41,693 nucleotides of DNA, taken from Pseudomonadota bacterium (lineage in GTDB: Bacteria > Pseudomonadota > Gammaproteobacteria > Burkholderiales > Burkholderiaceae_C). The notes beneath the pieces are model-generated. The model saw only the letters and a program-made list of their open reading frames with translations. It ran no database searches and was not told the DNA's origin. Shown one piece after another: positions 1 to 41,693 of the stretch (within the stretch, counting starts at the first letter, position 1; each line of letters begins with the position of its first letter). Location: NCBI GenBank assembly GCA_031119395.1, contig JAVHYA010000032.1, positions 1 to 41,693 on the forward strand, given 5' to 3'. The translations under genes were made by a program, and so were the position numbers.

Positions 1-694
1 CCTTCATCTGGCCCACGTAGTAGGAGTTGGCCAGGCCCACGTCGCAGATGCCGCCCAGGATGTCGCGCGCCACGTCGCGGTCGCCGCCCGTGGCCTTGCG
101 CGCCAGGTTGTTCTTCACGCCGCGCAGCCATTGCTCGGCCTGCGCCTCGCCATCGTGCGCGATCAGCGCGGCCACGAGGGCCGTGTTGTAGGGGTGCTGG
201 CCGGCGCGGATGCAGACTTTGCCCTTGTACTTCGGGTCGGCCAGGTCCTCGTAGCGGAAGTTCGCCAGCTTGAGGTTCTTGTCGGCGTACAGCACGCGCG
301 CGCGCATCGACAGCGAGAACCACTGGCCGTCCGCCCCGCGCAGGTTGGCGGGAATCGCCGACTCGAGTGCGGCCGACTTCACCGGCTGGGTCACGCCGCC
401 TTCGACGAGGTCGAGCAGGTTGCCCACGTCCACCGTCATCAGCACGTCGGCGGGCGAGCGCGCGCCTTCGGCCTTCACGCGTTCGAGCAGCCCGTCCTTG
501 ACGAACACGGTGTTCACCTTGATCTGCGTCTGCGCGCTGAAGGCCGCGATCAGCGGCTGGATCAGGCCCGGCTCGCGGGTGGTGTAGAGCGTGAGTTCGC
601 CCTGCGCATGGGCGGGCAGGGCGGCGGCCACCAGGCCGGCGGCCGCCAGGGCGAAGGCGCACGCCTTCCGGCGCGGACGGGACAACAGGGACAT
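1..694 (-). CDS. Fe(III) ABC transporter periplasmic binding protein (3' end outside window)
   Basis: This is the periplasmic receptor of a ferric-iron ABC importer of the FbpA/FutA family. The first 231 codons are visible; the C-terminus lies beyond the window edge. Residues 1-30 form a signal peptide with twin-basic n-region, Ala/Leu-rich core and AHA cleavage site. The mature part begins QGELTLYTTREPGL, the usual start of this family. Residues 225-226 are a Tyr-Tyr pair in SYYVGQM, matching the double tyrosine that binds iron in FbpA. The ATG at 692-694 is preceded 5 nt upstream by a perfect GGAGGAG ribosome site (700-706). A Fur-box palindrome sits about 65 nt upstream, so iron-repressed expression is likely. 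The permease and ATPase genes would be expected just outside the window, which I cannot see. Family assignment is firm; the exact iron species carried is inferred. Confidence 0.88.
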   Translation of the reverse strand, partial: MSLLSRPRRKACAFALAAAGLVAAALPAHAQGELTLYTTREPGLIQPLIAAFSAQTQIKVNTVFVKDGLLERVKAEGARSPADVLMTVDVGNLLDLVEGGVTQPVKSAALESAIPANLRGADGQWFSLSMRARVLYADKNLKLANFRYEDLADPKYKGKVCIRAGQHPYNTALVAALIAHDGEAQAEQWLRGVKNNLARKATGGDRDVARDILGGICDVGLANSYYVGQMK

Positions 695-759
695 GGAAAC
701 TCCTCCGGGCGTCGACAGGGATCTCTTGTGCCGGCGGGCGCCGGCCCAGCGTGTTGCTG

Positions 760-778
760 GTTGAGAATCATTGTCAAC
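760..778. promoter_or_regulatory. Fur box upstream of the iron-binding protein gene
   Basis: The 19-nt sequence GTTGAGAATCATTGTCAAC is palindromic except at the centre and one symmetric pair. It closely follows the Fur consensus (GATAATGATAATCATTATC), especially the GAATCATT core. It lies between the thioesterase stop and the ribosome site of the iron-transport gene, reading toward the latter on the minus strand, and contains TTGACA (minus strand, 777-772) that could serve as a -35. No convincing -10 was found. Iron-dependent repression is inferred from sequence only. Confidence 0.8.
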
Positions 779-838
779 GACAAGAGGGCGTTTCCAGGAC
801 GAAGGACCCTGGGCCCGTGGGGTTGAAGCGCCCGGGCG

Positions 839-1399
839 TCAGCGCGCCGCCGGCAGCTCGAACACCAGGCAGGTGGTCGTGGCGTGGGCGTACAGCGTGC
901 CGTCCGGGCCCACCAGCCGCGCCTCGGCCGTCGCGAGCTGCCGGCCGCAGTGGATCACGTGGCCTTGCGCGCGCACGCGGGGCACCCTGGGCGTGATGGC
1001 CTTGACCAGGTTCACCCCCAGCTCGGCCGTGGTGTAGCCGCGCCCCGGCGGCATCATGGTGTGGACGGCGCAGCCCAGCGCCGAATCGAGCAGCGTGGCG
1101 AACCAGCCGCCGTGCACGGTGCCCAGCGGGTTCAGGTGGCGCTGCAGCGGGGTGCCCTGGAACACCGCCTTGCCCGGCCCGACCTCGACGATGGTGAAGT
1201 CCAGCGTCTTCGCGATCTCGGCATAGGGCAGCTCGCCGCGGAGCATCCCTTCCATGACCTGCAGGCCGGTCTTGCCGGCGATCTGGTCGGGCCGCGCGAG
1301 CCCGGGGCCGGGGCCGGCGTCGAGCCGGGCCATGACCTCGGCCTCCTCGGCAAGCCAGGTCTTCAACACGTCTTCGGAATTCGTCGGGGTCACGGGCAT
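839..1399 (-). CDS. PaaI-family hotdog-fold acyl-CoA thioesterase
   Basis: Predicted cytoplasmic single-hotdog thioesterase of the PaaI/YbgC-like superfamily, 186 aa from the chosen ATG (1397-1399, MPVTPTNSED). The hotdog signature HLNPLGTVHGGWFATLLDSA occupies residues 89-108, with Asn90, His-Gly-Gly 96-98 and Asp105 in the positions typical of PaaI-type active sites. The first 50 residues are a charged helical extension seen in many proteins of this subgroup. An in-frame ATG 12 codons upstream (1433-1435) lies inside the divergent operator and is less likely. The gene is divergent from a marR gene with about 59 nt between starts, so it may share its control. Substrate is unknown; aromatic or medium-chain acyl-CoA are the usual candidates. 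Confidence 0.82.
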   Translation of the reverse strand: MPVTPTNSEDVLKTWLAEEAEVMARLDAGPGPGLARPDQIAGKTGLQVMEGMLRGELPYAEIAKTLDFTIVEVGPGKAVFQGTPLQRHLNPLGTVHGGWFATLLDSALGCAVHTMMPPGRGYTTAELGVNLVKAITPRVPRVRAQGHVIHCGRQLATAEARLVGPDGTLYAHATTTCLVFELPAAR

Positions 1400-1423
1400 G
1401 GTCCTCGCTGGATGACTTGAAAG

Positions 1424-1435
1424 TTGCATATGCAA
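1424..1435. promoter_or_regulatory. Perfect palindrome TTGCATATGCAA, likely MarR operator
   Basis: A 12-bp perfect palindrome lies between the divergent thioesterase and marR starts. Length, AT-rich composition and location fit a MarR-family operator. It shares three bases with the second inverted repeat (1433-1456). Binding is inferred. Confidence 0.6.
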
Positions 1436-1456
1436 TCATTGCAGCTACAATGATTG
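1433..1456. promoter_or_regulatory. 9-bp inverted repeat CAATCATTG-N6-CAATGATTG, likely second MarR operator
   Basis: Two exact 9-bp arms (1433-1441 and 1448-1456) are separated by 6 nt. A TACAAT hexamer (1446-1451), a plausible -10 for marR, is inside this repeat, so a bound repressor would cover the promoter. The right arm ends 2 nt before the marR ATG. Confidence 0.6.
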
Positions 1457-1458
1457 GC

Positions 1459-1914
1459 ATGGATGCTATCGCAAAGCCCAAGGGCTGCACGAGTTTCAAG
1501 CTGCGCCAGCTCAGCCGGGTGGTCGCTCGCCACTACGACGCCCACGTGTCGGCCAGCGGCCTCAAGACCTCGCAGTACTCGCTGCTGTCCAACATCCTGG
1601 CTGCCGGTCCGGTGCGGCCGGTCGACCTGGCGGCGCGCATGAGCCTGGACGCGTCGACGCTCACGCGCAACCTCAAGCCGCTGATCGCGCAGGGCTGGGC
1701 CGAGATGGGCGGCGGTGCCGACGCCCGCAGCCGCCTGATCCGCATCACCCCGGCCGGTCGTGCCAAGCGCGAGGAGGCACGCGCCCTGTGGCAGCAGGCC
1801 CAGCGCTCGCTCAACGAGCGGCTCGGGCTGGTTCGCGTGGCCCAGCTCCATGCCCTGATCGACGAGGCCCTGGACATGCTCGCGCCCGGCGAGGCGGACG
1901 ACCCGGCCTGCTGA
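1459..1914 (+). CDS. MarR-family transcriptional regulator
   Basis: A 151-aa winged-helix regulator. Residues around 35-95 carry the MarR DNA-binding fold: LKTSQYSLLSNILAAGPV, then DLAARMSLDASTLTRNLKPL (recognition helix) and a wing containing GGGADARSRLIRITPAGRA. Long N- and C-terminal helices provide the dimer interface. I placed the start at ATG 1459 (MDAIAKPKG); ATGs at 1417 and 1450 are in frame but fall inside the operator region. No Shine-Dalgarno sequence precedes 1459; with -10 TACAAT at 1446-1451 the transcript could begin at or next to the ATG. The gene is followed after 48 nt by an MFS and then a MATE transporter, the usual arrangement for a ligand-responsive efflux regulator. Ligand unknown. 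Confidence 0.87.
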   Translation: MDAIAKPKGCTSFKLRQLSRVVARHYDAHVSASGLKTSQYSLLSNILAAGPVRPVDLAARMSLDASTLTRNLKPLIAQGWAEMGGGADARSRLIRITPAGRAKREEARALWQQAQRSLNERLGLVRVAQLHALIDEALDMLAPGEADDPAC

Positions 1915-1962
1915 GCCGCGCGCCCGGCCACCACCCCGACTTCATCGACCCCTGGAATCCCG

Positions 1963-3297
1963 ATGTCCGCCACACGCGTCTCCGCCTGGCTGCAAGCCCG
2001 AGGCATCCACTACGGCTGGCTGGTGGCCGCCGTCACCTTCCTCACCATGCTCACCATGGCGGCCGCGCTGGGCCTGCCCGGCGCGATGCTCAAGCCGCTG
2101 GGCGACGAGTTCGGGTGGACCACGGAACAGATCTCCTCGTCGCTGGCCCTGCGCTTCGCGCTCTTCGGGCTCATGGGGCCTTTCGCTGCGGTGCTGATGG
2201 AGCGCTTCGGCCTGCGCAGGGTCATGGTGTGCGGCCTGGCGCTGGTCGGCGGCGCGATGGCGCTGGTCACGGCCGCGCACCAGCTGTGGCAGCTGTTCGT
2301 GCTCTGGAGCCTGATGCTGGGCCTGGGCACCGGCATGACCGCGATGGTGCTCGGCGCGGTGGTGGCCAACCGCTGGTTCAACGCCAGGCGCGGGTTGGTC
2401 ATCGGCCTGCTCACCGCGAGCTCGGCCACGGGGCAGCTGGCCTTCCTGCCGGTGGCCGCATGGATGATCGAGCACTGGGGGTGGCGCTCGGCCGTCGTGC
2501 CCATCGTCGTCGGTGCCTTCCTGATCGCCGTGCTCGCGCTGTGGCTCATGCGCGACCGGCCGGCCGACGTGGGCCTGCTGCCCTATGGCGAGACGCCCGC
2601 GACGGCGACGGCACCCCAGGCCCCGATCACCCGCCTGGGCTTTGCGACGCCCTTCCGGGTGCTCGCCGAGGCGGCGCATCACCGCACCTTCTGGATCCTG
2701 GCCGGCACCTTCTTCATCTGCGGGCTCAGCACCAACGGGCTGGTGCAGACGCACTTCATCTCGCTGTGCGGCGACAACGGGCTGGGGCCGGTGCCTGCCG
2801 CGTCGGTGCTGGCGGCGATGGGCGCCTTCGACTTCGTCGGGACGGTGCTGTCGGGCTGGCTGTCGGACCGCTACGACAACCGCAAGCTGCTCTTCTGGTA
2901 CTACGGGCTGCGCGGGCTCTCGCTCTTCTGGCTGCCGCACTCCGGCTTCTCGCTCGTGGGGCTGGGCGTGTTCGCCATGTTCTACGGCCTCGACTGGATC
3001 GCCACGGTGCCGCCCACCGTCAAGCTGGCCGGCGCGGCCTTCGGCCCGCAGAAGGCCGGCATGGTGTTCGGCTGGGTCTTCGCGGCTCACCAGCTGGGCG
3101 CGGCGACGGCGGCCTGGGGCGCCGGCATGTCGCGCACGCTGCTGCTGACCTACACCCCCGCGCTCTACGTGGCCGGCGGCGCCTGCCTGCTGGCGGCCCT
3201 GCTGGTGCTCACGATCCGCCGGCCCGCGGGCCCGGTGGGCAAGCCGGCCGCACCGGCCGCCCAGGGCGGCATGGCCGCGGCGCAGGCGCGGGCATGA
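1963..3297 (+). CDS. MFS transporter (oxalate/formate antiporter-like)
   Basis: A 444-aa inner-membrane transporter of the major facilitator superfamily with about 12 hydrophobic segments. The N-terminal HYGWLVAAVTFLTML, the region around FGWTTEQISSSLALR, and WFNARRGLVIGLLTASSATG after TM4 resemble the OFA (oxalate:formate antiporter) and monocarboxylate-porter branch. The loop DRYDNRKLLF in the second half is the repeat of the MFS loop 2-3 motif. It lies 48 nt after marR and its stop overlaps the MATE start by ATGA, so the three genes probably form one transcript. Substrate is not shown; a carboxylate or a drug-like acid sensed by the MarR protein would fit. Confidence 0.85.
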   Translation: MSATRVSAWLQARGIHYGWLVAAVTFLTMLTMAAALGLPGAMLKPLGDEFGWTTEQISSSLALRFALFGLMGPFAAVLMERFGLRRVMVCGLALVGGAMALVTAAHQLWQLFVLWSLMLGLGTGMTAMVLGAVVANRWFNARRGLVIGLLTASSATGQLAFLPVAAWMIEHWGWRSAVVPIVVGAFLIAVLALWLMRDRPADVGLLPYGETPATATAPQAPITRLGFATPFRVLAEAAHHRTFWILAGTFFICGLSTNGLVQTHFISLCGDNGLGPVPAASVLAAMGAFDFVGTVLSGWLSDRYDNRKLLFWYYGLRGLSLFWLPHSGFSLVGLGVFAMFYGLDWIATVPPTVKLAGAAFGPQKAGMVFGWVFAAHQLGAATAAWGAGMSRTLLLTYTPALYVAGGACLLAALLVLTIRRPAGPVGKPAAPAAQGGMAAAQARA

Positions 3298-4694
3298 ACG
3301 CGCCGCTCGATCCGCGCACGCAGCGCCTGCTGCACGACCCGATCGTGCCCACGCTGCTGCGCATGGCGGCGCCCAACGTGCTGGTCATGGTGGCGCAGGC
3401 CGCGGTCGGCCTGATCGAGACCTGGTTCGTCGGCAAGCTCGGCACCGATGCCCTGGCCGGCATGGCGCTGGTGTTCCCGATCGTGATGCTGATGCAGATG
3501 ACCTCCGCCGGTGCGATGGGCGGCGGCATCGCCTCGGCCGTGGCACGCGCCCTCGGCGCCGGCCGCAGGGAGGATGCGCAGGCCCTCGTCTGGCAGGCGG
3601 TGGCCATCGCGCTGGGCTTCGGCATCGCCTTCACGCTGGCCCTGTGGCTGGGCGGCCGCGCCCTCTACGGCGCGATGGGCGGCAGCGGCGCGGCGCTGGA
3701 GGCGGCGCTGACGTACTCGCACTGGGTGTTCGCCGGCGCGGTGCTGGTGTGGATGTTCAACTCGCTGGCGGCCGTGATCCGCGGCACCGGCAACATGGCG
3801 GTGCCGGCCAACGTCACGGTGGCGGGCGTGGTGCTGCTCATCCCGCTGTCGCCGCTGCTGATCTTCGGCTGGGGACCGGTGCCGGGCATGGGCATCGCGG
3901 GCGGCGCGATGGCGCTGCTGGTGTATTACCTGGCCGGCACGGTCGCGCTGGCGCTGTACCTGCGCTCGTCGCGCAGCCTGCTGCGGCCCGTGTGGGCGCA
4001 GGCGCGGCTGCGCTGGCCGCTGTTGCGCGACATCCTGCGGGTGGGGCTGTTCGGCGCCATCTCCACCGTGGCCACCAATGCCTGCATCGCGCTGGCGACC
4101 GCATTTGCCGGCCGCTACGGCGCGGGCGCGATCGCGGGCTACGGCACCGCCTCGCGGCTCGAGTACCTGCTGGTGCCGCTGGTCTTCGGCCTGGGCGCTC
4201 CGCTGGTCGCCATGGTGGGCACCTGCATCGGCGCCGGCCAGCGCGAGCGGGCGCTGCGTGCCGCGTGGACCGGCGCCGTGGTGGCCTTCGTGCTGACCGG
4301 CGGCATCGGCCTCGCGGCGGCGCTGTTCCCGCGCCAGTGGCTGCTGCTCTTCGGCAACGACCCCGCGATGCTCGAGGCCGGCACGCAATACCTGCGCGCG
4401 GTCGGGCCGCTGTACGGGTTCTTCGGGCTGGGGCTGGTGCTGTACTTCGCCTCGCAGGGCGCGGGCCGCCTGATGTGGCCGGTCTTCGGCACGCTCATCC
4501 GCCTGGCCGTGGCCGGCATCGGCGGCTGGCTCGCGCTGCGCTGGGGCGGGCAGCTCGTGCACGTGTTCATCGCCCAGGGGCTGGCGCTGGTCGCCTACGG
4601 GCTGTTCATCGCCTCGGTGATCTCGGGCGGCGCCTGGTTCGGGCGGCCCGGCTGGCCGCGAACCACGGGTGCGCTGCTGCGCCGGCTGGCCTGA
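3294..4694 (+). CDS. MATE-family efflux transporter
   Basis: A 466-aa multidrug and toxic compound extrusion protein with 12 predicted membrane segments. The opening DPIVPTLLRMAAPNVLVM, then GLIETWFVGKLGTDALAGMA (helix 2 with the MATE Thr/Gly pattern) and the internal repeat (RVGLFGAISTVATNACIA) are typical. It would export cationic or hydrophobic compounds using Na+ or H+. The ATG at 3294 overlaps the stop of the MFS gene (ATGA), which indicates translational coupling; the open frame extends much further upstream but only as an out-of-frame shadow of the MFS and MarR genes. Two exporters of different superfamilies behind one MarR regulator suggest a shared toxic ligand. Confidence 0.86.
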   Translation: MNAPLDPRTQRLLHDPIVPTLLRMAAPNVLVMVAQAAVGLIETWFVGKLGTDALAGMALVFPIVMLMQMTSAGAMGGGIASAVARALGAGRREDAQALVWQAVAIALGFGIAFTLALWLGGRALYGAMGGSGAALEAALTYSHWVFAGAVLVWMFNSLAAVIRGTGNMAVPANVTVAGVVLLIPLSPLLIFGWGPVPGMGIAGGAMALLVYYLAGTVALALYLRSSRSLLRPVWAQARLRWPLLRDILRVGLFGAISTVATNACIALATAFAGRYGAGAIAGYGTASRLEYLLVPLVFGLGAPLVAMVGTCIGAGQRERALRAAWTGAVVAFVLTGGIGLAAALFPRQWLLLFGNDPAMLEAGTQYLRAVGPLYGFFGLGLVLYFASQGAGRLMWPVFGTLIRLAVAGIGGWLALRWGGQLVHVFIAQGLALVAYGLFIASVISGGAWFGRPGWPRTTGALLRRLA

Positions 4695-4836
4695 GAAGGT
4701 GTGAACGAACCCGGTATGGCCGCTCACTCCGCCAAGACACCACACCCGCTCGTCGTTGCAAATGCTGGCACCGTCTGAGCGTGCCGCCCCCTCCATTTCC
4801 TTCCTTCTCTCCACTCCCGTCCATTCGGAGCATGTC

Positions 4837-5547
4837 ATGAACCTTCAGGATTCCGTCGTCTTCATCACCGGGGCCAACCGTGGCCTGGGCCTGGCCTTCG
4901 CGAAGGCCGCACTGGCGGCCGGCGCGCGCAAGGTCTACGGCGCGGCGCGCGATGCGAGCACCGTCACCCTGGCGGGTGTGACGCCCGTCGCGCTCGACGT
5001 CACGAAGCCGGAGCAGGTCGAGGCCGCCGCGCGCGCCTGCGGCGACGTGACCGTGCTGGTCAACAACGCAGGCATCTCGCGCGGCGCGAGCCTGCTGGGG
5101 CCTGCCTCGGTGGAGGCGGCCCGCGCCGAACTCGAGACCAATTTCTTCGGCCCCTGGCTGCTGGCACGCGCCTTCGCGCCCGTGCTCGCGCGCAACGGCG
5201 GCGGTGCGATCGTCAACGTGCTGTCCGCGCTGGCCTGGACGACCTTCCCGAGCGTGGCCACCTACAGCGCCACCAAGTCGGCGGCCTGGTCGCTCAGCAA
5301 CGGCCTGCGCAACGAGTTGGCGGGGCAGGGCACGCAGGTCGTGAGCGTGCACGTAGGCTACATGGACACCGACATGGCCGCCCATGTCGATGTGCCCAAG
5401 ACCTCGCCCGACGACGTGGCGCGCCAGGCTCTCGACGCCGTGCAGGCGGGCCGCGTGGAGGTGCTGGCCGACGAGGTCTCGCGCCAGCTCAAGCAGGGCC
5501 TGTCGAGTCCCAACCCGCCTTACGCGGCCAGCGCTGCGGCGGCCTGA
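4837..5547 (+). CDS. SDR-family NAD(P)-dependent oxidoreductase
   Basis: A 236-aa classical short-chain dehydrogenase/reductase. TGANRGLG (residues 11-18) is the dinucleotide-binding turn, NNAG (76-79) stabilises the central sheet, and Ser130, Tyr143 and Lys147 (YSATK) form the catalytic set. The Arg after TGAN (TGANR) hints at NADP(H) use, though weakly. The start ATG at 4837 follows CGGAG (4826-4830) at 6 nt; an in-frame ATG at 4756 has no ribosome site. It is separated by 142 nt from the MATE gene and ends at a strong hairpin, so it is probably its own unit. Substrate cannot be told from sequence. Confidence 0.85.
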   Translation: MNLQDSVVFITGANRGLGLAFAKAALAAGARKVYGAARDASTVTLAGVTPVALDVTKPEQVEAAARACGDVTVLVNNAGISRGASLLGPASVEAARAELETNFFGPWLLARAFAPVLARNGGGAIVNVLSALAWTTFPSVATYSATKSAAWSLSNGLRNELAGQGTQVVSVHVGYMDTDMAAHVDVPKTSPDDVARQALDAVQAGRVEVLADEVSRQLKQGLSSPNPPYAASAAAA

Positions 5548-5568
5548 CCTCGCCCGGACACGTCGAGG

Positions 5569-5588
5569 AACGCCCCGCGCGGGGCGTT
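5569..5588. terminator. GC-rich 20-bp palindrome between convergent genes
   Basis: AACGCCCCGCGCGGGGCGTT is a perfect palindrome placed between the convergent SDR gene and the small secreted-protein gene. It would fold on either strand; only short T-runs follow, so it may work as a weak bidirectional terminator. Confidence 0.55.
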
Positions 5589-5598
5589 CTCCTGCCGC

Positions 5599-5907
5599 TC
5601 AATAGCGGTAGGGGTTGTTCGGACGGCGGTCGTAGCGGTTCGGCACGCCGTCGCGGTCGCTGTCGCGCCAGCCGTGCCGGCGCTCCCAGTGGCGATGGCG
5701 GGGGTGGTAGCGCGGGCCGTCGGGGTAGTAGCCGGGGTGCACGTAGCGCGGCGGCGGCGGCGGCCGGTGGTAGCGCGGGGGCGGCGGGGGCGGGCCGTAG
5801 TACTGCACCTGGACGACGGGGCCGTGGGGCTGGGCCTGGGCCGGGGTGCCGAGCATGGCCAGCGACATCAGGGCGGCGCCGCCGACGGCTGCGATGAGTT
5901 TCTTCAC
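5599..5907 (-). CDS. Small secreted proline/tyrosine-rich protein with Ca-binding-like tail
   Basis: A 102-aa protein of unknown function. The start is GTG at 5905-5907, supported by GAGGAG about 6 nt upstream. Residues 1-25 are a clear signal peptide ending TPAQAQ. The mature chain is low complexity: two runs of five to six prolines with Tyr, Arg and His (VQYYGPPPPPPRYHRPPPPP, then RYVHPGYYPDGPRYHPRHRHW), and it ends DSDRDGVPNRYDRRPNNPYR. The DxDxDGxxN spacing resembles a thrombospondin type-3/dockerin-like calcium loop, often found at the ends of small envelope proteins in this bacterial group. Likely periplasmic or surface-bound. The function is not known and I do not assign one. Confidence 0.7.
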   Translation of the reverse strand: MKKLIAAVGGAALMSLAMLGTPAQAQPHGPVVQVQYYGPPPPPPRYHRPPPPPRYVHPGYYPDGPRYHPRHRHWERRHGWRDSDRDGVPNRYDRRPNNPYRY

Positions 5908-6083
5908 GGTGACTCCTCGTTATGGGGTGCTCGAATGGTCGCCGCGCCGTGTGAACGCTGTGCAAAGCTGCGACGAAGGCGCATGAAGAGTTGTGATCGC
6001 GTTCGAGCCCGAGCGTACCGCGGCGGCGCGGTTCCGGGCGTCGTGCGAAGGGTGTAGGCCGTGCGGCGACGCCCCGGGTTCGC

Positions 6084-6872
6084 TCACGCCCGCGGGGCCG
6101 GCAGCAGGCGACGCAGCGCCTCGAAGAACAGGTCCGACTGCTCGCGCTCGCCCTGGATCTGCGCCGCGACGTGGGCCGCCAGTTCCGGCCGCACGGGCAC
6201 CAGCGGCCGGCCGGTGCTCTGCGCCAGCACCTGGTGCAGGCAGGCACGCTCGAGGTAGTACAGGTCGTCGTAGGCATGGGCGATGGTGGCGCCGGCCACG
6301 ATCACGCCGTGGTTGGCCAGGAACGCGATGTCCTTGCCGGCGTTGTCGCCCATCATCGTTCGCGCGATGCGCTCGCCCTCCGCGTCGTCCAGGGCCAGGC
6401 CGTTGTATTCGGCGTCGATGGCGATGCGGTTCATGTAGCGCATGGCGTTCTGGCTCAGCGTCGGGTCCAGGCCGCGGTCGGACGTGAGCGTGAGCGCGGT
6501 CGCGTACGGCATGTGACAGTGCAGGACGACGGTGCGGCCCGTGAGGCGGTGCACGGCGCCGTGGATGAAGAGGGCCGTGGGCTCCACGCGGTGGCGGCCG
6601 GCGAGCACGTTGCCCTGCACGTCGATGAGCACGATGTCGTCGGGACCGACTTCGCTCCAATGCAGGCCGCGAGGATTGATCAGGTACTTGTCCTGCGCCC
6701 CCGGCAGCATCACGCTGAAGTGGTTGCAGACGCCTTCCTCCAGCTTGTGGTGGGCGGCGGCGCGCAGGGCCAGGGCGAGGTCTTCGCGCAGGCGGCGCAC
6801 GGCCGGGCTGGCGTACTCGGCGTCGGCCGAGCCGGCGGTGTGCAGATGGGAGGTCGCGGTCTTTTCAGGCAT
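6084..6872 (-). CDS. Class II aldolase/adducin-family protein
   Basis: A 262-aa zinc-dependent class II aldolase-fold protein. It shows the N-terminal helix-rich part (LREDLALALRAAAHHKLEEG), NHFSVMLPG, the metal-site pair HCHMPYATAL and the later NHGVIVAG His. The family contains L-fuculose-phosphate, L-ribulose-phosphate and 4-phospho-threonate-pathway enzymes as well as adducin-like proteins. As the last gene of the IlvD/Edd-dgoK-dgoA set (8 nt after dgoA), it probably processes a related sugar acid or a side product, but the reaction is not evident. Its start ATG (6870-6872, MPEKTATS) was chosen because the next in-frame region upstream is dgoA. Family confident, role uncertain. Confidence 0.8.
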   Translation of the reverse strand: MPEKTATSHLHTAGSADAEYASPAVRRLREDLALALRAAAHHKLEEGVCNHFSVMLPGAQDKYLINPRGLHWSEVGPDDIVLIDVQGNVLAGRHRVEPTALFIHGAVHRLTGRTVVLHCHMPYATALTLTSDRGLDPTLSQNAMRYMNRIAIDAEYNGLALDDAEGERIARTMMGDNAGKDIAFLANHGVIVAGATIAHAYDDLYYLERACLHQVLAQSTGRPLVPVRPELAAHVAAQIQGEREQSDLFFEALRRLLPAPRA

Positions 6873-6880
6873 TTTTGGCC

Positions 6881-7525
6881 TCAGGCGCCCGTCGGGCGGG
6901 CGTAAGCAGCTACGAATTTGATAGCGTCGGCCGCCACGGCCGCCGCGCTCTTGCCCGGTTTGTACAGGGAAGAGCCGATGCCGAAGCCCGCCGCCCCCGC
7001 GTCGCGCCAGGGCTGCATGGTCTCGGGCGAGATGCCGCCGACGGGCATCAGCGCCGTGCCCCGGGGCAGCACCGCCAGCAGCGCCTTCACCACGGCGGGC
7101 GAGGCGAGTTCGGCCGGGAACAGCTTCAGCCCGGTCGCGCCGGCGGCCAGGGCGCCGAAAGCCTCGGTCGGCGTCATCACGCCGGGCAGGCTCACCATGC
7201 CCAGCCGCCGCGCCTCGGCCACCACGGCGGCGTCGAAGTTGGGGGCGACGACCAGCTCGCCGCCCGCGTCGTGCACCGCACGCACCTGCGCCGCGTCGAG
7301 CACGGTGCCGGCGCCTACCAGCGCGTCGGGGAAGCGCCGGCGCAGCAGGGCGATGCTGGCCAGCGGCTCGGGCGAGTTCAGCGGCACCTCCAGCAGGCGA
7401 AAGCCGGCGCCGACGAGCGCATCGCCCACCGGCTCGGCCTCGGCCGGCGTGAGGCCGCGCAGGATGGCGACCAGCGGCAGGGCCTGCATCGCGCTCTGGA
7501 ATTTGTCGAAGGCAGGTGAAGTCAT
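6881..7525 (-). CDS. dgoA: 2-dehydro-3-deoxy-6-phosphogalactonate aldolase
   Basis: A 214-aa class I aldolase of the KDPG/KDPGal family that cleaves 2-keto-3-deoxy-6-phosphogalactonate to pyruvate and glyceraldehyde-3-phosphate. LVAILRGLTPAEAE, LLEVPLNSPEPL (catalytic Glu), VGAGTVL, VVAPNFD, GATGLKLFPAE (Schiff-base Lys in KLFP) and PVGGISPETM follow the E. coli DgoA pattern; the EVPLNSP and PNFD segments favour DgoA over Eda. The ATG (7523-7525) overlaps the dgoK stop by 4 nt. An oddity is that the C-terminal codons for AIKFVAAYA contain the AT-richer 26-nt motif that recurs at 25854. The pathway step follows directly from DgoK upstream. Confidence 0.9.
   Translation of the reverse strand: MTSPAFDKFQSAMQALPLVAILRGLTPAEAEPVGDALVGAGFRLLEVPLNSPEPLASIALLRRRFPDALVGAGTVLDAAQVRAVHDAGGELVVAPNFDAAVVAEARRLGMVSLPGVMTPTEAFGALAAGATGLKLFPAELASPAVVKALLAVLPRGTALMPVGGISPETMQPWRDAGAAGFGIGSSLYKPGKSAAAVAADAIKFVAAYARPTGA
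6900..6925 (-). repeat. 26-nt dispersed motif, copy 1 (inside dgoA 3' end)
   Basis: On the minus strand the sequence is GCTATC-AAATTCGTAG-CTGCTTACGC. It matches the intergenic copy at 25854-25879 at 23 of 26 positions. It encodes the last residues AIKFVAAYA of DgoA with codons (ATC AAA TTC GTA GCT GCT) that are AT-richer than the rest of the gene. I recall similar short elements dispersed in Comamonadaceae genomes. Confidence 0.6.
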
Positions 7526-8421
7526 GGAAATCGGACGTCGCCGCCCGACAGGGCGGTGTGAAGGGCATGCGCGCCGGCCCAGGTGGCCTCGGCCCCCAGC
7601 ACGCGCGGCTGGATGTGCAGGCTGTCCAGCGCGAGCGAATAGCGCGCCGTGAGCGCCGGCGCGCCGATGAGCACCACGTCGGCCTGCGTGTCGAGCCGCT
7701 GGACGCGAAACTCCTCGCCGATCAGCAGGCCCGAGAGGTAGCTGGCCAGTTGCGCCGCCGACATGCGCTCGAACAGCCCCAGCGTGCGCGCGCCGAACGC
7801 GTTGTGCAGCAGGCCACCGCCTCGCGCGGAGCGATCCATCCCCTGAACGAAGGCTTGCGCGTCGAGCGGCGCGGCGGGGTCGATGGTGCGCGACAGGATC
7901 GAATGTTGCGTGAGCAGGGCGTAGAACTCGCCGGTCATGAAGGTGCGAAAGCCCAGCACGCGGCCGCCTTGCACCCGCACCCACTTGTTGTGCGTGCCCG
8001 GCAGCACGAACACGCCGTCGTGCAGGCCCGTGAGCTGCATGGCGCCGAAGATCTGCACCTCCTCGCCGCGCATCACGTCGGGCACGCCGTCGTGGCTGTC
8101 GCTGAGGCCCGGCACCATCGCGATGCGGTTCGCGACGACCGGGATCACATGGCGTGCCAGGTCGGCGGCGTCCGCCGGGCAGGGGCAGTAGGGCGCCTCG
8201 ACCCAGCCCTGCCGGCTGCCGGCCATGCCGGAGATCAGGCAGCGCCGGTCCGCGGGCGCCATCCAGTCGCCGAAGAGCGCATCGAACGCTGCCGGGAAGC
8301 CGCCCGCGGGCACGCCGAGGATGCCGCGCGGCGCCTGGCGCTCGTCCAGCACGCGGCCGGTCTCGTCGATGAGCGCGCCGCGCAGCGAGCTGGTGCCCCA
8401 GTCGACGGCCACGAAGCTCAT
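7522..8421 (-). CDS. dgoK: 2-dehydro-3-deoxygalactonokinase
   Basis: A 299-aa ATP-dependent sugar-acid kinase that phosphorylates 2-keto-3-deoxygalactonate at O6. VDWGTSSLRGALIDE at the N-terminus is the phosphate-1 loop of the sugar kinase/Hsp70/actin fold. CLISGMAGSRQGW, FVLPGTHNKWV (catalytic-region Gly/Thr/His/Lys of DgoK) and FMTGEFYALL are family signatures. Length equals the usual 290-300 aa. The gene begins 30 nt after the IlvD/Edd dehydratase stop and overlaps dgoA by 4 nt, so dehydration, phosphorylation and cleavage are co-expressed. Activity on other 2-keto-3-deoxy acids is possible. Confidence 0.9.
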   Translation of the reverse strand: MSFVAVDWGTSSLRGALIDETGRVLDERQAPRGILGVPAGGFPAAFDALFGDWMAPADRRCLISGMAGSRQGWVEAPYCPCPADAADLARHVIPVVANRIAMVPGLSDSHDGVPDVMRGEEVQIFGAMQLTGLHDGVFVLPGTHNKWVRVQGGRVLGFRTFMTGEFYALLTQHSILSRTIDPAAPLDAQAFVQGMDRSARGGGLLHNAFGARTLGLFERMSAAQLASYLSGLLIGEEFRVQRLDTQADVVLIGAPALTARYSLALDSLHIQPRVLGAEATWAGAHALHTALSGGDVRFP

Positions 8422-8451
8422 GCGTCGAGTCCTGCCCTGCGGCTCACGGCG

Positions 8452-10197
8452 TCAATGGTTGTCGCGCGGCACGAAGCTGCCGCGCTTGCCGCGCAGGAAG
8501 CCCAGGTCGGCGCCCTCGTCGGCCTGCAGCACGTTGTCGACGTAGAGCTTCCAGTAGCCCGAATCCAGCGGCGGCTTGGGCGCGGTCCACTCGGCGCGGC
8601 GGCGTGCGAGTTCCTCGTCGCTCACATGCAGGTGCAGCCGCCGGTTCGGCACGTCGAGTTCGACCATGTCGCCGTCCTTGACCAGGGCCAGCGGCCCGCC
8701 GGCCGCCGCCTCGGGGGCGGTGTGCAGCACCACGGTGCCGTAGGCGGTGCCGCTCATGCGCGCATCGCTCACGCGGACCATGTCGGTGATGCCCTTGCGC
8801 AGCACCTTGGGCGGCAGCGGCATGTTGCCGGACTCGGCCATGCCGGGGTAGCCCTTGGGGCCGCAGTTCTTCAGCACCATCACGCAGGTCTCGTCGATGT
8901 CGAGGTTCTCGTCGTCGATGCGCCTGTGCAGGTCGTCGGCGTTCTCGAACACCACGGCGCGGCCCTTGTGCACCAGGAGTTCGGGCGTCGCGGCGCTGGG
9001 CTTGATGATGGCGCCGTTGGGCGCCAGGTTGCCGCGCAGCACGCAGATGCCGGCCTTGTCCTTGAAGGGTTCGGCCAGCGGGCGGATCACCTGCGGGTTG
9101 TAGTTCTCGGCGTCCTGCACGTTCTCCCACACCGTCTTGCCGGTGGCGGTGACGAGGTCCTTGTGCAGCAGGTCGATGATCTGCTTCATGACCACGGGCA
9201 CGCCGCCCGCGTAGCAGAAGTCCTCCATCAGGTACTTGCCCGAGGGCTGCAGGTCGAGCAGGCAGGGCAGCTCGGAGCCCAGCCGATCGAAGTCGTCGAT
9301 GGTCAGGGGAATGCCCAGGCGGCCGGCGATGGCGATGAGGTGGATCACGAGGTTGGTCGAGCCGCCGATGGCCGCGTTGACCTTGATGACGTTCTCCATC
9401 GCCTCGCGCGTGACGATCTTCGACATGATGAGGTCCTCATGGACCATGTCGACGATGCGCCGGCCGGCCATGCGCGCCAGCACGTTGCGCCGACCGTCCA
9501 CCGCGGGGTACGCCGCGTTGCCCGGCAGCCCGATGCCGATCGACTCGACCATGCTCGCCATCGTGCTGGCCGTGCCCATGGTCATGCAGTGGCCGTGGCT
9601 GCGGTGCATGCAGCTCTCGGCCTCGAAGAAGTCCTGCAGCTTGAGGGTGCCGGCGCGCACCTGCTCGCTCATCTGCCACACCCCGGTGCCCGAGCCCAGT
9701 TCCTGGCCGCGCCACTTGCCGGACAGCATCGGCCCGCCCGACACGCCGATGGTCGGCAGGTCGACGCTGGCCGCACCCATCATCAGCGCCGGGGTGGTCT
9801 TGTCGCAGCCCATGAGCAGCACCACGCCGTCGAGCGGGTTGGCGCGGATCGATTCCTCCACGTCCATGCTCGCCAGGTTGCGGTAGAGCATGGCGGTGGG
9901 GCGCAGCAGCGTCTCGCCGAGCGACATGACGGGGAACTCGAGCGGGAAGCCGCCCGCTTCGTACACGCCGATCTTCACCTGCTCCGCCAGCGTGCGGAAA
10001 TGCGAGTTGCAGGGCGTGAGCTCGCTGAAGGTGTTGCAGATGCCGATGACGGGCCGGCCGTCGAACTGGTCGTGCGGCACGCCCTTGCCCTTGACCCAGC
10101 TGCGGTAGATGAAGCCGTCGCGGTCGGTGCGTCCCCACCACTGCTGGCTGCGCAATTCGTGCGCGGGTTTCTTCTTCTTCGGCGTCTCGCTGCTCAT
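8452..10197 (-). CDS. IlvD/Edd-family sugar-acid dehydratase (L-arabinonate/galactonate dehydratase type)
   Basis: A 581-aa [2Fe-2S] dehydratase that converts an aldonate to its 2-keto-3-deoxy acid. Cys63 (TPCNSH), Cys131 (GCDKTT) and Cys204 (GHCMTMG) are the cluster ligands; their spacing (68 and 73 residues) equals that in the Rhizobium L-arabinonate dehydratase, to which large blocks (LRGNLAPNGAIIKPSAATPE; MVRVSDARMSGTAYGTV) look very close. The substrate could therefore be L-arabinonate, D-fuconate or D-galactonate, and the dgoK/dgoA neighbours favour a six-carbon acid. Start ATG 10195-10197 (MSSETPKKKK) follows GGAG; an in-frame ATG 21 codons upstream is nearer the operator and has no site. 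First gene of the four-gene minus-strand unit. Confidence 0.88.
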   Translation of the reverse strand: MSSETPKKKKPAHELRSQQWWGRTDRDGFIYRSWVKGKGVPHDQFDGRPVIGICNTFSELTPCNSHFRTLAEQVKIGVYEAGGFPLEFPVMSLGETLLRPTAMLYRNLASMDVEESIRANPLDGVVLLMGCDKTTPALMMGAASVDLPTIGVSGGPMLSGKWRGQELGSGTGVWQMSEQVRAGTLKLQDFFEAESCMHRSHGHCMTMGTASTMASMVESIGIGLPGNAAYPAVDGRRNVLARMAGRRIVDMVHEDLIMSKIVTREAMENVIKVNAAIGGSTNLVIHLIAIAGRLGIPLTIDDFDRLGSELPCLLDLQPSGKYLMEDFCYAGGVPVVMKQIIDLLHKDLVTATGKTVWENVQDAENYNPQVIRPLAEPFKDKAGICVLRGNLAPNGAIIKPSAATPELLVHKGRAVVFENADDLHRRIDDENLDIDETCVMVLKNCGPKGYPGMAESGNMPLPPKVLRKGITDMVRVSDARMSGTAYGTVVLHTAPEAAAGGPLALVKDGDMVELDVPNRRLHLHVSDEELARRRAEWTAPKPPLDSGYWKLYVDNVLQADEGADLGFLRGKRGSFVPRDNH

Positions 10198-10222
10198 GGT
10201 GTCTCCATCGTGGCGCGGCTCG

Positions 10223-10237
10223 CTGCTCAGGGTTTTC
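10223..10237 (+). repeat. 15-bp direct repeat, copy A (CTGCTCAGGGTTTTC)
   Basis: Identical to 10293-10307. The two copies are 70 bp apart start to start and flank the ATCATATGAT palindrome in the divergent promoter region, which suggests paired regulator sites. Confidence 0.6.
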
Positions 10238-10262
10238 ACTCTGCGAGGCCGGCGATTCAATC

Positions 10263-10272
10263 ATCATATGAT
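10263..10272. promoter_or_regulatory. Palindrome ATCATATGAT, candidate FadR/GntR operator
   Basis: A perfect 10-bp palindrome sits in an AT-rich island (TTCAATCATCATATGATAAG) between the IlvD/Edd dehydratase and the regulator. GntR/FadR-type regulators of sugar-acid genes usually bind such sites in their divergent promoters. No -10/-35 pair could be fixed with confidence. Confidence 0.55.
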
Positions 10273-10292
10273 AAGAACCAGCTCGTCAGTCC

Positions 10293-10307
10293 CTGCTCAG
10301 GGTTTTC
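10293..10307 (+). repeat. 15-bp direct repeat, copy B (CTGCTCAGGGTTTTC)
   Basis: Second exact copy of the 10223-10237 sequence, located 21 nt after the ATCATATGAT palindrome and 27 nt before the upstream ORF start. It may be a second recognition site for the same or another regulator. Confidence 0.6.
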
Positions 10308-10333
10308 GAGTGCCACCCCAGGAGACGACATTC

Positions 10334-10438
10334 ATGACGACCGGCTCGAACGGGCATTCCTGCGACCGCACGGCGCCTGGCGCGGGGCGGTGCATGGGTT
10401 GCGCGCCTGGCGCCGCGGGCGGTGGCTGTCACGCATGA
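10334..10438 (+). CDS. 34-codon Cys-rich upstream ORF coupled to the GntR gene
   Basis: A small ORF encodes MTTGSNGHSCDRTAPGAGRC followed by MGCAPGAAGGGCHA. Its ATG has an AGGAG site (10320-10324) at 9 nt, better than that of the regulator behind it. Its stop overlaps the GntR ATG (ATGA, 10435-10438), an arrangement typical of translational coupling. It has Cys at 10, 20, 23 and 32 and His at 8 and 33. There is no hydrophobic segment or recognisable family. It could be a leader peptide that controls regulator synthesis, or simply an untranslated run of leader. Codon usage cannot settle this at such length. Confidence 0.45.
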   Translation: MTTGSNGHSCDRTAPGAGRCMGCAPGAAGGGCHA

Positions 10439-11187
10439 CGACCATCAAGAACGTCCACGGCAACACGGTCGATCGCATCGGCGCCGACATCGTGGCCGGC
10501 CGCTATCCGCCCGGCACGTCGCTGCCGCCCGAGCCCCTGCTGTGCGAGGAGCTGGGTGTCAGCCGCACCGTGATCCGCGAGGCCGTGAAGTCGCTGATCG
10601 CCAAGGGGCTGATCACCAGCGGCCCGAAGGTCGGCACCCGCGTACTGCCCGAGGACCAGTGGAACTGGTTCGACGCCGACGTGATCGTCTGGCAGACGCG
10701 CGTGGGCCTGTCGCGCGAGTTCCTGCGCGACCTGCAGGACCTGCGGCGCGCCGTCGAGCCGGCGGCCGTGCGGCTGGCCGCCGAGCGCGCCACGGCCGGC
10801 GACATCGCGGACATGGAAGCGGCGTTCGCGCTGATGAAGCACGCGATCGAATTCGGCGGCGACTACGTCACGCCCGACCTGCGTTTCCACCAGGGCCTGA
10901 TCGCCGCCAGCCACAACCGCATGCTGGTGCAGATGAGCCGGGCGCTCGCGGCGCTGCTGCGCACCAGCTTCGAGATCTCGACCCGCCGCAAGAACGGCCC
11001 GGCCGTCTCGCTGCCGCTGCACCGTGCGGTGCTCGACGCGGTGATCGCGCGCCAGCCCGAGCGGGCCGAGAAGGCGATCCGGGTGCTGATCGACGGCGCC
11101 CGCGAGGACATCGACACCGTGCTCGCCTCCGGCAAGCGCATCCCGCAGATCCATGCGCCGCCGCGGCGCATCAAGGCCGCGGCCTGA
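10435..11187 (+). CDS. FadR/GntR-family transcriptional regulator of the sugar-acid locus
   Basis: A 250-aa regulator of the FadR subfamily (DgoR/UxuR-like). Residues 8-75 form the winged helix: IGADIVAGRYPPGTSLPPE, LCEELGVSRTVIREAVKSL (recognition helix), LITSGPKVGTRV. The C-terminal FCD ligand-binding domain contains the LRRAVEPAAVRLAAERAT helix and DLRFHQGLIAASHN, in which the Asp and His are typical metal ligands of FCD proteins. It likely represses both the divergent dehydratase-dgoK-dgoA unit and its own TRAP operon, and is released by a sugar acid or 2-keto-3-deoxy intermediate. The ATG at 10435 has only a weak ribosome site but overlaps the upstream ORF stop; a GTG at 10390 is an alternative. 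Confidence 0.88.
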   Translation: MTTIKNVHGNTVDRIGADIVAGRYPPGTSLPPEPLLCEELGVSRTVIREAVKSLIAKGLITSGPKVGTRVLPEDQWNWFDADVIVWQTRVGLSREFLRDLQDLRRAVEPAAVRLAAERATAGDIADMEAAFALMKHAIEFGGDYVTPDLRFHQGLIAASHNRMLVQMSRALAALLRTSFEISTRRKNGPAVSLPLHRAVLDAVIARQPERAEKAIRVLIDGAREDIDTVLASGKRIPQIHAPPRRIKAAA

Positions 11188-11227
11188 CCCCGTACCGACA
11201 ACAACAACCCAACAGGAGACAAACCCC

Positions 11228-11779
11228 ATGAGAGGCGTGATCGACGCGTTCTTCAAGCTGCTCGAGTTCCTTGTCGTCGTGTGCATGGTGGCCATGGTCG
11301 TCATGGTCTTCGGCAACGTGGTGCTGCGCTACGGCTTCAATTCGGGCATCACGGTGTCGGACGAGATGTCGCGCTACTGCTTCATCTGGCTCACCTACAT
11401 CGGGGCCATGGTCGCGATGCGCGACGGCGCCCACCTGGGGGTGGACACGCTCATCAAGCACCTGCCGCGCGCGGGCAAGAAGGTCTGCTTCTTCATCAAC
11501 CAGGTGCTCATGCTGTTCTGCAACGTGCTCTTCTTCATGGGCACCTACGAGATGCACGAACTGCAGACCACCAACATCTCGCCGGTGGTCGGCATCTCGA
11601 TGATCTGGATCTACGGCATCGGCTACATCGTCTCGGTGGTCATGGGCCTCATCAACATCGAGAAGCTGTGGCGCCTCTTCACGGGCCGCATGAGCGACGA
11701 TGAACTGGTGCAGGTGATGGAGTCCGAGGACGTGGCGCCCGTACCGGGCCACGCCGGCGAAGCGAGGAGCGCGTCGTGA
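11228..11779 (+). CDS. TRAP transporter small membrane subunit (DctQ type)
   Basis: A 183-aa four-helix inner-membrane subunit of a tripartite ATP-independent periplasmic transporter. LLEFLVVVCMVAMVVMVFGNVVLRY (helix 1), DEMSRYCFIWLTYIGAMVAM (helix 2 with the conserved Arg/Phe/Trp pattern) and DGAHLGVDTL are DctQ hallmarks. AGGAG at 11214-11218 precedes ATG 11228 by 9 nt. It starts 40 nt after the regulator and overlaps dctM by GTGA. The position suggests import of the aldonate used by the neighbouring dehydratases. Confidence 0.9.
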   Translation: MRGVIDAFFKLLEFLVVVCMVAMVVMVFGNVVLRYGFNSGITVSDEMSRYCFIWLTYIGAMVAMRDGAHLGVDTLIKHLPRAGKKVCFFINQVLMLFCNVLFFMGTYEMHELQTTNISPVVGISMIWIYGIGYIVSVVMGLINIEKLWRLFTGRMSDDELVQVMESEDVAPVPGHAGEARSAS

Positions 11780-13077
11780 CGGTCGCGGTCTTCGTCGTCT
11801 CGCTGCTGGCCGCCATGGCCATCGGCATGCCCATCGCCTATTCGCTGCTGGTCTGCGGCGTCGCGCTCATGGGCTGGCTCGCCTTCACCGGCGTGCTGCC
11901 GGCCTTCGACAGCCAGATCATCGCGCAGCGCTTCGTCGACGGCGCCGACAACTTCCCGTTGCTGGCCGTGCCCTTCTTCCTGCTGGCCGGCGAGTTCATG
12001 ACCGCCGGCGGGCTGTCCCGCCGCATCGTCGACCTCGCGATGGCCTGGGTGGGCCACTTCCGCGGCGGCCTGGGCTATGTGGCCGTGGTGGCGGCGATCA
12101 TCATGGCGTCGATCTCGGGTTCGGCGGTGGCCGACACGGCCGCGCTGGCCGCGCTGCTGATTCCGATGATGAACCGTGCCGGCTACCAGACCAACCGGTC
12201 CGCCGGCCTGATCGCCGCGGGCGGCATCATCGCGCCGGTCATCCCGCCCTCGATCGGCTTCATCGTCTTCGGTGTCGCGGGCAACGTGTCGATCACCAAG
12301 CTCTTCCTGGCGGGCATCGTGCCCGGCATCCTGATGGGCCTGGCGATCGGCATCGCGTGGTGGATCGTGGCGCGCCGGGACAAGGTCCAGTCGGCGCCCC
12401 GCGTGCCCTACGCCGAGCGCCTGCGCATCACGGCGCGGGGCAGCTTGGCGCTGGCGCTGCCGGTGGTGATCATCGGCGGCATGAAGTTCGGCATCTTCAC
12501 GCCGACCGAGGCGGCCGTGGTCGCTGCCGTGTACTCCTTCGTGGTCGGCATGTTCATCTACCGCGAGCTCAAATGGCACATGATGTACCAGCTCATCGCG
12601 GCGGCCGGCAAGACGACGGCGGTGGTGATGTTCCTCGTGGCCGCCGCCATGGTGAGCGCCTGGCTCATCACCGTGGCCGACATCCCGGGCGAGGTGACGA
12701 AGCTGCTGCAGCCCTTCATGGACAACAAGACGCTGCTGATGTTCGTGATGATGGTGCTGATCGTGATCGTCGGCACGGCGCTGGACTTCACGCCGACGGT
12801 CCTGATCCTCACCCCCGTGCTGATGCCGGTGGTGCTCAAGGCCGGCATCGACCCGGTGTACTTCGGCGTGCTGTTCATCATCAACAACGCCATCGGCCTG
12901 ATCACGCCGCCGGTGGGCACCGTGCTCAACGTGGTGTGCGGCGTCGCGCGCATCAGCATGGACGATGCCTTCAAGGGCGTGATGCCTTTCTTCATCGCGC
13001 AGCTCATCGTGCTGTTCTCGATGGTGTTCTTCCCCCAGATCGTGACCGTGCCGCTGTCGTGGTGGCTCGCTCGATGA
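11776..13077 (+). CDS. TRAP transporter large permease (DctM type)
   Basis: A 433-aa membrane permease with about 12 transmembrane segments; it carries the Na+-coupled substrate translocation step. The start is GTG (11776-11778) inside the dctQ stop, with GAGGAG a few nt upstream. Conserved stretches include VPFFLLAGEFMTAGGLSRRI, SISGSAVADTAALAALLIPM, IPPSIGFIVFGV, FGIFTPTEAAVVAAVYSF and NNAIGLITPPVGTVLNVVCG, all standard in the family. Length matches family norm. Works with the DctQ protein and the binding protein encoded 79 nt downstream. Confidence 0.92.
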   Translation: MTVAVFVVSLLAAMAIGMPIAYSLLVCGVALMGWLAFTGVLPAFDSQIIAQRFVDGADNFPLLAVPFFLLAGEFMTAGGLSRRIVDLAMAWVGHFRGGLGYVAVVAAIIMASISGSAVADTAALAALLIPMMNRAGYQTNRSAGLIAAGGIIAPVIPPSIGFIVFGVAGNVSITKLFLAGIVPGILMGLAIGIAWWIVARRDKVQSAPRVPYAERLRITARGSLALALPVVIIGGMKFGIFTPTEAAVVAAVYSFVVGMFIYRELKWHMMYQLIAAAGKTTAVVMFLVAAAMVSAWLITVADIPGEVTKLLQPFMDNKTLLMFVMMVLIVIVGTALDFTPTVLILTPVLMPVVLKAGIDPVYFGVLFIINNAIGLITPPVGTVLNVVCGVARISMDDAFKGVMPFFIAQLIVLFSMVFFPQIVTVPLSWWLAR

Positions 13078-13103
13078 GGCGGCGCCCGGCCGCCGCCCGC
13101 TGA

Positions 13104-13116
13104 CTGCGTTTCGCAG
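13104..13116 (+). other. Small intercistronic hairpin between dctM and dctP
   Basis: CTGCG-TTT-CGCAG forms a 5-bp stem with a 3-nt loop in the 79-nt gap. There is no T-run, so it is not a terminator; it may stabilise a processed dctP transcript. Short and low confidence. Confidence 0.3.
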
Positions 13117-13156
13117 CCGTTCCCCACCCACCCAAGACGAGAGAAGGAGACATCCC

Positions 13157-14164
13157 ATGTTCAACCGCAGAAGCCTGGTCGCCGCGGCGGCCGCCGTCGC
13201 CCTGGCAACCCCTTTCGCCGCCTCGGCCCAGTTCGCCGAGCGCACCATCAAGCTCACCAACGGCGTGAACGAGGACCACCCGGTGGGCCAGGGCGTCAAG
13301 AAGATGCAGGAGGTGCTGGCCGCCAAGACCGGCGGCAAGATGAAGATCGCCGCCTTCTGGGGCGGCGCCGCCGGCGGCGACCTGCAGGCCACGCAGGCCC
13401 TGCGGGCCGGCACGCAGGAGATGGTGTGCACCTCCAGCTCGCCGCTGGTGGGCATCGTCAAGGAGCTGGGCGTGTTCGACCTGCCCTTCCTCTTCAACAA
13501 CGAGAAGGAGGCCGACGCGGTGCTCGACGGCCCGGCCGGCGAATACTTCAACAAGAAGCTCGAGGCCGCGGGCCTGGTCAACCTGGCCTACTGGGAGAAC
13601 GGCTTTCGCAACCTCACCAACAGCAAGCGCCCGGTCGCCAAGGTCGAGGACTTCGAGGGCGTGAAGGTCCGGGTGATGCAGAACAACATCTTCCTGGACT
13701 CCTTCAAGACCCTGGGCACCAATGCCGTGCCGATGGCCTTCGGCGAGGTGTTCACCGCGCTGGAGACCCGCACCATCGACGGCCAGGAGAACCCCTTCGT
13801 GACCATCGAGACCTCGAAGTTCAGCGAGGTGCAGAAGTACCTGAGCGTGACGCGCCATGCCTACACGCCCTTCCTGATCCTCTACAGCAAGAAGCTGTGG
13901 GACCAGCTCAAGCCCGAGGAGCAGGCCGTGCTGCGCGAGGCCGCGATCGAGGGCCGCAAGGTGGAGCGCGAGGCCAACCGGGCGCTCAACGCCAAGTCGC
14001 TGGAGAACCTGAAGAAGACCATGACGGTCAACGAGGTGACCCCGGCCGAGCAGAAGCGCATGTTCGACAAGGTCAAGCCGGTCTACGACAAGAACATTCC
14101 CACCATCGGCGCCGAGGCCGTCAACGTGGTGATGGACGCGCTGAAGAAGGCTCGCGGCAGCTGA
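13157..14164 (+). CDS. TRAP transporter periplasmic binding protein (DctP type)
   Basis: A 335-aa secreted receptor. Residues 1-24 are a signal peptide (NRR, then Ala-rich core, ASA|Q). The mature chain starts RTIKLTNGVNEDHPVGQGVK, typical of DctP/SiaP proteins. Arg151 and Arg172 (VRVMQNN) are in the places where this family binds substrate carboxylates, and MAFGEVFTALETRTIDGQEN is the family signature before the hinge. Ribosome site AAGGAG is about 7 nt before ATG 13157. The ligand is probably the aldonate or uronate catabolised by this locus. Flanked by a small hairpin upstream and a strong terminator downstream, which suggests its expression level is set separately from its neighbours. Confidence 0.92.
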   Translation: MFNRRSLVAAAAAVALATPFAASAQFAERTIKLTNGVNEDHPVGQGVKKMQEVLAAKTGGKMKIAAFWGGAAGGDLQATQALRAGTQEMVCTSSSPLVGIVKELGVFDLPFLFNNEKEADAVLDGPAGEYFNKKLEAAGLVNLAYWENGFRNLTNSKRPVAKVEDFEGVKVRVMQNNIFLDSFKTLGTNAVPMAFGEVFTALETRTIDGQENPFVTIETSKFSEVQKYLSVTRHAYTPFLILYSKKLWDQLKPEEQAVLREAAIEGRKVEREANRALNAKSLENLKKTMTVNEVTPAEQKRMFDKVKPVYDKNIPTIGAEAVNVVMDALKKARGS

Positions 14165-14179
14165 AGCGGCGTGACCCGC

Positions 14180-14209
14180 AGGCCGCTCCCATCCGGGCGC
14201 GGCCTTTTT
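14180..14209 (+). terminator. Intrinsic terminator between dctP and the enolase-family dehydratase
   Basis: AGGCCGC-T-CCC-atcc-GGG-C-GCGGCCT forms a 10-bp stem with one mismatch, followed by TTTTT at 14205-14209. It lies within what looks like one operon and may act as a partial attenuator, ending most transcripts after dctP. Confidence 0.75.
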
Positions 14210-14234
14210 CTTTCTCCCTGCCTGAACGAGCGTC

Positions 14235-15452
14235 ATGAAGATCACGCAAGTCGAAACCGTCCGCCTGGGCGAATTCCCCAACATCCTCTGGGTGCGCCTG
14301 CACACCGACGAAGGCCTGGTGGGCCTGGGCGAGACCTTCATGGGTGCCGCCGCCGTCGAGGCCTACCTGCACGAATGGGCCGCCCCCAAGCTGCTGGGCG
14401 CCGACCCGCTGGCCATCGAGGCGCGCAACCGCGACCTCACCGGCTACCTGGGCTGGCGCGGCTCCGGCGTCGAGACGCGCGGCAACTCGGCCGTGGACAT
14501 CGCGCTGTGGGACCTGTTCGGCAAGGCGGCCAACATGCCGGTGCACACCGCGCTGGGCGGCAAGAGCCGCGATGCGATCCGCATCTACAACACCTGCGCC
14601 GGCTACCAGTACGTGCGCAGCACCGCCAACCAGAGCACGTCGAACTGGGGGCTGGGCCCGGCCGCCGGCGGCCGGCCGAACCCCGCGGGGCCGTACGAGG
14701 ACCTGCAGGGCTTCCTGCACCATGCCGACGAACTGGCCGAGTCGCTGCTGTCCGAAGGCATCACGGCCATGAAGATCTGGCCCTTCGACCCGGCCGCCGA
14801 GAAGAGCCACGGCCAGTACATCAGCAACGCCGACCTCGACACGGCACTGGAGCCCTTCCGCAAGATCCGCTCGGCCGTGGGGCGGCAGATGGACATCATG
14901 GTGGAGTTCCACAGCCTGTGGCGCCTGCCGATGGCGCAGAAGATCGCACGCGCCCTGCAGGAGTTCGACACCTTCTGGCACGAGGACGCGATCCGCATGG
15001 ACAGCCTCGACCTGCTCAGGCAGTACGCCGTGGATTGCAAGGCGCTGGTGTGCGCCAGCGAGACGCTCAGCTACAAGTGGGGCTTCAAGGACTACCTGCA
15101 GACCGGCGTGGCCGGCGTGGCCATGCTCGACCTGAGCTGGTGCGGCGGCCTCACCGAGGCGCGCAAGATCGCCGCCATGGCCGACGCCTGGCAACTGCCG
15201 GTGGCGCCGCACGACTGCACCGGGCCGGTGGTGTGGGCCGCCTCCACGCACCTGAGCCTGCATGCGCCCAACGCGCTGGTCCAGGAAAGCGTGCGCGCCT
15301 TCTTCACCGGCTGGTACAAGGAGCTGGTGACCGAGCTGCCCATCGTCGAGAAGGGCACGGTCCGGCTCAACGACAAGCCGGGCCTGGGCCTCGAGCTGCT
15401 GCCCGACCTGCACAAGCGCCCGGATGCCACGGTGCGTGTCTCCAAGGCTTGA
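14235..15452 (+). CDS. Mandelate racemase/enolase-superfamily sugar-acid dehydratase (DgoD-like)
   Basis: A 405-aa enolase-superfamily enzyme with the N-terminal capping domain (1-125; LHTDEGLVGLGETFMG) and a barrel carrying Mg ligands Glu224 (MVEFHSLW), Glu250 (WHEDAI) and Glu276 (ASETL). His226 next to the first ligand and His326 (VAPHDCTGPV) match acid/base residues of D-galactonate and D-mannonate dehydratase-like members. Lys180 (AMKIWPFD) is on the second strand. It would dehydrate an aldonate to a 2-keto-3-deoxy acid that feeds dgoK/dgoA. It starts 70 nt after dctP, past a terminator. Substrate unproven: galactonate, fuconate, arabinonate or galactarolactone isomer are possible. It is the second, unrelated dehydratase in this locus. 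Confidence 0.85.
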   Translation: MKITQVETVRLGEFPNILWVRLHTDEGLVGLGETFMGAAAVEAYLHEWAAPKLLGADPLAIEARNRDLTGYLGWRGSGVETRGNSAVDIALWDLFGKAANMPVHTALGGKSRDAIRIYNTCAGYQYVRSTANQSTSNWGLGPAAGGRPNPAGPYEDLQGFLHHADELAESLLSEGITAMKIWPFDPAAEKSHGQYISNADLDTALEPFRKIRSAVGRQMDIMVEFHSLWRLPMAQKIARALQEFDTFWHEDAIRMDSLDLLRQYAVDCKALVCASETLSYKWGFKDYLQTGVAGVAMLDLSWCGGLTEARKIAAMADAWQLPVAPHDCTGPVVWAASTHLSLHAPNALVQESVRAFFTGWYKELVTELPIVEKGTVRLNDKPGLGLELLPDLHKRPDATVRVSKA

Positions 15453-15499
15453 CGCGATCGAATCGATGGCCGTGCGCGAAGGCCGGGGGCGGTACGGGC

Positions 15500-16513
15500 T
15501 CAGGCGATCCGCAGCCGCAGCAGCGCGCGCACGAAGCCGTGGTCCGAGCGGGTGCGGTCGCGGCCTTCGTGCAGGTGGTCGTTGAAGTAGTCGACACGCC
15601 GCACGTCGCCCAGGGCGCGGGGAGAGCCGGCCATGAACTCCTCGCTCACGAAGACCTGGTCGAGGATTTCCGGGAAGCCCTGGTGCACGTGCGAGTACGC
15701 CACGTCCTTCTTCAGCGCCGACTCGCCCTGCATCTCGTAGGCGTTGAACAGCGCCACGTCGCGTGCCGACTTGTCGTAGACCGCGTCCGAGGTGGCCGCC
15801 ACCAGCTGCGAGGTCACGCTGTGCGGATGGTCGTTGAAATCGCCCATCACCACCAGCGGCACCTGGCTGCCGCGCAGCAGGTCGATCACGATGCAGCGCA
15901 GGGCCGCGGCCTCGGCGCCGCGCATGAGCAGCGAGCGCAGCGAGGCGCGCGCCGCCACCTTGCGGTCGTCGCGGTCCTCCAGCGACTGGCCGGCGGCATC
16001 GAGCAGGAACTTGGGGCGCTTGGACTTGAGGTGCACGGTCAGCACGTTGACCGGCTGGCCGTGCTTCATGCGCAGCCGCGCGAGCAGGGGCGGGCGCTCG
16101 AAGCGCGTGTGCAGTCCCAGGCCCGGCACGTCGACGGCGATGTCGTCGGGGAAGTCGACGAAGGATTCGATGCCGTCCACCCGCAGCCGGGTCGCGATGC
16201 CCACGCGCGGCGTGCCCTGCGCGCCCTGGGCGGGCGGCGCGCTCTCGGCGCCGGGAACCGCGAGGGTGTCGTAGCGAAGCCCGCTGGCGAGCACCGCATC
16301 CTTGAACGCCGTGTCGTCCCACACCTCCTGCACGGCCAGCACGTCCGCGTTGAGGACGCGGAAGCGCTCGCCCAGCCAGGCCACCTTGCGCTGGTAGTCC
16401 CGCGGGTCGTACGGATCCTGGTTGGCATAGAAGATGCGCTGCGGCCGGGCCAGGTTGAGCAGGTTGCAGGTGGCCACGAACAGCGTCGCGAAGTTCGGCG
16501 GGATGTCTTGCAT
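15500..16513 (-). CDS. Endonuclease/exonuclease/phosphatase (EEP) family protein
   Basis: A 337-aa metal-dependent phosphohydrolase of the DNase I/exonuclease III fold. Asn17 (ATCNLLNL), Glu63 (AVQEVW), His in LTVHLKSKRP, the GDFND motif and the C-terminal SDHGFV make a complete catalytic set. There is no signal peptide. Members act on nucleic acids or phosphoesters, and nothing here tells which. It starts 37 nt downstream of the MFS stop on the same strand and may be cotranscribed with it; it is convergent with the enolase-family dehydratase (47-nt gap). Confidence 0.85.
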   Translation of the reverse strand: MQDIPPNFATLFVATCNLLNLARPQRIFYANQDPYDPRDYQRKVAWLGERFRVLNADVLAVQEVWDDTAFKDAVLASGLRYDTLAVPGAESAPPAQGAQGTPRVGIATRLRVDGIESFVDFPDDIAVDVPGLGLHTRFERPPLLARLRMKHGQPVNVLTVHLKSKRPKFLLDAAGQSLEDRDDRKVAARASLRSLLMRGAEAAALRCIVIDLLRGSQVPLVVMGDFNDHPHSVTSQLVAATSDAVYDKSARDVALFNAYEMQGESALKKDVAYSHVHQGFPEILDQVFVSEEFMAGSPRALGDVRRVDYFNDHLHEGRDRTRSDHGFVRALLRLRIA

Positions 16514-16550
16514 GGCTGCAATCTAACCCGCCGCGTCGGCGCCGTCGGCC

Positions 16551-17774
16551 TCAGGCGTGCCGGACGGCGGCCGGCAGGCTGCCGGCACCCATGTCCACCC
16601 CGCGCCGTTCGCGGCTGAAGAGGATCAGGCCCGCGATGACGACCGCCACCGTGCCGGCGACCACGGCCATCGCGAAGGCGTAGTCGTTGCCGTGGCGCGC
16701 GGCGAGCGAGGCCTGCAGGGTCGCGTTGACCGAGGCCAGCAGGTTGCCGAGCTGGTAGACCAGGCCGGGGAAGGTGGCGCGGATGCTGTCGGGCGAGATC
16801 TCGTTCAGGTGCACCGGGATCACGCCCCAGGCGCCCTGCACGGCGATCTGCATCAGGAAGGCGCCGAAGGCGAGGCCGGCCGCGGTGTGCGAGTAGGCCC
16901 ACAGCGGCAGCACGGGCAGCGCCAGCAGCGCGGCCCCGAAGATGGTCCAGCGGCGCCCGATGCGTTCGGACAGCGTGCCGCAGGCCAGGCCGCCGACGAT
17001 GGCGCCGATGTTCAGCACGATGGTCACCAGGGCCACGGTGTGCGCATCGAAGCCGTGCTGCACGCGCAGGAAGGTGGGGTACAGGTCCTGCGTGCCGTGC
17101 GAGAAGAAGTTGAAGGCGGTCATCAGCACGATGGCATACAGCGCCAGCTTCCAGTCGTGCCGCAGCGCCGCCAGCAGGCTCGGGCGCGGCTGCGCGCGCT
17201 GTCGCTTCCAGGCCGGCGATTCGGGCACGTGCGAGCGCACGTAGAGGACGAGCAGCGCCGGCAGGATGCCGACGAAGAACATGCCGCGCCAGCCGATGCG
17301 GTCGTAGAAGAGCCCGAACACCAGCGAGGCGAGCAGGTAGCCGGTCGGGTAGCCGGCCTGCAGCAGGCCCGAGACGAAGCCGCGCGAACGCGCCGGCACG
17401 GTCTCCATGGTGAGCGCCGAGCCCACGCCCCATTCGCCGCCCATCGCGATGCCGAAGAGCGCGCGCAGCACGATCAGCGTCGCGAGGTTGGGCGAGAAGC
17501 CCGACAGCAGTTCCAGCACCGCGTAGCAGAGGATGTTGGCCATCATGGTCGGCCGGCGGCCGAAGCGGTCGGCCAGGCGCCCGAAGATCAGCGCGCCGAC
17601 GGGCCGCATGGCCAGCGTCAGCGTGATGGCCAGCGCCACCGAGGGGATGGGGGTGTGGAACTGCGCCGCGATGTCCTTCAGGATGAAGACCATCAGGAAG
17701 AAGTCGAAGGCGTCCAAGGTCCAGCCGAGGTAGCTGGCAGCGGTGACGTGGATCTGCTCACGGGTCCAAGACAT
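16551..17774 (-). CDS. MFS transporter, metabolite:H+ symporter type
   Basis: A 407-aa inner-membrane symporter. YLGWTLDAFDFFLMVFILKD in helix 1 (Asp-Ala-Phe-Asp), GRLADRFGRRPTMM (loop 2-3 signature) and FGIAMGGEWGVGSALTMET belong to the branch that holds sialic-acid (NanT), aromatic-acid and lactate (JEN) transporters. The ATG at 17772-17774 (MSWTREQIHV) has AGGAG just upstream; a longer open frame upstream has no site. A carboxylate such as lactate, pyruvate or a hydroxy-acid would fit, and a pyruvate-type thiamine-diphosphate enzyme is encoded next upstream on the same strand, but the substrate is not shown. Confidence 0.84.
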   Translation of the reverse strand: MSWTREQIHVTAASYLGWTLDAFDFFLMVFILKDIAAQFHTPIPSVALAITLTLAMRPVGALIFGRLADRFGRRPTMMANILCYAVLELLSGFSPNLATLIVLRALFGIAMGGEWGVGSALTMETVPARSRGFVSGLLQAGYPTGYLLASLVFGLFYDRIGWRGMFFVGILPALLVLYVRSHVPESPAWKRQRAQPRPSLLAALRHDWKLALYAIVLMTAFNFFSHGTQDLYPTFLRVQHGFDAHTVALVTIVLNIGAIVGGLACGTLSERIGRRWTIFGAALLALPVLPLWAYSHTAAGLAFGAFLMQIAVQGAWGVIPVHLNEISPDSIRATFPGLVYQLGNLLASVNATLQASLAARHGNDYAFAMAVVAGTVAVVIAGLILFSRERRGVDMGAGSLPAAVRHA

Positions 17775-17912
17775 GCGATATCTCCTGGTTGTTTGCGCAA
17801 GGGCGTCGCGCCTGGCAAGCAGAGGAAGAAACCACCTGTCGGTGTGCAGCGTCGGCTTCAATGTAGGAGCCGGGCGCGCGGGGCGCGCGTCGGACGCCGC
17901 CTTGTGTGGCGC

Positions 17913-17929
17913 GGCTTAAGCCTGGCCTA
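17913..17929. promoter_or_regulatory. GGCTTAAGCC palindrome with adjacent GGCCTAAG half-copy
   Basis: A perfect 10-bp palindrome (17913-17922) is followed one base later by a near-repeat of its left half. The site is in the 177-nt gap between the thiamine-diphosphate enzyme stop and the MFS start. It may be an activator or repressor site for the MFS gene; nothing confirms this. Confidence 0.35.
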
Positions 17930-17951
17930 AGTCGGGGCGCACGGCGCAGGC

Positions 17952-19727
17952 CTACCGGCGCCGCCCCAGGAAGGACGCGAAGAGCTGCCGCGCACTGTTG
18001 ACCAGCACCGACCCGAGCTCGGGCTCGGTGCGCGTCATGCCCAGGAAATTGCGCGCCTGCTCGGCCGTGATGTGCGGCGGCAGCGGCGGCACGTTCGGGT
18101 CGGTGCGGCATTCCAGCACCACCGGCCGGTCGGCGCGCAGCGCCTCGTCCCAGGCGGGCCCGACCTGCTCCGGCGCATCGACGTACAGGCCCCGCAGGCC
18201 CAGCAGTTCGGCGAAGCGGTGGTAGGGCACGTCGGGCAGCTGCTGCGTGCTCAGCGTCTTGCCTTCGCCCATCTGGATGCGCTCTTCCCAGGTCACCTGC
18301 GCCAGGTCCTGGTTGTTGAGCACCATCACCACCAGCGTCGGGCTGGCCCACTCGCGCCAGTATTTGGCGATGGTGATGAGCTCGCCCAGCCCGTTCATCT
18401 GCATGGCGCCGTCGCCGATCAGCGCGATCACCGGCCGGTCGGGAAAGGCCATCTTGGCCGCCACCGCATACGGCGTGGCCGAGCCCATGGAAGCCAGCGT
18501 GCCCGACAGCGAGCCCATCATGCCGCGCCGCAGGCGCACGTCGCGCGCGTACCAGTTCGCCACCGTGCCGGCGTCGCCCGTCAGGATGCTGTTCTCGGGC
18601 AGCCGCGGCGACAGCTCCCACAGCACGCGCTGGGGATTGAGCGGGTCGGCCGGCTGCATCGCACGGGCCTCCAGCGTGCGCCACCAGTCGGCGACCTGGC
18701 GCTCGATGCCCTCCCGCCAGGCGCTGCGCGCACGCGGCACCAAGAGCGCCGACAGGGCGCGCAACGTCGGCACGGCCGCGCCGAGCAGGTTGACCTCGGT
18801 CGGGTAGCGCAGGCTCAGCGCGGCCGGGTCGACGTCGATCTGCACCGCACGTGCCGAGCCGGGCTTGGGCAGGAATTCGCTGTACGGGAAGGACGTGCCG
18901 ACCATCAGCAGCGTGTCGCACGACTGCATCAGCTCCCAGCTGGGCTCGGTGCCCAGCAGCCCGATGGAGCCGGTCACCCAGGGCAGGTCGTCGGGCAGCG
19001 CCGCCTTGCCCAGCAGGGCCTTGGCGCAGCCGGCCTGAAGGGTGTCGGCAACCTCGATGAGCAGGTCGGTCGCACCCAGCGCGCCGGCGCCCACCAGCAT
19101 CGCCACCCGCTGGCCGGCATTGAGCACCGCGGCGGCATCGATCAGCGCCTGTTCGTCGGGCAGGCCCGCGCTGCGCGCATGGCCGACGCCGGTGTGCGTG
19201 CTGCCGTGGGCGACCGGCGGGTCCTCGTAGGGCATCTGCTGCACGTCGTGCGGCAGCACCACGCAGGTGACCGTGCGGCGGGCCGCCGCGATGCGCACCG
19301 CGCGGTCGATCAGGTGGCGCACCTGGGCGGGCGAAGTGGCCGTGCCCACGAACTCCGACGCCACGTCCTTGAAGAGCGCGGCCAGGTCGACCTCCTGCTG
19401 GAAGCTGGCCCCGATGGCGGAACGCGGCTGCTGGCCGACCAGCGCCACCACCGGCACATGGTCCATGCGCGCGTCGTACAGGCCGTTGAGCAGGTGCACC
19501 GCGCCCGGGCCCGAGGTGGCGAAGCACAGGCCCACCTCGCCGGTGAACTTGGCATGCGCGCAGGCCATGAAAGCCGCCATCTCCTCGTGCCGCGCCTGCA
19601 CGAAGGACATGGCCCTCGAGCGCTCCAGTGCCACGTCCAGGCCACCCGCGCCGTCGCCCGGGTAGCCGTAGGCGCGGTGCAGGCCCCATTGCGCGAGCCG
19701 CTGCCAGACGAATTCGCTGACGTTCAT
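17952..19727 (-). CDS. Thiamine-diphosphate-dependent enzyme (acetolactate synthase/pyruvate oxidase family)
   Basis: A 591-aa three-domain enzyme that likely decarboxylates a 2-keto acid such as pyruvate. The catalytic Glu48 lies in ARHEEMAAFMACAHAK; FATSGPGAVHLLNGLYDA follows. The central domain (about 190-340) contains MLVGAGALGA. Residues 438-472 are the GDG...NN thiamine-diphosphate/Mg motif (GDGAMQMNGLGELITI ... LNNQD). The N-terminal and cofactor regions resemble PoxB-like pyruvate:quinone oxidoreductases and orphan acetolactate-synthase-like proteins; there is no ilvN-type small subunit nearby, which argues against branched-chain amino-acid synthesis. ATG 19725-19727 (MNVSEFVW) was chosen because the upstream extension is low-complexity shadow. 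Exact reaction unknown. Confidence 0.83.
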   Translation of the reverse strand: MNVSEFVWQRLAQWGLHRAYGYPGDGAGGLDVALERSRAMSFVQARHEEMAAFMACAHAKFTGEVGLCFATSGPGAVHLLNGLYDARMDHVPVVALVGQQPRSAIGASFQQEVDLAALFKDVASEFVGTATSPAQVRHLIDRAVRIAAARRTVTCVVLPHDVQQMPYEDPPVAHGSTHTGVGHARSAGLPDEQALIDAAAVLNAGQRVAMLVGAGALGATDLLIEVADTLQAGCAKALLGKAALPDDLPWVTGSIGLLGTEPSWELMQSCDTLLMVGTSFPYSEFLPKPGSARAVQIDVDPAALSLRYPTEVNLLGAAVPTLRALSALLVPRARSAWREGIERQVADWWRTLEARAMQPADPLNPQRVLWELSPRLPENSILTGDAGTVANWYARDVRLRRGMMGSLSGTLASMGSATPYAVAAKMAFPDRPVIALIGDGAMQMNGLGELITIAKYWREWASPTLVVMVLNNQDLAQVTWEERIQMGEGKTLSTQQLPDVPYHRFAELLGLRGLYVDAPEQVGPAWDEALRADRPVVLECRTDPNVPPLPPHITAEQARNFLGMTRTEPELGSVLVNSARQLFASFLGRRR

Positions 19728-20067
19728 GGTCGGAACCCGCGCAGGGCTGGGTGCGCGGTGGTCGCGCGCCGGTTCATGCAACAGGGGGCAGGGGGCATGG
19801 CGAGTCGATGCATAGTGCGGTCCAGCGGGTGATGGGCGACCGCGCGGCGCGGCCGGTGCCGCGGCCGGAAGACCGGCCTGCGTGTCGACACTAGGCAGGT
19901 GCCGTCCGATTGCAGTAGGTCGGCAGCGCACGCGCTGTAGGAACGATGGCCAGGCCGCCCACGGGGGCCGCCGGCGTTGCAGGCGACGAGATTGCACGGA
20001 GCGTCCTACGCCGGCGTGCCGCGGACAGGTCTACAAGCGACGAGTCACTGTTCACCTGGACCCCACC
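19728..20067. other. 340-nt divergent intergenic region, no gene recognised
   Basis: This is the gap between the divergent thiamine-diphosphate enzyme and DUF305 genes. It must hold both promoters. I see G-rich runs (GGGGGCAGGGGGC near 19790) and a short AGCGC-AC-GCGCT dyad near 19926-19937, but no clear -10/-35 pair, RNA gene or conserved small ORF. Confidence 0.4.
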
Positions 20068-20514
20068 ATGCCCGCCTATGTCCGCTTCGCCGTGATGATC
20101 GGCTGCTCGACCGTCCTGATGTTCGGGCTCATGTACCTCAACACCTATTCGCTCGATCACGTCTTCTTCAGCGAGACGCGCGCGTACATGGCTGTGCTGA
20201 TGGGCGCGGCGATGGCATTCGTCATGATGGGCTTCATGTGGCACATGCACCCGAGGCGCGGGGTCAACGTCGCGATCCTGGCCGGCAGCGCGGCGGTCTT
20301 CGCGCTGGCCCTGTGGCTGGTGCGCAGCCAGGCCACCGTGGCCGACGTGGCGTGGATGCGGGCCATGATCCCGCACCACTCGATCGCCATCCTCACCAGC
20401 GAACGGGCGCATCTTGCCGACCCGCGGGTGCGGCGCCTGGCCGACGGGATCATCGCCACGCAGCGCCGGGAGATCGACGAGATGAAGGGGCTGATCCGCG
20501 ACATGGAGCGCTGA
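20068..20514 (+). CDS. DUF305 domain membrane protein
   Basis: A 148-aa protein with three hydrophobic segments (about residues 5-26, 38-56 and 66-86) and a C-terminal DUF305 domain. The latter shows WMRAMIPHHSIAILTSERAH and a helical tail RRLADGIIATQRREIDEMKG. The paired His in the MIPHHS motif and the Met-rich first half are typical of DUF305 proteins, often found with copper-handling genes, but there is no copper gene in this window. ATG 20068 starts a clean membrane segment; the longer open frame upstream lacks similarity. Role not established. Confidence 0.78.
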   Translation: MPAYVRFAVMIGCSTVLMFGLMYLNTYSLDHVFFSETRAYMAVLMGAAMAFVMMGFMWHMHPRRGVNVAILAGSAAVFALALWLVRSQATVADVAWMRAMIPHHSIAILTSERAHLADPRVRRLADGIIATQRREIDEMKGLIRDMER

Positions 20515-20521
20515 GCGCGGG

Positions 20522-20556
20522 CAAGAAAAAAGGCCATGCCCCGAAGGACATGGCCT
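20522..20556 (-). terminator. Intrinsic terminator of rhlE
   Basis: On the minus strand AGGCCATG-tccttcgggg-CATGGCCT is followed by a T-rich run (TTTTTTCTT), a standard intrinsic terminator 27 nt after the rhlE stop. The same hairpin could end the DUF305 transcript on the plus strand, but without a T-run. Confidence 0.8.
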
Positions 20557-20582
20557 GTGCCTGGACGCGCTGTGCGCCGTGC

Positions 20583-22343
20583 TCAGTAGCCGCCGCGGCG
20601 GCCGCCGCCGCCGCCGAAGTTGCCGCCACCACCGCCGCCGCCGCCGCGGCGCTTGCCACCGCCGCCACCGCCGCCGTAGTTGCCGCCCCCACCGCCGCCA
20701 TAGCCACCGCCGCCACGGCGCTTGCCGCCGCCGTAGCTGTCGACGCTGGTGCGCAGCGGATCGGGCTGGCCCGCAGCGCCGCCGACGCTGTCGGCGCGGC
20801 GGTGCGCCACCATGTCGGCGTGCGACGGGCTGGTGGAGTTGCCGTAGTGCTTGGGCTGGCGCTCGGGCCGGTCCTCGTACAGCGCGTGCGGCTGTGCCGG
20901 GCTGGGATGGTGGCGCTTGGGCGCGTGCTGGCGCGGCGGCTGGCCGTCACGCTGGGCATCGCGCGGCGGGCGCTGGCCGCCCTGGCCGCGGCTGCCGCCG
21001 TTGTTGCCGCCACCGTTGCCGTTGGCACCGCCGTTGGCCTTGCGGGGCGCCTGGCCGGCCTTGTTCTCGCGGATGCGGGTCATCATCTCCTGGCGCGCGG
21101 CCTTGGCGGCAGCGGCCATCACCTCGCGGCTCGGCGGGCGGCCGGCGCCGCCCCACAGGGTCTGGCGGCCCATGGCGATCGGCTCGGCGATCTCGCCTTC
21201 GTCGGGGCCGAAGCCCTCGATGACCTGCGAGGGGATCTGCTGCTTGGTGAAGCGCTCGATCTCCTGCATGAAGCCTTCCTCGTCCAGGCAGACCAGGCTC
21301 ACGGCCTGGCCTTCCTTGCCGGCACGGCCGGTGCGGCCGATGCGGTGGACGTAGTCCTCGGGCACGTTGGGCACTTCGTAGTTCACCACGTGCGGCAGGT
21401 CGTCGATGTCGATGCCGCGGGCGGCAATGTCGGTGGCCACCAGGGCGCGGATGTCGCCGCTCTTGAAGCCCGCCAGCGCCTGCGTGCGGGCGCTCTGGCT
21501 CTTGTTGCCGTGCAGCGCCATGGCGGTGACGCCGTTCTTGGCCAGGAACTCGGCCACGTGGTTGGCGCCGAACTTGGTGCGGGTGAACACCAGCACCTGG
21601 CTCCAGTCGTGCTCCTGGATGATGTGCGCCAGCAGCTGCTTCTTCTTGGCGCGGCCCACCGGGTGCACGACCTGGGTGATGCGCTGCACCGTGGTGTTGC
21701 GCGGGGTGACCTGGATGCTCTTGGGGTTGCGCAGCAGGCCGTTGGCCAGTTCGCGGATCTCGTCGCTGAAGGTGGCCGAGAACAGCAGGCTCTGCTTGTC
21801 GTCGGGCAGCAGGGCCAGGATCTTCTTCACGTCGTGGATGAAGCCCATGTCCAGCATGCGGTCGGCTTCGTCCAGGACCAGGATCTCGACGGTGGACAGG
21901 TCCAGGTTGCCCTGCTGCTGCAGGTCGAGCAGGCGGCCGGGGGTGGCCACCAGGATGTCCACGCCCTTCTTGATGCGGTCGATCTGCGGGTTCATGCCCA
22001 CGCCGCCGAAGATGACGGTGGAGGTCAGCGGCAGGTTCTTGCCGTAGGTGCGCACGGATTCCTCGACCTGGGCGGCGAGTTCGCGCGTGGGGGTCAGCAC
22101 CAGGGCGGCGATGCCGTCCTTGCCGAACTTGTTGGTCTTGCCCTGGCCCTTGGAGAGCTTGTGCAGCAGGGGCAGGGTGAAGGCGGCGGTCTTGCCGGTA
22201 CCCGTCTGCGCGCCGGCGAGGAGGTCATGGCCCTCGAGCACGGCGGGGATCGCCTGGGCCTGGATGGGGGTGGGGGTTTCGTAGCCCTGCTCGCGCACGG
22301 CGGAGAGGATGGCCGGAGCCAGCTTCAGTTCGTCGAAGTTCAT
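20583..22343 (-). CDS. rhlE: DEAD-box RNA helicase RhlE
   Basis: A 586-aa ATP-dependent RNA helicase that acts in ribosome maturation and RNA decay. The Q motif ([10 protein letters not shown]), Walker A AQTGTGKT (45-52), PTRELA, DEAD (158-161), SAT (189-191) and [10 protein letters not shown] are intact. After the helicase core (about 1-375) comes a basic tail and then a long Gly-rich C-terminus with repeated YGGGGGG and GKRRGGGG units ending GRRGGY, a probable RNA-binding, disorder-prone tail. E. coli RhlE is shorter; extended basic/Gly-rich tails are common in betaproteobacteria. There is no Shine-Dalgarno sequence before the ATG, and a small hairpin lies just upstream. Likely monocistronic with its own terminator. 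Confidence 0.92.
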
Positions 22344-22692
22344 TGAGATGAAAGAGCGCCTTGCACGGCGCGGTGTTCTTTGGGTATCGGCCTGCCGCGG
22401 TGCGCTCGCTGGGAGCGGCCGGGCCAGTCAAAGGCAGATGCAATCGAGAGAGAGCGGGAGCCAGGAAGGGATTTCCGTCGTCCCCGGCAGGAAGCCGGTG
22501 TTGCGGGTAACTGCGCCCGGCAACCCGCGTATTGTCGCATGAGTCGCCGCCCGGCGTGGCCGCGGTGCGGATTTTCGGCGCCGGGCGGCCCGGCCGACGT
22601 GGGTGCGCGGATAATCCACGGTTTCGCGCCGGCCCGGCCCCCGGGCGCCTTCGCATCGCACGGCGCGCTCCCACCCACCTGAAGATACGCCC
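22344..22692. other. 349-nt divergent region between rhlE and ettA
   Basis: No gene is recognised. Close to rhlE, the minus-strand leader can pair GCGCC with GGCGC around GTGCAA (about 22354-22369) and AAAGA with TCTTT outside it, an imperfect hairpin ending about 10 nt before the start codon. GCGGGT/ACCCGC (22503-22508/22523-22528) form another dyad. GGATAAT at 22612-22618 is a possible -10 for ettA. All are weak. Confidence 0.4.
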
Positions 22693-24354
<1,662 letters not shown>

Positions 24355-24381
24355 GCCGCGCACCGCGCGCTGCCCCGCCAG

Positions 24382-24406
24382 GGCCCGTCGTCGACGGGCC
24401 TTTTTT
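24382..24406 (+). terminator. Intrinsic terminator of ettA
   Basis: GGCCCGTC-gtc-GACGGGCC is an 8-bp perfect stem followed by TTTTTT, 28 nt after the ettA stop. Confidence 0.88.
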
Positions 24407-24516
24407 CTTGTCCGTCGGCGGCGCCGGTGCAGGACATCGCCGCAAATCGCGGCCCGGCCCTTGGCAGCGCCGGGGGCCCGCGCGCACACTGCCGCGATCC
24501 TTCGACGGAGAACCGC

Positions 24517-25836
24517 ATGACCCGTGCTGCTGTGCGTCCCTGGGGCTGGAGCCTCGTCCTGCTCGTCGCCGGCTGTGGTGGCGGGGGCGGAGGAGGCGGG
24601 GGCTTCCCGATCGCGGCGCTGCCGGGCACGCCTGCCCCCGCGCCGGCGCCCGCACCCGCGCCTTCACCCGCGCCGGCTCCCTCTCCCGCCCCTGCACCGG
24701 CTCCGGCGCCGGCTCCGGCGCCGGCACCCGCGCCCGGCCCGCTCAAGGTGGTCGAACTGGCCACCGGCCTCGCCAACCCGTGGAGCCTGGCCTTCCTGCC
24801 CGACGGCCGCATGCTCGTCACCCAGCGCGGCGGCCAGATCCGGCTGCGCAATGCCGACGGCAGCGCGGCCAACGGCGGTGCCGACGATGTGTGCTGCGTG
24901 CCGGCGGTCGACACGGCCGGGCAGGGCGGGCTGCTCGACATCGCGCTCGACCCGGCCTTCGCCAGCAACCGGCGCATCTACTTCAGCTTCTCCGAACGCG
25001 ACGGCAGCGGCGCCAACGGCACCGCGGTCGGCCGTGCCGAGATCGACCTCGCGACCCGCACGCTGGCCAACGTCACCGTCATCTACCGCCAGACGCCCAA
25101 GGTCACGGGCAGCAGCGGCCACTACGGCTCGCGCCTGGTGTTCGACCGCGGCGGCGCGCTCTTCGTGACGATGGGCGAGCGCCAGATCGACAGCCAGCGC
25201 GGCTTCGCGCAGGACCTCACGCGAGGCAACGGCAAGGTGGCGCGCATCACGACCGACGGCGGGGCCGCGCCCGGCAACCCGGCGTGGACCGTGGCCGGCG
25301 CGCAGCCCGAACTGTGGAGCTACGGCCACCGCAACCCGCAGGGCGCGGCGCTGCATCCGGCCACCGGCGAACTGTGGACCAGCGAGCACGGCCCGCAGGG
25401 CGGCGACGAGATCAACCGCACGCTGCCGGGCCTGAACTACGGCTGGCCCGTCATCAGCTGGGGCCAGGAATACGGCACCACCACGCAGCTGGGCGAGGGC
25501 ACGGCCAAGGCGGGCATGGAACAGCCCGCCACCTTCTGGGAAACCATCGACGGCTCGCCCTGGACGCCGGGCACGCAGAAGTCGTCGATCGCGCCCAGCG
25601 GCCTGGCCTTCTACACCGGCGACAAGATGCCCGAGTGGCAGGGCAGCCTGTTCAGCGGCGCGCTGGCGGGCACGGCGCTGTGGCGGCTCACGCTCAGCGG
25701 CAACACGGTCGTCGCGCGCGAGCGCCTGCTGGCCGAGCGCGGCGAACGCATCCGCGATGTGCGGCAGGGCCCGGATGGCTGGCTCTACCTGCTCACCGAC
25801 GGCGGCAACGGCAAGCTCCTGCGCCTGGAGCGCTGA
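24517..25836 (+). CDS. PQQ-dependent soluble aldose sugar dehydrogenase-like lipoprotein
   Basis: A 439-aa exported protein. MTRAAVRPWGWSLVLLVAGC has a lipobox (VAGC, Cys20), so it is probably anchored in the outer membrane. A poly-Gly stretch and an Ala-Pro repeat linker (about residues 37-74) lead to a six-bladed propeller (about 75-439) of the GSDH/YliI family. LATGLANPWSLAFLPDG, GQGGLLDIALDP, His201 (SSGHYGSRLVF, the position of the catalytic base), GHRNPQG, SEHGPQGGDEIN and LNYGWP are family hallmarks. It oxidises aldoses in the periplasm if PQQ is available; no pqq genes are in the window. ACGGAG precedes ATG 24517. Its activity on a particular sugar is not shown. Confidence 0.87.
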   Translation: MTRAAVRPWGWSLVLLVAGCGGGGGGGGGFPIAALPGTPAPAPAPAPAPSPAPAPSPAPAPAPAPAPAPAPAPGPLKVVELATGLANPWSLAFLPDGRMLVTQRGGQIRLRNADGSAANGGADDVCCVPAVDTAGQGGLLDIALDPAFASNRRIYFSFSERDGSGANGTAVGRAEIDLATRTLANVTVIYRQTPKVTGSSGHYGSRLVFDRGGALFVTMGERQIDSQRGFAQDLTRGNGKVARITTDGGAAPGNPAWTVAGAQPELWSYGHRNPQGAALHPATGELWTSEHGPQGGDEINRTLPGLNYGWPVISWGQEYGTTTQLGEGTAKAGMEQPATFWETIDGSPWTPGTQKSSIAPSGLAFYTGDKMPEWQGSLFSGALAGTALWRLTLSGNTVVARERLLAERGERIRDVRQGPDGWLYLLTDGGNGKLLRLER

Positions 25837-25853
25837 CCCGCGTCTTTCCGCTT

Positions 25854-25879
25854 GCTATCGATTTCGTAGCTGCTCACGC
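25854..25879 (+). repeat. 26-nt dispersed motif, copy 2 (intergenic)
   Basis: GCTATC-GATTTCGTAG-CTGCTCACGC matches the copy inside dgoA at 23 of 26 positions. It lies 18 nt after the sugar dehydrogenase stop, in the 87-nt convergent gap. It is AT-rich against its surroundings. Family and function are not known to me beyond being a recurrent Comamonadaceae-type element. Confidence 0.6.
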
Positions 25880-25923
25880 AGGCGGGGCGGGCGCTGCAGC
25901 CCGATCGGGCCTGAATCCCCGGC

Positions 25924-27357
25924 TCAGGCGGGCTGGCCTGCCGGCGCCGGCGCCACCGCGGCGGCAGGCCGCGCCGCCAGCAGCCGCTTGCGCACCGCGT
26001 GGATGTTGTTGCGCAGCGCGTAGAGCTCCTCGGCGTACGACAGCGGCACCGTCACGCGGTTGGCCACGCGGTCGAGCTCGTCCAGCTCGTCGAGCAGCTC
26101 GTTGCGATCGCCTTCGCCCGAGGCCACCTTGGCCTCGATCTCGCGCAGGCGCGCGTACCAGCGGAACACGCGCCGCCGCACGCGGAAGGTGTAGAGCGGC
26201 GGCACGATGCGCGACAGCGGCAGCAGCAGCACGATCAGGCCGCCGATCACCAGCCACATGCGCTCGATGAGGTTGCTGGCCCAGAAGGGCAGGTAGCGCT
26301 GCCAGAAGGCCGGCGTGCCGTTGATGGCGCGGTCGCCCTCGGCGCTCACCGGCAGCTCGCTGGTGCGCGTGTTGGGGAACTCGCGCGCCCGGTTGAACCA
26401 GTGCGCGCCGCCGTGGATGGCCTGCGCCGCCTGGGCGAAGAGCTGGCGCAGGGCGGGGTGCGTGGCCTCGCGCGTGAGCAGCGAGGTGGTGGCCGCGAGC
26501 ATGGCCACGTCGTGCGTGGGCACGTCGCCCGCCAGGTCGACGATGCCGCGCGGCAGGCTCACCGACGAGAAGAAGGGAAAGATGCGCGTGTACGCATCGA
26601 CCTGGCTCAGGTCCACCAGCGCGATGCCCGGCGTGCGCAGCAGGCGCTGCACCAGCGGCGACTGCGGCGCCGAGGCCAGCACCACGGCGTCGAGCAGGCC
26701 GGCCTCCAGCGCCTCGGTCGCGGGCGCCTGTTCGAGTTGCGACAGCTTCAGCTTCGACGCGTCGAGCCGGTTGGCCGCGAACATCCTCTCCATGATCTCC
26801 GGCACGCCGCTGCCAGGCTTGTCGACGTTCACGCGCAGGCCCTCGAGCTGCGCCAGCGAGGTGATGGGTGCGGGTTCGGGCGGCGCGGGCGGCGGCTCGC
26901 CGCGGCGCCGCGGCGGCGCCTTCGGGTCGGGCGCGGGCACGGGCAGCGCATCGGTGCGGTAGAAGATCCACAGCGGCTCGAAGAACAGGGCACCCAGCGA
27001 GGTGAGGCCGGCCTCCTCGTCGGCCGCCGGGTCGGCCGCCCCGCCGCGCACGAAGCCCACGTCGGCCTGGCCCTCGCGCAGCAGGCGCAGATTGTCGAGC
27101 GAGCCGCTGGTGGGCTTGAGCTCCACCTCGATGCCATTGGCCTTCAGCGCATCGGCATAGCGCTTGCCGAATTCGGCATACGCGCTGCCTGCCGGGCCGG
27201 TGGCCAGCGACACCTTCTTGGGCGGCTGCGGGTCGAGCCAGACGTAGGCCGCGACCAGCACGCCGATGACGATGAACACCACCGGCCCGGCCGAGGCGAC
27301 CAGGTCGCGGATGGCCAGCAGCACCAGCTTCACGGGGCGGGGCAGGCCGAGCTTCAC
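25924..27357 (-). CDS. Membrane-anchored TAXI-family TRAP solute-binding protein
   Basis: A 477-aa protein. It starts at GTG (27355-27357), overlapping the P1 peptidase stop by GTGA. A transmembrane anchor (about residues 20-43, GPVVFIVIGVLVAAYVW) is followed by a periplasmic TAXI domain: KKVSLATGPAGSAYAEFGKR, GSLDNLRLLREGQADVGFVRG, SLAQLEGLRVNVDKPGSGVP. A low-complexity Pro-rich insert (DPKAPPRRRGEPPPAPPEP) interrupts it. A second membrane segment (ERMWLVIGGLIVLLLPLS, about 365-382) leads to a cytoplasmic helical tail of about 90 residues. Unlike usual soluble TAXI receptors it is tethered at both ends, a form seen in beta- and gammaproteobacteria. No DctQ/DctM partner lies next to it, so transport is uncertain. 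Confidence 0.83.
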   Translation of the reverse strand: MKLGLPRPVKLVLLAIRDLVASAGPVVFIVIGVLVAAYVWLDPQPPKKVSLATGPAGSAYAEFGKRYADALKANGIEVELKPTSGSLDNLRLLREGQADVGFVRGGAADPAADEEAGLTSLGALFFEPLWIFYRTDALPVPAPDPKAPPRRRGEPPPAPPEPAPITSLAQLEGLRVNVDKPGSGVPEIMERMFAANRLDASKLKLSQLEQAPATEALEAGLLDAVVLASAPQSPLVQRLLRTPGIALVDLSQVDAYTRIFPFFSSVSLPRGIVDLAGDVPTHDVAMLAATTSLLTREATHPALRQLFAQAAQAIHGGAHWFNRAREFPNTRTSELPVSAEGDRAINGTPAFWQRYLPFWASNLIERMWLVIGGLIVLLLPLSRIVPPLYTFRVRRRVFRWYARLREIEAKVASGEGDRNELLDELDELDRVANRVTVPLSYAEELYALRNNIHAVRKRLLAARPAAAVAPAPAGQPA

Positions 27358-28397
27358 GGCATGCCCCCGAGCTCGTTCATGGCCGGCACGCGCCAGTCGC
27401 CCACCTGCACCGTGCGCGCCGCCTGCACGGCACGCACGGTGGCGCGTGCCACCGCCTCGGCGGCCATGGTCGACAGCACCGTCATGCCCGGGGCCGCGCC
27501 CTGCAGCGGCACGCGGCCCGTGGCCAGCGCGAACAGCGTGTCGCCATCGCTCATGGTGTGCACCGGGTTGATGGCGCGGGCCAGGCCGTCGTGCGCCACC
27601 GTGGCCAGGCGGTTGGCCTGCACCTTGGTCAGCACCGCATCGGTGGCGACCACGCCGATGGTGGTGTTGGTGCCGGCCAGCAGCGGCTGCGGCAGCTCGC
27701 CGCGCAGCAGCGAGCGCCGCGTGTCGCGCAACGCGCGGCCGTCGTCGGTGCGCGCGCCGGCCAGCACCGCGCCGGTGTCGGGGTCGACCACGTCGCCCAG
27801 CGCGTTGCAGGCGATCAGCGCACCGACGGTGACGCCGCCCACGGTGACCGACGCGGTGCCGATGCCGCCCTTCATCGCGTGCTGCACGCCGAACAGCTTG
27901 CCCACCAGCGCACCCGCGCCGGCGCCCACGTTGCCTTCGGCCGGCGCCCCGCGCGAGGCGGCCTCGCAGGCCGCATAGCCGGCGGCCGCGTCGGGCCGCA
28001 CGCGTGCGCCGTCGGCATGGCTCAGCGGCAGGTCGAACAGCACGGCTGCGGGCACGATCGGCAGCGTGCCGTAGCGCACGTCCAGGCCCACGCCGCGCTC
28101 CTCCAGCCAACGGACCGCGCCGTCGGCGGCCGCCAGGCCCCAGGCGCTGCCGCCTGCGAGCACGACCGCATGCACCTGCTGCACGAAGTTGCCGGGCGCG
28201 AGCAGGTCCGTCTCGCGTGTGCCCGGCGCTGCGCCGCGCACGTCCACGCCGCCCACCGCGCCTTCGCGCGCGATGACGACGGTGCAGCCGCTGGGCCGTC
28301 GTTCGTCGGTGAAGTGGCCGACCTCGATGCCGGCGACGTCGGTGATGGCGCCGTCGCCGTGCAGCGGGCGTGGGGAGCGGGCGGGTGCGTGGGACAT
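27354..28397 (-). CDS. P1-family peptidase (DmpA/NylC-type Ntn hydrolase)
   Basis: A 347-aa self-processing amidohydrolase of MEROPS family S58/P1. TDVAGIEVGHFTDERRPSGC, the GGSAWGLAAADGAVRWL region and MKGGIGTASV are family blocks. The expected autocleavage site is AGTNTTIGVVATDA, where Asn244-Thr245 would be split to free Thr245 as N-terminal nucleophile; DmpA and BapA use Ser, whereas NylC uses Asn-Thr. There is no signal peptide. Activity could be L-aminopeptidase/D-esterase, beta-aminopeptidase or amide hydrolase. The stop overlaps the GTG of the TAXI gene, so the two are translationally coupled, which hints at uptake of a peptide-like or amide substrate, a guess. Confidence 0.85.
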   Translation of the reverse strand: MSHAPARSPRPLHGDGAITDVAGIEVGHFTDERRPSGCTVVIAREGAVGGVDVRGAAPGTRETDLLAPGNFVQQVHAVVLAGGSAWGLAAADGAVRWLEERGVGLDVRYGTLPIVPAAVLFDLPLSHADGARVRPDAAAGYAACEAASRGAPAEGNVGAGAGALVGKLFGVQHAMKGGIGTASVTVGGVTVGALIACNALGDVVDPDTGAVLAGARTDDGRALRDTRRSLLRGELPQPLLAGTNTTIGVVATDAVLTKVQANRLATVAHDGLARAINPVHTMSDGDTLFALATGRVPLQGAAPGMTVLSTMAAEAVARATVRAVQAARTVQVGDWRVPAMNELGGMP

Positions 28398-28597
28398 CGG
28401 GCGGCATCATAGGCGCGGGGCCTGCCGCCCGACCCCGTGCGCTGGTGACGCTTTGCATCCGTCGTCCCCATCGGTGGCGCCTGCGGCGGAATTGGTAACG
28501 GATGTGACGAATTGGCCCGCAACGCCCGCTGCACCTGCGCTGCGGGCCGATCGCACTTTGCATGCCTCGCACGGGCGAGGCCCTTACGATCCCCCGG

Positions 28598-29899
28598 ATG
28601 AGCATGGATGAACAGACGAACGCACGCCGCCACGTGGTGGTGATCGGCGCGGGCGCGATCGGCTGCGCGAGCGCGATCGAGGCCCTGCGGGCAGGTCTTC
28701 GGGTGACGGTGGTCGAGCCCGGCGAACCCGGTGGAGAGCAGGCCACGAGCTACGGCAACGCGGGCTGGCTGTCTTCGCACTCGGTCGTGCCGCCCGCGCT
28801 GCCGGGTGCCTGGCGCAAGGTGCCGGGCTGGCTGGCCGATCCGCTCGGGCCGCTGGCGGTGCGCTGGGCCTATCTGCCGCGCGCGTTGCCCTGGCTGCTG
28901 CGCTACCTCGCCTCGGGCCGGACCGAGGCGCGCGTGCAGGCCATTGCCGATGCGCTGCGCACGCTGCTCGTCGACGCGCCGGCCCTGCATGCCCGGCTGG
29001 CCGCGGCGGCGGGCGTGCCCGAGCTGATCGAGCAGCGCGGCCTGCTGCACGTGTACCGCTCGCGCGAGGAATTCGACGGCGAGGCGCTGGCGTGGCGGGT
29101 GCGCGGGCGCACCGGCGTGCAATGGGAGGCATGGGACGCCGCCACCCTGCGCGCCCGCGAGCCCGACCTGGATGCCCGCTACACGCTGGGCATCCACGTG
29201 CCCGAGGCGGGCCACTGCCGCCAGCCCGGCGCCTACGTGGCGGCGCTGGCACGGCATGCGTCGGTGCTCGGGGCCGATTGGCACCGGGGCCGCGCCACCG
29301 GCCTGCGCATCGAAGGCGGCCGCCTGTGTGCCGTGCAGACCGAGCGTGGCGAGATCGCGGCCGACGCCGCCGTGATCGCCGCGGGCGCGCGCTCGGCACC
29401 GCTGGCGGCGGCGGCCGGCACGCCCGTGCCGCTCGAATCCGAGCGCGGCTACCACGTGATGCTGCAAGGCGCCGCCGCCGGCCCGCGCACGCCCACGATG
29501 GCGGCCGACGGCAAGCTCATCGTGCACGCGATGCGCGACGGCCTGCGCGCCGCGGGGCAGGTCGAGATCGCGGGCCTGGCCGCCGCGCCCGACTGGCGCC
29601 GCGCCGAGATCCTGCGGCAGCACCTGCTGCGCATGTTCCCGGCGCTCGAGGCGCAGGCCGGCGCGATCGAGGTGCGCCAGTGGCTGGGCCACCGCCCGAG
29701 CCTGCCCGACGGGCTGCCGTGCATCGGCCTGTCGCGCGCGAGCGAGGACGTCGTGCTCGCCTTCGGCCATGGCCACGTGGGTCTGGGCGCGTCGGCGCGC
29801 ACCGGCCAGTGGGTGGGGCGGCTGCTGGCCGAGCGCCGCGCCTGGCCCGCGCTCGCGCCCTTCGATCCGCGCCGCTTCCACGCACGCCACGCCGCCTGA
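28598..29899 (+). CDS. FAD-dependent amino-acid oxidoreductase (DadA-like)
   Basis: A 433-aa flavoprotein of the DAO superfamily. GAGAIG (18-23) in HVVVIGAGAIGCASAIEALR is the FAD-binding loop. SYGNAGWLSSHSVVPPALPG is the DadA-type signature, and the C-terminal FGHGHVGLGASARTGQWVG closes the FAD site. It probably oxidises a D-amino acid or another secondary amine, passing electrons to the respiratory chain. ATG 28598 was chosen (MSMDEQTN); ATG 28604 is also possible. Divergent from the P1 peptidase with a 200-nt gap in which I see no conserved element. Confidence 0.83.
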   Translation: MSMDEQTNARRHVVVIGAGAIGCASAIEALRAGLRVTVVEPGEPGGEQATSYGNAGWLSSHSVVPPALPGAWRKVPGWLADPLGPLAVRWAYLPRALPWLLRYLASGRTEARVQAIADALRTLLVDAPALHARLAAAAGVPELIEQRGLLHVYRSREEFDGEALAWRVRGRTGVQWEAWDAATLRAREPDLDARYTLGIHVPEAGHCRQPGAYVAALARHASVLGADWHRGRATGLRIEGGRLCAVQTERGEIAADAAVIAAGARSAPLAAAAGTPVPLESERGYHVMLQGAAAGPRTPTMAADGKLIVHAMRDGLRAAGQVEIAGLAAAPDWRRAEILRQHLLRMFPALEAQAGAIEVRQWLGHRPSLPDGLPCIGLSRASEDVVLAFGHGHVGLGASARTGQWVGRLLAERRAWPALAPFDPRRFHARHAA

Positions 29900-29944
29900 G
29901 GGGCGTGGCGGCGTGGCCGCATCCTGTGCGGTGCATGGCCAAGG

Positions 29945-29960
29945 TTTGACGCCTGTCAAA
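29945..29960. promoter_or_regulatory. FNR/Anr/FixK-type box upstream of the phaC cluster
   Basis: TTTGAC-GCCT-GTCAAA is a 6-bp perfect inverted repeat with a 4-nt spacer. It satisfies the relaxed FNR/FixK consensus TTGAY-N4-RTCAA. It lies 88 nt before the phaC ATG, a fitting distance for a class II promoter with a leader of about 55 nt (a transcription start near 29994 would place the box at -41.5). No good -10 is seen. Oxygen-linked activation is inferred; a CRP-like protein is the main alternative. Confidence 0.62.
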
Positions 29961-30048
29961 TTTCCGACCTGGGCGGTGGTCGGTCGATGCGGGTTCACCG
30001 CCTATCGTCGGTTCTGGTCGCATCTTTCCTGTTTCGGTCGATCCAGCC

Positions 30049-31776
30049 ATGACGCACGCCTCCCGCCCGCCCGACCTTTCGCACACCGCACCGTACGACG
30101 TGGAGGTGCGTGCTGCCCTGGCCCGGGCCACCGGGGCGCTGTCACCCGCTGCCGCGCTGCTCGCCGCGGTCGACTGGGCGGTGCACCTGGCCGTGTCGCC
30201 GGGCAAGCGCCTGCAGCTGGTGCAACTGGCGCTGCGCCTGCAGCGGCAACTGGCGCACGATGCCGGCGCGCGGATGATCGCGCCCCACGGTGTCGCCCCG
30301 CCGGCGCGGGCGCCCGACCGCCGGTTCGCGGCGCCCGAGTGGCAGCAGTGGCCCTTCTACCTCTGGCAGCGAAGCTTCCTGGCGACCGAGCGGTGGTGGG
30401 ACGCCGCGACCCACGACGTGTTCGGCGTCGAGAAGCACCACCAGGACCTGGTGGCCTTCGGCGCCCGCCAGTGGCTGGACATGTTCTCGCCCGGCAACCT
30501 GCCGTGGACCAACCCGCAGGTGGTGGCGCGCACGGTGCAGCAGGGCGGTGCCAACCTGTGGCGGGGCCTGTGGTACTGGGCCGAGGACCTGCAGCGCCTG
30601 GCCAGTGACGCGCCGCCGGTCGGCAGCGAGGCCCATCGTGTGGGCCAGACGCTCGCCGTCACGCCGGGCAAGGTGGTGCTGCGCAACGCGCTGATCGAGC
30701 TGATCCAGTACGCCCCGGCCACGCCCACCGTGTACCCGGAGCCGGTGCTCATCGTGCCGGCCTGGATCATGAAGTACTACATCCTGGACCTGTCCGCGCA
30801 GGACTCGCTGGTGAAGTACCTCGTCGGGCAGGGCCACACCGTGTTCTGCATCTCGTGGAAGAACCCCGGCGAGGCGGAGCGCGGCCTGGGCATGGAGGAC
30901 TACCTCGCGCTCGGCCTGAACGCGGCGCTCGATGCCGTGAACACCCTGTGCCCCGGGCGCAAGGTGCACGCGACCGGCTACTGCCTGGGCGGCACGCTGC
31001 TGGCCATCGGCGCGGCGGCCATGGCGCGCGACGGCGATGCGCGGCTGGCCACCACCACCTACTTCGCGGCGCAGACCGACTTCTCCGAGCCGGGCGAGCT
31101 GGGCCTGTTCATCGACGAGAGCCAGCTCAGCCTGCTGGAAGCGCAGATGCACGAGACCGGCTACCTCACCGCGCAGCAGATGGCCGGCGCCTTCAGCATG
31201 CTGCGCAGCTACGACCTGCTGTGGTCCCGCGTGGTCGGCGAGTACCTGCTGGGCGAGCGCCCGCCGATGAACGACCTGATGGCCTGGAACGCCGACGCCA
31301 CCCGCATGCCGGCGCGCATGCACTCCGAGTACCTGCGCCGGCTGTTCCTCGACGACGACCTGGCGGAGGGCCGCTTTCCGGTCGGCGGCCGGCCCGTCAC
31401 GCTGGGCAGCCTGCACCTGCCCACCTTCATGGTCGGCACCCTGACCGACCACGTGGCGCCCTGGCGCTCGGTGCACAAGCTGCACTTTCTCAGCCCGGCC
31501 GAGATCACCTTCGCGCTGACCAGCGGCGGGCACAACGCCGGCATCGTCAATCCGCCCGGGCCCGAGTCGCACCGGCGCTATCAGCTGCTCACGCGTCCTG
31601 CCCAGGGCCCCTACCTGGCGCCCGAGGAATGGCTGGCGCAGGCCCCCGAACATGCCGGCTCGTGGTGGCCGGCCTGGCAGCGCTGGCTGGCGGCCCATTC
31701 CGGCGCCCGGGTCAAGCCGCCGCGCATGGGCGCGGCCCTCGCGGATGCGCCGGGGCAGTACGTCCTGGAGAAATGA
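30049..31776 (+). CDS. phaC: Class I poly(3-hydroxyalkanoate) synthase
   Basis: A 575-aa polymerase that joins (R)-3-hydroxyacyl-CoA into polyhydroxyalkanoate on the granule surface. The catalytic Cys312 sits in GYCLGG (lipase-like box), with the Asp in VGTLTDHVAPW and the His in SGGHNAGIVNPPG completing the triad. EPVLIVPAWIMKYYILDLS and FCISWKNPGEAERG are PhaC signatures. The first 100 residues are divergent from PhaC1 of Cupriavidus, and there is no phaA or phaB beside it, so it is probably an additional paralogue. It opens the eight-gene run behind the FNR-like box and its stop is 1 nt from the next ATG. Confidence 0.93.
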   Translation: MTHASRPPDLSHTAPYDVEVRAALARATGALSPAAALLAAVDWAVHLAVSPGKRLQLVQLALRLQRQLAHDAGARMIAPHGVAPPARAPDRRFAAPEWQQWPFYLWQRSFLATERWWDAATHDVFGVEKHHQDLVAFGARQWLDMFSPGNLPWTNPQVVARTVQQGGANLWRGLWYWAEDLQRLASDAPPVGSEAHRVGQTLAVTPGKVVLRNALIELIQYAPATPTVYPEPVLIVPAWIMKYYILDLSAQDSLVKYLVGQGHTVFCISWKNPGEAERGLGMEDYLALGLNAALDAVNTLCPGRKVHATGYCLGGTLLAIGAAAMARDGDARLATTTYFAAQTDFSEPGELGLFIDESQLSLLEAQMHETGYLTAQQMAGAFSMLRSYDLLWSRVVGEYLLGERPPMNDLMAWNADATRMPARMHSEYLRRLFLDDDLAEGRFPVGGRPVTLGSLHLPTFMVGTLTDHVAPWRSVHKLHFLSPAEITFALTSGGHNAGIVNPPGPESHRRYQLLTRPAQGPYLAPEEWLAQAPEHAGSWWPAWQRWLAAHSGARVKPPRMGAALADAPGQYVLEK

Positions 31777-31777
31777 C

Positions 31778-32548
31778 ATGGACCTGTTCTCCCTCGCCGG
31801 CCGCAAGGGCCTGGTGGTCGGCATCGCCAACGAGCACAGCATCGCCTGGGGCTGCGCGCGCGCATTCCGCGCCGCCGGTGCCAAGCTGGCCGTGACCTGG
31901 TTCAACGACAAGGCGCGGCCCCACGTGGAGCCGCTGGCACGGCAGCTGGACTGCCCCATCGCCCTGCCGCTGGACGTGGAGCAGCCCGGCCAGATGGAGG
32001 CCCTGTTCGAAGTGGTCGCCGCGCAGTGGGGGCGGCTGGACTTCGTGCTGCACTCCATCGCCTTCGCGCCCAGGAGCGACCTGCACGGCCGCGTGGTCGA
32101 TTCGTCGCGCGAGGGTTTCGCGCGGGCCATGGACATCTCCTGCCATTCCTTCGCGCGCATGGCGCACCTGGCCGAGCCGCTGATGAAGGACGGCGGCAGC
32201 CTGATGACCATGAGCTACGTGGGCGCGGAGGAGGTCATTCCCGACTACGGCCTCATGGGGCCGGTGAAGGCCGCGCTGGAGGCCAGCACGCGCTACCTCG
32301 CGGCGGAGCTGGGGCCCCAGGGCATCCGTGTCAACGCCGTCTCGCCCGGGCCGCTGGCCACGCGCGCGGCCTCGGGCATCCCGAACTTCGACGCGCTGCT
32401 GGAAAGCGCGCGCCAGCGCGCGCCGCTGCGGCGGCTGGTGGACATCGACGAGGTCGGTGCGCTGTGCACCTTCCTGGCCGGCGACGCATCGCGCGCCATC
32501 ACCGGCAGCACCCTGTATGTGGATGCGGGCTTCCACGTCCTGGGCTGA
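31778..32548 (+). CDS. fabI: Enoyl-[acyl-carrier-protein] reductase (FabI type)
   Basis: A 256-aa NAD(P)H-dependent reductase. KGLVVGIANEHSIAWGCA is the FabI nucleotide-binding turn, and Tyr157-x6-Lys164 (in EEVIPDYGLMGPVKAALEAS) is the catalytic pair that separates FabI from other SDRs (E. coli Tyr156/Lys163). GGAG (31767-31770) precedes ATG 31778. It differs in detail from housekeeping FabI (LHSIAFAPRSDLHGRVVDSS) and sits in a PHA operon, so it may be a specialised paralogue acting on enoyl-CoA or enoyl-ACP linked to PHA precursors or redox balance. FabI type clear, physiological role inferred. Confidence 0.88.
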   Translation: MDLFSLAGRKGLVVGIANEHSIAWGCARAFRAAGAKLAVTWFNDKARPHVEPLARQLDCPIALPLDVEQPGQMEALFEVVAAQWGRLDFVLHSIAFAPRSDLHGRVVDSSREGFARAMDISCHSFARMAHLAEPLMKDGGSLMTMSYVGAEEVIPDYGLMGPVKAALEASTRYLAAELGPQGIRVNAVSPGPLATRAASGIPNFDALLESARQRAPLRRLVDIDEVGALCTFLAGDASRAITGSTLYVDAGFHVLG

Positions 32549-32552
32549 GCGC

Positions 32553-34010
32553 GTGCGGCGCCGCCTTGCGTGCCGGACCGTGAGCGCGCCGGCGGCAGCG
32601 CTGATGCTCGCGGGCTGCGCGTCGATGGCGCCGCCGCCGACGCTGCCCGAGCCGCCGGTGCCGGCGCAGTTTCCGATGGCCGGCCCGGCGGTGGAGGCCG
32701 GGGCGCCGGCATCGGCGGCCGCGCTCGCCTGGAGCGACGCCTTCCCCGACCCGCAGCTGCACGCACCGATCGCGCTGGCACTGGCCCACAACCGCGACCT
32801 GCGCGCTGCGGCCCTGCGGGTGCAGGAGGCGCAGGCGCAGCGCCGGATCCAGGGCGCGGAGGCCTGGCCCGCCGTGGGCGCCTCCATCGACACGCAGCGT
32901 GCGCGGGTGCCCGGCGACCTGAACGCGAGCGGCCAACCGATCGTGAGCAGCCAGTACCGCGTGGGCCTGGGCCTGGCGGATTGGGAGCTGGACTTCTGGG
33001 GCCGTCTGCGCAGCCTGGACGACGCGGCGCTGCACAACGAAATGGCCAGCGCCGAGGCCTGGCGCGCCGCCGCCCTGTCGATCGTCGGCCAGGTGGTGCA
33101 GGGCTGGCTGGCCCTGCGCGAGCTGGACGAGCGCCTGCGGCTGGCGCGCGAGGCCGTCGACAGCCGCAACGAGTCGCTGCGCATCTTCACGCGCCGTGTC
33201 GAGGTGGGCGCCACCTCCCGCCTGGACCTGGCCCAGGTGCGCGTGCTCGCCGAGCAGGCGCGTGCGCTGAGCGCGCAGTTGGCGCAGCAGCGGGCGCAGC
33301 AGGCCAATGCGCTGGCGCTGCTGGTGGGCGCGCCCCTGCCGCCGGCCATGGCCGAGCCGCCCGCGGACCCACGGCTGCCCGAGCGGGTGGTCGCGCCGGT
33401 GGCCGCCGGCCTGCCTTCGCAGCTGCTGGCCGACCGGCCGGACATCGCCTCGGCCGAGCACCAGCTGCGCGCGGCCCATGCCAGCATCGGTGCCGCACGC
33501 GCGGCCTTCTTCCCGCGCATCGCGCTCACCGGCAGCCTGGGCACGGCCAGTGCCGAGCTGGACCACCTGTTCCACAGCGGCAGCCGCGCCTGGGCCTTCG
33601 CCCCGAGCGTGTCGCTGCCCCTCTTCACCGCCGGGCGCCTGCGCGCCAGCCTGGACCTGGCCGAGCTGCGCCGCGACATGGCGGTGGCGGCCTACGAGAA
33701 GGCCATCCAGTCCGCCTTCCGGGATGTGGCCGATGCGCTGGCCGCCCGCCGCTGGCTGGCCGACCAGCTGGCCGTGCAGCGCGAGGCCCTGGCCGCGCAG
33801 TCCGAGCGCGCGCGCCTGGCGCGGCTGCGCTACGACGCCGGATCGGCCGCCTTCCTGGAGGTGCTGGACGCGCAGCGCGACCTGCTGGCGGCCGAGCAGC
33901 AGCGCGTGCAGACGCAGCGCGCGCTGCTGTCCTCGCAGGTGGCCCTGTACACCGCGCTGGGCGGCGGCTCGCGCGTGCTCGCTGCCGCCGGCGCATCTCC
34001 TCGTCCCTGA
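32553..34010 (+). CDS. Outer-membrane efflux lipoprotein (NodT/OprM family)
   Basis: A 485-aa TolC-like outer-membrane channel. I chose GTG 32553, 4 nt after the fabI stop, because it gives a proper lipoprotein signal (three Arg, an Ala-rich core, LAGC with Cys22); GTG 32580 is an alternative. The mature part holds two OEP repeats: WSDAFPDPQLHAPIALALAHN, WELDFWGRLRSLDDAALHNE, RPDIASAEHQLRAAHASIGA, FFPRIALTGSLG and SLPLFTAGRLRASLDLAEL. It would form the exit duct for the HlyD/RbbA/YhhJ pump that follows. An outer-membrane component joined to a yhiI-rbbA-yhhJ set gives a complete envelope-spanning exporter. Confidence 0.88.
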   Translation: MRRRLACRTVSAPAAALMLAGCASMAPPPTLPEPPVPAQFPMAGPAVEAGAPASAAALAWSDAFPDPQLHAPIALALAHNRDLRAAALRVQEAQAQRRIQGAEAWPAVGASIDTQRARVPGDLNASGQPIVSSQYRVGLGLADWELDFWGRLRSLDDAALHNEMASAEAWRAAALSIVGQVVQGWLALRELDERLRLAREAVDSRNESLRIFTRRVEVGATSRLDLAQVRVLAEQARALSAQLAQQRAQQANALALLVGAPLPPAMAEPPADPRLPERVVAPVAAGLPSQLLADRPDIASAEHQLRAAHASIGAARAAFFPRIALTGSLGTASAELDHLFHSGSRAWAFAPSVSLPLFTAGRLRASLDLAELRRDMAVAAYEKAIQSAFRDVADALAARRWLADQLAVQREALAAQSERARLARLRYDAGSAAFLEVLDAQRDLLAAEQQRVQTQRALLSSQVALYTALGGGSRVLAAAGASPRP

Positions 34011-34033
34011 CTCCCTTCCCGAGGCCGCGTGCG

Positions 34034-35101
34034 ATGAATGCGAAGAACAGATGGCTTGCCGCCCTGGCCGTGCTGGCGCTGGCCGCCGCCGGCGTGTGGG
34101 TGTGGCAGCGGCTGCAGCCTCAAGGGCCCGGCGAAGGGCTGGCCAGCGGCAACGGCCGCATCGAGGCCACCGAGGTGGATGTGGCCACCAAGCTGGGCGG
34201 CCGCGTGCAGGACATCCGGGCCGAAGAGGGCGCTTTCGTCCGGGCCGGCGAGCTGCTGGCGACCATGCAGGTCGATGCACTCGAGGCCCAGCGTGCGGAG
34301 GCGCAGGCCCGGCTGCAGCAGGCCCACACCAATGTGGCCGCCGGCGCCGCCCAGGTGGCCATGCGCGAGAGCGACCGCCAGGCCGCGCAGGCGGTCGTGG
34401 TGCAGCGCGACAGCGACGTCGATGCCGCCCAGCGCCGGCTGGGCCGCTCGCAGGTGCTGTCGGCGGAGGGCGCGGCCTCGGTGCAGGAGACCGACGACGA
34501 CCGCGCCCGGGTGCGCAACATGCAGGCGGCCGCCGGCGCCGCGCGCGCCCAGGTCGCAGCCGCGCAGGCGGCGGTGGAGGCGGCCCGGGCACAGCTGGTG
34601 GGCGCGCGCTCGGCGGTCACGGCGGCGCAGGCCACGCTGGCCCGGGTGGAGGCCGACATCGCCGACAGCCAGCTCACGGCGCCGCGCGACGGCCGCGTCC
34701 AGTTCCGCGTCGCGCAGCCGGGCGAGGTGCTGGGCGCGGGCGGGCGGGTGCTCAACCTGGTGGACCTGTCGGACGTCTACATGACCTTCTTCCTGCCCGA
34801 GACGGTGGCCGGGCGGGTGGCGCTGGGCAGCGAGGCGCGCATCGTGCTGGACGCCGCGCCGCAGTACGTCATTCCGGCCCGCATCTCCTTCGTGGCCGCC
34901 ACCGCGCAGTTCACGCCCAAGACCGTGGAAACCGCCAGCGAGCGGCAGAAGCTCATGTTCCGCGTCAAGGCGCAGATCGACCGCGAACTGCTGCGCAGGC
35001 ACCTGGCCCAGGTCAAGACCGGCCTGCCGGGCGTGGCCTGGGTGCGCGTCGATCCCCAGGTGCCGTGGCCGCCGCAGCTGGCGGTGAAGGTGCCGCAGTA
35101 G
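34034..35101 (+). CDS. HlyD/YhiI-type periplasmic membrane-fusion protein
   Basis: A 355-aa adaptor subunit. One N-terminal membrane segment (about residues 8-24, AALAVLALAAAGVWVW) is followed by the barrel-sandwich half EVDVATKLGGRVQDIRAEEG, a long alpha-helical hairpin rich in Ala/Gln/Arg (about 80-210), the second half QLTAPRDGRVQFRVAQPGEV and a beta-barrel (NLVDLSDVYMTFFLPE). This matches E. coli YhiI/YbhG, the partner of RbbA/YhhJ-type ABC exporters. It links the inner-membrane ABC transporter to the outer-membrane lipoprotein encoded just upstream (23-nt gap). Confidence 0.88.
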   Translation: MNAKNRWLAALAVLALAAAGVWVWQRLQPQGPGEGLASGNGRIEATEVDVATKLGGRVQDIRAEEGAFVRAGELLATMQVDALEAQRAEAQARLQQAHTNVAAGAAQVAMRESDRQAAQAVVVQRDSDVDAAQRRLGRSQVLSAEGAASVQETDDDRARVRNMQAAAGAARAQVAAAQAAVEAARAQLVGARSAVTAAQATLARVEADIADSQLTAPRDGRVQFRVAQPGEVLGAGGRVLNLVDLSDVYMTFFLPETVAGRVALGSEARIVLDAAPQYVIPARISFVAATAQFTPKTVETASERQKLMFRVKAQIDRELLRRHLAQVKTGLPGVAWVRVDPQVPWPPQLAVKVPQ

Positions 35102-35113
35102 CGCCGGTCCCGC

Positions 35114-37855
35114 ATGAGCGCCACCGCCCCGCCCGTCGTGCGCCTGCAGTCGCTGCGGCTGCGCTATGGCCGCAACGAGGCGCTGCGCGGCGTGTCGCTG
35201 GACGTGCCCGCCGGCCGCATGGTCGGGCTGATCGGGCCCGACGGCGTGGGCAAGTCCAGCCTGCTGTCGCTGGTGGCCGGGGCACGCCGCGTGCAGCAGG
35301 GGCGGGTGGAGGCGCTGGGCGGCGACATGGCGGACCCGCGCCACCGCCAGGCCGTGTGCCCGCGCATCGCCTACATGCCGCAGGGCCTGGGCCGCAACCT
35401 CTACCCCACGCTGTCGGTGGAGGAGAACCTGCAGTTCTTCGCCCGCCTGTTCGGCCACGGCGCGGCCGAGCGGCGCCGGCGCATCGACACGCTGACGCGC
35501 AGCACCGGCCTGGCACCCTTCCTGGCGCGGCCGGCAGGCAAGCTCTCGGGCGGCATGAAGCAGAAGCTGGGCCTGTGCTGCGCACTCGTCCATGATCCCG
35601 ACCTGCTGATCCTCGACGAGCCCACCACCGGCGTGGACCCGCTGGCGCGCGCCCAGTTCTGGGACATGATCGAGCGCATCCGCGCAGCGCGTCCCTCGAT
35701 GAGCGTGATGGTGTCCACGGCGTACATGGACGAGGCGCGGCGCTTCGAATGGCTGGTGGCGATGGACGACGGCCAGGTGCTGGCCACCGGCACGCCGGAC
35801 GAGCTCCTGGCGCGCACCGGCACCCCGCAGCTGGAACAGGCCTTCATCCACCTGCTGCCCGAGGCCAAGCGGCGCGGCTGGGCGCCGGTGGAGATCGCAC
35901 CGCTGGCGGCCTCGGACGACGACATCGCCATCGAAGCGCGCGACCTGACCATGCGTTTCGGCGATTTCACGGCGGTGGACCACGTCAGCTTCCGCATCCG
36001 GCGCGGCGAGATCTTCGGCTTCCTGGGCAGCAACGGCTGCGGGAAGTCGACCACCATGAAGGTGCTCACCGGGCTGCTGCCCGCGACCGAAGGCCAGGCC
36101 TGGCTGTTCGGCCGCGCGGTCGACCCCCGGGACCTCGACACCCGCCGCCGCGTGGGCTACATGTCGCAGGCCTTCTCGCTCTACGGTGAATTGACCGTGC
36201 TGCAGAACCTGCTGCTGCATGCCCGCCTGTTCCACCTGCCCGTGGCCGAGCGGCCGGCGCGCGTGCGCGAGATGCTCGAGCGCTTCGGGCTGGACGAGGC
36301 GCAGCACCGGCTGCCCGAGAGCCTGCCGCTGGGCATGCGCCAGCGCCTGTCGCTGGCCGTGGCCATGGTGCACCGCCCCGAGCTGCTGATCCTGGACGAG
36401 CCGACCTCGGGCGTCGACCCGATCGCGCGCGACGGCTTCTGGCGGCTGCTGGTGGAGCTGTCGCGGCGCGACCGGGTGACCATCTTCGTGTCCACGCACT
36501 TCATGAACGAGGCCGAGCGCTGCGACCGCATGTCGATGATGCATGCCGGCCGCGTGCTCGACAGCGACCGCCCCGCGGCGCTGGTGCACAAGCGCGGCGC
36601 CGCCTCGCTGGAGGAGGCCTTCATCGGCTACCTGGTGGAGGCGGGCGCGGGCACGAGGGGCGATGCCGAAGCGGCGGCCCCGGCCGGCCCGGCCCCCGCG
36701 GCAGGCCCGCCGCCCGCACCGGCGCGGCACCGCGCCTTCAGCCTGCAGCGCCTGTGGAGCTACCTGTGGCGCGAGGCGCTGGAACTGCAGCGCGACCCCG
36801 TGCGCGCCACGCTGGCGCTGGCCGGCTCGATGGTGCTGATGTTCGTGATGGGCTTCGGCATCAGCATGGACGTGGAGAGCCTGCGCTACGCCGTGCTGGA
36901 CCGCGACCAGAGCACGCTCAGCCAGAACTATGCGCTCAACCTCGCGGGCTCGCGGTACTTCGCGCAGCGGCCGCCGCTCGCCAGCTACGACGAGCTGGAC
37001 CGGCGCATGCGCAGCGGCGAGCTGGCCCTGGCGCTGGAGATCCCGCCGGGCTTCGGCCGCGACCTGCTGCGCGGGCGGCCGGTGCAGGTGGGGGCCTGGA
37101 TCGACGGCGCGATGCCGCAGCGCGCGGAGACGGTGCAGGGGTACGTGCAGGGCATCCACCAGCAGTGGCTGGCGGAGCAGGCGAACGAGCGCGGCCTGGG
37201 CAGCGCCGCCGCCGTGGCGGTGCAGACCCGCTTTCGCTACAACCCCGACGTGCGGAGCCTGCCGGCCATGGTGCCGGCCGTCATCCCGATGCTGCTGCTC
37301 ATGCTGCCGGCCATGCTCACCGCGCTGGCGGTGGTGCGCGAGAAGGAGCTGGGCTCCATCGTCAACCTGTATGTCACGCCGGTCACGCGCACGGAGTTCC
37401 TCCTGGGCAAGCAGTTGCCCTACGTGGCGCTGGCGATGTTCAATTTCGCGTTGATGTGCGCGCTGGCCGTGACTGTCTTCGGCGTGCCCATGACCGGCAG
37501 CTTCGCGGCCCTGGCACTGGCGGCGCTGCTGTTCTGCCTGGCGTCCACCGGCATGGGCCTGCTGGCCTCGGCGGTCACGCGCAGCCAGATCGCCGCCATG
37601 TTCTTCGCCATGATCGGCACCATCATCCCGGCCCAGCAGTTCGCCGGGCTGACCGACCCGGTGTCCTCGCTGCAGGGCACCGGCCGATGGATCGGCGAGA
37701 TCTACCCGGCCACCCACATGTTCGCCATCAGCCGCGGCGTCTTCAGCAAGGCGCTGGGGCTGGCCGACCTGCACCAGGCGCTGCTGCCGCTGGCGGCCTC
37801 GGTGCCGGTGATCCTGGGCATCGCGATCGTGCTGCTGAGGAAGCAGGACCGATGA
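35114..37855 (+). CDS. rbbA: RbbA-like ABC transporter with two ATPase domains and ABC-2 permease
   Basis: A 913-aa fused exporter subunit. ABC domain 1 has Walker [10 protein letters not shown] (41-49), [11 protein letters not shown] and [16 protein letters not shown] domain 2 has GSNGCGKST (305-313), the degenerate C-loop [11 protein letters not shown] and [13 protein letters not shown], the same relaxed motif as E. coli RbbA. From about 545 to the end comes an ABC-2 membrane domain ([20 protein letters not shown] near the start, five further segments, [20 protein letters not shown]). E. coli RbbA was first described as a ribosome-bound ATPase, yet its architecture is that of an efflux pump. 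ATG 35114 is 12 nt after the adaptor gene; the stop overlaps yhhJ by ATGA. Confidence 0.9.
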
Positions 37856-38991
37856 AGCACGCATGGCGCCGGCACCTGGCCAACATCCTGCGCCTGGGCG
37901 TCAAGGAACTGTGGAGCCTGTGGCGCGACCCGGTGATGCTGGTGCTCATCGTCTACACCTTCACCGTCTCGGTCTACACCGCGGCGCGGGCACTGCCCGA
38001 GACGCTGCACAACGCACCCATCGCCATCGTCGACGAGGACGCCTCGCCGCTGTCCGCGCGGATCGCCTCGGCCTTCTACCCGCCGCACTTCACCCGCCCG
38101 GCCATGGTGCCGCTGGCCGAGGTCGATCCGGCCATGGACGCCGGCCGCACCACCTTCGTGCTGGTCGTGCCGCCGGGCTTCCAGCGCGACGTGCTCGCCG
38201 GCCGGGCGCCGGCGCTGCAGCTCAACGTGGACGCCACGCGCATGAACCAGGCCTTCTCGGGCAGCGGCTACGTGCAGCAGATCGTGCTGGCGGAGGTCGG
38301 CGAGTTCGTGCAGCGCTACCGCGGCAGCGCCGCGCCGCCGGTCGAGCTGGCCTTGCGGGCGCGCTTCAACCCCGCGCTGGAGAAGGCCTGGTTCGGCGCG
38401 CTGATGGAGATCATCAACCACGTGACGCTGCTCTCGCTCATCCTCACCGGCGCCGCGCTGATCCGCGAACGCGAGCACGGCACGCTGGAGCACCTGCTGG
38501 TCATGCCCGTGACGCCCACCGAGATCATGCTGGCCAAGGTGTGGTCGATGGGCCTGGTGGTGCTGGTGGCGGCCGGCACGTCGCTCGCGCTGGTGGTGCA
38601 GGGCGTCATGGGCGTGCCCATCGGCGGCTCGGTGCCGCTGTTCCTCGCCGGCGCCGCGCTGGCGCTGTTCGCCACCACGGCCATGGGCATCTTCCTGGCG
38701 ACCGTGGCACGCGACATGCCGCAGTTCGGCATGCTGATGGTGCTGACCATCCTGCCGCTGCAGATGCTCTCGGGCGCGCTGACGCCGCGCGAGAGCATGC
38801 CAGCCCTCGTGCAGACGGTGATGCTCGCGGCGCCCACCACCCACTTCGTGGAGCTGGGCCAGGCCATCCTCTATCGCGGGGCCGGGCTGGAGGTGGTGTG
38901 GAAGCCCTTCGTCTGGCTGCTGGCGATCGGCAGCGTGCTGTTCGCCGTGTCCCTCTCACGCTTTCGCAGGACCATCGGGCAGATGGCCTGA
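37852..38991 (+). CDS. yhhJ: ABC-2 type permease (YhhJ family)
   Basis: A 379-aa inner-membrane permease, partner of RbbA. One N-terminal helix (about 27-45, [19 protein letters not shown]), a large periplasmic domain (about 50-215), then five helices with the ABC-2 signatures [37 protein letters not shown] and [17 protein letters not shown]. It overlaps rbbA by 4 nt. With the preceding three genes it forms a complete exporter. The cargo is unknown; hydrophobic compounds or cell-envelope lipids are usual for this family. Confidence 0.88.
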
Positions 38992-39043
38992 GACGGACCG
39001 CCCTGCGACACTTCCTTCCCACCCGATCCAGGAGATCCACCCG

Positions 39044-40471
39044 ATGCATCCCCACGACGGCCCGGCGCCGGCCGGCCTCGGCCTGATCCGCAACCGCACC
39101 TTCGACGAGATCGCCGTCGGCGACAGCGCGAGCATCCAGCGCACGCTCACCGCGCAGGACATCCAGCTCTTCGCCGTGCTCTCGGGCGACGTCAATCCGC
39201 AGCACCTGGATGCGGAGTTCGCCGCCTCCACCCGCTTCCACGGCGTCATCGCACATGGCATGTGGGGCGCAGCGCTCATCTCCGCCGTGCTGGGCACCCG
39301 GCTGCCGGGGCCCGGCACCGTCTACCTGGCGCAGTCGCTGAAGTTCCTGCGCCCGGTGCGGGTGGGCGACACGCTCACCGTCGCCGTCACCGTGGCGGCG
39401 CGTGACGAGGCGAAGAAGCGCCTGACCCTCGCCTGCACGTGCGTCAACCAGGCCGGCGAGGCGGTGATCGAGGGCGAGGCCGCCGTGCTGGCGCCCACCG
39501 AGCGGATCGAGCGCCCCGCCGCCACGCTGCCCGAGGTGCGCATGAGCGCCGGCGGCGACGGCCTGCCGCGGCTGCTGGCGCACGTGCGGCCGATGGGCGC
39601 GATCCGCATCGCCGTGGTCCACCCCTGCGATGCGCTCAGCCTGGGCGGTGCGCTGGACGCACGCGACGCCGGCCTGATCGAGCCGGTGCTGGTCGGCCCG
39701 CGCGCCAAGGTCGAGGCCGCCGCGAAGGCGGCCGGCCTGGACCTGGCCGGCGTCGAGGTCGAGGACGTGCCGCACAGCCACGCCGCCGCTGCCCGCGCCG
39801 CCGAGCTGGCCGGCCAGGGCCGGGTGGAGGCGTTGATGAAGGGCAGCCTGCACACCGACGAGCTGATGGGCGCGGTGCTGCAGGCCGATGCCCACCTGCG
39901 CACCAAGCGGCGCCTGTCGCATTGCTTCCTGATGCAGACGCCGGCCTATCCGCGGCCCTTCATCATCACCGACGCGGCCATCAACATCGCGCCCACGCTC
40001 GAGGAGAAGGCCGACATCGTGCGCAACGCCATCGAGCTGGCGCACGCGATCGGCGTGGCGCAGCCGCGCGTGGCCATCCTGGCGGCGGTGGAGACCGTCA
40101 ATCCCCGCATGGCCGCCACGCTGGATGCCGCGGCGCTGTGCAAGATGGCCGAGCGCGGCCAGATCGCCGGCGGCGTGCTCGACGGCCCGCTGGCCTTCGA
40201 CAACGCCGTGTCGGCCGTGGCCGCGCGCGTCAAGGGCATCGAATCACCCGTGGCCGGGCAGGCCGACGTGCTGGTGGTGCCCGACCTGGAAAGCGGCAAC
40301 ATGCTGGCCAAGCAGCTCGAGTACATGGGCGACGCCGCGACCGCCGGCATCGTGCTCGGCGCGCGGGTGCCGATCGTGCTGACCAGCCGCGCCGATGCAC
40401 GCGATACGCGCATGGCCTCCTGTGCCATTGCGGTGCTGCTGGCGCACCGCTGGCGCACCAGCCCGCCGTGA
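39044..40471 (+). CDS. Bifunctional (R)-enoyl-CoA hydratase / phosphate acyltransferase
   Basis: A 475-aa fusion. Residues 15-155 form a MaoC/PhaJ-type hotdog hydratase in which SGDVNPQHLD puts Asp49 and His54 at the spacing of the PhaJ catalytic pair (Asp31/His36). Residues about 165-475 are a phosphate acetyl/butyryltransferase: IRIAVVHPCDALSLGGALDA, VEALMKGSLHTDELMGAVL, RRLSHCFLMQTPAYPRPFII, NIAPTLEEKADIV and VLVVPDLESGNMLAKQL. The first half would make (R)-3-hydroxyacyl-CoA for PhaC, the second would convert acyl-CoA to acyl phosphate for the kinase behind it. AGGAG lies 10 nt before the ATG. Gap of 52 nt after yhhJ. Acyl specificity unknown. Confidence 0.9.
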   Translation: MHPHDGPAPAGLGLIRNRTFDEIAVGDSASIQRTLTAQDIQLFAVLSGDVNPQHLDAEFAASTRFHGVIAHGMWGAALISAVLGTRLPGPGTVYLAQSLKFLRPVRVGDTLTVAVTVAARDEAKKRLTLACTCVNQAGEAVIEGEAAVLAPTERIERPAATLPEVRMSAGGDGLPRLLAHVRPMGAIRIAVVHPCDALSLGGALDARDAGLIEPVLVGPRAKVEAAAKAAGLDLAGVEVEDVPHSHAAAARAAELAGQGRVEALMKGSLHTDELMGAVLQADAHLRTKRRLSHCFLMQTPAYPRPFIITDAAINIAPTLEEKADIVRNAIELAHAIGVAQPRVAILAAVETVNPRMAATLDAAALCKMAERGQIAGGVLDGPLAFDNAVSAVAARVKGIESPVAGQADVLVVPDLESGNMLAKQLEYMGDAATAGIVLGARVPIVLTSRADARDTRMASCAIAVLLAHRWRTSPP

Positions 40472-40494
40472 GTGCGGACACGGGCGTGAACGCG

Positions 40495-41691
40495 ATGACC
40501 GACTCCTTCATCCTCGTTCTCAACTGCGGCTCGTCGAGCATCAAGTTCGCGCTCTTCGAGGCCGGCACGGCGCAGCCCGCGCGGCGGCCGGCGTGGAACG
40601 GCAAGGTGCAGGGCATCGGCGGCCCCGAGCCCGACTTCGGCGCGCGCGACGTGGCGGTGGCGCCCGTGCCGCTGGATGCGGACCACCCCTACCGGGCGGC
40701 GCTCGAACTCATCCGGCGGCACGCGCTGCGCTGGCTGGATGGCCGGCCGCTGGCGGCCGTGGCGCACCGCGTGGTGCATGGCGGCAGCCGGTATTTCCAG
40801 CCGGTGCGCGTCGATGCACGGGTGCTGGCCGACCTCAAGGGCCTCATCCCGCTGGCCCCGCTGCACCAGCCCTTCGCGCTGGAGGCGATCGAGATCCTGC
40901 TGGCCGAGCGGCCCGAGCTGCTGCAGGTCGCCTGCTTCGACACCGCCTTTCACCACACCCTGCCGCGGGTCGAGCAGATGCTGCCGCTGTCGTGGTCGGC
41001 CTGGGAGCGCGGGTTGCGCCGCTACGGCTTCCACGGCCTGAGCTACGCGTACATCGCCACCGCGCTGGCCGAGCGCCATGGCCGCGAGGAGGCGCAGCGC
41101 GCACGCACCGTCGTCGCGCACCTGGGCAGCGGCGCCAGCCTGTGTGCGCTGCAGGGCCTCGAGAGCGTGGCCACCACCATGGGCTTCTCGGCGCTGGACG
41201 GGCTGATGATGGGCACGCGCACCGGCGCGCTGGACCCCGGCGCCGTGCTGTACCTGATGGAGATCGAGAAGCTGAGCCTGGCCGAGGTCGGCCATGCCCT
41301 GTACCACGCGTCGGGCCTGCTGGGCATCTCGGGCCTGTCGAGCGACCCGCGCATGCTGCTGGCCCGCGAGGGGGAAGACAGCGAGGTCGGCGAGCGCTGC
41401 CGCGCGGCGCTGGAGCTGTACGTGCGGCGCATCGTGCGCGAGATCGGCGCCATGGCGGCGGTGCTGGGCGGGCTCGACCGGCTGGTGTTCACCGCCGGGG
41501 TGGGCGAACACAACGCGGCGATCCGCGCGCGGGTGGGCGGCGCGCTCGGATGGCTGGGCGTGGAGATCGACGACGCCGCCAACCGGGCCGATGCCATACG
41601 CATCAGCACGGCGAACGGCCGCGTCGACGTCGGCGTGGAGCCGACCAACGAGGAGTGGGTGGCGGCGCGCTGCGCGTGGGCGCTGGCTTGA
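40495..41691 (+). CDS. ackA: Acetate/propionate-family kinase
   Basis: A 398-aa ASKHA kinase that makes ATP and acetate (or another short acid) from acyl phosphate. LVLNCGSSSIKFALFE (Asn at the active site), AVAHRVVHGGSRYF, FDTAFHHTLPRVEQML (catalytic Asp), RRYGFHGLSYAYIA, VVAHLGSGASLCAL, GTRTGALDPGAVLYLM and VFTAGVGEHNAAIR are all present. The start may also be GTG 40468, which overlaps the phosphotransacylase stop by GTGA and adds nine residues; ATG 40495 fits the family start better. The stop is 2 nt from the window end. It completes the acyl-CoA to acyl phosphate to ATP route. Confidence 0.92.
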   Translation: MTDSFILVLNCGSSSIKFALFEAGTAQPARRPAWNGKVQGIGGPEPDFGARDVAVAPVPLDADHPYRAALELIRRHALRWLDGRPLAAVAHRVVHGGSRYFQPVRVDARVLADLKGLIPLAPLHQPFALEAIEILLAERPELLQVACFDTAFHHTLPRVEQMLPLSWSAWERGLRRYGFHGLSYAYIATALAERHGREEAQRARTVVAHLGSGASLCALQGLESVATTMGFSALDGLMMGTRTGALDPGAVLYLMEIEKLSLAEVGHALYHASGLLGISGLSSDPRMLLAREGEDSEVGERCRAALELYVRRIVREIGAMAAVLGGLDRLVFTAGVGEHNAAIRARVGGALGWLGVEIDDAANRADAIRISTANGRVDVGVEPTNEEWVAARCAWALA

Positions 41692-41693
41692 CG

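Follow-up and report, generated by a model that had tools for sequence, protein, structure and literature searches.

A recurrent RbbA-type exporter among PHA and acyl-phosphate genes in a predicted low-oxygen operon of Burkholderiales

Why should a tripartite ABC exporter be encoded in the middle of a gene cluster for PHA storage and acyl-phosphate metabolism? The question is raised by a locus of a Pseudomonadota bacterium (Burkholderiaceae_C; assembly GCA_031119395.1), contained in positions 1 to 41,693 of contig JAVHYA010000032.1; this whole 41,693-nucleotide stretch is referred to here as the window. An earlier note, made from the sequence alone, had described a perfect TTTGAC-N4-GTCAAA palindrome followed by eight genes on one strand. 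Both are present: the palindrome lies upstream of eight intact genes in the order phaC, fabI, NodT-type outer-membrane protein gene, hlyD, rbbA, yhhJ, phaJ-pta and ackA, all on the + strand, and the gaps of 1, 4, 23, 12, -4, 52 and 23 nt are confirmed with the starts given in Table 1. We infer that the cluster is a single, co-transcribed operon. Between positions 29850 and 41693, searches for terminator-like and sigma-70-like consensus sites returned none of either (shuffles average 1.8 and 0.4, respectively), which is weak evidence.

Table 1. Features of the cluster. Protein families were assigned with Pfam and NCBIfam profiles.
Feature	Position	Strand	Basis
FNR/ANR-type box TTTGACGCCTGTCAAA	29945-29960	.	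pattern match; similar position upstream of operon in relatives
possible -10 element TATCGT	30003-30008	+	box-anchored comparison; motif only
phaC, PHA synthase	30049-31776	+	PF07167, PF12551; TIGR01838 508.7 bits; 9knj alignment; motifs
fabI, enoyl-ACP reductase paralogue	31778-32548	+	NF005717 451 bits (cut-off 337); YxxxxxxK intact
NodT-type outer-membrane efflux lipoprotein	32553-34010	+	TIGR01845 390.6 bits (cut-off 210.05); PF02321
HlyD-type periplasmic adaptor	34034-35101	+	PF13437, PF16576; TIGR01730 100.8 bits (cut-off 94.9)
rbbA, two ABC ATPase domains and fused ABC-2 permease half	35114-37855	+	NF033858 1565 bits (curated cut-off 1050); PF00005 x2, PF12698
yhhJ, second ABC-2 permease half	37852-38991	+	PF12698; NF033858 positions 537-904, E 3e-39
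phaJ-pta fusion, R-specific enoyl-CoA hydratase and phosphotransacylase	39044-40471	+	NF006045 755 bits (cut-off 282)
ackA, acetate/propionate-type kinase	40495-41691	+	PF00871; TIGR00016 325 bits (cut-off 293.4); solved relatives

The phaC product scores below the curated cut-off of the class I PHA synthase family TIGR01838 (622.65 bits) and has the catalytic triad Cys-Asp-His (C312, D467, H495). The genome holds at least one further PHA synthase, the other matches being 34% and (over 200-502) 27% identical, and another FabI-like copy 41% identical to the one in the window. The phaJ-pta fusion carries the SGDVNPQH motif; among solved chains it comes closest to the phosphate butyryltransferase 7vg9, and its first domain to the enoyl-CoA hydratase 5cpg. 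Profile matches thus place phaC, the fusion and ackA together in one cluster, as in Burkholderia s.l. group D1, where a phaC / phaJ-pta / ackA / fabI cluster has been described (PMC8231600). The four enzyme genes are the same in both, including the unusual fusion; in the part of that paper available to us no exporter is mentioned, and the words "efflux" and "fnr" are absent from its text.

The remaining four genes encode all parts of a tripartite ABC exporter by sequence family: an outer-membrane channel, an adaptor, two ATPase domains and two membrane halves. By gene content, the predicted exporter is complete. RbbA scores well above the curated cut-off of its family (Table 1), and YhhJ is homologous to the RbbA C-terminus. 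When the ATPase sites were compared with regular expressions, two of four motifs gave a poor fit. HlyD, RbbA and YhhJ parts are shared with the YhiI-RbbA-YhhJ genes of E. coli (gene names from general knowledge), which, to our knowledge, has no PHA genes. RbbA was named after a proposed ribosome role, and we know of no settled transport substrate. Among 300 genomes of the order searched with HlyD, 26 gave a match at E values up to 1e-90.

The earlier note had proposed a survey of phaC, rbbA and pta co-occurrence, and this survey identified the exporter as a recurrent partner of PHA and acyl-phosphate genes. RbbA and PhaJ-Pta lie no more than 15 kb apart in 13 of the 27 genomes that have both, among 200 sampled in the family (PhaJ-Pta fragments left out, the window's genome being one of the 13), compared with 0.19 genomes expected by chance if a 4.3-Mb genome is assumed. 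The gene order of the window is kept in ten other sampled genomes of the family, with the fabI match partial or missing in three; the exporter precedes phaC in four loci (L112, L115, L116 and L142). A chance insertion of the rbbA block in this genome only is therefore rejected, since both linkage and order recur in the family. The linkage is found in further families too. It also takes other gene orders on plasmids from Alphaproteobacteria and Gammaproteobacteria, with cases in Novosphingobium, Sphingobium, Rhizorhabdus and Pseudomonas veronii.

The gene directly after yhhJ is a PHA or acyl-phosphate gene in 44 of 115 loci (phaJ-pta 16, phasin 15, DUF3141 9, phaC 3, ackA 1). The other positions are taken by USP genes (2), unclassified neighbours (60, judged by eye, some being spurious frames), contig ends (5) and no same-strand gene (4). 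One of these neighbours (L231) resembles a phasin; in two loci (L137, L139) the gene after yhhJ is ribosomal-L31-like. Recognisable neighbours were the window's own families plus USP, phasin, DUF3141, PhaB, Hsp20-like and TetR, so other partners of the exporter would be missed. Of 117 exporter loci, 69 showed no PHA gene, some of these being truncated at a contig end. The named loci, 80 in all, are the top-scoring ones among 593 RbbA matches and not a random draw.

On the RbbA tree (FastTree), the linkage label changes 24 times, gain and loss counted alike, with at least 14 changes forced by starred branches. Shuffled labels change 36.6 times on average; the label is clustered, and the linkages are thus not all independent. 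Clustering notwithstanding, a single inherited insertion is unlikely, because gene orders differ and at least 14 of the changes are forced. Might the linkage be kept by transfer rather than by shared function, as in a mobile island that gathered useful genes? Conjugative plasmids carry the unit, IS6100 flanks it on both sides in Sphingobium yanoikuyae pF1, and two records, under the names Variovorax WDL1 and Stutzerimonas KOS6, share an identical RbbA. However, the membership of the unit is constant while gene order varies, the genes in the window are separated by short gaps with one overlap, and a promoter-like box is kept in many Burkholderiales copies; we consider this explanation improbable.

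The palindrome itself is only moderately unusual: at least one site with up to two mismatches arises in 13 of 100 window shuffles, and a looser motif gives at least two sites with up to one mismatch in 20 of 100. Across the 5.14-Mb genome, perfect TTGAYN4RTCAA sites number ten versus three for a reversed control pattern. An FNR gene of this genome (L008) stands beside a perfect box, and visual inspection of its translation shows the iron-sulphur cysteines, CxxCx5C. The box becomes convincing because it is conserved upstream of the same operon in other genomes. Of 41 nonredundant linked loci, the window among them, 23 have a perfect box upstream (random windows 4/2332; reversed pattern 0/41); the other 18 have none, and in 11 a box with a single mismatch is missing as well. 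As near-duplicates or for short upstream DNA, 7/48, 11/69 and 1/27 loci had been dropped; the count includes eight loci with exporter-adjacent phasin, DUF3141 or phaB, leaves out the upstream dao gene, and has L230, with a distant ackA, assigned by hand to the unlinked loci. A dao gene lies upstream of the cluster in the window.

The possible -10 element starts 43 nt past the 14-nt box core, roughly at class I (-61.5) spacing, and the spacing is equal in a locus of the same genus (L077). Taken with the box, this element would place the transcription start at about 30015 by our estimate. A -10-like TANNNT follows the box by 21-24 nt in 18 of 44 sites; these remained after four near-copies were dropped from 48 sites of all three locus kinds picked for a perfect box, two of the 48 (L090, L097) being distant from the first gene. 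Conservation and -10 spacing lead us to reject mere chance as the origin of the box. As in the FNR/ANR regulon, a TTGAYN4RTCAA site stands at promoter spacing and is conserved upstream, with some linked loci lacking it. The cluster is probably switched on when oxygen runs low, and its FNR dependence is inferred from these sites.

Perfect boxes also occur at 8 of 58 exporter loci in which no PHA gene was detected (random windows 15/3283), as would be expected if the exporter were a general low-oxygen or stress efflux pump sharing a promoter, not a pathway, with FNR operons. In one locus (L154) the exporter stands among three USP-like genes and an Hsp20-like one, and four perfect boxes fall within 17 kb. 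A nearby TetR-like gene, typical of pumps, accompanies the exporter in 28 of 117 loci. Against such a pump stand the 44 of 115 loci in which a PHA or acyl-phosphate gene follows yhhJ (60 neighbours being unclassified) and the plasmids, where linkage occurs in varied orders with no perfect upstream box. In four of five plasmid loci with exporter-adjacent PHA genes, the 400 bp upstream contain no box, and the P. veronii locus has one only with one mismatch; shared FNR control therefore cannot explain linkage everywhere. In 8 of 13 plasmid regions no PHA gene lies inside the exporter operon. These 13 are examples and not a survey, chosen among the matches listed (40 of 252 RbbA records and of 172 fusion records), three of them because RbbA and the fusion matched one record. 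On balance, we regard a general pump as unlikely, though the most serious alternative.

FNR control of related enzymes has precedent. In Herbaspirillum seropedicae, Fnr1 directly activates a dksA-phaC2-fabI-Hsero_2407 operon (PMC5934665), an FNR-activated phaC-fabI pairing like the one predicted for the window; efflux, exporter, HlyD and ABC transporter do not occur in its main text as available to us. The phaC2 gene has been reported in one operon with pta-ackA, and phaC2, pta and ackA are up at high phosphate (PMC8222739). The group D1 cluster has also been compared with the PhoB-controlled ORF-pta-ack-fabI operon of Sinorhizobium meliloti (PMC8231600), so that the cluster might be mainly a phosphate or acetyl-phosphate operon with low oxygen secondary. 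The FNR box conserved at promoter spacing and the Fnr1 target in Herbaspirillum (PMC5934665) argue against this, and we hold it to be very improbable.

Another close known neighbourhood is the Burkholderia lxa locus, a much larger island with ackA, USPs, phbB, phaC and pta (PMC4981469, Table 2). In B. contaminans and B. multivorans, genes for an OM lipoprotein, HlyD, ABC ATPase and permease follow at a distance of a few genes, and they go up jointly when two B. contaminans isolates are compared (PMC4981469). Orthologs of these four are lacking in B. cenocepacia J2315, the strain in which lxa was described as low-oxygen induced and which has other ABC transporter genes, BCAM0302-0304 (PMC4981469). 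As far as that source was available, the exporter family is unstated and the exporter-PHA link is not discussed; the gene names hint at a MacB-like pair. Matches to USP or Hsp20-like proteins, an lxa trait, are absent from the entire window and from the 9 kb of contig beyond it; USP-like matches occur in 7 of 117 exporter loci, one of them of the same genus (L078). The earlier note knew of no described unit with an exporter in the middle of a PHA-overflow operon. This has to be narrowed: comparable enzyme sets and their Fnr control have been published, and what has no description in the literature searched is an RbbA-PHA unit that recurs, is rearranged and is partly plasmid-borne.

Gene content, catalytic motifs, kept order, a conserved box at promoter-like spacing and recurrent linkage are direct observations. 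The explanation we favour, with confidence somewhat above even, is a single FNR-activated low-oxygen operon for PHA storage and acyl-phosphate ATP, with an exporter for a hydrophobic acyl or lipid-type product. Low oxygen, sensed through FNR, would be the trigger. In the predicted flux directions, PhaJ and PhaC would carry enoyl-CoA into PHA, FabI would consume NADH in reducing enoyl groups, and surplus acyl-CoA would pass through Pta-AckA to yield acyl phosphate, ATP and free acid. The OEP-HlyD-(RbbA+YhhJ) complex would expel a product or by-product of these pathways that is hydrophobic and of acyl or lipid type. The pump adjoins these polyester genes in many bacteria, which suggests a role in handling something that this metabolism makes or releases. 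That the substrate is of acyl or lipid type is a guess, the lipid hint being six phospholipase A neighbours.

A broader reading is put forward tentatively, as rather less probable than its opposite. RbbA-YhhJ, HlyD and the outer-membrane channel may form a dedicated acyl or lipid overflow exporter, with hydroxyacids, oligomers, fatty acids or membrane lipids as candidate cargo. Together with PhaC or DUF3141, phasin, PhaJ-Pta, AckA and FabI, it would make up a mobile "store, burn or expel" module, spread across alpha-, beta- and gammaproteobacteria and brought under FNR control in Burkholderiales. That RbbA is repeatedly encoded next to PHA and acyl-phosphate enzymes offers a concrete, testable lead to its substrate. 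Low-oxygen polymer storage in these bacteria may have an exit route attached to it; this would matter for bioplastic yield and for the survival of aerobes in anoxia.

The palindrome and gene string described in the earlier note are real: a pattern match finds the perfect TTTGACGCCTGTCAAA palindrome in the window, and gene coordinates place it, with 88 nt between, upstream of eight same-strand genes separated by 1, 4, 23, 12, -4, 52 and 23 nt. A scan of the unit found no terminator-like sites inside the eight-gene stretch. Checked motifs of PhaC, FabI, PhaJ and AckA are intact, with one over-strict AckA pattern giving no match. The window PhaC scored 508.7 bits in the profile search, below the class I cut-off of 622.65 bits. 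Since the genome encodes a second PhaC (34% identical) and a second FabI-like protein (41% identical), phaC and fabI of the window are not sole copies. The closest named relative of the window RbbA, by RbbA matches and tree, is that of Pseudacidovorax sp. NFM-22.

Features of the window unit and of compared loci (L-numbers)
Feature	Position	Strand and place	Basis
FAD-dependent D-amino-acid-dehydrogenase-like gene	window 28562-29899	same strand, directly 5' of unit	NF001933 175 bits, below cut-off 383
FNR/ANR-type box	window 29945-29960		pattern match
PHA synthase (PhaC)		same strand, gene 1	sequence families
FabI		same strand, gene 2	sequence families
NodT-type outer-membrane protein		same strand, gene 3	sequence families
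HlyD adaptor		same strand, gene 4	sequence families
RbbA, two ATPase domains and permease half		same strand, gene 5	sequence families
YhhJ, second permease half homologous to RbbA end		same strand, gene 6	sequence families
PhaJ-Pta fusion		same strand, gene 7	sequence families
Acetate/propionate kinase (AckA)		same strand, gene 8	sequence families
DUF3141 protein	L165 15154-17721		
DUF3141 protein	L160 14443-16818		
TetR-like gene	L142 5547-6293		

The exporter is not a chance insertion, a possibility that the earlier note had raised against itself. In a sample of 200 family genomes, RbbA was found in 40 (E <= 1e-100) and the full-length PhaJ-Pta fusion in at least 59; among the matches listed, the two lie within 15 kb in 13 of the 27 genomes with both, the window's own included, against 0.19 expected for a 4.3-Mb genome. 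The order phaC-(fabI)-oep-hlyD-rbbA-yhhJ-phaJpta-ackA is retained in 10 genomes besides the window, with variants hlyD-rbbA-yhhJ-phaC-phaJpta (loci L112, L115 and L116) and oep-hlyD-rbbA-yhhJ-phaC (L142). Additional cases among the best 80 of 593 confirmed RbbA loci from a genome scan come from Delftia, Variovorax, Alcaligenes, Achromobacter, Bordetella, Janthinobacterium, Pigmentiphaga, Curvibacter, Acidovorax, Luteimonas and Pseudoxanthomonas. Taking the family set and these best 80 together, linkage to PHA or acyl-phosphate genes is seen in 48 of 117 exporter loci and not in the other 69. Linkage is clustered on the RbbA tree (116 rows, 47 linked), because its label shows 24 changes, no fewer than 14 of them forced by starred branches, versus 36.6 with shuffled labels. 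Two loci in records named Variovorax sp. WDL1 (L165) and Stutzerimonas stutzeri KOS6 (L174) have identical RbbA and near-alike neighbours, reflecting either recent transfer or a contaminated assembly.

Taken alone, the box is no more than suggestive. Perfect sites (TTGAYN4RTCAA without mismatch) number 10 genome-wide versus 3 for the reversed pattern. Judged by eye from translations, five further sites adjoin fnr/hemN, cbb3 oxidase, a P-type ATPase/universal stress protein (USP) pair, a Crp-like regulator and a cytochrome bc1 operon, a set consistent with an FNR regulon; the remaining four had no assignment by eye, one lying within a gene. Of 16 cNMP-binding proteins, one (L008) starts with the FNR-type CxxCx5C motif and adjoins a perfect box; the cNMP-binding protein L016 has an FNR-like cysteine stretch too. 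Conservation of the unit extends to its box: in the 400 bp before the first gene, 23 of 41 nonredundant linked loci (window included) carry a perfect box versus 4 of 2332 random windows, and 30 of 41 versus 60 of 2332 when one mismatch is allowed. The reversed pattern gave 0/41 perfect and 1/41 one-mismatch sites. Perfect boxes precede 8 of 58 exporters without a detected PHA gene and 8 of 26 PHA cores without the exporter. TANNNT peaks 21-24 nt downstream of the box (18 of 44 chosen boxes), the class II spacing; it stands at 41-43 nt in 6 of the 44, and TATCGT at 43 nt in the window and the same-genus locus L077 approximates class I spacing.

Thirteen plasmid regions, a non-random set picked from search matches, were also inspected. 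Novosphingobium resinovorum pSA2 carries, on one strand, phbB-hyp-OEP-HlyD-rbbA-permease-phaC-phaJpta-ackA-fabI-phospholipase A, its "alpha/beta fold hydrolase" being PhaC by tblastn. On the mobilizable Sphingobium yanoikuyae plasmid pF1 (L244) the two halves of the PHA-exporter unit are divergent, and IS6100-type transposase genes flank the unit on both sides. Similar gene sets are present on Rhizorhabdus wittichii pDC02 and on a plasmid of Pseudomonas veronii, and Sphingobium baderi pDE1 has the exporter with phbB. In all five, the 400 bp upstream lack a perfect box; the P. veronii plasmid has a one-mismatch site there. No PHA genes occur in the exporter operon in the Burkholderia stagnalis, Paracoccus, Thauera, Azospirillum, Paraburkholderia caribensis, Nitrosomonas, Xanthobacter and Variovorax plasmid regions; in P. 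caribensis a perfect box lies immediately 5' of the exporter. Linkage is thus wider than FNR control, yet not obligatory.

At 115 loci, the next gene 3' of yhhJ, classed only by families of the query set, is phaJpta (16), phasin (15), DUF3141 (9), phaC (3), USP (2), ackA (1) or unclassified (60), with contig ends (5) or no same-strand gene (4) elsewhere; Pfam checks of representatives underlie the phasin and DUF3141 identities. The tabulated DUF3141 proteins are encoded between the exporter genes and phaJpta, PhaC's place in other loci. A TetR-like gene, mostly divergent and upstream, accompanies the exporter operon at 28 of 117 loci; the window and the following 9 kb of contig contain none. 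In locus L154, the exporter is surrounded by three USP-like genes and, as judged by eye, an Hsp20-like gene, together with four perfect FNR boxes. Six loci (L243, L244, L245, L247, L205 and L218) have phospholipase A1-like genes close to the exporter, two of these genes confirmed by Pfam; they hint weakly at lipids, and any candidate substrate is conjectural. L247 has a PagL lipid A deacylase near the exporter as well.

Earlier reports describe phaC-phaJpta-ackA-fabI clusters (PMC8231600), a phaC2-fabI operon under direct Fnr1 control (PMC5934665), phaC2 grouped with pta-ackA (PMC8222739) and, for Accumulibacter, FNR boxes predicted at pta and phaC (PMC6446978); a further report concerns Burkholderia under low oxygen (PMC3759415). 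PMC6446978 also reports Accumulibacter phaC transcripts unchanged after oxygen exposure, which counts against a simple general rule. In the B. contaminans lxa locus, PMC4981469 places genes for an outer-membrane lipoprotein, an HlyD protein, an ABC ATPase and a permease close to ackA, USP, phbB, phaC and pta, all of which go up jointly when two isolates are compared; B. cenocepacia J2315 lacks orthologs of the exporter genes, whose family is left unstated there. No paper in the literature collection searched contains "rbbA" and "polyhydroxy" together. What is new in the unit is its recurring RbbA exporter; for the core and the FNR control, systems of the same kind are known. We infer that FNR would drive the eight genes as one PHA, acyl-phosphate and export operon.
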